NCBI GenBank assembly: GCA_001783515.1
Contig: MFMN01000007.1
Span: 1-40,826, forward strand
From: Candidatus Kaiserbacteria bacterium RIFCSPLOWO2_12_FULL_50_10
GTDB lineage: Bacteria; Patescibacteriota; Minisyncoccia; Phycocordibacterales; UBA918
DNA length: 40,826 bases
Direction of reading: 5' to 3'
Shown here piece after piece: positions 1 through 40,826 of this stretch. The translations under genes and the position numbers were made by a program. The notes beneath the pieces were generated by a model. The model searched no databases. It had not been told where the DNA came from and saw nothing but the letters and a program-made list of their open reading frames with translations. Position 1 is the stretch's first letter, and every line of letters starts with the position of its first letter.

Positions 1-2
1 AC

Positions 3-656
3 AATAATTATCTCGCAGATAATGCACGTGGTGATTTTTTTAAAAAACTATCTGCATATAAACAAGTCGACTCTGGCGGCAACTACCTCAACACCACAGG
101 CACGGAACTTACGAGTAAATTGGATTTTGACCGCAAGCGAAAATTTGCCATAGCATTTGAAAACTCATCACGTAGTGGCTACACCACCGAGAAAATACTG
201 ACAGCATTTGCTGCGGACGCCATTCCAATTTACTATGGCGACCCACGCATTGCAGAAGTGTTTAATCCTGAACGCTTTATAAACTGTGCGGATTACCCCG
301 ACTTTGATGCGGTAGTAGCGCGCGTCAAAGAGATTGACGAAAATGACGAGCTCTACCTTGAGATTATGAACAGGCCAATTCTTATGCCAGGTATCGACTT
401 TGCAAAAGACCGCAAAAACCTCGAGGTGTTTCTAAGACACATCTTTGACCAGCCTCTTAGCGAAGCTCGTCGCCGGAGAATAAACCCTATCCGTGCACAA
501 ATCTATGAAGAGAACGAGAAACATATCGCACGGTACCGTGCGATAACTAACCAAATCAGAAAAATACTTGCGCTACTCTACCGACCTTTCAAGAAAATTC
601 CCTTCTTTGAACATTTTAAAACCATTCTCTTCCAAAAAATTTATTCCATAAAATAA
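3..656 (+). CDS. GT10 fucosyltransferase-like glycosyltransferase, 5' partial
   Basis: The reading frame is open from base 3, so the gene starts before the window; the first internal start (TTG at 120) is not its true start. The visible 217 codons are the C-terminal half of a GT10 (alpha-1,3-fucosyltransferase) domain: a segment with FFKKL and KQVDSGGNYLNTTG, then KFAIAFENSSRSGYTTEKI followed by IPIYYGDP, the nucleotide-sugar binding core of the family (established for GT10). A basic C-terminal tail of about 50 residues follows, which in bacterial relatives often contacts the membrane (inference). The gene lies 7 nt before the next glycosyltransferase and begins a four-gene plus-strand glycan cluster. 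The sugar donor, presumably GDP-fucose, cannot be proved from sequence. Confidence 0.85.
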   Translation, partial: NNYLADNARGDFFKKLSAYKQVDSGGNYLNTTGTELTSKLDFDRKRKFAIAFENSSRSGYTTEKILTAFAADAIPIYYGDPRIAEVFNPERFINCADYPDFDAVVARVKEIDENDELYLEIMNRPILMPGIDFAKDRKNLEVFLRHIFDQPLSEARRRRINPIRAQIYEENEKHIARYRAITNQIRKILALLYRPFKKIPFFEHFKTILFQKIYSIK

Positions 657-663
657 TTGCATC

Positions 664-1563
664 ATGCTTACTATCTACACTCACAGCTGGAGTCCATGTA
701 CCAAGGAATTTTGGAAGTGGGTCGCACGCAAGGTTATCAGAAAGTATAGCGGCCCTGATGCCGTACGCGACAGTTTAGAACGAGGATTAACAACACATGG
801 AATACCTTTCATAACAGACCCCTTCTTCCCCCGACGCGGTGTAACGCTCGTACTTTCTGGTGTTCATGCGCTCCGTTCCTCTATTTTGAGAAAGAAGTCA
901 GGTAAGGTAACGAGACTTATTGCAGGACCAAATATTGTTTCGCACCCTAATCATTCTGACAAAATCATACTCAGTGATGAAATAGATAGTATTCTCATGC
1001 CGTCACAATGGACTATTGATTTCTGGAGCAACAAAGCACCGGGGATTGCACATAAAATAGTATTCTGGCCTGCAGGAGTTTCTGAGCATAACGGCAGCAC
1101 AAGGATTGGCAATCCTATTATTTACAACAAGCGCCCCGACACCGCCGACGCACAGAAGATTGCTGACAGCCTTCGCTCGAGAGGTATAGAGTCCACAATG
1201 CTTACCTACGGAGCATTCAAACAGGTGGAGTATTTTACACTACTCTCTGAGGCTCCATATCTGGTCTACGTCTCTGAAGTTGAGAGCCAGGGCCTCGCCC
1301 TACAAGAAGCGTGGTCACGGGACGTTCCGACATTCGTTCCCTTTTCAGGCAAGTTTACGGCACCGCATGGCTCATGGAGTGATCCAAAAATAAATGCCCC
1401 GCTACTTACGGATGAACTCGGGGGGTTCTTTCAAAACGAATATGAACTCTACGCACTTATCGAGAACGCTAAAGATATTCACCCAAAAATATACTGTGAC
1501 GCGAACCTTTCCGATTTCGCATCTGTGAAAAAACTCTTACCAGTGGTATACTCAGCATCATAA
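664..1563 (+). CDS. GT4-like glycosyltransferase
   Basis: A 299-aa protein without signal peptide. The C-terminal third has EVESQGLALQEAW, matching the E-x7-E nucleotide-sugar site of GT-B family 4 enzymes, where the phosphates and ribose of the donor bind. The middle contains ILMPSQWTIDFW, like the hinge before the second Rossmann domain in GT4 proteins. The N-terminal domain is short and poorly recognisable, so donor and acceptor are unknown. It sits 7 nt after the GT10 gene and 2 nt before the FkbM methyltransferase, so all are probably cotranscribed and act on the same glycan. Family call is fairly firm; substrate is not inferable. Confidence 0.7.
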   Translation: MLTIYTHSWSPCTKEFWKWVARKVIRKYSGPDAVRDSLERGLTTHGIPFITDPFFPRRGVTLVLSGVHALRSSILRKKSGKVTRLIAGPNIVSHPNHSDKIILSDEIDSILMPSQWTIDFWSNKAPGIAHKIVFWPAGVSEHNGSTRIGNPIIYNKRPDTADAQKIADSLRSRGIESTMLTYGAFKQVEYFTLLSEAPYLVYVSEVESQGLALQEAWSRDVPTFVPFSGKFTAPHGSWSDPKINAPLLTDELGGFFQNEYELYALIENAKDIHPKIYCDANLSDFASVKKLLPVVYSAS

Positions 1564-1565
1564 GT

Positions 1566-2498
1566 ATGACAAAAGAAAAAAAGAGTGAGCTGAAGGAAAA
1601 GATTCTCAAACGTTATGAGCTCTATAAGCTACAATCGAGCAGGTTTCGAAGAATCCTCAAGGACCCCCTCCGCACTATTCCCTATTTTATCTTGCAGACA
1701 ATAGCCTACCAACACCCTTTTCGTGTGAACTACACCACCCTATGGGGCGACAAAATGAGCTTTTATCTCCCTGAAGGTAATGCAATTTATTATTACGGTT
1801 TCTTTGAAGCAAATCTTGCAAACTTCTTTATCAACTTCCTTGAGGAAGGCGATACTTTTTTTGATATAGGTGCACATGTGGGCTATTATACCATACTGGC
1901 AAGCGCGCTTGTTGGAGAGACGGGACACGTACACAGCTTTGAACCAACTCCTCGTACATTCCAAACTCTCACAAAGAACGCTGCGTTGAAGAACAACATC
2001 ACCGTCAACAATAACGCAGTACTCGACACAGAGACAGAGATTGAATTTGTTGATTACGGCCCAAAATATAGTGCATTCAACACATTCCATAGCCGCACTG
2101 GGGGCGAAATGTCTTTCTTGGATGAAGGTGAAAAAATAAAGGTAAAGACACTATCAATTGATACGTATTGCAAGGAGAAAAACCTCACACCAACGCTCAT
2201 AAAGATTGATGCAGAGGGTGCTGAACATCTTATTCTCAGCGCAATGACTGAGGTACTAAGCACAAAGAAGCCCTTGGTGTCCATCGAGGTTGCCGGAGAT
2301 GATGAGTGGAAGGAGAACTGCCATAAGTCCATCGCAACGCTCACGGGACTCGGGTATCTTGCGTACGAAATTACAACCGACGGACTGTTAAGGCGGCACA
2401 TTCAAAAGGAATCGTATAGCTATGACAACCTCCTTTTTGCACACCCCGACAACATGGAGCGAATCAAGGCTTTCATGTTTGGCCCCACTTACTCATAA
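1566..2498 (+). CDS. FkbM family SAM-dependent methyltransferase
   Basis: A 310-aa protein. Residues from about 97 hold the SAM-binding motif I as FFDIGAHVGYYTILAS, followed by the acidic motif VHSFEPTP; later IKIDAEGAEHLIL and PLVSIEVAG are typical of FkbM methyltransferases, which O-methylate sugars or secondary metabolites. The N-terminal 80 residues are basic and lack a domain I recognise. The start overlaps nothing and lies 2 nt after the preceding stop; the next gene starts 3 nt after this one stops. In this context the likely job is methylating a sugar of the surface glycan (inference). Confidence 0.85.
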   Translation: MTKEKKSELKEKILKRYELYKLQSSRFRRILKDPLRTIPYFILQTIAYQHPFRVNYTTLWGDKMSFYLPEGNAIYYYGFFEANLANFFINFLEEGDTFFDIGAHVGYYTILASALVGETGHVHSFEPTPRTFQTLTKNAALKNNITVNNNAVLDTETEIEFVDYGPKYSAFNTFHSRTGGEMSFLDEGEKIKVKTLSIDTYCKEKNLTPTLIKIDAEGAEHLILSAMTEVLSTKKPLVSIEVAGDDEWKENCHKSIATLTGLGYLAYEITTDGLLRRHIQKESYSYDNLLFAHPDNMERIKAFMFGPTYS

Positions 2499-2501
2499 GA
2501 T

Positions 2502-3272
2502 ATGAACACAGACACTCCCCTCATCTCTATCATGATGACTTCGTACAATCGTGCGGAGTATATTGATGAGGCTATTGAGAGTGTTTTAATGCAGACATAT
2601 CAGAATTGGGAGCTGCTTGTGCTGGATGATGCTTCGACGGATGATACGGTTTTGATTGCGCAAGGTTTTGCGGAACAGGATGCGCGTGTTCGTATCTTCC
2701 CTGCACCGCAAAATCTTGGCATTACAGGAAATCGCAATCGTGGCTTTGCGCTGGCGCGGGGTGAGTATATCGCAGTGCTTGATAGTGATGATGTATGGAG
2801 TGATTCTGAAAAGCTTGCAAAGCAGGTTTTATTTTTGGATACGAACCCTGATCATGTGCTTGTTGGTACACAAGTGAATGTCATTGACGGCGACTCAAAC
2901 AATACTGATTCGTTCTCCTACGAAACAGTCGACAGGGCCATTCGTGGAAAATTATTGTTCCGAAATCAGTTCACCCATTCAGCAGTTCTCGTGCGCGCAA
3001 GCGCGCTCACGACGATTCCTGTATATAATCCTGCCGTACCTATCTGGGAAGATTACGACCTCGTTCTCCGTCTCGGCACAAAAGGAAAACTCGCAAACCT
3101 TCCTGAATACATGACGCAATATCGAAAGCATAGTGGAAATATCAGCAAAGAAAAACGTGTACAATTTGCGCGCGTACACCTCGATATCATCAGAACACAC
3201 AAAGAAAACTACCCACACTATTTCCTCGCCTGGATAAAGGCAGAGCTCCGTATTCTCCGTGCATATATCTAG
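2502..3272 (+). CDS. GT2 family glycosyltransferase
   Basis: A 256-aa GT-A fold enzyme. The N-terminus PLISIMMTSYNRAEYIDEAI and LLVLDDASTDDT are classic GT2, and VLDSDD at about residue 90 is the metal/nucleotide-binding DxD region. WEDYDLVLRLG at about 180 fits the catalytic-base region (the ED motif). No membrane segments are seen, so it is cytoplasmic or membrane-associated. It is the last gene of the plus-strand glycan cluster and is followed 11 nt later by a strong hairpin terminator. Base usage in its first part (more gtt/gat codons) differs somewhat from the gene before it, which may hint at separate acquisition. Confidence 0.9.
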   Translation: MNTDTPLISIMMTSYNRAEYIDEAIESVLMQTYQNWELLVLDDASTDDTVLIAQGFAEQDARVRIFPAPQNLGITGNRNRGFALARGEYIAVLDSDDVWSDSEKLAKQVLFLDTNPDHVLVGTQVNVIDGDSNNTDSFSYETVDRAIRGKLLFRNQFTHSAVLVRASALTTIPVYNPAVPIWEDYDLVLRLGTKGKLANLPEYMTQYRKHSGNISKEKRVQFARVHLDIIRTHKENYPHYFLAWIKAELRILRAYI

Positions 3273-3283
3273 TCTAGATCTAA

Positions 3284-3307
3284 AAAAGCGGCCTCTCTGC
3301 CGCTTTT
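3284..3307 (+). terminator. Intrinsic terminator after the glycan cluster
   Basis: Perfect 9-bp stem AAAAGCGGC / GCCGCTTTT with a six-base loop; A and T runs at both feet let it work in both directions. It ends the plus-strand glycan operon and could also stop minus-strand transcription from the S41 remnant. Confidence 0.85.
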
Positions 3308-3308
3308 G

Positions 3309-3374
3309 TTATTCGTTCACACAGCTCTGAATGGCAGTATTCACGAAGGTGCTTAGAAACTGATTCTGTAGACA
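3309..3374 (-). pseudogene. Orphan 3' end of an S41 protease gene
   Basis: Reading the minus strand, this stretch encodes FVNTAIQSCVNE followed by TAA. The intact S41 protease gene 1.1 kb away ends FVNTAIQSCTKE then TAG, and the DNA shares a 16-base identity at the core. Differences are concentrated at third codon positions, as expected from a diverged coding copy and not a fresh duplication. Upstream the frame runs through QNQFLST and then an in-frame stop, so only the last ~15 codons are recognisable. It lies between the glycan-cluster terminator and the stop of the RhuM-Fic gene. Confidence 0.65.
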
Positions 3375-3395
3375 CAGAATGCCACCTTACTGCCC

Positions 3396-4394
3396 TTATC
3401 TCAAAAGCTGTGTGACGAGGGCGACGATAAGCTCTTTGTCTTTCGGATTGCTTTCTGCAACCAGAAGCGTTAATGCGGTGAGTGCTGCGGGGTTGATGTT
3501 GTGCGCACCTTTTACTTTTGTTTTGCGGAGGAACCAGACAAAGGCAAATGCGCCGGAACGCTTGTTGCCGTCGCTGAAGGGATGGTTTTTGACCATAAAG
3601 TAGAGGAGGTGTGCCGCTTTCTCTTCGGTGGTGACATACACGTGCTTGCCGCCAAATGATTGCATGACATTGCCTACAATGCCCGAGAGTCCCTCCTTGT
3701 GACGTTCGCGAGCAAAGAGGTCAGTTGCTTCGCCCTTTTTCATAAGAGCAGTACGAAGTTCTCCGATGGCAACCCAGAGTTCATCAGCGGTGAGTTTTGC
3801 GGCTTTCTTGGTGCTGCCTACTGGCTTGAGTGCATTTTTGTCGTACGCATCGAGCGACATCCAGGTACTTGCGAATTCTTTTATGAGTTCGAGCACTTGC
3901 TTAGGGTCTAGCACTACATGCTCGGGGAGCACTGATTGTACATTTGCGACAGCTTTCATAAAGGCGTCGTAATTCTGTCCGACACGAGCGCGGTTTATGG
4001 TGTAGCCGTCGACAAGGTGAGCGCGGAGTGTTTTGGTTGCCCACTGACGAAACATGGTTGCTGCTTTCGAGTTTACGCGATAGCCAACTGAGAGTATCGC
4101 GTCAAGATTATAGTACTCAACCTGATATATTTTTCCATCAGCAGCAGTTGTTGCATTTTTTGCAACAACTGCATCTCTTTCAAGCTCATTTTCCGAGAAT
4201 ATGTTTTTAAAGTGACGCGAAATTACTGATTTGTCACGCTCAAATACGTACGCTATCTGATCGAGAGTTGCCCATACCGTCTCACGAGTAAAATCGCCAC
4301 GAAGCTCTATGTCTCCCGACTTCCCCTGATAGAGGATGAGTCCAACCTCAGTACTCGCTATATCCTTCTTGCTCTTTGTCATACCAAAGAGCAT
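3396..4394 (-). CDS. RhuM-Fic/DOC fusion protein
   Basis: A 332-aa protein. Residues about 15-135 match the RhuM (virulence protein) domain, including DQIAYVFERDKSVISRHF and the YNLDAILSVGYRVNSKAA stretch typical of that family. Residues 230-332 are a Fic/DOC domain with HPFSDGNKRSG at 271-281, the catalytic loop; the Lys-Arg form resembles Doc kinases more than AMP-transferring Fic (HxFxxGNGR). Known relatives act in phage defence, toxin-antitoxin or virulence; the role here is unknown and no separate antitoxin is seen. A -10-like GATAAT lies 8 nt before the start at 4394; a second ATG four codons in is possible. It is wedged between an S41 protease gene and a duplicated end of such a gene. 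Confidence 0.85.
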   Translation of the reverse strand: MLFGMTKSKKDIASTEVGLILYQGKSGDIELRGDFTRETVWATLDQIAYVFERDKSVISRHFKNIFSENELERDAVVAKNATTAADGKIYQVEYYNLDAILSVGYRVNSKAATMFRQWATKTLRAHLVDGYTINRARVGQNYDAFMKAVANVQSVLPEHVVLDPKQVLELIKEFASTWMSLDAYDKNALKPVGSTKKAAKLTADELWVAIGELRTALMKKGEATDLFARERHKEGLSGIVGNVMQSFGGKHVYVTTEEKAAHLLYFMVKNHPFSDGNKRSGAFAFVWFLRKTKVKGAHNINPAALTALTLLVAESNPKDKELIVALVTQLLR

Positions 4395-4424
4395 AGCATA
4401 GGATTATCGAAAATGTATATTTTT

Positions 4425-5774
4425 CTATTCTTTCGTGCAGCTTTGTATAGCAGTATTCACGAAGGGGTCGGGGGTGGGTTCGTTCAGTTCCTGATTTACA
4501 GGTATTTCGGGGGTGTAGCCGTTGTGTGACAAGGACGTGCCGCTGGGGGTGTACCAGTGGGCGATGGTTACTTTTAGAGAGCCAATGTCGGCGATGTCGA
4601 TGAGTTTTTGGACGGAGCCTTTGCCGTAGGTTTTGGTGCCGACTATTTTTGCGGCTTTGTGTTCGCCGAGTGCGGCGGCGAGGATTTCTGAGGCGGAGGC
4701 TGAGCGCTCGTTCACCAGCACGGCGAAGCAGGCGGTGTCGCGTTTTGCGCCGAAGGTGTCGATGCCAAAGCTTTCATAGCGTTCACTTAAGTTATTGCCG
4801 CCTTGTGCGTAGGTGATAAGCTCCCCTTTTGGAAGGTAGTAACTCGCGAGAATTGCTGCAACACGCATATCGCCGCCAGGGTTATCGCGCAAATCGAGAA
4901 TGAAGACTTCTTCATCGCTCGCAGCGAATGCTTCTGCTTCTTTATTGAATGCAGGGACGGAGCTTTCGGCGAACGTCGAGAGGTGCACGATGCGGTAGTT
5001 TTCTTTCTTTGCTTCGTAGTCTGCCTCTTCGTCCACTCTGCTCAGCGCGTCGATGACGGTGTTTTTCATATCGTCCGCTTTGTCGACGACTTTCTTTGCA
5101 ACTTGTCGTACTTGCGAGACGGTCTGTGCGGCGACTGTTGGAAGAGCGACTCTACCACGGGTGATGTCGAACGTTTTTTCGGTACCATCTTGGTGCACGA
5201 CACCAATCGCAACCAGCGTTCCTGCTTCTCCGCGAATACGCGACACGAGCCCGTCGAGTGTTGTACCCTGCACTCGCGCTCCGTCGACAGACACAATACG
5301 ATCGCCCGCAGCGAGCCCTACTGCTTCAGCTGGTGAATGAGGCAAAATACCCGTCACAAAAAACGTATCCGCATCAAACATATTGAGTACGGCGCCGATA
5401 CCCTCAAAGTCGCCACGCACTTGTTCTTTGAGGGCGTTTGATTGCTTTGTTGGCAAGAATACCGTGTACGGGTCGCCATAAGCGCTCACGAGCCCTGCGA
5501 TTGCTGCTTGTACGCGTTCTGTTTCTGCAACAGGCGTTGAGCTTGCGCCGCCGTAGAAGTTTGCGTCGAGCTGCGCCCAGGTTTGCCAGAAAGTGGCGAA
5601 GTCGACGAGTTTTGCGGGGTCGTTGCTGCTTGAAAGTGCGCCACTACTTGTGGCGTTTTTGACTGAGAATATTGGAATTATCTCCGGATCCGGCTCGGTG
5701 AGTATGCGTGAAAAGTAACCTGCGGTAAAAAGGAGAACGGCGAGGCTTACACCGAGGACGTAGTGACGATACAT
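4425..5774 (-). CDS. S41 family carboxyl-terminal processing protease (CtpA-like)
   Basis: A 449-aa secreted protease. An N-terminal membrane anchor (residues 5-22) is followed by a PDZ domain (about 115-200) and the S41 catalytic core. Ser360 in NERSASASE and Lys385 in TYGKG have the 25-residue spacing of the Ser-Lys dyad of this family. LDLRDNPGG at about 294 is the conserved core strand. An acidic/basic insert of ~45 residues (215-258) after the PDZ domain is unusual. The gene has its own leaderless-type promoter (TATACT 7 nt before ATG). It is a paralogue of the protease at 28758-29987. Likely trims envelope proteins outside the membrane (family knowledge). Confidence 0.92.
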   Translation of the reverse strand: MYRHYVLGVSLAVLLFTAGYFSRILTEPDPEIIPIFSVKNATSSGALSSSNDPAKLVDFATFWQTWAQLDANFYGGASSTPVAETERVQAAIAGLVSAYGDPYTVFLPTKQSNALKEQVRGDFEGIGAVLNMFDADTFFVTGILPHSPAEAVGLAAGDRIVSVDGARVQGTTLDGLVSRIRGEAGTLVAIGVVHQDGTEKTFDITRGRVALPTVAAQTVSQVRQVAKKVVDKADDMKNTVIDALSRVDEEADYEAKKENYRIVHLSTFAESSVPAFNKEAEAFAASDEEVFILDLRDNPGGDMRVAAILASYYLPKGELITYAQGGNNLSERYESFGIDTFGAKRDTACFAVLVNERSASASEILAAALGEHKAAKIVGTKTYGKGSVQKLIDIADIGSLKVTIAHWYTPSGTSLSHNGYTPEIPVNQELNEPTPDPFVNTAIQSCTKE

Positions 5775-5781
5775 ACTGGGG

Positions 5782-5787
5782 AGTATA
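5782..5787 (-). promoter_or_regulatory. -10 element of the S41 protease gene (leaderless type)
   Basis: TATACT on the minus strand, 7 nt before the ATG at 5774; no Shine-Dalgarno fits between, so the transcript probably begins at or next to the start codon. Confidence 0.6.
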
Positions 5788-5834
5788 CCTTCGAATTGAT
5801 ATATGCAGAAATTCTCGAGTTTGATGCCCTAGCG

Positions 5835-5900
5835 CTGGATTCCTCCTGAATGACAAAAGTTACGGATATTGTTTTAGAGGGAGTGAATAGTTAAATCCAG
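5835..5900 (+). repeat. REP-like palindromic repeat, copy 1 (half unit)
   Basis: Begins CTGGATTCCTCCTGAATGAC, then ACAAAAG, a TGTTTTAGAG segment, and ends at AGTTAAATCC, the start of a palindrome that is only partly kept. Same order of blocks as the copies near 10.55, 21.4 and 28.5 kb. It lies against the 3' end of the GT4 gene. Confidence 0.75.
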
Positions 5901-5903
5901 GGA

Positions 5904-7046
5904 TTAGAGATAGAGTGCAAACGTCTTCTTGTACATCGCGTCGATACTGAAGTGGGCAATCCGTTCGTGTGCCTTGTGTGCAAACGCACTGCGTAGTTTC
6001 TCGTTCGTGAGGAGTAAGAGATATGCATCAGCAAGCCCATGCACGTCCCCTGACGAAACGAGCAGTCCTTCTTCACGGTGGCGAATTATTTCAGGAACAC
6101 CACCGACAGATGAGGCGATAGCAGGTATTCCTGCAGCGCACGCTTCGAGAAGCACATAGCCGAGCGCTTCACTACGCGACGGCAACACCATGAAAGAGAA
6201 CGCTGTCAAGTATTTTGATGCCCCTGGCACGTTCCCGAGAAGAAATACATGTTGCGTGAGGTTGTATTTCTGTATGAGCCCTGCGAGGCGTTCTCGCTCT
6301 TCGCCTTCACCCATGATGAGGTGACGAGCACGTGGCTGCACCTCAACAATATCTCGCATAGCACGAATCATGACGTCGTGTTGCTTGGTAGGGTGCAGCT
6401 CCCCGATACTCACTGACCACGGATCATGGAGATACGGGGAGAGTTCGTGATGTGCTATTGCAAGTTGCGTTCGCGCGTCATGGGGAGCGAGGAGTTCTTG
6501 CGGCATGATGCCATTATGAATAACAGTCATCTTTCTTGCTGCAAGTGGCCAATTAAGCTGACGTTTCGTAATTTCCGAAACAGCAATCGTCTCATGCGCG
6601 AGCATGACGGTAAGCCAGTGAAGAAACTTCAGGACGAGTCGCTGCCAGAGCGGGCGGTTTTCATTGAATGCCCACCCGTGCGCGGTGAAAAGTATACGTG
6701 GCACACGACAGAGCCTTCCCGCGAGCGCACCCATGCCACCCGCCTTTGAGGAGTTGATATGAAGCACGTCAGGTTTCTCTTTTTTGAGGAGCGCTATAAT
6801 TTCTCGAAACGCGCGCCATTCCTGCAGGAAGCCAACATCGCGTGTGAGCGCTCTGAGTGTATGCACAGGAATCTTTGCAGACCTTAGCTGCACGGAGAGC
6901 TCGCCGTCACCGCCAAGCGCAACAAGTGTAGGAAATCCCGCACGCGCAGCACCTGTCGCAAGGTCATAGACATACCGCTGCGCACCGCCCCAGTTTGACT
7001 TGGTAATGAGGTAAAGAATCTTCGTCTCGGCTCGGCTTTTCATCAT
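5904..7046 (-). CDS. GT4 family glycosyltransferase
   Basis: A 380-aa GT-B enzyme. The N-terminal domain has KSNWGGAQRYVYDLA and DVLHINSSKAGGMGALAGR, typical donor/acceptor loops of GT4; SIGELHPTKQHDVMIRA and VLPSRSEALGYVLLEACAAG hold the conserved E-x7-E of the nucleotide-sugar site. EIIRHREEGLLV near the C-terminus is the usual GT4 loop. No TM helix, so it is cytoplasmic at the membrane. It is divergent from the polyprenyl sugar transferase, with which it probably builds the same lipid-linked glycan. Its stop codon sits 3 nt from a REP-like repeat. Starts at 7046 and 7043 are both ATG; TACTAT lies 6 nt upstream. Confidence 0.9.
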   Translation of the reverse strand: MMKSRAETKILYLITKSNWGGAQRYVYDLATGAARAGFPTLVALGGDGELSVQLRSAKIPVHTLRALTRDVGFLQEWRAFREIIALLKKEKPDVLHINSSKAGGMGALAGRLCRVPRILFTAHGWAFNENRPLWQRLVLKFLHWLTVMLAHETIAVSEITKRQLNWPLAARKMTVIHNGIMPQELLAPHDARTQLAIAHHELSPYLHDPWSVSIGELHPTKQHDVMIRAMRDIVEVQPRARHLIMGEGEERERLAGLIQKYNLTQHVFLLGNVPGASKYLTAFSFMVLPSRSEALGYVLLEACAAGIPAIASSVGGVPEIIRHREEGLLVSSGDVHGLADAYLLLLTNEKLRSAFAHKAHERIAHFSIDAMYKKTFALYL

Positions 7047-7052
7047 ATGATG

Positions 7053-7106
7053 ATAGTACCTTGACTCCCGAACTCTTGCAATATTATTCTATTTTGCTAC
7101 CATACT
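7053..7106. promoter_or_regulatory. Divergent promoter pair sharing one -35 box
   Basis: TTGCAA at 7076-7081 is its own reverse complement. On the minus strand it is 17 nt from TACTAT (7053-7058), which is 6 nt from the GT4 start. On the plus strand it is 19 nt from CATACT (7101-7106), 6 nt from the sugar-transferase start. One palindromic -35 may therefore serve both genes (inference). Confidence 0.5.
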
Positions 7107-7112
7107 GAGTAT

Positions 7113-8480
7113 ATGCGCGAACGAACACGTGAGCTTGGACTTCTCATCATCGGTGATGTGTTCTGCTTTATTGCAGCACTCTACATTACGCTTGCGGCAC
7201 GATACCTTGCCCTCCCGAGTCAAGAACTCCTCCGTATCCACCTCATTCCCTTTCTTATCTTTACGGGGCTCTGGATTCTCGTGTTCTTTATTTCGGGACT
7301 CTACGATAAACAAACACGAGTCGCACGCCTCCACATGATGGGGCGCATTGTCTATGCACAGTTCGTCAACATTCTTATTGCGCTCGTCCTCTTCTTTGTG
7401 CTTCCCTTTGGCATTAGCCCAAAGACGAACCTCCTCATTTATCTCTTCGTGTCCATTGCGCTCATTTCTGCGTGGCGCACCTACTTGTACCCCTGGCTCG
7501 ATGGCGCGAGGCGCAAGCGCATGAGCGCGCTCCTTATTGCAAGCGGCACCGAAGCGCATGAGCTGCTCCACGAAATTAACGAGAACAATCGCTTCAACTA
7601 CCGCATCGTTCACCATATCGACCCAGAAAACAGCATGCGCGATGTGCCCGGCGCGCCGCAACTCCAAAAAATGATTTCGCAAAAGAACATCGATCTCATT
7701 ATTGTCAACACATCGCTCCTCTACGCGCAGCACACCCTCACCCTGCTCTACAGTGATCTCGCCGCGCAAGGGCTCCCACCAATGCGCGACTTCAAGACCG
7801 TCTACGAAGAAACCTTCGACCGTGTGCCGCTCGCAACCGTTGAACGCGACTGGATTACCTATCACTGCGCCGACCGCGACTCACTCATGTACACCGTGAG
7901 TAAGCGCCTCATCGATATTGTTGGTTCAAGCATACTCCTTCTCTTCTTTGCGCTGCTCCTTCCCTTCATTGCACTTGCTATCAAACTCGATTCCAAAGGC
8001 CCCGTGTTTATCACCCAAGACCGTATCGGCAAAAATGGTCGACGCCTCCGCGTATGGAAACTCCGCACCATGACCCAAAGCGAGAGCACCTCAGGCCTCT
8101 TCTTCAAAGAAAATACCACAAACGTCGTCACTCGTGTTGGTAAGTATCTTCGTGCAAGCTCGCTCGACGAAGTGCCCCAGTGCTGGAACATTATCCTCGG
8201 CGACCTTTCGCTTATCGGCCCGAGAAGCCACATTCTCGCGCAAGCCGAACGTCTCGCGAAGATAATTCCGCACTATAAACTCCGCACGACGGTGACACCA
8301 GGCATTACCGGCTGGGCACAGACCCATCAGTTCTACGAGCCCGGCAATATCAGCCCGCAGTCAAACGAGGAAACCTGCCTCTGTTTCACCTACGACCTCT
8401 ACTACATCACCCACCGTTCGCTCATGCTCGACATAGAAATCGCCCTCCGCACGATTAAAACCGTCATCTCTCGCATATAA
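7113..8480 (+). CDS. Polyprenyl-phosphate sugar-1-phosphate transferase (bacterial sugar transferase)
   Basis: A 455-aa membrane enzyme of the WbaP/WcaJ/CpsE group, which moves a sugar-1-phosphate from a nucleotide sugar to undecaprenyl phosphate to start lipid-linked glycan assembly. Four TM helices lie in residues 5-125, a Rossmann-like CoA-binding-type region in 135-250, then one hydrophobic re-entrant helix (about 270-290) and the catalytic domain with GPVFITQDRIGKNG, WKLRTM and SSLDEVPQCWNIILGDLSLIG, including the conserved DE pair. C-terminal QTHQFYEPGNIS fits the family. It is transcribed divergently from the GT4 gene and ends before a terminator at 8496. Confidence 0.93.
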   Translation: MRERTRELGLLIIGDVFCFIAALYITLAARYLALPSQELLRIHLIPFLIFTGLWILVFFISGLYDKQTRVARLHMMGRIVYAQFVNILIALVLFFVLPFGISPKTNLLIYLFVSIALISAWRTYLYPWLDGARRKRMSALLIASGTEAHELLHEINENNRFNYRIVHHIDPENSMRDVPGAPQLQKMISQKNIDLIIVNTSLLYAQHTLTLLYSDLAAQGLPPMRDFKTVYEETFDRVPLATVERDWITYHCADRDSLMYTVSKRLIDIVGSSILLLFFALLLPFIALAIKLDSKGPVFITQDRIGKNGRRLRVWKLRTMTQSESTSGLFFKENTTNVVTRVGKYLRASSLDEVPQCWNIILGDLSLIGPRSHILAQAERLAKIIPHYKLRTTVTPGITGWAQTHQFYEPGNISPQSNEETCLCFTYDLYYITHRSLMLDIEIALRTIKTVISRI

Positions 8481-10538
<2,058 letters not shown>

Positions 10539-10547
10539 TGTCGTGCT

Positions 10548-10626
10548 CTGGATCCCTCCTGGATGACAAAAGTGGCGGGAAATGTTTTAGATTACTAACT
10601 AGTTAAATCCACGTGGATTTAACTAG
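10548..10626 (+). repeat. REP-like palindromic repeat, copy 2
   Basis: Begins CTGGATCCCTCCTGGATGAC, ACAAAAG, then ATGTTTTAGATTAC, ending in a perfect 28-bp palindrome (10599-10626) with arms CTAGTTAAATCCAC / GTGGATTTAACTAG. The palindrome supplies the last codons and the TAA stop of the neighbouring methyltransferase gene. Confidence 0.8.
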
Positions 10627-11095
10627 GTATCGCACGAGCAGCAAACAGCACAATCCCCGCGGTTGTTGCAACATTGAGCGATTCCTTCGTGCCGTGCATC
10701 GGGATTTCCACAATGGCATCCGCGACCGCAAGAAACTCCTGCGACACACCGTCGATTTCATTCCCAAAGACGTACGCAACATCGCCCTTGGGGCGGTGTT
10801 TTGTGTAGGCGACAGAACGCGCATCTTGCTCCACCGCAACAATCTTCGCGTCAAGCTCGTATAGTTTTTGGATACACTCAGAAATACTCTGACAATACTC
10901 CCACGCAACCGTCTCTGTCGCGCCAAGTGATGTCTTCGCAATCTCCGGCATGAGCCGCCCAAAGCGATCAATCGGCTGCGGCGTCACCCCTACCAGAAAT
11001 ATCTTCGCCACACCTACGCCATCCGCGGTCCGAAAAATAGCTCCCACGTTGTGCGCGCTTCGCACATTATCTAACACCGCATAAAGTTTTTGCAT
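10619..11095 (-). CDS. SpoU/TrmH family RNA 2'-O-methyltransferase
   Basis: A 158-aa SPOUT enzyme that methylates ribose 2'-OH in tRNA or rRNA. Family motifs in order: LDNVRSAHNVGAIFRTADG (motif 1), AYVFGNEIDGVSQEFL (motif 2) and EIPMHGTKESLNVATTAGIVLF (motif 3, the SAM-binding knot). The start at 11095 is preferred over 11128 because homologues begin at MQKLYAVLDN and TATGAT lies 6 nt upstream. The C-terminal Pro-Ser and the stop come from the REP-like palindrome, suggesting that repeat insertion rewrote the gene's end. The target nucleotide is unknown. Confidence 0.9.
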   Translation of the reverse strand: MQKLYAVLDNVRSAHNVGAIFRTADGVGVAKIFLVGVTPQPIDRFGRLMPEIAKTSLGATETVAWEYCQSISECIQKLYELDAKIVAVEQDARSVAYTKHRPKGDVAYVFGNEIDGVSQEFLAVADAIVEIPMHGTKESLNVATTAGIVLFAARAIPS

Positions 11096-11101
11096 CACCT
11101 T

Positions 11102-11107
11102 ATCATA
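11102..11107 (-). promoter_or_regulatory. -10 element of the SpoU methyltransferase gene
   Basis: TATGAT on the minus strand, 6 nt before the ATG at 11095, in the divergent gap with the RelA/SpoT gene. Confidence 0.5.
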
Positions 11108-11148
11108 CCTATTTTTACGCAGTTGCATATTATCGCGCGCCGTGTTTT

Positions 11149-11154
11149 TATAGG
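11149..11154 (+). promoter_or_regulatory. -10 element of the RelA/SpoT gene
   Basis: TATAGG, 6 nt before the ATG at 11161; no Shine-Dalgarno. Confidence 0.5.
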
Positions 11155-11160
11155 GTACCT

Positions 11161-12678
11161 ATGACCGCAACCATCAAAGACATCCTCACCACCATGACGT
11201 ATGCGACTGCCGACGAAAAGGCACTTGTCGAACGTGCATTTATGGTTGCCGACAAAGCACATGATGGGCAGCTGCGGAAGTCTGGTGAACCTTATATTAT
11301 TCACCCGCTCGCCATCGGCAAAATGCTCGCCGAAATGGGCGTCGACGCCGCAACGGTTGCCGCGGGTATTCTCCACGACACCATCGAGGACACCGCGGTT
11401 ACCAGCGACGACATCAAGCGTGACTTCGGCGATGAGATCCTCTTCCTTGTTGAAGGCGTCACCAAACTCGGCGGCGTACGCTACCGCGGCACAGACCGCC
11501 ACAACGAATCACTGCGCCGTCTTTTTGTCGCCACCTCGCGCGATATTCGTATTCTTATCATTAAGCTCGTCGACCGCCTCCATAACATGCGCACCCTCCA
11601 GCATGTTGCCAAAGAAAAGCAGTTCCGTATTGCGCAGGAAACCCTCCAAATCTACGTGCCGGTTGCCCACCGTCTCGGTATTGGCCGTTTGCGTAAAGAG
11701 CTTGAAGACCTTGCGTTTCCCTACGTCTATCCTGACGACCACGAGCGTGTCCTTGCCCTTACCCGAGAACACCGCAAGCACGACGAAGCCATGCTCGAAA
11801 AGTGTCGCAAGGCGCTCCAGCGTCGCCTCGGCGAACTCACCCTTACAAACTTCCGCACGTCCGGCCGTGTGAAGGGGCTCTATTCGCTCTATCAAAAACT
11901 CAAGCGCCGCCACTGGGACATGAACAATGTCTACGACTACCTTGCCATTCGCGTCATTGTCGGCTCTGTTGAAGAATGCTACCAAGTACTCGGCATTATT
12001 CATGAACTCTGGCGACCAATGCCAGGGCGTATCAAAGACTACATTGCCTTCCCGAAACCTAACGGGTATCGCTCGCTCCACACCACCGTCGCCACACCGT
12101 ACGACCGTGTTGTTGAAATCCAAATCCGCACCGAAGACATGCACCGCGCTGCAGAACTCGGTATCGCCTCGCACCTTGTCTACAAAACACAGCAGAACGG
12201 CGGCCCAAATGTCACCAAAAACGAGTCCTGGTTCCGCTCACTTATTCCTCGTTTCGGCAAAACACCTGAGGTTGTCGCCGCACGCCCCGAGGCCGTAACC
12301 ATTCCTGACTGGATCAAAGCGGTCGCCACTTCGTACACACACCACGATGTCACCGACGATGATTTCGACGACGCGCTCCACCAAGACTTCTTCTCAACAC
12401 GCATCTTCGTCTTCACCCCAAACAACGACGTGGTCGACCTTCCGGTCAATGCAACCGTTGTCGATTTTGCCTTTGAAATCCACTCTGACATTGGCGAACA
12501 CGTCTCCGGCGCGCGCGTCAACGGCAAGTTTGTTGGCATTGACACCGCACTCAAAAATGGCGACCGCGTTGAAATCGAAACAAGCGAACGCTCACACCCA
12601 ACCTACAAGTGGCTCGAGTTTGCCAAAACTTCAGAAGCTCGACGCAAAATCCGCGCCTACCTGAAAAAAGCAGCATAA
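11161..12678 (+). CDS. RelA/SpoT-type (p)ppGpp synthetase/hydrolase, C-terminally short
   Basis: A 505-aa bifunctional-looking stringent-response enzyme. The HD hydrolase domain (about 20-180) keeps GILHDTIEDT with His72-Asp73 and KLVDRLHNMRTL. The synthetase domain (about 215-340) has GRVKGLYSLYQKLKRR and VYDYLAIRVIV followed by GRIKDYIAFPKPNGYRSLHT, the GTP/ATP-binding loop. A TGS domain (about 405-465) follows. The protein stops after a short helix, so the helical, zinc-finger/conserved-cysteine and ACT domains (about 200 residues in long RelA/SpoT proteins) are missing. It would make or hydrolyse (p)ppGpp in the cytoplasm; ribosome-dependent control may differ (inference). Confidence 0.93.
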   Translation: MTATIKDILTTMTYATADEKALVERAFMVADKAHDGQLRKSGEPYIIHPLAIGKMLAEMGVDAATVAAGILHDTIEDTAVTSDDIKRDFGDEILFLVEGVTKLGGVRYRGTDRHNESLRRLFVATSRDIRILIIKLVDRLHNMRTLQHVAKEKQFRIAQETLQIYVPVAHRLGIGRLRKELEDLAFPYVYPDDHERVLALTREHRKHDEAMLEKCRKALQRRLGELTLTNFRTSGRVKGLYSLYQKLKRRHWDMNNVYDYLAIRVIVGSVEECYQVLGIIHELWRPMPGRIKDYIAFPKPNGYRSLHTTVATPYDRVVEIQIRTEDMHRAAELGIASHLVYKTQQNGGPNVTKNESWFRSLIPRFGKTPEVVAARPEAVTIPDWIKAVATSYTHHDVTDDDFDDALHQDFFSTRIFVFTPNNDVVDLPVNATVVDFAFEIHSDIGEHVSGARVNGKFVGIDTALKNGDRVEIETSERSHPTYKWLEFAKTSEARRKIRAYLKKAA

Positions 12679-12708
12679 AAAACAGAATGCGAGCGCATTC
12701 TGTTTTTT
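12677..12708. terminator. Bidirectional terminator between spoT-like gene and tgt
   Basis: Perfect 14-bp stem (AAAAAACAGAATGC paired with its complement) and four-base loop, A/T runs on both sides. It covers the end of the RelA/SpoT stop codon and the tgt stop codon, so it serves both convergent genes. Confidence 0.9.
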
Positions 12709-13897
12709 ATGCAGCCAAAATTTCTTCGCGGAGTTTTTTGGTGTAGTTCACAATGACGTACAGATTGTGGATTGAGGCAAGGTGCGCGCCGAGCATTTCA
12801 TTGGCGCGGAAAAGATGTGCGAGGTAGGCTTTGGTGTACTTGGTACAGACCGCGCAATCGCAGTGTTCGTCGAGCGGTGAGAAGTCGCGAATATATTTTG
12901 CGTTCTTGAGATGAATACGCACAATGCCTGCGGACGTGTGGTTATACACCGAGCCGGTACGCGCGATACGTGTTGGCGCAACGCAATCAAACGTATCACA
13001 ACCGTGCATTACGCCGCGCGCGATGTCTTCAGGTTCGCCGATGCCGAGGAGGTGACGAGGTTTATCTTTCGGGAGAATGTCAGTCACAACCTTGAGCGCC
13101 TCGCCAAGATCTTCCTTTGAGAATGAGCCGCCGATGCCGTAGCCATCGAAGTCCATATCACCGAGGATGCGCGCGCTTTCTGCGCGAAGGTCGAGGTGGC
13201 GACCGCCTTGCACCACGCCGTAGAGGCCTTGCTTTTTCAGCGCCTCATAGTTTTGCTTGTGCGCCATAATGGAACGCTTCGCCCAGCGATGGGTTCTGTC
13301 CATCGCTTCCTTTTGGTATTCGTAGTCGGCAGTTGGGGCAGTACATTCATCAAACGCAAAGATAATATCTGCGCCGATCGCATGCTGAATTTCAATCGAG
13401 CGCTCCGCAGTGAAGCGGTGGAGTGAACCGTCGTGATGCGAGGTGAAGGTGACGCCTTCTTCGTCGATTTGGCAGAGCTTGCCGTGTTCTGAGGCGACTT
13501 CTTTTGAGTAGATATTGATGCCTCGCTCAGTGTCGTCGTACTCGCCTTTTGCGAACTTCGTCACGCCTTTACCAAATGCGGCGCCGAGCGAGAATACCTG
13601 GAAACCACCCGAGTCGGTGATGGTCGGCATCTGCCAGTTTGCAAAGGTGTGGAGTCCCCCGGCATCACGAACTACCTCGTGCCCCGGCTCGAGGTAGAGG
13701 TGGTAGGTATTCGCAAGCGCAACCTGCGCGCCGACAAAATCATGGAGGTCTTCGGGCTTGAGCGACTTTACCGTCGCCTTGGTGCCAACCGCCACGAATG
13801 CAGGTGTTTCAATGTCGCCATGCGGCGTATGAATAATACCCGCACGCGCACCATTCGGTAGTTGTTTTTGGAGTTCAAACCAGACGGGAGGTTTCAT
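12707..13897 (-). CDS. tgt: tRNA-guanine transglycosylase
   Basis: A 396-aa enzyme exchanging guanine-34 of GUN-anticodon tRNAs for a queuine precursor. Asp95 in TITDSGGFQVFSLG is the general base region, FDCVAPTRIARTG contains the nucleophilic Asp, and CDCAVCTKYTKAYLAHLF with the following His forms the zinc site; all are family landmarks. The start at 13897 is chosen because family proteins begin here and the upstream FKBP gene stops one base earlier (TAG T ATG), implying translational coupling; the frame continues 58 codons upstream only as a shadow of the FKBP gene. Confidence 0.95.
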   Translation of the reverse strand: MKPPVWFELQKQLPNGARAGIIHTPHGDIETPAFVAVGTKATVKSLKPEDLHDFVGAQVALANTYHLYLEPGHEVVRDAGGLHTFANWQMPTITDSGGFQVFSLGAAFGKGVTKFAKGEYDDTERGINIYSKEVASEHGKLCQIDEEGVTFTSHHDGSLHRFTAERSIEIQHAIGADIIFAFDECTAPTADYEYQKEAMDRTHRWAKRSIMAHKQNYEALKKQGLYGVVQGGRHLDLRAESARILGDMDFDGYGIGGSFSKEDLGEALKVVTDILPKDKPRHLLGIGEPEDIARGVMHGCDTFDCVAPTRIARTGSVYNHTSAGIVRIHLKNAKYIRDFSPLDEHCDCAVCTKYTKAYLAHLFRANEMLGAHLASIHNLYVIVNYTKKLREEILAA

Positions 13898-13898
13898 A

Positions 13899-14423
13899 CT
13901 ATTTGACGGAGACGAGCGAGACAGTAAATACGAGAGCTTCGCCTTGCGGAATGCCAGGGACAACCTCTTCGCCGTAGGCATATTGAGGAGGAATGACGAG
14001 CGTGCGCGTACCGCCTTCACGCATGCCAAGAACACCAATCGACATTCCTTTGATAGTATTGCCCGAACCAATCACGAACGTATACGGCTCATCGCCCGCA
14101 GCGCGGGTATCGCGCACGGGTGTGCCACTCACGGTTTCAAGCTTGTAATGTATCGCAACATCTGCGCGACTCACCGCCTCCTTCCCTTTGCCGTAGCGGA
14201 CATCGCGGATATGAAAGCCTTCTTCCTGCAAGGTGTCGCGCTCGAAGATTCCCGGCTCAAATTCTGGTCCAAAGGCACCCGCTACCGAAGCGGTGATACT
14301 GCTCGGCGAAAAGATACCCAGCACTGCGGTATTCGTTGCGCCAAATTGCGCTTGTACATACAGTACCGTTGCCGAAAGAAGGAGCGCAAACGTCCACAGG
14401 TAGAGTTTTGACTTATGATGCAT
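13899..14423 (-). CDS. Secreted or membrane-anchored FKBP-type peptidyl-prolyl isomerase
   Basis: A 174-aa protein. Residues 5-24 form a signal peptide or anchor. The C-terminal ~100 residues are an FKBP domain: VSRADVAIHYKLETVSGTPVRDT, YTFVIGSGNTIKGMSIGVLGM, TRTLVIPPQYAYGEE and ALVFTVSLVSV, with the usual active-site aromatic and hydrophobic positions. It would fold proteins outside the membrane. It forms a two-gene operon with tgt, an unrelated function, with only one base between the genes. The start at 14423 is supported by TATAGT 6 nt upstream and by the signal peptide. Confidence 0.9.
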   Translation of the reverse strand: MHHKSKLYLWTFALLLSATVLYVQAQFGATNTAVLGIFSPSSITASVAGAFGPEFEPGIFERDTLQEEGFHIRDVRYGKGKEAVSRADVAIHYKLETVSGTPVRDTRAAGDEPYTFVIGSGNTIKGMSIGVLGMREGGTRTLVIPPQYAYGEEVVPGIPQGEALVFTVSLVSVK

Positions 14424-14429
14424 ACCACT

Positions 14430-14435
14430 ACTATA
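14430..14435 (-). promoter_or_regulatory. -10 element of the FKBP-tgt operon
   Basis: TATAGT on the minus strand, 6 nt before the ATG at 14423. Confidence 0.55.
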
Positions 14436-14466
14436 CACGAAAACCGCGCACGGTCGAATAGTTAGG

Positions 14467-15825
14467 CTACTTTTTACACGCTGTTGCGAGGATTGGCTGC
14501 CACTGTGCCAGGATGGTAGCAAGGGTTTGTTCTGCCGCTTCCGTGCTCGTACTTACGCTCATAAGGTAGTCATGCAAATGAAGCTGTGAGATTGCAAGGA
14601 GTTCACTATAGCGCGGTACGTTCCAAAAATCGCGCACGTGCTCTATTGATTGCGCATATGCTTCATTATAAGGTGTATGTTCTTTGAAACGCTGCGACGC
14701 GGTCACGCGACGAAATGTGGTGAGGCCTCCCTCTTCTGCAAAGGCAAGCTGCGTTTCGTACGTAACCCACCAATCAAGGAATTTGAGCGCGCCGTCGCGA
14801 TTTCGTGCACCAGTCACGAGCGAGACGCCCTGCCCCGCAAGCTGTGCATCGCGCGACGCGGGGCCAAAGAGCCCACTAAAGAAGCTTGTACTACTTGCAT
14901 AGGGGTTATTACCGATATGCGTAATAAAGTTCATCTCCATCGCGACATCCCCCTTAAAGAAACGGTCCCACGCAGGAGCATACGCGTACCCTCCTGCTTC
15001 AGGCGGTGCATACTGATAGAGATCACGATAGAGCTCTAGCGCAGCGACCGCGCCGTCGTTGTTGATGTGCCCGTCAGCAACACACGTTGCGCGGTCGCCC
15101 CACGAACCACCATAGCCAAAGAGTATTGAGCCGAAGAGCATGCTCACCACGTCATAGGTAGGCGACGCCGGGAAAACGATACCGTATCGACCGTCTGCGG
15201 GGCGATAGAAGAACTGTGCAATATCGCGAAGCTCGGCATACGTGCGCGGCACCGCAAGGTCGCGCCCATAGCGCTCTTTAAACGCCGCCTGCTCAGCAGG
15301 GTTTTCGAACCAGTCGCTGCGATACGCATACACAATAGTATTTGCGCCAAAGGGAACCGTGTAGTATGTTCCCGAACCGTCAGGATATTCTCCATATCCT
15401 TTTGCTGCTGCTTCGCTAAAAGTGCCGAGAATCTTATGTTCGGACACAAATGCGGTAAGGTCTTCGTAATACCCATTCTCCACGCCGTATCCTAACCACT
15501 GCGAGTCGCCGACGAGGAGGTCAAAGCGTGGATACCCTGAGGCAAGCTCTTGCTGTGCGATAGCTTGAAATTTTGGCACAGAGACCTGCTCAATAATAAC
15601 GGGAATGCCTGTTTCCTCGGTAAATGCCTCTGCGATATGCGCAACAGCATCTGCAGAATACTGCTCAAACCACAGGATACGCACCGGCATGACTTTTTCG
15701 TCAGGCGCTCCCGCGTCGCGCACCCGCACCGCAAACCACCATGCTGCACACGCACCAACAAGAAGCACTGCTATCACGCTAAGTGCAACAAGTGCCGCGA
15801 CTCTATTTTTTTTCTTATTCTTCAT
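14467..15825 (-). CDS. Family 1 extracellular solute-binding protein
   Basis: A 452-aa protein with an N-terminal TM/signal segment (residues 9-32, AALVALSVIAVLLVGACAA). The rest resembles sugar-type ABC solute-binding proteins: AFTEETGIPVIIEQVSV, FDLLVGDSQWLGYGVENG, TYYTVPFGANTIVYAYRSDWF and FLDWWVTYETQLAFAEEGG. A Cys follows the hydrophobic core, so a lipoprotein is possible, though the lipobox is not ideal. No ABC permease or ATPase is in the window. The start overlaps the last 11 bases of the upstream Cache-like sensor gene, so the two are translationally coupled and probably act together. Confidence 0.85.
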   Translation of the reverse strand: MKNKKKNRVAALVALSVIAVLLVGACAAWWFAVRVRDAGAPDEKVMPVRILWFEQYSADAVAHIAEAFTEETGIPVIIEQVSVPKFQAIAQQELASGYPRFDLLVGDSQWLGYGVENGYYEDLTAFVSEHKILGTFSEAAAKGYGEYPDGSGTYYTVPFGANTIVYAYRSDWFENPAEQAAFKERYGRDLAVPRTYAELRDIAQFFYRPADGRYGIVFPASPTYDVVSMLFGSILFGYGGSWGDRATCVADGHINNDGAVAALELYRDLYQYAPPEAGGYAYAPAWDRFFKGDVAMEMNFITHIGNNPYASSTSFFSGLFGPASRDAQLAGQGVSLVTGARNRDGALKFLDWWVTYETQLAFAEEGGLTTFRRVTASQRFKEHTPYNEAYAQSIEHVRDFWNVPRYSELLAISQLHLHDYLMSVSTSTEAAEQTLATILAQWQPILATACKK

Positions 15826-16933
15826 ATCCTATAAACCAAACATAATGTTGTGGCGACACGTGTTGCGTATTGAGTTTTCTGCTCACGCAATTAACCACCA
15901 CTTCGAACGCGACATAGATAGGGCGAACCTGAATGTACCGATTGCCGTCTTTGACCCGCCGCTCCCCTCTCCCCGCAAGAATATCGGGGTACGCCTCGGG
16001 ATAATCAGAGAAGAACGAAGAATCCTTCCCTGCAGCAAGCTCACCGCGTTTCTCCGTATTCGTATGCCAAAGATAATGCCCTTCGCTATCAACAACAAAA
16101 AGATTTTTAGGTGGTGCGTCTTCAAAGTCGCGGAAGAATTCTTGCAATGCAATGAGGGTTGTCATCGAGCCCGCAACAACCCCTTCTTCTGTGCGAAATG
16201 CCATGGTGTACGGAATAACCAGCGACCCGTCGCGATACGTTTCAATGCGCTCCATGCTGATTTCGTTACCGCGCAGGAGTGATGCGACGAGTTCGCGGGT
16301 GCGAAACGCAGCAGTCTTCGTAGGAAACATTTCTTCGCTAATTTCGCTCTGTGGTCCTAATGAAAGCGTATACGTTCGCCCACTTGCGGTGTAGGTAAAA
16401 ATATATTCTCGAACATATGGGTATGTGCGTAGTACTGTTCGTAAATACTCAGTGTAATCATATTTCACATCAGTCGATGGCTCGTTGCCTGTCGCGCACA
16501 CCTCCTGGAAGGCCGTACTTTGTGCCTCTTCCCCAAAGGTCGCCGTGATAAACCAGGCCGCTTTTGAAATTCGCTCTATGTACGATGCGAGCTTCTCGTC
16601 CCCTTGCACAACAGCGCGCGCAACTTCGCGCTCTGCCTGGAAGCCGACGTACCACATCGAGGTAATAGCAAAAACAGCAACCATCAGTACCGCAAGCATC
16701 GCGTAGAGAATGCGCATTATCTTGGAAAACGTACCCCGCGGAAAACGACGCCTTTCTCCTTCTTCTCTCCTCCTTATGAGGAGCCCTATCATTCCCACGA
16801 AGTATGGTAGCCCTGAGGCGTCGCCACACGAAGCGTGCGCAGGCACTGCAATGAGCCATGTAAAAACCGCTGCCGCGAGTAGCGTCGCCGCAATCGTCCC
16901 CTTGCGCCTCAGATTAACAGGTGAATTGTTCAT
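15815..16933 (-). CDS. Membrane protein with extracytoplasmic Cache-like sensor domain
   Basis: A 372-aa protein from the ATG at 16933. Residues 12-33 are a signal/TM helix, 41-56 a second hydrophobic stretch, then a very basic loop (RRREEGERRRFPRG) and a third TM helix (about 72-95). The remaining ~270 residues look like a double-Cache sensor: ISKAAWFITATF, LRTYPYVREYIFTYTASGRTY, PYTMAFRTEEGVVAGSMTT and LFVVDSEGHYLWHTN. There is no HAMP, kinase, GGDEF or methyl-accepting domain; the protein ends soon after the Cache fold. It overlaps the solute-binding protein gene. Cache assignment is by pattern only. Confidence 0.65.
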   Translation of the reverse strand: MNNSPVNLRRKGTIAATLLAAAVFTWLIAVPAHASCGDASGLPYFVGMIGLLIRRREEGERRRFPRGTFSKIMRILYAMLAVLMVAVFAITSMWYVGFQAEREVARAVVQGDEKLASYIERISKAAWFITATFGEEAQSTAFQEVCATGNEPSTDVKYDYTEYLRTVLRTYPYVREYIFTYTASGRTYTLSLGPQSEISEEMFPTKTAAFRTRELVASLLRGNEISMERIETYRDGSLVIPYTMAFRTEEGVVAGSMTTLIALQEFFRDFEDAPPKNLFVVDSEGHYLWHTNTEKRGELAAGKDSSFFSDYPEAYPDILAGRGERRVKDGNRYIQVRPIYVAFEVVVNCVSRKLNTQHVSPQHYVWFIGYEE

Positions 16934-16953
16934 ACTCTCTAGAGGGTGCCACC

Positions 16954-16983
16954 AAAAACCCGCGCACTCGGTAGTGCGCGGGT
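16954..16983 (-). terminator. Terminator of the YibE/F operon
   Basis: Minus-strand hairpin with a perfect 11-bp stem (ACCCGCGCACT / AGTGCGCGGGT) and four-base loop, followed by five T. It separates the YibE/F genes from the Cache/solute-binding pair. Confidence 0.9.
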
Positions 16984-17048
16984 CTCCTGGACCTCTCTCG
17001 GTTCCTACGAGTATACACCACGAATGCGAATCAGAGAAGCATGACGAG

Positions 17049-17627
17049 CTATGATTCTTTGTGATGTGCGTGCGTATGTGCCGGAGCGCCCTGCGGCACC
17101 CGCGCGTGCCACCACCATGCAGCAATAACGGTCGTAAGTGGCACCGCAAGCATCAGCCCCATTGAGCCAACAAGGATACGTACAATTTCATCGGCAACCA
17201 TTTCTTGATTCACGAGATACGTAAGCGGCGTTTCCATAAGCGACATAAGGAGCACGAGCGGAAGCGCCGCGCCCACATACGCAAATACGAGCGTGTTGGT
17301 AAGCGCAGAAATATGATCGCGCCCCACACGCATCGCCGCACGATAGAGTTCCTTGAAGCGATACGCCTGGTTCGCTGCTTTAAGCTCCTCAACAATAGCC
17401 GCCTGCGTCACTGCAACGTCATCGAGCACGCCAAGCATGCCAATAATAATACTGGCAAGAAGGACTGCAGGAAGATCGAGGGTACCGCGCGTTGTCACAT
17501 TAAGATACACTGCCGCATCATTTCCTGTCCCCGTAAATCCGGCGAGTGCAACCACAAGTGACGCAAGCACAATGCTGACGCCCACCGCTAAAAAGGTGCC
17601 CGCAAATGCCGTAATGCCCTGCGACTA
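17049..17627 (-). CDS. YibE/F family membrane protein, C-terminal part after an in-frame amber codon
   Basis: This is the downstream part of a YibE/F gene in the same frame as the piece at 17625-18167; only the TAG at 17625-17627 separates them. It encodes five TM helices with family landmarks GMLGVLDDVAVTQAAIVEEL, HISALTNTLVFAYVGAALPL and a His-rich tail. The first possible internal start is GTG at 17585. Without a nearby ATG or ribosome site it may not be translated on its own. The function of YibE/F proteins is not established. Confidence 0.75.
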
Positions 17628-18167
17628 AAATCCATGCGTCATAAAAATAGCGAGCGCAAGCACCGTTCCCGCGATAGCAATGGTGATTGGGATGGGCGCG
17701 TAGCCAGCGGTAATGGCGGGCACCAGCACAAAAAAGATTGCGCAGAGCGAAATCGCGAGCGATGCGAGTGTGCGCCATGAGCGCTTCCCGAGGAGGAGCA
17801 CGAACATGGAAGCGAAAGCGAGCCCGAGCACACCAAGGAGTACGCGACGGTCTCGATATTGATAGGTAAGATATACATCACCTTCAATAGTTGTCGTGCG
17901 CTTTATGATAACGTCATTCCCTGGACGAAGCTTTGGGGAGAGGTCATATTCAAAGGTAAGCACACTTCCCTCCTTCGTGCGTGCATCGACCGTTTGTACG
18001 GTAACCTGCAGTGTTGTGCCCGGCACCTCAATGTGCTCTTCACGCACCACACGTACGACTTCGGCACGAATAAGCTCCTGCGTATCAGCAAGTGCTTCTT
18101 GTGCCTGCGCGCCGGCAGGAAGAAGTCCAAGGAGGAACACAAGCGCACTCATGAGAAATCCTCGCAT
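17625..18167 (-). CDS. YibE/F family membrane protein, N-terminal part ending at amber codon
   Basis: A 180-aa piece: signal peptide (1-22), an extracytoplasmic domain with the pattern GNDVIIKRTTTIEGDVYLTYQYRD, then four TM helices ending at LALAIFMTHGF before TAG. In intact YibE/F proteins THGF is followed by Asn or Ser and then a continuing helix; here the next codons after the TAG (SQGITAFAGTF) continue that alignment without gap, so a single nonsense codon splits the gene. The start codon follows the stop of a 32-aa membrane ORF by 3 nt. Mutation, read-through and sequencing error are all possible. Confidence 0.8.
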   Translation of the reverse strand: MRGFLMSALVFLLGLLPAGAQAQEALADTQELIRAEVVRVVREEHIEVPGTTLQVTVQTVDARTKEGSVLTFEYDLSPKLRPGNDVIIKRTTTIEGDVYLTYQYRDRRVLLGVLGLAFASMFVLLLGKRSWRTLASLAISLCAIFFVLVPAITAGYAPIPITIAIAGTVLALAIFMTHGF

Positions 18168-18170
18168 ACT

Positions 18171-18269
18171 TTATCCAAGAAAAAATATTGCCGTGTAATA
18201 CCCTGCCGACGCCCCAATCACAAAAGTAGGGATAAGGTACACCAGCAAATCATTTGTCGAAAGTTCCAT
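18171..18269 (-). CDS. Small 32-aa single-TM protein upstream of YibE/F
   Basis: Short ORF from ATG at 18269: starts MELSTNDLLVYL and continues with one hydrophobic helix (IPTFVIGASAGYYTAIFFLG) to TAA. TATAGT lies 6 nt before the ATG, the same arrangement as in a dozen longer genes here, and the stop is 3 nt before the YibE/F start. These two signs support real translation and coupling. No family recognised; it may be a small partner of the YibE/F protein (inference). Confidence 0.6.
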   Translation of the reverse strand: MELSTNDLLVYLIPTFVIGASAGYYTAIFFLG

Positions 18270-18275
18270 AGCACC

Positions 18276-18281
18276 ACTATA
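18276..18281 (-). promoter_or_regulatory. -10 element of the small ORF-YibE/F operon
   Basis: TATAGT on the minus strand, 6 nt before the ATG of the 32-aa ORF. Confidence 0.55.
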
Positions 18282-18305
18282 CCTCGACAAGCGACGCATG
18301 TACAC

Positions 18306-18363
18306 ACAAAAACAGACTGGATTGGCCATCTTCGGGGAGGCGAGGTGCTCAATACAGTCTGTT
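18306..18363 (-). terminator. Hairpin terminator after the ftsL-like gene
   Basis: Arms AACAGACTG (18311-18319) and CAGTCTGTT (18355-18363), extended by ATTG/CAAT after a bulge; read on the minus strand the hairpin is followed by TTTTTG. The 35-nt inner part can fold further. Confidence 0.6.
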
Positions 18364-18398
18364 CTTCCTAACTTGTTCTTCTATAATCATTCATAGGG

Positions 18399-18516
18399 CC
18401 TTCAAAATTGAGTGCAGATGCATTGGCTGGAGGACAGTTTTAACTGTAGGCGTACCCATACGTACGACGGAAGTTAAAACTGTCTGAAGCCAGTGCATAT
18501 GTGCCAATTTTGGAGG
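18399..18516. repeat. Long imperfect inverted repeat H1
   Basis: Arms of about 47 nt (18399-18446 and 18471-18516) agree at roughly four of five positions; the inner 13 bp GACAGTTTTAACT is perfect. The 24-nt loop contains CGTAC...GTACG. It ends one base before the ftsL-like stop codon. Compare H2 at 18846-18971. Confidence 0.8.
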
Positions 18517-18517
18517 T

Positions 18518-18823
18518 TCATCTCCTCGCGACGGCGACATCGCTGCTTTCTGCATACAGTCTCCCACTAAGCGCAACATAGCCGCTTTGCAGCGCGTAGT
18601 CTCGGGTAAGTTCTTGAATTACGGCAACTTGACGCATCTCAAGCGCGTGCGTGTCGCGCTCTATTTCTGCAAGCTCCGCGCTCATTGCACGCAGCGCTAC
18701 CGCATGCATCACCGATTGCACGAGGACATAGCCAAAGAGTGCAAAAACAGCAACCATGCACGAGAGAACTGCGTACGAAATATACGCGCGAGGGATTCGA
18801 AGGGTGTCAGTGTGAGAAGACAT
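18518..18823 (-). CDS. FtsL-like small division protein
   Basis: A 101-aa protein with an N-terminal cytoplasmic stretch, one TM helix (about 14-38), and a heptad-like segment (ELAEIERDTHALEMRQVAVI) outside. Sequence similarity to FtsL is weak, as usual; the call rests on size, topology and position after mraZ-rsmH. FtsL joins FtsB/FtsQ in the divisome. No ftsI or other dcw gene follows. The gene is bracketed by two long inverted repeats, H2 upstream and H1 downstream. Confidence 0.6.
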   Translation of the reverse strand: MSSHTDTLRIPRAYISYAVLSCMVAVFALFGYVLVQSVMHAVALRAMSAELAEIERDTHALEMRQVAVIQELTRDYALQSGYVALSGRLYAESSDVAVARR

Positions 18824-18845
18824 AAGAACAAATGAACAAGTGCAC

Positions 18846-18971
18846 TTTCATCCAAGGATGGCGAATTTGTACTGTCAGGGAGCTATTTTTAACCTTCGCC
18901 GTATGTCATATATACGTCTTCGGCTAAAAATAACTCCCTGCCAGCACAACTTCATCCAACCTTGCATGAAA
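18846..18971. repeat. Long imperfect inverted repeat H2
   Basis: Arms 18846-18894 and 18922-18971 agree at more than four of five positions (shared blocks TTTCAT, CAAGG, CAGGGAG, TATTTTTA). The 27-nt loop has CGTAT...ATACG, echoing the loop of H1 although the arms differ in sequence. Lies between rsmH and the ftsL-like gene. Confidence 0.8.
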
Positions 18972-18992
18972 TTGCGGTTATTAGATAACTCT

Positions 18993-19913
18993 CTATGAGT
19001 CATTTCGAGAAAAAACTCTAAGTTTTGCGCTGCGGGCGCGTGGATTTTGAGCAACTTCGTCGTCACTCGGAATGATTGGTTTTTTGGTGACAACATCACC
19101 TTTGCCGTCTGCGGCCGCCTGACGGAAGGCATGCTTCACCATTCTGTCCTCAAGGGAATGAAAGGTGATAATCGCAAGCCTGCCCTTTGGCGCAAGATGT
19201 GCGAGCGCCTGCGCAATGAACGTTTCGAGTGCGCCGAGCTCATCATTGACGGCAATACGCATCGCCTGAAAGGTTCGCGTTGCAGGATGAATGCCACCAT
19301 GTCGATACGACGCGGGCACTGCCGCTTCGATAATACGTGCGAGCTGCCCAGAGGTTTCGATAACGCCTTCCGCACGTGCGGCAACAATCGCTTGCGCAAT
19401 TTTCCATGCATACTTTTCTTCGCTGTAGCCGCGAAGAATAGTCGCGATAGAATCCGCCTCCCATGCATTAGCGATATCGTGCGCGGTGAATGCGTACGAC
19501 TCTGGGTCGCCATAGGTCATGCGAAGTGGTTCATCCACACGGAACGAGAATCCTTTCCCGCCGCCTTTCGAGTCGTCGCCGCCGAATTGTTCTTGCCGCC
19601 ATCCGAGGTCAGCAAGGATTCCGTCAACTTTATCGTAGCCGATTTGCTCGAGCAGCGGACCAATCTCGCGGAAATTTGCATTCCAGAGACGCACATTCGG
19701 CGCCACCTTCATGAATTTTTCACGTGCTTGTGCGACTGCTTTTTCATCAGCGTCAAGCGCAACGAGCGTGCCGCCCTTCCCCAAGTGCTCCGCTATGAGC
19801 AAACTGTGTCCGGCTGCGCCAAGAGTTGCGTCGACAATAATGTCGCTCGGCTGTATATCGAGCGCATCAACCGCTTCATGCAGAAGGACGGTTATATGGT
19901 GTGTATCGCTCAT
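18993..19913 (-). CDS. rsmH: 16S rRNA (cytosine-1402-N4) methyltransferase RsmH
   Basis: A 306-aa SAM methyltransferase (MraW). Landmarks: HITVLLHEAVDAL, IIVDATLGAAGHSLLIAEHLG (SAM motif I), GILADLGWRQEQF, GGIHPATRTFQAMRIAVNDELG and LAIITFHSLEDRMVKHAFR, which are diagnostic. It methylates N4 of C1402 in the ribosomal P site. The ATG follows the mraZ stop by one base (TAA T ATG), so the two are coupled. Only the loop after GILADLG lacks the usual SSxQLD, reading WRQEQFGG. Confidence 0.95.
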   Translation of the reverse strand: MSDTHHITVLLHEAVDALDIQPSDIIVDATLGAAGHSLLIAEHLGKGGTLVALDADEKAVAQAREKFMKVAPNVRLWNANFREIGPLLEQIGYDKVDGILADLGWRQEQFGGDDSKGGGKGFSFRVDEPLRMTYGDPESYAFTAHDIANAWEADSIATILRGYSEEKYAWKIAQAIVAARAEGVIETSGQLARIIEAAVPASYRHGGIHPATRTFQAMRIAVNDELGALETFIAQALAHLAPKGRLAIITFHSLEDRMVKHAFRQAAADGKGDVVTKKPIIPSDDEVAQNPRARSAKLRVFSRNDS

Positions 19914-19914
19914 A

Positions 19915-20343
19915 TTATGCGCGACTTACTATCTTCTCTGCCATCTCCGCAGCATTTGTTTCAATGCCTGCAGAATAGTCACGCCAGTGAGCTTCATCCC
20001 AGACTTCCACACGATTGTGGACACCTGCAAGGACGACTGTTTTGTCGAACTTTGCAAATGTTTTGAGCACGTCGGGGACAAGCACACGCCCGGCACTGTC
20101 GACATCCACTTCCGCAGCTGCGGAGAGCATGTAGCGTGCAAAGCCTCGTTCGTCGGCAGACGCAAAGGGAGAATTGGTGAACATCGCACTCACCTTTTCC
20201 CACTCCGCGAGAGTGTATACCGTAAGGCACCCCTCAAGACCACGAGTAATGACCACCGACTTGCCGAGCTCCTGACGCCATTTGGCAGGGAGCGATACGC
20301 GGTTTTTGATATCGATCGTATGTGAATATTCACCGATAAGCAT
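19915..20343 (-). CDS. mraZ: Transcriptional regulator MraZ
   Basis: A 142-aa protein with two AbrB-like halves: GEYSHTIDIKNRVSLPAKWR and AEVDVDSAGRVLVPDVLKTF, plus the conserved DKTVVLAGVHNRVEVWD. MraZ binds GTGG-type repeats in its own promoter and controls the division cluster (known in E. coli and others). Here four GTGG boxes at 10, 21 and 10-bp intervals overlap the predicted promoter. The transcript would have a leader of nearly 200 nt with a strong hairpin, unlike most genes in the window. Confidence 0.95.
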   Translation of the reverse strand: MLIGEYSHTIDIKNRVSLPAKWRQELGKSVVITRGLEGCLTVYTLAEWEKVSAMFTNSPFASADERGFARYMLSAAAEVDVDSAGRVLVPDVLKTFAKFDKTVVLAGVHNRVEVWDEAHWRDYSAGIETNAAEMAEKIVSRA

Positions 20344-20439
20344 GTGGTCATGACGTGACAGGAACGTGTATGCTTCATTTACGTAATGTAAAGCAATTGC
20401 ACTTCTTTCAAAATGGGATGAAATCGTGCAGATTTTTAG

Positions 20440-20486
20440 AAATTTTCACGGGAGCCGTGCCCGATGCACGGTGAGTGTGAAAATTT
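20440..20486 (-). ncRNA. Structured 5' leader hairpin of mraZ mRNA
   Basis: Outer stem AAATTTTCAC / GTGAAAATTT (10 bp), five-base bulges on each side, then inner stem CCGTGC / GCACGG with a five-base loop. It lies in the long leader between the predicted mraZ promoter and start codon. A regulatory role is inferred only from structure and position. Confidence 0.5.
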
Positions 20487-20527
20487 GTGAAAAGCTGTGC
20501 GAGTTCGCCCATTTTGGAAGAAGTGCT

Positions 20528-20578
20528 CCACTATCTCCCACCACGGGTCAAGTATATGCCACTTTCCCCCACCGTCAA
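20528..20578 (-). promoter_or_regulatory. mraZ promoter with phased MraZ operator
   Basis: Minus strand: TTGACG (20573-20578), 16-nt spacer, TATACT (20551-20556). Four GTGG boxes (complement at 20569-20572, 20559-20562, 20538-20541, 20528-20531) are spaced 10, 21 and 10 bp, all on one DNA face; two lie in the spacer and two just past the start point. This fits autorepression by MraZ. Confidence 0.7.
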
Positions 20579-20601
20579 ACACAAACCTGTGCATAAGTGG
20601 G

Positions 20602-20632
20602 TTGACATTACTTTGAAAAGTATGTTTACTAT
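20602..20632 (+). promoter_or_regulatory. Promoter of the PrmC-like gene
   Basis: TTGACA (20602-20607) and TACTAT (20627-20632) with a 19-nt spacer; the -10 is 7 nt before the ATG at 20640. Divergent from mraZ. Confidence 0.55.
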
Positions 20633-20639
20633 GCCCACG

Positions 20640-21380
20640 ATGGACGCACGCGAAGAAAAATGGCTACTTGAAGAAGGTTTTAACGGCGTCGAAAACAGCG
20701 AGTATTTTGTTGCGCGCGAAAAATTACGCAGCGGTGAACCGCTCGCGTATCTCATTGGCACCATGCCGTTTGGACCACTCACTATCGCACTTGCTTCAAA
20801 GCCGCTTATTCCTCGCGTGGAAACAGAGTTTTGGGTCACGAAGGTTTTACACGAACTGCCATTCGTGCCTGAAAAAATCCTCGACCTCTGCGCTGGCTCT
20901 GGCTGTATCGGCACGCTTGCGCTCCACACCTTCCCTTCCGCACATGTCGATTTTGCCGAACTTGACGAATCCCACCACGAAACCATTCGTGAAAATATCG
21001 TACGGAATAATCTCCCGCTAAAAAACACCTCCATTAATGGAGGGGATCTTTTTGAGCATATTCAAGGAGGAGCAACCTACGATTTAATTCTTACCAACCC
21101 ACCCTACATCGACCCCGCCCTTGACCGCACACAGACTGAGGTAAAAATGCATGAACCGCACCTCGCACTGTATGGTGGTGCCAAAGGAATGGAAATTATT
21201 GCGCGTATTATTCGTGAAGCCCCAAGACATCTTGCGGAGCACGGCATCCTCGTCATCGAACATGAACCAGAGCAATGTGAGGCTGTTGCTAAGCTTGCGA
21301 TGGTGAATGGTTTTTCTGTAACACATTACCCTGACCAGTACGGAGTGTTGCGATATACTATTCTAAAAAGGTTATCGTGA
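20640..21380 (+). CDS. prmC: PrmC/HemK-like release factor glutamine methyltransferase
   Basis: A 246-aa enzyme. REKLRSGEPLAYLIGTMPFG, LIPRVETEFWV, ILDLCAGSGCIGTLAL (SAM motif I) and LTNPPYID (the NPPY catalytic motif) are the PrmC landmarks. PrmC methylates the Gln of the GGQ motif in release factors; the RF2 gene nearby keeps GGQ. The N-terminal helical domain is shorter than in E. coli PrmC (277 aa). The start at 20640 is preferred to 20487 because a promoter and the mraZ leader region lie upstream. A 16-bp palindrome (21028-21043) falls in the codons for NTSINGG. Confidence 0.85.
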   Translation: MDAREEKWLLEEGFNGVENSEYFVAREKLRSGEPLAYLIGTMPFGPLTIALASKPLIPRVETEFWVTKVLHELPFVPEKILDLCAGSGCIGTLALHTFPSAHVDFAELDESHHETIRENIVRNNLPLKNTSINGGDLFEHIQGGATYDLILTNPPYIDPALDRTQTEVKMHEPHLALYGGAKGMEIIARIIREAPRHLAEHGILVIEHEPEQCEAVAKLAMVNGFSVTHYPDQYGVLRYTILKRLS

Positions 21381-21404
21381 ACAACCACGTGCTTGCTTGT
21401 CAGC

Positions 21405-21475
21405 CTGGATCCTTCCAGGATGACAAAAGTAAAATGCATTGTTTTTGATTACTATCTAGTTAAATCCACGTCAAC
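21405..21475 (+). repeat. REP-like palindromic repeat, copy 3 (half unit)
   Basis: Begins CTGGATCCTTCCAGGATGAC, ACAAAAG, a GTTTTTGATTAC segment and AGTTAAATCCACGT; the second palindrome arm is degraded. Lies between the convergent PrmC-like and prfB genes. Confidence 0.75.
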
Positions 21476-21486
21476 TTTACCAAAGC

Positions 21487-21508
21487 AAAAACCGCGTGAG
21501 CGGTTTTA
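21487..21508 (-). terminator. Terminator of the prfB operon
   Basis: Stem AAAACCGC / GCGGTTTT, loop of four; the prfB TAA stop lies in its foot and the minus-strand side continues with T residues. Confidence 0.85.
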
Positions 21509-22399
21509 CTGTTGGGTTGCGGTGGGGTTTGTTTTCATAGCTTCTATGAAGTCGTCGATATCGCCACCTAGGACAGCATCAACATTATTCACTTCATAGC
21601 CAGTGCGGTGGTCCTTGACCATTTTGTACGGGTGCTGGACATAGCTGCGGATTTGGTTACCCCACTCGATTTTCATGGTGCGGTCGACGGTGAGTCCTTG
21701 CATCTCTCGTTTGCGCTGCTCTTCTTGGAACGCGTAGACTTTACCGGCTAGAAGGGCAAGTCCCCGTTCTTTATTTTGGTGCTGGCTGCGCTCGGAGGAA
21801 ACATGGACGGAAATATTTGTCGGGATATGCACAATACGCACCGCGGTTTCGCGTTTGTTGACGTTTTGTCCGCCTGCACCGCCGGATTTTGCAAAGGAAA
21901 TCTCGAGCTCATCTTCAGGAAGTGCGCCTTGTGCGGCATCTTTAAACTCAGGCGATACTTCGACGAGCACAAAGGAGGTTTGACGTTTATCGTTCGCATT
22001 AAATGGCGAAATACGCACGAGGCGATGCACGCCGGCTTCGTGTTTCAAGTTGCCGTACACGTTCTTCCCTTCGACAAGCAGTGTAATGTTGCGATAGCCG
22101 CCGTGATCATTTTCGTTCTCGTGGATACGGGTGACGGTATAGGCGTGATTGTCCGCATAGCGCATATACATCTCGACAAGCATGCGCGCAAAGTCTTCCG
22201 CGTCAGCGCCGCCGGCTCCTGCGACAATAGAAAGCACCGCGTTACAACGGTCGTATTGTTCTTTACCTTCCTCCGCATCACGCAGCGATTGCAGCTCTTT
22301 AATCATTTCCTGCGCTGCTTTTGGGTCTTGCCAAAATTCGGGCAGGTTCATTGCGTGCTCTATCTGTGCGATGCGCTGCGTACTATCTTGTTCCGTCAT
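21506..22399 (-). CDS. prfB: Peptide chain release factor 2, N-terminally short
   Basis: A 297-aa class I release factor. SPFNANDKRQTSF holds the SPF-type anticodon-like motif of RF2 (UAA/UGA reading), and SGGAGGQNVNKRETAVRI holds the catalytic GGQ. VAGAGGADAEDFARML and HPYKMVKDHRTGYE are typical. E. coli RF2 has 365 aa; here about 65 residues of the N-terminal domain 1 are missing, and there is no sign of the autoregulatory frameshift. It overlaps the preceding membrane protein gene by 17 nt and is the last gene of a long operon. Its presence argues that UGA is a stop codon here. Confidence 0.93.
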   Translation of the reverse strand: MTEQDSTQRIAQIEHAMNLPEFWQDPKAAQEMIKELQSLRDAEEGKEQYDRCNAVLSIVAGAGGADAEDFARMLVEMYMRYADNHAYTVTRIHENENDHGGYRNITLLVEGKNVYGNLKHEAGVHRLVRISPFNANDKRQTSFVLVEVSPEFKDAAQGALPEDELEISFAKSGGAGGQNVNKRETAVRIVHIPTNISVHVSSERSQHQNKERGLALLAGKVYAFQEEQRKREMQGLTVDRTMKIEWGNQIRSYVQHPYKMVKDHRTGYEVNNVDAVLGGDIDDFIEAMKTNPTATQQ

Positions 22400-22871
22400 G
22401 AATGACGTTCAAGATACCACGAATAATGAGATATACAACAAAAATCCAAGTGAGGTAGATAAGGGCGATAATAAGTTCGGGGAGTTTCGCGATGGGTATA
22501 ACCGTAATGAGAAATTGTGCGTACCAGGTGCCGGCTTGGAGTGACGGGCCGAAACGCATCGGCATTTTGTGGTACGTCATCATGACCGCATTCATGCAGA
22601 GCACACCAAAGAGTGACCACTGCATTGCGTATTGCAAGTCGCGCGTGACTGTGTGTCCAAAGTGCGAAAGGACGAGCGCAAGCCCAATCGCAAACATCGC
22701 GATGCGTAGAATTTTATAGATTACCTGAAGGATACGGCCTTCATCTTTTGAAATCGTGCCATCCATCTGTGCAATGAGCCACGTCACGAGAACGACCGTC
22801 GACGCTCCAACACCAAGCGACGTACCAAATTGGTACAGCCCTGAAACAACTGAAGAAAATATATCGTACAT
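22383..22871 (-). CDS. Small polytopic membrane protein, unknown function
   Basis: A 162-aa protein from the ATG at 22871. About four hydrophobic helices: residues 15-35 (GASTVVLVTWLIA), 50-75 (ILRIAMFAIGLALVLSHFG), 85-105 and 125-155 (ITVIPIAKLPELIIALIYLTW). No motif recognised. The start at 22871 is supported by TATAGT 6 nt upstream, so besides the operon's main promoter it may have its own. It lies 18 nt after the MurJ stop and overlaps prfB by 17 nt. Confidence 0.75.
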   Translation of the reverse strand: MYDIFSSVVSGLYQFGTSLGVGASTVVLVTWLIAQMDGTISKDEGRILQVIYKILRIAMFAIGLALVLSHFGHTVTRDLQYAMQWSLFGVLCMNAVMMTYHKMPMRFGPSLQAGTWYAQFLITVIPIAKLPELIIALIYLTWIFVVYLIIRGILNVIHDGTR

Positions 22872-22877
22872 ACAAAT

Positions 22878-22883
22878 ACTATA
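22878..22883 (-). promoter_or_regulatory. Internal -10 element before the small membrane protein gene
   Basis: TATAGT on the minus strand, 6 nt before the ATG at 22871; would allow prfB to be expressed apart from murJ. Confidence 0.5.
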
Positions 22884-22889
22884 CCACAA

Positions 22890-24563
22890 CTAATCTCTTG
22901 GTGTATCCTCGCCGAGCACGGGCTGCGCCTTGAAAAGTTTCTTGGAGAGTGCGCGATGGAGGTCATTAAATTCTGGCGATTTGGTGAGAGCGTAGACAAC
23001 AAATACCGTTACCATACCAAGCGCTCCTGCTATGAAGCCTTGTCCGAGCACGCCCCACAAGGTAATGCGCGTACCAAATACATACACAACCGCATTGAGC
23101 ATGGCGTAGGCGACGGAACCGCCGGAAAGCGCCGCAACAATGGAGCGCAGGAGTGACGCATGGAGCGGCATATGGTCGATACGGAAGGTACGCACCGTTG
23201 CATGCACCAAGAAGGCGACGCCGAGAATAGTGCCGAGGCTGTAGGCAAGCGGTAGCGCGAGAAGTTTTGTGTGCAGAACATCTTCAACACGAAGTGTTGT
23301 TTCGAGCATATTCGCCACGAGCGCGTACTGTGCCGTGAAGAAATATGCAAGCCCAATGATGAGCGCGGTTGTGGCAAGCGTCGTGAAGAACGGCACCCGT
23401 GTGTTCCCTGCTGCATACCATGCACGCACACACAGAAGGTGGAGCGACTGCGCCGCAAGCGAAACTACAAAAAGTGCGAAGACAGCAGCGGTGAGACGTG
23501 TGTCGTTCCAGCTAAATTCTCCACTCCCGAGAATAACGCGAACGAACTGCGCGCGGAGCACAATCGCGAGCGCGATAATCGGCAGTGTCCAAAACAGCAC
23601 GTGGCGAATACCTGCAGAAACCTCATGACGGAAGCGTTCAAAATCTCCTTCGGCATGCGCTCGGGCTAAGAGCGGGAACGCCGCAACAGAATAACTCATG
23701 CCAATAATCGCAAGCGGGACGGACTGCAGGTTATACGAAAGCTGGAGCGCAGCGACAGTGCCGGTGCCGATAATGGTTGCAAGCGACACGAATACAAAGA
23801 GGGTGATTTGCTGCATCGAAAGCGTGAAGGCGCGCGGGAGCGAATCTCGAATCACTATGGCGAGCGCACGCCATTCGAACACGTGCGTCATGCGCGGCGC
23901 GAGTCGACTTGCGAGGATTGAAGGAATTTGCACTGCCGCATGGAGAAAAGCACCGAGCACAACACCCCACACGAGCCCAGCGGAGCCCAGGAACGGATAG
24001 AGCGCCACGATACCGAGAATAATACCAATGTTGTACAAAAGGGGGCTTATCGCAAAGAGTATGAAGCGATGATGGAGCTGGGTAACGACGGCAAAAATTC
24101 CGGAAACGCCGAGAAAGAACGGCTGCAAAAGAAGAATGCGTACAAGGAGGATGAGTTCTGCATGCTGCGCTCCGGTAAAGCCGGGGAATAACACATGCGC
24201 ATAGTACGGAAGTGTGAGCGCAACAAGAAGTGCAGCGAACGCATACACGCCACTAAACAAGGTAAACACTTGCGACAAAAGATGTTGCGCCCGCTCTGCG
24301 GAGCCTGCCATACGTTCCGAGACGAACGGGATAAGCACATACGCAGAGAGCGCCGCCGAAAAAATAACGAACAATAGGTCGGGTACACGAAATGCCGCGA
24401 AGTAAAGGTCGAGCTCTCCGCTAAGCCCGAAGGTGTGGGTGAGGAGCCTGTCGCGCAAAAGGGCGAGAAGCTGCGAGCCAAACGTAAGCGCCGCAAGCAC
24501 ATACGCAGCCTGGTGCATGCCGCGGATTTCTTTTTGGGTGAATGCGAAGAGTTTATTGATCAT
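22890..24563 (-). CDS. murJ: Lipid II flippase MurJ/MviN
   Basis: A 557-aa polytopic protein with about 14 TM helices. The N-terminus AALTFGSQLLALLRDRLLTHTFG and FRVPDLLFVIFSAALSAYVLIPF are diagnostic of MurJ (MviN/MOP superfamily), which flips lipid-linked peptidoglycan precursor. TLSMQQITLFVFVSLATIIG and AALQLSYNLQSVPLAIIGMSYSVAAFPLLAR follow as expected. The start overlaps the last 11 nt of the TPR membrane protein gene. Neighbours with TPR/polytopic architecture suggest an envelope-assembly operon. Confidence 0.93.
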   Translation of the reverse strand: MINKLFAFTQKEIRGMHQAAYVLAALTFGSQLLALLRDRLLTHTFGLSGELDLYFAAFRVPDLLFVIFSAALSAYVLIPFVSERMAGSAERAQHLLSQVFTLFSGVYAFAALLVALTLPYYAHVLFPGFTGAQHAELILLVRILLLQPFFLGVSGIFAVVTQLHHRFILFAISPLLYNIGIILGIVALYPFLGSAGLVWGVVLGAFLHAAVQIPSILASRLAPRMTHVFEWRALAIVIRDSLPRAFTLSMQQITLFVFVSLATIIGTGTVAALQLSYNLQSVPLAIIGMSYSVAAFPLLARAHAEGDFERFRHEVSAGIRHVLFWTLPIIALAIVLRAQFVRVILGSGEFSWNDTRLTAAVFALFVVSLAAQSLHLLCVRAWYAAGNTRVPFFTTLATTALIIGLAYFFTAQYALVANMLETTLRVEDVLHTKLLALPLAYSLGTILGVAFLVHATVRTFRIDHMPLHASLLRSIVAALSGGSVAYAMLNAVVYVFGTRITLWGVLGQGFIAGALGMVTVFVVYALTKSPEFNDLHRALSKKLFKAQPVLGEDTPRD

Positions 24564-26730
24564 GGGTCGAGGTTGCGGTTGTTGTACTTATGTCGAGACT
24601 GAGAGGTTCTGGGACAGGAATGTTCGCGATGCCAATACTAGAAATGCTACCTTTTTGCGTGAGTTCGTCAAGGAGCGTGCGGAGTATTGCCGTATCGCCA
24701 CTGGTTGCGCGACGAATTCCCTTTTCGAGCACTGCGCGCGCAGCGTTTCGGTCGCCAGCTATTTGTTCAGTAAGCGCCGCATACACATAGACTGATGCGT
24801 CGCTCGGGAATTTCGCGAGCGCTTCAGCAAGGATACGACGTGCGGCAGGGACATCGGTATGGACTTGTGAAATGCCGTACGCGAGATACGTCCCGCTGTC
24901 ACGAGAGCCCGTCTTTACCACCTCGGCAAACAAAGCAGCTGCCCCTGCGTAGTCTTCTAGCGCCATGAGCACATAGGCGTAGAGCGTGGTGTACTGCATC
25001 TGCGTATCACTCGTCATACGCGAACTGCTTGTATCGAGAATGTCGCGTGCCTCTTGCGCTCGCGATGCCTCAAGAAGCGCGGTTGCGTAGCGTAAGGTAA
25101 GTAGCGGCGCGTCAGGATTTTGCGCATAGAGTTTTTCCAAAATGGCAATCGTTTCGTCAACCGCGCCTTTCACCCCAAGCTGAGTAAGGAATTCATAGTG
25201 GGTCAGCGCGGCCTGTGCAATCTCTGTGTTGTCAGGATATTTTTTCCGTGCTTCAACGATGTGTGTGGTTACCGTTCGTGCGAGGTCCAGCGCTACTTCT
25301 GCGTCGTTCGCAACGGTGAGCTGACTACGAAATTCTGCAGCTTCGGTCTCGAGTGCGCCCGCAAGATAGTGTGGCGACGGCATGCTTTGATACGCTTCCT
25401 GCCAAGCTGATTTCGATGCAGCGCGCGTTGCAAAAGCATAGCGCACGGTGTAATACCAAACTAGAGCAACACAGAGCGCGAGCATCGGTGCGCCAGCACG
25501 TCGCAGGAAGACCCGCTTTGTTGTTGTCATGAACCATGCTCGTTCTGGCGAAATTTTTGCCACACCCACACACAAGAATGCATAGAGAACTCCCACAAGA
25601 AGCACACTGCCACTTCCAAGCGGCATAAGGAGCGCGGCGAGCGTGCCCATGCCGACCCCTGCTGCAGTTACTTGCACGAGCGTATACCAACTTTTCTCGT
25701 AGAACTCGGGCTCGCGGAGCGCGCGCTGTGTCATATAGATTGCGGCACCTACGAGCGCAAGAAACGTGAGGGCGCCGAGCGTACCGAGATGCTGGAGCCA
25801 CAAAGCAAGCGTGCCGCTTGGCGCTTCAAACTGCTCAGCATTCTGCAAAAGTAGCGCGAGAGTATTCAGCTCTTGTGTGAAAAGCTGCTTTGCACCACCC
25901 GCAAGGGCGAGTGCATACAGCTGTCCGTTTTGTACCAGTATGAGCAGCGCTGTCGCGAGTGCAAAAACTCCTCGCGCGCGGAGCGCGGCATTTCGCGTAA
26001 GTCGCGCAGCAATGTGGTTTGCTCGTGCAGCGTAGTGAAACTCGAGCAGCATACGCACGAAAAATACAAGACTTGCAATAAGAAGCACGAGAAGCATGCT
26101 CTGCGGAAGCACGTTCGTGCCATATCCCACGAGCACGAGCGAAGCCACGGCAACAAAACTTGCAATAATAAAGTTTCGCCTCGACATCATGTAGAGCGGT
26201 AGCGCAAACGCTCCCACGAAGAGCGTGAGCATGCCGACAAATGCCGTTGCGGTAGAGCCTCCGTCAAGAACTGCGCTCGGGAGCATAAGTACCGGAAGCG
26301 CAAACAGGACGCCGAAAAATACGCGAACGGTTAATTTCTGCACCACAAGAAGCGGCACGCAAAGTATAGTGAGCGCGAAGAGCGCAATCGGAAGGTAAGC
26401 ACTCTCTGCATCAGGAATCCCGAAGAACGTGTCATACGATGGTGCATACTGTAAAAACTGTACCGTCGCCAGCACAAAGATTGCCCCTGCAGCAAGTTGC
26501 ACACTCAAAAAGGTGAACTGAGCGCGACGCTGCATGACCTTGTACACAACAAGAAGCACGAGCACCGTGACACAATCGACAGCTACAAAAAATGAGAGCG
26601 AGCGCTCGCCAAAGCGAACAAGGTCGAAAACAGGGAGGATCGCAAAGGACGCAACAAGCGCAAACGAAATAAGCGGAACAATAGACTTCCGCTCTTTCTT
26701 CGCCGATGTATGTCGTTCTATTTTTTGCAT
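24553..26730 (-). CDS. Large polytopic membrane protein with C-terminal TPR repeats
   Basis: A 725-aa protein. Residues 15-450 hold roughly a dozen TM helices; the layout resembles O-antigen ligase/polymerase (Wzy-like) proteins, but I see no decisive motif. Residues 460-690 contain helical TPR-type repeats (for example YAQNPDAPLLTLRYATALLE and VYVYAALTEQIAGDRNAARA), followed by a Thr/Ser-rich end. Such Wzy-plus-TPR fusions are common in Parcubacteria-like genomes (general knowledge). It overlaps murJ by 11 nt and begins 6 nt after the Ig-like protein stop. A role in glycan polymerisation or ligation is inferred. Confidence 0.65.
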   Translation of the reverse strand: MQKIERHTSAKKERKSIVPLISFALVASFAILPVFDLVRFGERSLSFFVAVDCVTVLVLLVVYKVMQRRAQFTFLSVQLAAGAIFVLATVQFLQYAPSYDTFFGIPDAESAYLPIALFALTILCVPLLVVQKLTVRVFFGVLFALPVLMLPSAVLDGGSTATAFVGMLTLFVGAFALPLYMMSRRNFIIASFVAVASLVLVGYGTNVLPQSMLLVLLIASLVFFVRMLLEFHYAARANHIAARLTRNAALRARGVFALATALLILVQNGQLYALALAGGAKQLFTQELNTLALLLQNAEQFEAPSGTLALWLQHLGTLGALTFLALVGAAIYMTQRALREPEFYEKSWYTLVQVTAAGVGMGTLAALLMPLGSGSVLLVGVLYAFLCVGVAKISPERAWFMTTTKRVFLRRAGAPMLALCVALVWYYTVRYAFATRAASKSAWQEAYQSMPSPHYLAGALETEAAEFRSQLTVANDAEVALDLARTVTTHIVEARKKYPDNTEIAQAALTHYEFLTQLGVKGAVDETIAILEKLYAQNPDAPLLTLRYATALLEASRAQEARDILDTSSSRMTSDTQMQYTTLYAYVLMALEDYAGAAALFAEVVKTGSRDSGTYLAYGISQVHTDVPAARRILAEALAKFPSDASVYVYAALTEQIAGDRNAARAVLEKGIRRATSGDTAILRTLLDELTQKGSISSIGIANIPVPEPLSLDISTTTATSTHDQ

Positions 26731-26735
26731 GCTGA

Positions 26736-26741
26736 GCTATA
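26736..26741 (-). promoter_or_regulatory. -10-like element before the TPR membrane protein gene
   Basis: TATAGC on the minus strand, 5 nt before the ATG at 26730 and overlapping the previous stop codon; weak match. Confidence 0.3.
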
Positions 26742-27225
26742 CGTGTTCGCGGCGCTTAAAAAAGACGTACGCAATGAGTCCAATGCCGAGGAGTGCCGCT
26801 GCACCAGTACCGCCATACACAAAGCGTGCAGCAACATTCGGACGGAGCGAGAAGGTTACGCGGCGAATAACGGTTTGGTCGGTATCGCGCGAGGACACTT
26901 TAAGGACAACATAGTAATACCCTGCTCTCCATTCCGGAATACTGAGTCCATACTGCCTCTTAACTTCCCCGCCCTGCGAAAGCACAACGCGATCCATAAA
27001 AGTGCTGACCTCAACACCGTCATCACGCACGACCTTCCCTTCAAGGAGCACATCGCTCGAGGAAGCATCCGCAAGCGACAGCACCACCTCAAACACGGGC
27101 GTTTCTTGATGCGCCCATTCACGCTTCTGCATTGATTCCTGTATTGAAAGCTCGCCCGCAGCGTACGCGCCCTCACTGAGGAAAAGTGCGATAAGAATGC
27201 CTATGCCTCGTAGTGTGTTCCTCAT
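26737..27225 (-). CDS. Secreted Ig-like domain protein with C-terminal membrane anchor
   Basis: A 162-aa type I membrane protein: signal peptide (1-22, ending AYAAG), a beta-rich region (about 35-125; VFEVVLSLADASSSDVLLEGKVV, WRAGYYYVVLKVSSRD) like an immunoglobulin-type fold, then one TM helix (about 135-155) and a short basic tail. No catalytic motif. It lies 5 nt after the degenerate kinase gene and 6 nt before the TPR protein, so it belongs to the same operon. Possibly an extracytoplasmic partner of the sensor (inference). Confidence 0.7.
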   Translation of the reverse strand: MRNTLRGIGILIALFLSEGAYAAGELSIQESMQKREWAHQETPVFEVVLSLADASSSDVLLEGKVVRDDGVEVSTFMDRVVLSQGGEVKRQYGLSIPEWRAGYYYVVLKVSSRDTDQTVIRRVTFSLRPNVAARFVYGGTGAAALLGIGLIAYVFFKRREHV

Positions 27226-27230
27226 AGCAG

Positions 27231-28430
27231 TTACTTGGTGCCGCGCGGTAAACGCACGGTAATCAAAGGCGCCGTATCGTGGTCATGCAGGAGCACCGCG
27301 CCGCCTTGCGATGCTATAAGTTCTTGGGCCAAGAGAAGTCCCCGTGGCGACGATGCAAAGAGTTCGATGCCGGCAAAGGTAAATTCATGCACATGCTTTC
27401 CTGCGCGATAGGCAATGGTGAGCGTATCGGTTATTGCGTCGTTTTGCATAATGAACGACAAGAGCTGTACGAAACCGCGTTCAACCGTCTCGCGAGAACC
27501 TACAAACGGAATGTGTTCTGGCATGGTGTCGTAGGCAAGCGTAATGCCGCGCGCATGCGCATAGAGTGCATAGAGTGCACGGGTGTTGTCGAGCACCTCG
27601 CGGAGGTCGAGTGTCGTACGCATCGCGGGAAGCGCACGACCGCCGCGCGTTTCGCGCGTGTGATCAATCACGCGGCGTATCCAATCGTCGAGCGTTGTCG
27701 TTGCATGCTCCATGGTGGTAAGGAGCTCCTCGCGCTTAATGCCTTTGCGCTTTGCGCCCGAACGGAGAAAGGCGAGCGCCCACGAAAGCCCCACAACGGG
27801 AAGCCGCATGTCATTCGCAAGAAGCGCGACGTATTCTTGCTCGCGAACAAGTCGACGCACGCGGTGGCGAAGATAGAAGTACAAGACGGTGCCGAGCGCA
27901 TAGAGAAGCGTAAAGAGCGCGAGCGGAAGCGCCGCCGCGGCAACGACATGGCGAGCGAGCGGCTGTGCGTCATAGGCAACAAGCAGTATGTCCTGCGTTG
28001 TCGCAAGACGTGTCGCAAAGACGACAACATCGCCCGCAGTTCCCTGCATACGGCCAGCCGAGAACACCCCCTGCGACGGAAGCGTGCGGAGTTGGAGCGC
28101 GGTGAGTTTTGGATAGGTCGCAGCGAGCGTTTCGCCTTCGGTGAGGTGTGCGATACCGTCTTCGCTCACCGTTCCCGCACTGAGTATTGTTGCGATGCCG
28201 CCACGATACTGCACCACCGCGGCGTGTCGCGCATGGAGCGTACCTTCGAGCGCTTGCGGTAAATCTGCTGTGCTCTGCGCAATGGTGCGCGTTGCATCTT
28301 CGAGCGTTCGTAAACGCTGCGCAAGCGCACCCTCATACATGCCGATTGAAGCAAGCGCAAACACCAAAAAAGTGAGCACAATACCCACAAACACCAAGAA
28401 CCGATGTGGCTGCCACGAAAGACCTTTCAT
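27231..28430 (-). CDS. Degenerate sensor histidine kinase (pseudokinase)
   Basis: A 399-aa protein: TM helix (11-32), extracytoplasmic sensor region (35-160), second TM (about 163-187), then a kinase-like core. The H-box position reads VALLANDMRLP where active kinases have xLLSHELRTP, so the phosphate-accepting His is Asn (codon AAT). The N box (LLSFIMQNDAI) is poor and the first glycine box is unrecognisable; only PRGLLLAQELIASQGG resembles the second glycine box. It probably cannot autophosphorylate and may act as an allosteric sensor. No response regulator is nearby. TATACT lies 6 nt before the start. First gene of the murJ-prfB operon. Confidence 0.75.
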   Translation of the reverse strand: MKGLSWQPHRFLVFVGIVLTFLVFALASIGMYEGALAQRLRTLEDATRTIAQSTADLPQALEGTLHARHAAVVQYRGGIATILSAGTVSEDGIAHLTEGETLAATYPKLTALQLRTLPSQGVFSAGRMQGTAGDVVVFATRLATTQDILLVAYDAQPLARHVVAAAALPLALFTLLYALGTVLYFYLRHRVRRLVREQEYVALLANDMRLPVVGLSWALAFLRSGAKRKGIKREELLTTMEHATTTLDDWIRRVIDHTRETRGGRALPAMRTTLDLREVLDNTRALYALYAHARGITLAYDTMPEHIPFVGSRETVERGFVQLLSFIMQNDAITDTLTIAYRAGKHVHEFTFAGIELFASSPRGLLLAQELIASQGGAVLLHDHDTAPLITVRLPRGTK

Positions 28431-28436
28431 AGAAGC

Positions 28437-28442
28437 AGTATA
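28437..28442 (-). promoter_or_regulatory. -10 element of the kinase-like/murJ/prfB operon
   Basis: TATACT on the minus strand, 6 nt before the ATG at 28430. Confidence 0.6.
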
Positions 28443-28523
28443 CGCCAGTTTTAAGAAACGAGAGGTGTGGATAGAAGGAGACTCGGGAATAGTGCGTGCA
28501 CTGCAACGTTTCTTGTCAGACTT

Positions 28524-28643
28524 CTGGATTCCTCCTGAATGACAAAAGGAAAATGTAATGCTTTTGATTGCTGTGTAGTTAAATCGACGCAGATTTAACT
28601 CTTCGTTTCTCTAAAACACTACAGGCCGCTTTTGTCATCCAGG
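28524..28643. repeat. REP-like palindromic repeat, copy 4 (full unit)
   Basis: The complete 120-bp form: CTGGATTCCTCCTGAATGAC with ACAAAAG at one end, its inverted counterpart CTTTTGTCATCCAGG (28629-28643) at the other, and AGTTAAATC / GATTTAACT at the centre (28577-28600). The whole unit is one long imperfect palindrome, of which copies 1 and 3 keep one arm. It fills most of the 327-nt gap between the kinase-like gene and the S41 protease gene. Confidence 0.8.
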
Positions 28644-28725
28644 TGGGAGGAGGTGAATTGGCACGAAGTGACAAGAGAGGCTGCCCTGGGGTATCCAGAT
28701 TGACAGGCAAAACTTTCAATATAAA

Positions 28726-28751
28726 ACAAGCACCTGAATGCAGGTGCTTGT
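28726..28751 (-). terminator. Terminator of the second S41 protease gene
   Basis: Perfect 11-bp stem ACAAGCACCTG / CAGGTGCTTGT with four-base loop, followed on the minus strand by TTTAT. Confidence 0.85.
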
Positions 28752-28757
28752 TGTATA

Positions 28758-29987
28758 TTACTTCAAATACTGCAGCGCTGCCTCGAGCTGGAGATCCTTC
28801 TCTGCAAGGAGTGCTTCTGCTGAGGTGGTTGCGATAACGCTTGGCGTAAGCCCGAGCTTGTGAATACCGTTGCCTTCTGGGGTAAACCAGCGAGCTATCG
28901 TCACCTTCAGTGACGCCTTTGACGGCATGTCGACAACCTCCTGGACAGTTCCCTTGCCAAATGACTGTGTACCCATGAGTGTTGCAACGCCGTGCTCTTG
29001 CAGTGCTCCGGCAAGAATTTCAGATGCCGAGGCAGAACCGCCGTCGATAAGCACCACCATCTGCTTCGGCGCCTGCGCCCCAAGGCTTGTACCATTCGCG
29101 CGATGCAGCACCTCCTGCCCTTCATTGCCCACACGTTCGCGAAGCACGATGTCACCCTCCTTCAAGAAGAGACTACCAATAGCAACCGCGCTTTCGAGAT
29201 AGCCGCCCGGGTTGCCACGAAGGTCGAGAACCATCTTTGACTTCCCACTCGCGACATACTCACGCATCGCGTCGACAAACTTCGCGTATGCAACTTGATT
29301 AAAGGTGTAGAGATGCACCACGAACACATCGCCCTTCACTTCTGTCTTCACGGTCGGGAGCTCAATCGTGTCGCGTGTAATCGTGACATCAAACGGCTCG
29401 CCTGACTCCTTTCGGTATACCTGCAAGGTAACGCTCGTGCCCTTCGGTCCACGAATAAGCTTCACCGCCGCATCGACACTCATGCCTTCGGTTGAGGTGC
29501 CGTCGATTTTGAGCAGCGCATCTTGTGCGCGCATACCCGCACGCTTTGCTGGCGTTCCTTCAATCGGCGAGATTACGGTAATCACGCCGTCACGCAAGCC
29601 GACTTCCATACCAACGCCCGAGAACTCGCCCGACATTTCCTGCATAAACTCTTCGCTCTCCTCGGCAGGCATGTAGATTGAGTAATCGTCGCCAAAGGTG
29701 CCCACCATGCCGGAAATAGCGCCATTGATGCGGTCTTGTGTCGACGGCTTTTCTGCGGTTGTTGACGCAAAGACAAACTTCTCGTCCATGAGGCGCCAGA
29801 CGCGCCAGAATTCGGCAAGTTCCGCTCCTTCGATAGGCGCCGACGACGTACCACCAATCGTATATGTCGGGATGCTTGCCTTGGTAGAAAGTGCAAGACC
29901 CGTATAGGCACCAGCACCGAAAATTGCAAATGCAAACACTATAATGAGTGCCTGCGACTTCCATGAAGTCTTCTTTTTTGTATCCAT
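28758..29987 (-). CDS. S41 family carboxyl-terminal processing protease, second paralogue
   Basis: A 409-aa secreted protease: TM anchor (13-33), PDZ domain (about 115-195; EFSGVGMEVGLRDGVITVIS), and catalytic core with LDLRGNPGGYLESAV, Ser320 in DGGSASASE and Lys345 in SFGKG, the Ser-Lys dyad at 25-residue spacing. C-terminus ends shortly after the core. More canonical than the paralogue at 4425-5774, lacking its insert. It is monocistronic, with TATACT 6 nt before ATG and a strong terminator. Likely role: processing of envelope proteins. Confidence 0.94.
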   Translation of the reverse strand: MDTKKKTSWKSQALIIVFAFAIFGAGAYTGLALSTKASIPTYTIGGTSSAPIEGAELAEFWRVWRLMDEKFVFASTTAEKPSTQDRINGAISGMVGTFGDDYSIYMPAEESEEFMQEMSGEFSGVGMEVGLRDGVITVISPIEGTPAKRAGMRAQDALLKIDGTSTEGMSVDAAVKLIRGPKGTSVTLQVYRKESGEPFDVTITRDTIELPTVKTEVKGDVFVVHLYTFNQVAYAKFVDAMREYVASGKSKMVLDLRGNPGGYLESAVAIGSLFLKEGDIVLRERVGNEGQEVLHRANGTSLGAQAPKQMVVLIDGGSASASEILAGALQEHGVATLMGTQSFGKGTVQEVVDMPSKASLKVTIARWFTPEGNGIHKLGLTPSVIATTSAEALLAEKDLQLEAALQYLK

Positions 29988-29993
29988 AGGCGC

Positions 29994-29999
29994 AGTATA
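29994..29999 (-). promoter_or_regulatory. -10 element of the second S41 protease gene
   Basis: TATACT on the minus strand, 6 nt before the ATG at 29987. Confidence 0.6.
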
Positions 30000-30061
30000 C
30001 CTGCGAGGTGGAGAAACTCAAAATAAAAATCCTTGGCGTGCAGGAATGACCGTGCAGGCTC

Positions 30062-30155
30062 TTGACAAAAGTAATATAATGTGTAAAAATACTTGAGTCA
30101 TCGTTGATGGCATTGATCTTTTCATTTTACGAGGTTTATACCTCATTTCAAGGAG
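30062..30155 (+). promoter_or_regulatory. Promoter, leader and Shine-Dalgarno of the Ala-rich gene
   Basis: TTGACA at 30062-30067; TATAAT at 30075-30080 is too close for a normal spacer, while TAAAAA at 30084-30089 gives 16 nt. A small hairpin GAGG/CCTC (30131-30144) precedes AAGGAG (30150-30155), which is 6 nt before ATG. This is the only strong Shine-Dalgarno I see in the window. Confidence 0.55.
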
Positions 30156-30161
30156 TGCTCC

Positions 30162-31100
30162 ATGGCTAACGAAAAAGGCAAGAACGGTTCCAAGGGCAAA
30201 GCTGGCAATGGCGGCGGCAACCACAAGGGTGCAGCCAACGATGTCGCAGCAAAAATTGCCGCTAGCAATGCCGGTCGCGCGCACAAGCGTGCGGGCAACA
30301 AGCTCAAGCAGGCAGGCGCTCTTGCGCGCGCGCAGGCAGCTGCCGCCGCGCGCGAGGACCAGCAGGCACGCATGCGCGCTGAAATGTCCACGAAACCCGT
30401 GGACATCGCCATCGATTGCGAACGCATCTTCAACGGCGTCGAAGGGGTTTACTACCTCTTCGGCCTCGTTGGCAAGGTCCGCCCGCACGAAACTCAGTCA
30501 GGCATCATCATGGTGTACGAGCTCCTCGATGCCCTCGACGAAACGGGAATTCGTAACGTCGCCCGCCCGGGCACGTACATCCCGATTCACGCGTTGCGGC
30601 TCGACCCGCACCGCGTGCAGTGGCGCCAACGTGACGTGGAGGCAATCGCCAAACACTTCCATGCGAATGTGTTTGGCGACATCGCCAAGACGATGCGTCG
30701 TCAGCATTTCGCCGAGAAAAACGAGGAGCTGAAGGCGGTGGCACTGAAAGCACGTGCAGAAGAAGCCGCGGCGAAAGCTGCTGCCCAAGCTGCGGCGCGG
30801 GCGGAAGAAGCCAAGAAGCCCGAGGAGGTCCGCTCGTTCGACGAACGCTTCCTCGCCCTCAAAGGCCTGTGGACCATGCCCGACGGCGTGGTAATCAGCA
30901 CCTGGAACCAGCAGGACGGCGCACACTGCGCCGACGTGCGGTTCGCCCCGGAAGGTCATGCCCTGTACGGCTACACACCGTACATCAAGACGGCTCACCT
31001 GAGCCAGAAGGAGAACGGTATGCACGGGGAAAAACTCCGTGACTACCTGCGGGTGCACCTCGCACTCATCGAAAATGTTCATGCCCTCCTGGCCGCGTAA
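30162..31100 (+). CDS. Ala-rich hypothetical protein with canonical ribosome-binding site
   Basis: A 312-aa soluble protein of unknown function. Residues 1-75 are low-complexity and rich in Ala, Gly, Lys and Asn (NGSKGKAGNGGGNHKGAA); 78-185 look globular (VDIAIDCERIFNGVEGVYYL, ARPGTYIPIHALRLDPHRVQ); 188-228 are an Ala/Glu/Lys helix likely to form a coiled coil; 228-312 form a second globular part (MPDGVVISTWNQQDGAHCAD). It is a stand-alone unit with its own promoter, leader, AAGGAG site and terminator, unlike the leaderless neighbours. The basic N-terminus could bind nucleic acid (inference). I recognise no family. Confidence 0.75.
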   Translation: MANEKGKNGSKGKAGNGGGNHKGAANDVAAKIAASNAGRAHKRAGNKLKQAGALARAQAAAAAREDQQARMRAEMSTKPVDIAIDCERIFNGVEGVYYLFGLVGKVRPHETQSGIIMVYELLDALDETGIRNVARPGTYIPIHALRLDPHRVQWRQRDVEAIAKHFHANVFGDIAKTMRRQHFAEKNEELKAVALKARAEEAAAKAAAQAAARAEEAKKPEEVRSFDERFLALKGLWTMPDGVVISTWNQQDGAHCADVRFAPEGHALYGYTPYIKTAHLSQKENGMHGEKLRDYLRVHLALIENVHALLAA

Positions 31101-31123
31101 CAGCGCGCCTTGAGCAAGGACAC

Positions 31124-31153
31124 AGAGCGGGATTCGGTTCCGCTCTTTTTTTT
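31124..31153 (+). terminator. Terminator of the Ala-rich gene
   Basis: Stem AGAGCGG / CCGCTCT, nine-base loop, then eight T. Confidence 0.9.
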
Positions 31154-31213
31154 GCCCAGCATTCCATGCTATGCTTCTTTAAGACATGCAAGACATGCGT
31201 AACCACACGCATC

Positions 31214-31555
31214 ATGGCCAAACATATTGAAACCGAAGTTTTGAAAGCGAAGCAGGGCAGCGGCGAAAAAATCTACCTCATCGACACCCTCGCCGCAGAA
31301 AGCTACGACATGTATCACATCAAGGGCGCTCTCAGCGTCCCCTATGATGAAAACTTCATTGCGAATTTTGAAGAGAATGTCGGCGCCCCAAAAGACGCCG
31401 AGATAATCACCTACTGCGCCTCCCACTCCTGCCAGCTCTCCTCACTCGCCGCAAACGCCCTCGAAGCTGCCGGCTACACAAACGTGGGGCACTACGCCGA
31501 CGGCCTAGCCGAATGGCGCGCCGCAGGCTTCCCCACAGAAGGCGAGCGCGCTTAG
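31214..31555 (+). CDS. Rhodanese-like sulfurtransferase domain protein
   Basis: A 113-aa single rhodanese domain: IYLIDTLAAESYDMYHIKGALSVPYD (the substrate-binding beta-alpha start) and ITYCASHSCQLSSLAANALE, where the first Cys is the catalytic persulfide carrier and the second Cys is a known variant of this loop; GHYADGLAEWRAAGFP closes the fold. It would move sulfur in the cytoplasm, partner unknown. The start at 31214 (MAKHIETEV) is preferred over 31166, whose first 16 residues do not belong to the domain. A near-tandem AGACATGC repeat precedes it. Confidence 0.85.
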   Translation: MAKHIETEVLKAKQGSGEKIYLIDTLAAESYDMYHIKGALSVPYDENFIANFEENVGAPKDAEIITYCASHSCQLSSLAANALEAAGYTNVGHYADGLAEWRAAGFPTEGERA

Positions 31556-31556
31556 C

Positions 31557-31588
31557 AAAAACTCTCACGAATAGTCGTGAGAGTTTTT
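31557..31588. terminator. Terminator after the rhodanese gene (copy A of a duplicated hairpin)
   Basis: Perfect 14-bp stem AAAAACTCTCACGA / TCGTGAGAGTTTTT, loop ATAG. Thirty bases are identical to the hairpin at 32134-32163. Confidence 0.9.
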
Positions 31589-31608
31589 GTGTTTCTAGCG
31601 ACTTGCAG

Positions 31609-31614
31609 TAGACT
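31609..31614 (+). promoter_or_regulatory. -10 element of the LRR gene
   Basis: TAGACT, 6 nt before the ATG at 31621. Confidence 0.45.
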
Positions 31615-31620
31615 GGGTAT

Positions 31621-32112
31621 ATGCACTTATTTGGAATTCTTATTTTGCTCGCAACGGTTCTCGGCGGAACGTTATTTTTCTGGTATGAGCCTGTTGCAAC
31701 AACTACTACCACATCAAATCTCCAGCAAAAAATCAAAACCTACACGAGCGCGCAGTCAACCGAACAGGTCGAGGTCTATGCAGGCATATCTGTCCCCGTC
31801 ACCGCAACAAAACTAGACATCTCAAATCGTCAGCTTACTGGTTCACTCAAAGCAGAGGTGCGACAGCTCACCGCATTGACCGAGCTTATTCTAAGCAACA
31901 ACGAATTTACAGGGCTTCCTGCTGAAATTGGACAGCTCACCGAACTACGCATACTGAATCTTTCAAACAACCCCATCACCGGACTTCCCCACGAACTAGG
32001 CAACCTGCAAAAACTCACCCTGCTCGACTTACGAAACACACAATACTCCAAAGCAGACCTGGCAATTATCGCCGCACAACTTCCCGCAGCAACACATATT
32101 CTCACAGAATGA
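31621..32112 (+). CDS. Membrane-anchored leucine-rich repeat protein
   Basis: A 163-aa protein: N-terminal TM/signal (3-22), a Thr/Ser-rich linker, then about four LRR units of ~23 residues (ATKLDISNRQLTGSL, LTELILSNNEFTGLPAEIGQ, LRILNLSNNPITGLPHELGN, LTLLDLRNT). LRRs usually bind proteins; the protein is probably exposed outside the membrane. Flanked on both sides by an identical terminator hairpin, which suggests a cassette-like origin. Ligand unknown. Confidence 0.85.
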   Translation: MHLFGILILLATVLGGTLFFWYEPVATTTTTSNLQQKIKTYTSAQSTEQVEVYAGISVPVTATKLDISNRQLTGSLKAEVRQLTALTELILSNNEFTGLPAEIGQLTELRILNLSNNPITGLPHELGNLQKLTLLDLRNTQYSKADLAIIAAQLPAATHILTE

Positions 32113-32133
32113 TGCAAAGCAAGGATACCATGT

Positions 32134-32163
32134 AAAACTCTCACGAATAGTCGTGAGAGTTTT
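32134..32163. terminator. Terminator after the LRR gene (copy B of a duplicated hairpin)
   Basis: Perfect 13-bp stem AAAACTCTCACGA / TCGTGAGAGTTTT, loop ATAG; the same 30 bases as at 31558-31587. It also faces the convergent SnoaL-like gene. Confidence 0.9.
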
Positions 32164-32168
32164 CCCTT

Positions 32169-32642
32169 TTAAAACATCGTGTTGCTGTTCGCGCTTTCAA
32201 CAGGAACAGGCTGGATTACATCCCAGTGTTCAACAATCTTGCCTTGCTCCACGCGGAAGATATCAACAATCGCAACTTCCTGCTCTCCGAATGAGCTACG
32301 AAGATGTACCCATACATAGTCACCTTCTGCCGCAACACGCTTGACATCAAGTGTTGATTTTGGCGCGCCCGCGTCAATCATACTTTGCACAAATGCACCG
32401 AGCGCGGCTTTGCCATTGGGAACAAGTGGATTGTGCTGAATATATGGTTCGCCCCAGTACTTCTCGAGCGCCGAAAGGTCGTGATCGCCGAAAAGTGCCT
32501 GATACGCGGTGAGAACTAATTTTTTGTTTTCTTCTTCCTGCGCACGTTCAGCGAGCGCTGTCTGCGCCGTAATGTAAAAATATCCGGCTGCTGCAATTGC
32601 GGCGAGCGCCAGCACCACAGCACTAGTAGTAAGTGTATTCAT
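32169..32642 (-). CDS. SnoaL-like (NTF2-fold) protein with N-terminal anchor
   Basis: A 157-aa protein: TM/signal helix (6-25), short charged linker, then a SnoaL-like domain: LTAYQALFGDHDLSALEKYWGE, YIQHNPLVPNGKAALGAFV and IVDIFRVEQGKIVEHWDVIQ, all characteristic. Such folds act as small enzymes or binding domains; the Tyr-Ile-Gln-His region lines the pocket. It is probably extracytoplasmic. Convergent to the LRR gene; its upstream region is AT-rich (TTATAAAA). Confidence 0.85.
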   Translation of the reverse strand: MNTLTTSAVVLALAAIAAAGYFYITAQTALAERAQEEENKKLVLTAYQALFGDHDLSALEKYWGEPYIQHNPLVPNGKAALGAFVQSMIDAGAPKSTLDVKRVAAEGDYVWVHLRSSFGEQEVAIVDIFRVEQGKIVEHWDVIQPVPVESANSNTMF

Positions 32643-32683
32643 AGAGGTTTTGTAATTTTATAATAACTAACTTCAGACACATT

Positions 32684-33157
32684 CTACACTGATGAGTTTA
32701 TTTTGTACACCAATGCCTGGAGCGCTGCGCGCTGCACATCCTCTATATGTATCGTTGGGCGACCCGCTTTGATAATCTCTAGTGCTTCGTCGACACTTTT
32801 TCCGTGTTCCCGCATAAGGTACGCCGCAACGAGTGTCGGCGCGCGACCATGCCCATTCTTGCAATGCACGTACACCTTCTTGCCGAGCGTGACCATTTTT
32901 GCAAGTACCGTCACGCCAAAATCAAGCTGCTCCTGCGTCGGTGCGGCATGATTTACAATCGGTATCCACGTGTAGAAGTCCACGCCAAACGGCATGTCGA
33001 TATGATTCTCTTCAAGCGAAATATCCGCACGTATTCCCTCCTTCTGCAGCATTTCATCAAAATGCGTCACGCAACACTGATTCGTCCCAATATAAATCCC
33101 GTCAGTAATGTAGTTATACTCAAACACAGGAACCCCTGCATGCATATGATCTGTCAT
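32684..33157 (-). CDS. Dual-specificity/tyrosine protein phosphatase
   Basis: A 157-aa cytoplasmic phosphatase. VYVHCKNGHGRAPTLVAAYLM is the Cys-x5-Arg active-site loop (HCKNGHGR), and PIVNHAAPTQEQLDFGV includes the general-acid region, with N in place of the usual acid neighbourhood, so acid-base detail is uncertain. IEDVQRAALQAL closes the fold as in DSPs. It would remove phosphate from Tyr/Ser/Thr or a small molecule; substrate unknown, no kinase beside it. Confidence 0.85.
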   Translation of the reverse strand: MTDHMHAGVPVFEYNYITDGIYIGTNQCCVTHFDEMLQKEGIRADISLEENHIDMPFGVDFYTWIPIVNHAAPTQEQLDFGVTVLAKMVTLGKKVYVHCKNGHGRAPTLVAAYLMREHGKSVDEALEIIKAGRPTIHIEDVQRAALQALVYKINSSV

Positions 33158-33213
33158 AAAAAATAATTAAACCGCTAACCAAAGAGCGCACCCTCTTTCT
33201 CCTCTACTCTTTT

Positions 33214-33636
33214 CTAAACTCGCCACCGCGCAACCGTCACAAACGACAACGGCAAGAGAATAACCATCTGCAGAACAGGAGTTAGCCCGATGTGCACATA
33301 CGGAATAATCGGCATAGCCTCCGTATACGCCCAACGCCCCTGCAGGAGTGCGCGCCACTCTATGCCGAGCGCAAAAGCAAGACCAAGCACCATAAGCACA
33401 ACCGCGTCCGCTGCGCTGAGTCGTGAGATCCATAAATAATCACGCTTGAGAAGCGCGATGCCAAGATACACAAAAAGAGTAAACATGACGTCGCCAAGCG
33501 TCGCAAGAAAACACGCAGGGGCATGCTGTAGTATGGAAACGTATCCCGCAAAGAGCGGTGCATGTGCGTTCTCCCACGCTCCATGCACCACAAATGAAAC
33601 AAGTGATAGAACAAGTATGTGTTTTGCTATATTCAT
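33214..33636 (-). CDS. Four-TM membrane protein, unknown function
   Basis: A 140-aa protein with about four hydrophobic helices (residues 5-20, 42-62, 73-92, 112-135). Conserved-looking features include HGAWENAHAPLF near the first helix and GIEWRALLQGRWAYTEAMP between helices 3 and 4. I do not recognise the family. Third gene of a minus-strand set with the 67-aa protein and DoxX; 5 nt separate it from the preceding stop. Confidence 0.7.
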   Translation of the reverse strand: MNIAKHILVLSLVSFVVHGAWENAHAPLFAGYVSILQHAPACFLATLGDVMFTLFVYLGIALLKRDYLWISRLSAADAVVLMVLGLAFALGIEWRALLQGRWAYTEAMPIIPYVHIGLTPVLQMVILLPLSFVTVARWRV

Positions 33637-33641
33637 ATATC

Positions 33642-33845
33642 TTATATGGCGCTATACACATGCAGCACATACGCAGCTATCATACACATGATACCAATCG
33701 CGCCGACATATTGTTCTACTTTCATAACGCGAAAAACCTCGCGGTCTATCGTATGCTCTCGTGCAACACGATGGTGTACCGCAAGGGCGGTATACGCAAC
33801 CATGACTTTCCCGACAATATCTAATGTGAATGCGGAAATTAACAT
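33642..33845 (-). CDS. Small two-helix membrane protein, unknown function
   Basis: A 67-aa protein from the ATG at 33845 (MLISAFTLDIVGKVMVAY). Two hydrophobic helices (about 3-20 and 46-65) flank a basic, His-rich segment (HHRVAREHTIDREVFRVMK). The start at 33845 is preferred to 33884, which lies in the DoxX gene end; GGGAAAG 7 nt upstream is a weak ribosome site. It lies 16 nt after the DoxX stop. Function unknown. Confidence 0.6.
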   Translation of the reverse strand: MLISAFTLDIVGKVMVAYTALAVHHRVAREHTIDREVFRVMKVEQYVGAIGIMCMIAAYVLHVYSAI

Positions 33846-33861
33846 GTTGATTTCTTTCCCG

Positions 33862-34239
33862 CTATATAGTAAGTGCGCCACCACCCTGCACCAGTAAGAA
33901 CACGCTCGCTGCTAAAAGAATAAGATCAAGCTCCCACCCCGTTTTGTCCATTGCACCAAAAGGGACGTGCCACTTTATTATCTTGAAATAGAGAGCACCA
34001 AGCATGACGACCACTGCAAGGAGTGCGGCAATTTGAAGATACACACCGAAGGTAAGTCCGAGTGACACCGCGACTTCTACAAAGCCGAGCATGAGAATCA
34101 TACCCGCCGGCATGCCCATCATCCGGCTCATGCCTTCAGAATCTTTTAATTTCAAAACTGCGTGATAGATAAATATCGCCGCAACCGAAAGTCGCAAAAA
34201 TAAATATGCAACATCACTATATTGACCAAGTTCAAACAT
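33862..34239 (-). CDS. DoxX family membrane protein
   Basis: A 125-aa, four-TM protein. LFLRLSVAAIFIYHAVLKLKD at the N-terminus and GFVEVAVSLGLTFGVYLQIAALLAVVVMLGALYF are typical of DoxX/SURF4-like proteins; GWELDLILLAASVFLLVQGGG closes helix 4. Family members are linked to membrane redox or terminal oxidase functions, but most are uncharacterised. First gene of a three-gene membrane operon. Confidence 0.85.
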   Translation of the reverse strand: MFELGQYSDVAYLFLRLSVAAIFIYHAVLKLKDSEGMSRMMGMPAGMILMLGFVEVAVSLGLTFGVYLQIAALLAVVVMLGALYFKIIKWHVPFGAMDKTGWELDLILLAASVFLLVQGGGALTI

Positions 34240-34346
34240 AATAAAAATAATTACTAGTACTCACTAATGATACTCTAGGCATACTCGTACCAGTCTACCA
34301 CACCCCTCGCGTTTTTCATGACCAATACGATCGAAGGACTGCCGCT

Positions 34347-34727
34347 TTATTCCTCAAATACAAAATCGAATAAAAATGGTAACAGCGATACGAGAAGTGA
34401 TGCGACTGCGATAATATATGCTGCCCTGACCCCCATATTAGTTGTACGAAATGGAGCTATCAAGAAATAATAGAATCTGTAATCAATAGAAAAGTCATAT
34501 TCTTGGTCTAGCTCGACATCTAATTCCAAACGTAATTGTTTATCAATAGAAATTTCACCCGCTGTTTTCTTTCCGCGAACAGTTGCATATATACACGCAT
34601 CAGCAACACATATTTTACAGACCCTATTTACTTTTACAGACCCTCTATCATATTTATGAATGTAAACGATGTCATTGCCCACTCCAGCTTCTGGAGCCTT
34701 TCTAACAGTAAGTTTCATGTCCTTCAT
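34347..34727 (-). CDS. Hypothetical protein with C-terminal TM helix
   Basis: A 126-aa protein. Residues 1-90 look beta-rich (DIVYIHKYDRGSVKVNRVCKI, LRLELDVELDQEYDFSIDYR), and 98-121 form one TM helix (AAYIIAVASLLVSLLPFLF). The start ATG overlaps the stop of the upstream PD-(D/E)XK-like gene by 4 nt, so the two are coupled. AT-rich composition differs from the left part of the window. No family recognised. Confidence 0.65.
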   Translation of the reverse strand: MKDMKLTVRKAPEAGVGNDIVYIHKYDRGSVKVNRVCKICVADACIYATVRGKKTAGEISIDKQLRLELDVELDQEYDFSIDYRFYYFLIAPFRTTNMGVRAAYIIAVASLLVSLLPFLFDFVFEE

Positions 34728-35422
34728 ATTCTCTTCAAACTAGGCAAGATGAAAGTTTTTATACTCTTAGCAAAATTTGGAAACACTTGACAGATAACCA
34801 TTTCAGCACTGTTATTATTAAATGACAATAAAATTTCTCCCCTGAAAGCATACTTCTCTTTTGTCAATCTCTCATGTAAATCACGGAAGTCGATTTTCAA
34901 CTCATTACTACCATTAGCCTGCAAGATAAGTAATAAATTCATGTCTCCCAGATTTCCGTAGTGTCCTACTTTTTTAATGATGAAATCAAAAATGGTATCC
35001 GTGTCCAAAGCCTCCCGGTATCGTTTAAGTTCAAAATCCCTCCAACCGTCAGACTGCTTTATGATGAAATCTGGTGGATCATCTCTGTATTTATTGAGCG
35101 TATCTATGGAGTCTGTCTTATCTTTGTTGTAATTAAAACTATTTTTTAACTTAAAACATATTTCGCTTGTGCCTTCGTAAAAGTCGACCACAAAGAAAAC
35201 GGCAGCTATTAATTCATGTTCGTCTCTATCGTTAGCGGACATTTGACCTAATCTGTGGACCCAGTTTAACGCTTCAGTCATGGAGTTAAAATCACCTAAG
35301 GTTTTACCTTGCTCATTCAGCTTTGCTAGAATTGATGACTTCTTGTGAGTCTCATACATCTTAAGCAGCTCAGCTTTGGGAAAGCAAGCAACTAAAGAGC
35401 TATTTTTTTTGCAGATTTCCAT
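34724..35422 (-). CDS. PD-(D/E)XK nuclease-like protein
   Basis: A 232-aa soluble protein. In the middle, DDPPDFIIKQSDGWRDFELK gives the pattern PD-x(n)-ExK of PD-(D/E)XK nucleases: Asp at the end of one strand and Glu-x-Lys on the next. DEHELIAAVFFVVDFYEG before it could supply the helical acidic residue. It is AT-rich and overlaps a downstream membrane-protein gene by 4 nt. A nuclease tied to a TM protein is a frequent defence arrangement, but the function here is inference; the fold should be tested before naming. Confidence 0.5.
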   Translation of the reverse strand: MEICKKNSSLVACFPKAELLKMYETHKKSSILAKLNEQGKTLGDFNSMTEALNWVHRLGQMSANDRDEHELIAAVFFVVDFYEGTSEICFKLKNSFNYNKDKTDSIDTLNKYRDDPPDFIIKQSDGWRDFELKRYREALDTDTIFDFIIKKVGHYGNLGDMNLLLILQANGSNELKIDFRDLHERLTKEKYAFRGEILLSFNNNSAEMVICQVFPNFAKSIKTFILPSLKRI

Positions 35423-35539
35423 AGTCTTTTAAATTTCAGGTTAATTTGATTACGTATTTGATATTCATATATTTCTAGCGTTGCTTCTCGTGTGCAGGTA
35501 AAAAAATAATAAGAGGATACACCTCAAAACATTAGTTTT

Positions 35540-36310
35540 CTACCCTTCCGCCGGAAGAGTATTAAGTTTCTCATGTATTTCTGCAATCCCCACTACAATA
35601 TCCTCGTAAATATTTGAACCTACACTAAGCCGTGACTCATCGATTAATCTTGTAGTAAGGCGGGTATGTACTGCAACAGCAATCGTGAGTCCAAGTGCCA
35701 GGTAGAATGAATTAGCATTTTCTAATCTTTCAAGATCTAAATGACTATGGGTGACCATTGGGTTTGCATGGTTAAGTCGACACCCCCAAACATATGCGCG
35801 CAACAGTCTTGATATATCGAATTCATTAAGTGAATCCTCCTTAGCTAAATCCTCAATCATTCCATCAATTGACCGACCCGACCAGCTTCGTCTCTCTTGC
35901 ATTTTCTTGCTCAAAGCATCAAATTCTTTTTGATTTTCTTCTACATTAATTCTATGCTCTTCACTTATAGCTGCAGGATCTTGCCCCGTCTTTCTAAATA
36001 GTTCAAACTCTTCATGGATTTCTACTATCATATGCTCCTTAAATCGGTCTGCCATCAACTCTTTACCTTTCACCAACATGTACTCTGCAGAAATACCATA
36101 TTCAATAATCTTTCGAGTGAGGTCAAGAATACTTTGTGAAGTTTCTTCAAAACGAGACAGGTATTCAATATCTCTCAACGTAGTAAAAGATATCCTGTAG
36201 ATACCTACAAGCACAACCAGGAAACTAGTATTACCAACTTCAGCTGCCTCCGCCAAAGATTTGGTTATTTCGATTGTTTCTTTGAGTATTTCTTTAAGTT
36301 TATTATCCAT
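35540..36310 (-). CDS. Hypothetical helical protein, DUF5677-like pattern
   Basis: A 256-aa, mostly helical, probably soluble protein with Arg/His/Glu-rich features (LTRKIIEYGISAEYMLVKG, RSWSGRSIDGMIED, GCRLNHANPMVTHSHLDLE). The arrangement of an early helix with 'IIEYGISAEYML' and later 'N-x-x-x-H-S-H' reminds me of the DUF5677 group; this is a tentative impression. Low GC. It stands alone, with no strong promoter or ribosome site visible. Function unknown. Confidence 0.6.
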   Translation of the reverse strand: MDNKLKEILKETIEITKSLAEAAEVGNTSFLVVLVGIYRISFTTLRDIEYLSRFEETSQSILDLTRKIIEYGISAEYMLVKGKELMADRFKEHMIVEIHEEFELFRKTGQDPAAISEEHRINVEENQKEFDALSKKMQERRSWSGRSIDGMIEDLAKEDSLNEFDISRLLRAYVWGCRLNHANPMVTHSHLDLERLENANSFYLALGLTIAVAVHTRLTTRLIDESRLSVGSNIYEDIVVGIAEIHEKLNTLPAEG

Positions 36311-36412
36311 TTTAGTAAAAAGACAGAGGTGTCAGGCACATTTATTGAGATGTAGTGTATTGCTTGTCTCGCGCGAATCTGCTCGCTGCTCTTTATTCTG
36401 CTATAAGAAATC

Positions 36413-37099
36413 TTATTCACCCACCTCCTCAACTCTAAAGGTGTAGGCAATCCGCCCTTGTTCATCCTTCCTGCCATCGATAGTGAGTAGCGTAACTTTA
36501 TATGTTTTGTCGCCTGCCGGAACAATATTGCTGCGAACATTTTCATTAGTAATGTCTACGCCATCTGGAAGATAGAAAGTAAAAAGTTTCTCTGGACTGT
36601 ATGCGGGTTTAAAAGTACTTCCTAATATATCGCCCTCTGTATATCGAACGGTAGGATCTAGTGCCATGACTATCACCCGATGCATATATATCTTATTTTT
36701 TTCGCCTTTTGCCTCTCCGAACTTCATGGCAGCTTCAAAGGTTTCGAAAGGTAATGGCACTAGATGTGCCTTACCATCTATATCCAGATATTCATATGGG
36801 GTCGCTGGACTGTTTTCGTAAACCGTTTGAATGCTAACATACGCCTCAGACTCTTGAGTATTCAGATATGCAGCTATGCCAAAAAAAATACTGGGCACAG
36901 CTACTATGCCTGCAATAATTGTACCCCATTTTGTCCAATTGATTTCTGAAGATGAAGTTTTAAATTGGGTTAGAAATTTGTTTCCTTTAGCGACGGTATT
37001 TCTTCCCTCGTCCTGAATACATACATCTAAATTTTCAAAAGTATTATCTATAAACTGGTTGTTTTCACCTTTATTAAGAATGCCTATTCGTTTTTTCAT
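36413..37099 (-). CDS. Hypothetical protein with Asn-rich start and one TM helix
   Basis: A 228-aa protein from the ATG at 37099 (MKKRIGILNKG). Residues 8-45 have short Asn/Phe-spaced turns (NNQFIDNTFENLDVCIQDEG), like one or two beta-helix coils. A TM helix follows (about 57-78, WGTIIAGIVAVPSIFFGIAAY), then a 150-residue region with an apparent beta-sandwich (LPLPFETFEAAMKFGEAKG, LFTFYLPDGVDITNENVRSN). The longer frame to 37126 overlaps the upstream stop and is less likely. It is coupled to the DUF4190-like gene. Function unknown. Confidence 0.65.
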   Translation of the reverse strand: MKKRIGILNKGENNQFIDNTFENLDVCIQDEGRNTVAKGNKFLTQFKTSSSEINWTKWGTIIAGIVAVPSIFFGIAAYLNTQESEAYVSIQTVYENSPATPYEYLDIDGKAHLVPLPFETFEAAMKFGEAKGEKNKIYMHRVIVMALDPTVRYTEGDILGSTFKPAYSPEKLFTFYLPDGVDITNENVRSNIVPAGDKTYKVTLLTIDGRKDEQGRIAYTFRVEEVGE

Positions 37100-37115
37100 T
37101 TGAAAATATACCCAA

Positions 37116-37748
37116 TTAATTATCATATATGATTTCTGATGCTTGGAATTCTACTTTCAAGTTTTCAATTTTTCCAGCATCATGTAAGCGATCATATCTG
37201 TCGTACCCATAAGTATCTATCACACTTTGCAATGCTGATGTTTTATCCCCAGGCAAAAGGGCACTTGTCTGTACGACATCGATAATTGTTAGATGTTCAT
37301 CAAAAATATCTTTAATTGTGAGCCTGCCCTTAAAAGCACGTATCGGTCTTTCAGAAATGTTTGTAAGCTCTGCTTGAATTTCATAAGATGCGCTGGTGCT
37401 CTCTGACTTATCTACATGTTCTAATTTAACTATTTCTGCATGCAGTTCAGTAGTTTCACTATACACTGACGTACTATTATTTGTGTTACTTGTATCAAAA
37501 TGACCGTTCATATATAAGTTATTGACTAAATATATACAACCTAAAACAAGCCCCGTAACAACCATCCACCGCCCTGAGCCGACAACTTTTGTCCGGCTAA
37601 TTCCAAACAATCCAAAAGCTATTGCCGCCAACGGAATCACTCCAATAAAATAGAACGGTACGGAGAGTAGTCCAAGTATAAAACTAATAATTGCAATTAT
37701 ATCTTTCTTAATGCCTGAACCTTTCACTTGTTCAACTTCTCTTTCCAT
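37116..37748 (-). CDS. DUF4190-like membrane protein with extracytoplasmic beta domain
   Basis: A 210-aa protein. Residues 15-75 contain two TM helices and the pattern IIAIISFILGLLSVPFYFIG, PLAAIAFGLFGISRTK, typical of DUF4190. After a Ser/Asn/Thr-rich linker, residues 100-205 look like a beta-sandwich (SASYEIQAELTNISERPIRAFKG, GRLTIKDIFDE, LLPGDKTSALQS) similar to FxLYD/Ig-type domains. Leads an AT-rich minus-strand pair with the 228-aa protein. Role unknown. Confidence 0.7.
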   Translation of the reverse strand: MEREVEQVKGSGIKKDIIAIISFILGLLSVPFYFIGVIPLAAIAFGLFGISRTKVVGSGRWMVVTGLVLGCIYLVNNLYMNGHFDTSNTNNSTSVYSETTELHAEIVKLEHVDKSESTSASYEIQAELTNISERPIRAFKGRLTIKDIFDEHLTIIDVVQTSALLPGDKTSALQSVIDTYGYDRYDRLHDAGKIENLKVEFQASEIIYDN

Positions 37749-37884
37749 ATATTTTGTTTGTTGTCTCTTAAATTATTAGAGAATAAGAGGACAGTCCTCT
37801 ACTCTGTTCAGAACTCTATACTGTCATCGTATCAGAATATTAATTCTGTCGCAATACTATTTGTTTTTCTTTTGAAAGATACAG

Positions 37885-37914
37885 AAACAAACCCCGAGAA
37901 GGCTCGGGGTTTGT
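37885..37914 (-). terminator. Terminator of the PG-binding/Fn3 gene
   Basis: Perfect 12-bp stem ACAAACCCCGAG / CTCGGGGTTTGT, loop AAGG, T-rich on the minus-strand side. The remaining gap 37749-37950 holds only AT-rich sequence. Confidence 0.85.
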
Positions 37915-37950
37915 TGTTGTTTGTTTGTATCGTACAAGCATACGCTTGTG

Positions 37951-39240
37951 CTACTGACCGAGAGTTTTGAACGACTCTTCGTCTGACTTGGTTTCGTTGT
38001 TGTCGGAGTCGGTTGAACTTACCATGTAGTAGTAGGTGGTGCTTGCGGTGAGTCCACTTAGGTTGATACTGTGACTCGTCGTGAGGAGCGTGCTTTCTGC
38101 GCGGAGTACGCCGTCGGCATCAGTATTGAAATTTGATGTCGTGGAGTACCACACTACGCTGTTTGCCGCTTCGTCGGTTTCCCAGACGATGGTTGCGGTT
38201 GTTGTTGCGATGTCCTTTACCTCAAGGTCTGAGATCTCGGGTGCTTCGGTATCGGCAAGGGTTGTGAAGGAGAACTCGCTCGACATTGCATCATTGCCCG
38301 AGGCATCCTCGGAACCAACTCTGAAGTAATACGTGGTGCCTGGATTGAGGTCGGCAAGACGAATCTGATGTTTCTCAACCTCAGAACTGCTTGTTTTCAT
38401 CTGGACACCAGCCGCGCCGATTACAAATCCTGAGCTTGTTGCAAACCAAACGGTGCTGTCGGCATCTTCATTGGTTTCCCAGGTGATAGTCGCGCCACTT
38501 TCCGTGATACGACGAGCCGACACGTCGCTAATCATCAGATCGGTAACATCCTCATCGTCGTCTTCGTCTTCATCCTCATCGTCGTCGTCACCTTTCACCT
38601 CGTCGTCACATCTCCCTAATGTGTCGCCGTGTGCAAGGTGTGCCTGCACCGCAGGACCGCCGATAGAGATGGTGTGCTGACCAGTACCTGTTTTGTGACA
38701 GACTTTCACGCCCTTCACGCCAGGCGCGAGTGCGGTACGATCGACGTCGTCTTCATCTTCGTCATCTGATATACGCTCAAAGACATTTTTCTGCCCGTGT
38801 GCGAATCGACTCAACAGCTGGTTGATGGTCTGCCGTGTAAGTGGACCAACCTCGCCAGCCCGTTCAATACCGAAGCGTTCCTGCAAACGCTCGATTGCGC
38901 GAGCGGTGAGTGAGCCAAAGTAGCCGGTGATAATACCTTCTGGATAAAGTTCTGGATCGGAGGCGAGAAGCTCTTGGAGCTCTCGAACATCGTCACCCGT
39001 TGCGCCAATTGCAAGTTGACGCGTGATTTGAACGGCCTCTCGAATCTCTCCGCGGAGAGATTGCTGCTGAGCCTCAAGGTCAAGTAGTTGTTCTTGCAAG
39101 GTTTTAATTTGTTGCAAGAGTTCTGCGAGCCGTTCTGCTATTGTTTGTGTTGTATCAGTGGTTTGTGCGAAGACCGGAGCGGTCGTTACACTCAGTGCAA
39201 AAACAATAACACTTACGCTCAATAAAAACTTATTGATCAT
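37951..39240 (-). CDS. Secreted protein with coiled coil, peptidoglycan-binding domain and two Fn3 domains
   Basis: A 429-aa exported protein: signal peptide (1-25, ending VFAQ), coiled coil (34-75), PG_binding_1 domain (about 78-145; ATGDDVRELQELLASDPELY, ITGYFGSLTARAIERLQ), a Cys-containing segment (VCHKTGTGQHTISIG, then HLAHGDTLGRC), a long Asp/Glu-rich stretch (about 213-233), and two fibronectin type III-like domains (ISDVSARRITESGATITWET; then ISDLEVKDIATTTATIVWET). It probably sits on the cell wall with its Fn3 domains outward. CATTAT lies 5 nt before ATG. Confidence 0.9.
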   Translation of the reverse strand: MINKFLLSVSVIVFALSVTTAPVFAQTTDTTQTIAERLAELLQQIKTLQEQLLDLEAQQQSLRGEIREAVQITRQLAIGATGDDVRELQELLASDPELYPEGIITGYFGSLTARAIERLQERFGIERAGEVGPLTRQTINQLLSRFAHGQKNVFERISDDEDEDDVDRTALAPGVKGVKVCHKTGTGQHTISIGGPAVQAHLAHGDTLGRCDDEVKGDDDDEDEDEDDDEDVTDLMISDVSARRITESGATITWETNEDADSTVWFATSSGFVIGAAGVQMKTSSSEVEKHQIRLADLNPGTTYYFRVGSEDASGNDAMSSEFSFTTLADTEAPEISDLEVKDIATTTATIVWETDEAANSVVWYSTTSNFNTDADGVLRAESTLLTTSHSINLSGLTASTTYYYMVSSTDSDNNETKSDEESFKTLGQ

Positions 39241-39245
39241 AGTGA

Positions 39246-39251
39246 ATAATG
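39246..39251 (-). promoter_or_regulatory. -10 element of the PG-binding/Fn3 gene
   Basis: CATTAT on the minus strand, 5 nt before the ATG at 39240. Confidence 0.4.
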
Positions 39252-39385
39252 TTTAATAATATGAGTACAAGCAAATGGGAAGCCTATACCTTTTCCCATC
39301 ATATGCTCAGGTGCAGAAAAATCAAAATGGTGCGCGGTTTTCAGAACGTATAGGATAGACAGGAATTCTGAAGTTATTAAAAATG

Positions 39386-39835
39386 TTATTGCAATTTCAG
39401 AATGTCTCCGTGTAAAACGATAGGTTGCATTCCTAGGATTTCCTCTTTGTATGATAATTCGCTTGGGATACTATTGAGAATAAAAATCTTTTTACCTGCG
39501 CCAAATGCATAGCCGATTTCGAGGAAGGTGTTACCGCCGATGTAGTTTTCTATTCCCTTCTTCTCGTAGTTTGTAACAAGAATCGCGTCACACGCATCAA
39601 TTTTTTGAAAATGCTTTGCTATCGCATCTCCCTTCTTTTTCCAGACTTCATGCTCGGGCGGAAATGCATCAATGCCACCATTCCTCTCAAAATACGCACC
39701 AACTGATGTGTCGTCGCCCTTCATTTCGAACTCAACCTCTGGATGCAGCACAATATGATTTTCATTTTCAAGCACTTCTTTGAGCTCCATAAATCTTGCA
39801 TACCCGGACATTGATGAGCATATACATATCTTCAT
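39386..39835 (-). CDS. Nucleoside 2-deoxyribosyltransferase-like protein
   Basis: A 149-aa Rossmann-like protein from the ATG at 39835 (MKICICSSMSG). Features: an N-terminal strand ICICSSM, AKHFQKIDACDAILVTNYEKKG and YIGGNTFLEIGYAFGAGKKIFILN, where GGNTFLEIGYA matches the nucleobase-deoxyribose pocket (catalytic Glu) of nucleoside deoxyribosyltransferase-type proteins. Exact reaction is uncertain; related proteins may sense or process nucleotides. The frame continues 27 codons upstream to 39916 through an AT-rich leader and a hairpin, so that start is rejected. Confidence 0.75.
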   Translation of the reverse strand: MKICICSSMSGYARFMELKEVLENENHIVLHPEVEFEMKGDDTSVGAYFERNGGIDAFPPEHEVWKKKGDAIAKHFQKIDACDAILVTNYEKKGIENYIGGNTFLEIGYAFGAGKKIFILNSIPSELSYKEEILGMQPIVLHGDILKLQ

Positions 39836-39901
39836 AATTTTTTTGCTTGCTTTTTTAAAATTTTCTGTTAATGTAATCGGTATTAGGGCTTCGGCCTCCG
39901 A

Positions 39902-39927
39902 GACACCCCGCAGCAATGCGGGGTGTC
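39902..39927. repeat. Strong GC hairpin upstream of the deoxyribosyltransferase-like gene
   Basis: Perfect 11-bp stem GACACCCCGCA / TGCGGGGTGTC with loop GCAA; a smaller GGC-TTC-GCC turn precedes it on the plus strand. There is no immediate T run in either direction, so it is not a clear terminator; a small plus-strand RNA is possible. Confidence 0.5.
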
Positions 39928-39933
39928 GATGTT

Positions 39934-40044
39934 TTAAGTGAACTGTCGAAATGCTTTTTGTATCTCAATAAACTGTTTTTCATCTACAACACCGACTTTT
40001 CTGATCAGTCGCTTATTGCTTATCACTCGCGCCTGGGTAAGTTT
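39934..40044 (-). pseudogene. C-terminal remnant of a PemK/MazF-type toxin gene
   Basis: Minus-strand frame ending at TAA (39934-39936) reads LTQARVISNKRL, then IRKVGVVDEKQF and EIQKAFRQFT, matching the last strand and helix of PemK/MazF mRNA interferases (SQxRxISxKRLxRKIG). Only about 36 codons remain and no start is present. Its first ~11 codons overlap, in another frame, the end of the P-loop kinase gene. The antitoxin and toxin N-terminus are absent. Confidence 0.6.
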
Positions 40045-40516
40045 TACATACATCTTTATCGTTTCGAAATATAATAATATTTTTATCGTTGTATTTAGCT
40101 AAAATATTCATAACATTTTCTCGAGGATAGTTAAGAATAAATCTTATATGTTCCCCATAAAGTCTCTCCTTATTATTACCACCCATATCAGGACGAACAT
40201 TTCGGAAGTGAATAAAGTACCTTTTTAGAATTCTCCAAAGCGATAACCATTTAGGGTAATCAAAGAAAATAATTGTGTCGGCTTTTTTAGCTCTAAAATC
40301 AATTGTTTTTGTGAAATTACCATCTAATATCCATCTCTCCCCCTTCATAATTTCCTCCTGCCTTAATACAAACTCATCTTGAGAAATAGGACTCCAGTTA
40401 TTTTTCCAAAAAATCTTGTCGAGATGAAAAACTGGTAAGTTCAATTTTTGCCCTAATTTGTTAGCATAGGTACTTTTACCTGAGCCAGGAGAACCTATAA
40501 TAATAATCTTATTCAT
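40013..40516 (-). CDS. P-loop kinase of the adenylate kinase/topology-modulation (FlaR-like) group, chimeric 3' end
   Basis: A 167-aa NTPase-like protein: Walker A GSPGSGKST at 8-16, FHLDKIFWKNNWSPIS, GERWILDGNFTKTIDFRAKKA and DTIIFFDYPKWLSLWRILKRY (Walker B-like), matching the AAA_17/FlaR-like family of small kinases. The substrate is unknown. The natural end seems to be near NDKDVCK; the last ten codons (TYPGASDKQ then TAA) are the toxin-gene remnant read in another frame. The region is AT-rich compared with the left half of the window. Confidence 0.85.
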   Translation of the reverse strand: MNKIIIIGSPGSGKSTYANKLGQKLNLPVFHLDKIFWKNNWSPISQDEFVLRQEEIMKGERWILDGNFTKTIDFRAKKADTIIFFDYPKWLSLWRILKRYFIHFRNVRPDMGGNNKERLYGEHIRFILNYPRENVMNILAKYNDKNIIIFRNDKDVCKTYPGASDKQ

Positions 40517-40545
40517 TTGAAAATAATACCATAAACCTTAGTATT

Positions 40546-40565
40546 TGTGACCCTACGGGGAGTCG
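40546..40565 (+). repeat. tRNA-Glu 3'-end repeat, copy A
   Basis: TGTGACCCTACGGGGAGTCG, identical to 40771-40790 at the tRNA 3' end. It is followed by GTCACA, so it also forms a TGTGACC/GGTCACA hairpin. No complete tRNA surrounds it. Confidence 0.75.
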
Positions 40566-40704
40566 GTCACAGTTGCTAGGTATTTTATGTTCGCTGTCGC
40601 TCCAAAAATACCAAGCACTGCCGACCCCGGCGCGGCGACAAGTATTGTTGTTGTGTTCCGCTGAAGCTTCACATCAACAAAAATCTTGTATACCGCCTTA
40701 CGCC

Positions 40705-40794
40705 GTTCGACTCCCCGTAGGGTCTACAACATACAACAAAACCAAAGCTGACGCTTTGGTTTTGGTATGTTGTGACCCTACGGGGAGTCGAACC
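40705..40794. repeat. Large palindrome including an inverted copy of the tRNA-Glu 3' end
   Basis: The arm 40705-40724 is the inverse complement of tRNA-Glu bases at 40775-40794; between them ACAACATAC / GTATGTTGT and AAAACCAAAGC / GCTTTGGTTTT continue the pairing with few mismatches, giving arms of more than 40 nt around TGAC. Confidence 0.8.
40738..40763 (-). terminator. Terminator after tRNA-Glu
   Basis: Stem AAAACCAAAGC / GCTTTGGTTTT, four-base loop, T-rich tail on the minus strand, located 9 nt after the tRNA 3' end. Confidence 0.75.
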
Positions 40795-40826
40795 CCGCTT
40801 CCAGGAATGAGAATCCTGTGTCCTAG
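40773..40826 (-). tRNA. tRNA-Glu (anticodon CTC), 5' part beyond the window
   Basis: Minus strand: D-arm end CTAGGACA, anticodon arm CAGGA-TTCTCAT-TCCTG (anticodon CTC, reads GAG), four-base variable loop, T arm CGGGG-TTCGACT-CCCCG, acceptor TAGGGTC and discriminator A at 40773. CCA is not encoded. The 5' acceptor and most of the D arm lie past the window's right edge. Confidence 0.85.

Follow-up and report, generated by a model that had tools for sequence, protein, structure and literature searches.

A previously undescribed family of strand-specific elements behind stop codons in many Patescibacteria includes the hairpins around an ftsL-like gene

The window analyzed here, a stretch of 40,826 nucleotides of contig MFMN01000007.1 from Candidatus Kaiserbacteria bacterium RIFCSPLOWO2_12_FULL_50_10, contains an mraZ-rsmH-ftsL cluster that is surrounded by three long hairpins of one family (Table 1). 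Two of these, denoted H1 and H2, had been reported in a preliminary description as long imperfect palindromes that bracket the ftsL-like gene, and both are indeed present there, far from chance, with H1 starting right behind the ftsL stop codon. When folded as single-stranded DNA, they show z-scores of -9.8 (H1) and -8.4 (H2), and the minus-strand RNAs show z-scores of -7.6 and -12.1, respectively; in either case, none of the 200 shuffled sequences folded as well. The same description assigned to both palindromes a loop of 24-27 nt containing CGTA...TACG. The supposed loop is in fact a short stem (CGTAC/GTACG) between purine-rich internal loops, so that the hairpins close almost to the tip.

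Table 1. Members of the hairpin family and neighboring features in the mraZ-rsmH-ftsL region of the window
Feature	Position	Strand	Remarks
Terminator-like hairpin followed by a T-run	18308-18366	-	past H1, downstream in the sense of ftsL
H1, full-length family member, 118 bp	18399-18516	plus strand of the element on +	right end adjoins the stop codon of the ftsL-like gene (18518), antisense to the gene; 112 bits with the A1 model
ftsL-like gene, 101 aa	18518-18823	-	named from size, apparent membrane segment and position after rsmH; without Pfam match
H2, full-length, more divergent family member, 126 bp	~18846-18971	plus strand of the element on -	between rsmH and the ftsL-like gene; 103 bits with the A1 model
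rsmH (mraW methylase)	18993-19913	-	PF01795, E 2.5e-90
mraZ	19915-20343	-	PF02381, E 1e-34
Third family member	20405-20521	+	upstream of mraZ, at 11 nt from the stop codon of the minus-strand ORF 20531-21034; 124 bits with the A1 model
ORF, 167 aa	20531-21034	-	stop precedes the third family member

Further inverted repeats are found elsewhere in the window. A 116-bp imperfect palindrome between two minus-strand genes (28531-28646) does not match the models of the family and may be a different repeat, whereas a near-perfect 46-bp palindrome between converging ORFs (12670-12715), with a weak match to the R2 model described below, is probably a bidirectional terminator. The 20-nt sequence GTTCGACTCCCCGTAGGGTC occurs twice at 40705-40793, in perfect copies of inverted orientation, and one of these lies within a partial tRNA match at the end of the window.

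A BLAST search of the 819-kb genome that includes the window, with H1 as the query, retrieves about 15 more relatives of constant length and 70-78% identity, and searches with H2 and with the third palindrome join the same set. One pair of copies within the genome is 95% alike. A covariance model derived from an alignment of 27 copies (A1) detects about 41 full-length copies in this genome, including H1, H2 and the third element, with H1 and H2 in opposite orientations. Because both match one covariance model, H1 and H2 are true relatives that share common ancestry rather than look-alikes. In genomes that are all metagenome assemblies, and for which the covariance-model E-values are rough, the A1 model gives 53 matches at E<=1e-3 in a genome of the same genus (Candidatus Kaiserbacteria bacterium RIFCSPHIGHO2_02_FULL_49_34) and 43 in a genome of another genus of the same family, although in these counts a palindrome may figure on both strands.

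The family extends well beyond these relatives. With a second model, R2, built from 42 sequences, at least 46 of the 384 genomes sampled from the class were found to have members, as were at least 13 genomes of other classes in a phylum sample; both numbers are lower bounds because only eight candidates per genome were scored. A fuller search yielded 30, 28, 24 and 10 matches in four genomes of other families and 63 in one further genome of the home family. Across the class, the members retain their length and layout, and the outer 18-20 bp are largely or completely different in sequence. There was no match of the hairpin family to the covariance models of Rfam above the gathering score, no match to the element in blastn searches of phage, plasmid and E. 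coli collections, and nothing relevant in the literature on palindromic repeats of Patescibacteria/CPR. Judging by the Rfam and literature searches, the family of about 128-base elements to which the hairpins around ftsL belong, and which is scattered over many Patescibacteria, has not been described before.

Some copies carry a short 5' extension. In the plus-strand consensus, the outer stem, which is of the CAAAATTG type in the home family and variable in sequence over the phylum, is followed inward by AUGCAGUU(C)..., by a middle stem that is variable yet paired, and by a conserved tip, GAGCCGUAY-loop-RUACGGUGA. Internal loops of the plus strand are purine-rich and, as far as the sequence allows one to tell, could contain tandem G.A pairs. 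Complementarity of the arms continues for about 7 nt past the 114-nt core and then drops to background.

The arms differ in sequence through compensatory change. In the A1 consensus, 31 of the 39 pairs have changed on both sides with pairing kept; 94.3% of the alignment cells are paired compared with 75.5% in shuffles (none of 500 shuffles was as good), the covariation score is 0.553 vs. 0.202, and a control in which the partner is shifted by one column reduces pairing to about 40%. In both A1 and R2, covariation is far above the controls. The preliminary description had inferred selection on folding, or alternatively two members of a diverged mobile family, and had named a lack of structural homologues together with non-compensatory arm changes as the outcome that would speak against this. 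The covariance search that it proposed led to the opposite result, with plentiful structural homologues and compensatory arms, in agreement with both suggestions.

The two strands of the element are not equivalent. The plus strand folds better than the minus strand in all 62 copies compared in three genomes, by 19.5 kcal/mol on average (mean -19.5 kcal/mol), and the same preference holds at 42 of 42 loci elsewhere (35/35 and 7/7). At several positions, most sequences of A1 and R2 have a fixed U.G or G.U pair, and in a symmetric alignment, the plus arms contain 387 G.U pairs vs. 84 A.C pairs. A double-stranded palindrome gives no reason for a strand preference, so selection must act, or have acted, on a folded plus-sense single strand, either RNA or ssDNA.

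The elements are typically located immediately behind stop codons, antisense to the preceding gene. ORFs were identified by length and codon usage with a simple caller of our own, so that the counts are approximate: in three genomes (the analysis covers about 90% of the sequence of G000 and a smaller share of the other genomes), 94 of 127 elements have no more than 20 nt between the plus 3' (right) end and the stop codon of an opposite-strand gene, whereas the left end is that close to a stop in only 3 of 127. Among the 94 copies, the distance to the opposing stop has a mode of 3 and is nearly always 1-9 nt, and the adjoining stop is TAA in 68 cases, TAG in 24 and TGA in 2. Inspection of the remaining 33 elements revealed several missed genes, including ftsL behind H1 and the ORF behind the third element. 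Outside the three genomes, the rule is kept at 22 of 35 loci and reversed at none, and it is kept at 7 of 7 further loci, some of them from other classes. H2 is an exception to the orientation rule, with the plus strand running in the sense of rsmH and ftsL. The usual position right behind a stop, with the structured strand facing backwards, suggests that the members of the family are small jumping elements that land with unusual precision.

Several other accounts of this placement were considered and rejected. In 59 of 70 cases, the element is directed against the leading strand, but those on lagging-strand genes follow the gene (10/10), which speaks against replication-strand targeting and indicates that the gene end is primary and the leading-strand bias secondary. 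Against a simple TAA/TAG target motif, stops account for only about 5% of such intergenic trinucleotides, yet most copies are at real stops. High expression of the carrier genes was rejected as well, codon bias being raised weakly and inconsistently. In the last codons of the carrier genes, third positions before the stop are rich in C and poor in T, beyond what is seen in genes at large.

It is very unlikely that the elements are bidirectional transcription terminators that merely resemble each other. An ordinary intrinsic terminator does occupy the same place at two orthologous sites that lack the element, but there is no general U-tract after the element, a separate terminator-like hairpin is found further downstream in 20 of the 94 cases and also past H1, and the phylum-wide conserved blocks, length and strand bias exceed what terminators show. 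Still harder to credit are integron-like attC recombination sites, with gene and site forming a cassette: the general appearance of a hairpin that follows a stop, folds on the antisense strand and has a variable inner stem is shared, but the R'' (RYYYAAC) and R' (GTTRRRY) core boxes are present in only 2 of 116 copies, the tip is conserved, and the elements are scattered singly behind core genes, without arrays. The proposal that the hairpins are attenuation or recombination points specific to ftsL is not supported, given that the same element is found behind dozens of unrelated genes in the genome and that ftsL has its own terminator-like hairpin downstream of H1. H1 and H2 are neither a chance pair nor an attenuator particular to ftsL; RNA processing at these hairpins is possible.

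Another reading assigns the function to plus-strand RNA: antisense transcripts entering a gene from the 3' end would fold and be blocked or processed, the element acting as an antisense insulator in a lineage without Rho. At almost all sites, the strand with the RNA-like structure is the antisense one, and no Rho protein (TIGR00767) was detected above the cut-off in 37 genomes related to the window genome, with control genomes positive, which makes this role notable. We nevertheless consider it improbable because no plus-strand promoter was found, 76 of the 94 sites have co-directional genes on both sides, an arrangement in which one would not expect much antisense transcription, and only a few percent of the genes are accompanied by an element.

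The main rival to a mobile hairpin is a function in the 3' UTR maintained by the host, namely an old structured 3' UTR or intercistronic hairpin selected for mRNA stability or for translation/transcription coupling of the upstream gene. The exact placement behind stops and the fixed orientation are in line with such a cis element, and the absence of Rho in the searched genomes makes other 3' end devices plausible. Furthermore, loci are shared above chance: between the window genome and the relative from the same genus, the element follows both copies of 13 orthologous genes, where 2.0 would be expected; for the two genera, whose proteins are 54% identical, the number is 9, against an expectation of 2.5. 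The element is common to all three compared genomes at atpE, rplL (L7/L12), rplF, gyrA and pilC, and gyrA carries a member again in another family. Conversely, the mRNA strand is the weaker folder, and it is the antisense strand that carries the conserved G.U pairs and the G.A-type loops; of three genomes, only one shows a raised codon-bias proxy of expression; and when the gyrA 3' ends of relatives were compared by coordinates, the member was seen, among the genomes listed, only in those with high copy numbers and was missing in most relatives. On balance, we regard host maintenance as a possible but rather doubtful explanation.

Elements at orthologous genes are as dissimilar as random pairs, with the exception of ndk, where compensatory change is observed at a fixed locus. 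The low likeness could result from re-insertion, from conversion among copies, or from saturation, which may conceal orthology of the elements. The shared sites and ndk fit long retention in place as well as re-insertion, and to that extent count against mobility.

Some sites are empty in one of the genomes. There, the stop is followed by the next gene, by an ordinary intrinsic terminator, or by a remnant of the outer arms. Where the flanks can be aligned, the extra DNA comprises the hairpin and, at its end distal to the stop, roughly another 15-45 nt; no clean target-site duplication was detected in this comparison. A 16-nt motif, CGTAATNTNNAGCAAT, is found at a fixed distance 5' of the plus hairpin in about 25 of 85 copies of the genus (log-likelihood 111 vs. 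about 55 in shuffles). This extra DNA and the fixed-distance motif are the expected trace of a mobile unit with a defined end. The possibility that the motif, in roughly 30% of the copies in the genus, is a plus-strand promoter of the element itself was rejected, no convincing promoter being apparent. In some derivatives, the inner hairpin is deleted and only the outer arms are left (G000:C8 7667-7729, G000:C10 10265-10340, G001:C17 2782-2863), owing either to palindrome instability or to excision, of which they would be footprints. In others, the inner part of the hairpin is enlarged by 60-90 bp (G001:C9 43650-43872, G001:C18 22214-22430, G024:C2 1388-1581, G024:C2 296721-296912).

Among the known repeats, ERIC/IRU, Correia/NEMIS, RUP and RPE are non-coding, dispersed, about 100-200 bp long, and have long hairpins predicted in their transcripts, often with TA ends; for ERIC, an orientation-dependent effect on mRNA stability has been described (PMC2229807). 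The present element resembles the MITEs of the ERIC/Correia/RUP type in size, in the terminal inverted repeats and in the lack of a transposase gene. It differs from these and from RPE in sequence, in the phylum in which it occurs and in its phylum-wide spread, in the near-exact anchoring behind stops in one orientation, and in a fold that is specific to one strand and has G.A-type loops and conserved G.U pairs. TA is found on both sides at arm positions +2 to +5 in 48 of 116 copies, the position not being constant.

The REP/TnpAREP and IS200/IS605 systems employ strand-specific ssDNA hairpins, and the site of cleavage is recognized through base pairing with a guide of four nucleotides on the 5' side (PMC8266576, PMC6006769). 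The element is likewise a strand-specific single-strand hairpin with conserved mismatches, and the possible pairing of its 5' arm with the adjacent target would parallel the guide; unlike these systems, it is two to five times longer and its orientation follows genes instead of replication. Membership in the REP/RAYT group was rejected: only 9 of 116 copies have a GTAG or CGTC at most 20 nt from the 5' end, so that there is no fixed tag, and no Y1/HUH transposase (PF01797) was found in G000 or G001, the two genomes richest in close copies (assemblies 95-97% complete), matches being present in only some relatives.

On the evidence of the fold, placement and empty sites, we give about an even chance to the reading that a non-autonomous mobile hairpin family, MITE/REP-like and Patescibacteria-wide, comprises H1, H2 and the third copy. 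Such an element would spread as a folded plus single strand, ssDNA or RNA, recognized by a putative enzyme supplied in trans; the outer 5' arm would pair with the target adjoining the stop, and insertions would survive mainly behind stop codons. Once inserted, it would provide the mRNA with a 3' hairpin that may stabilize or insulate the upstream cistron, as REP and ERIC repeats are known to do. A more specific version, which we hold to be unlikely, is that this pairing, with the sequence around the stop on the antisense strand, would guide insertion to gene ends, so that a putative recombinase delivers the folded strand, ssDNA or RNA, behind coding regions with the genes left intact, throughout the phylum.

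Patescibacteria are ultra-small bacteria with tiny genomes and few known repeats. The covariance model of the hairpin family is ready for use in genome annotation. If the mobile reading is true, the family, with up to about 60 matches per genome, would exemplify a novel lifestyle of parasites in compact genomes, with a single reading strand and a constant position after stop codons; alternatively, if the host maintains the hairpins, they would be a new 3' end device for bacteria without Rho.
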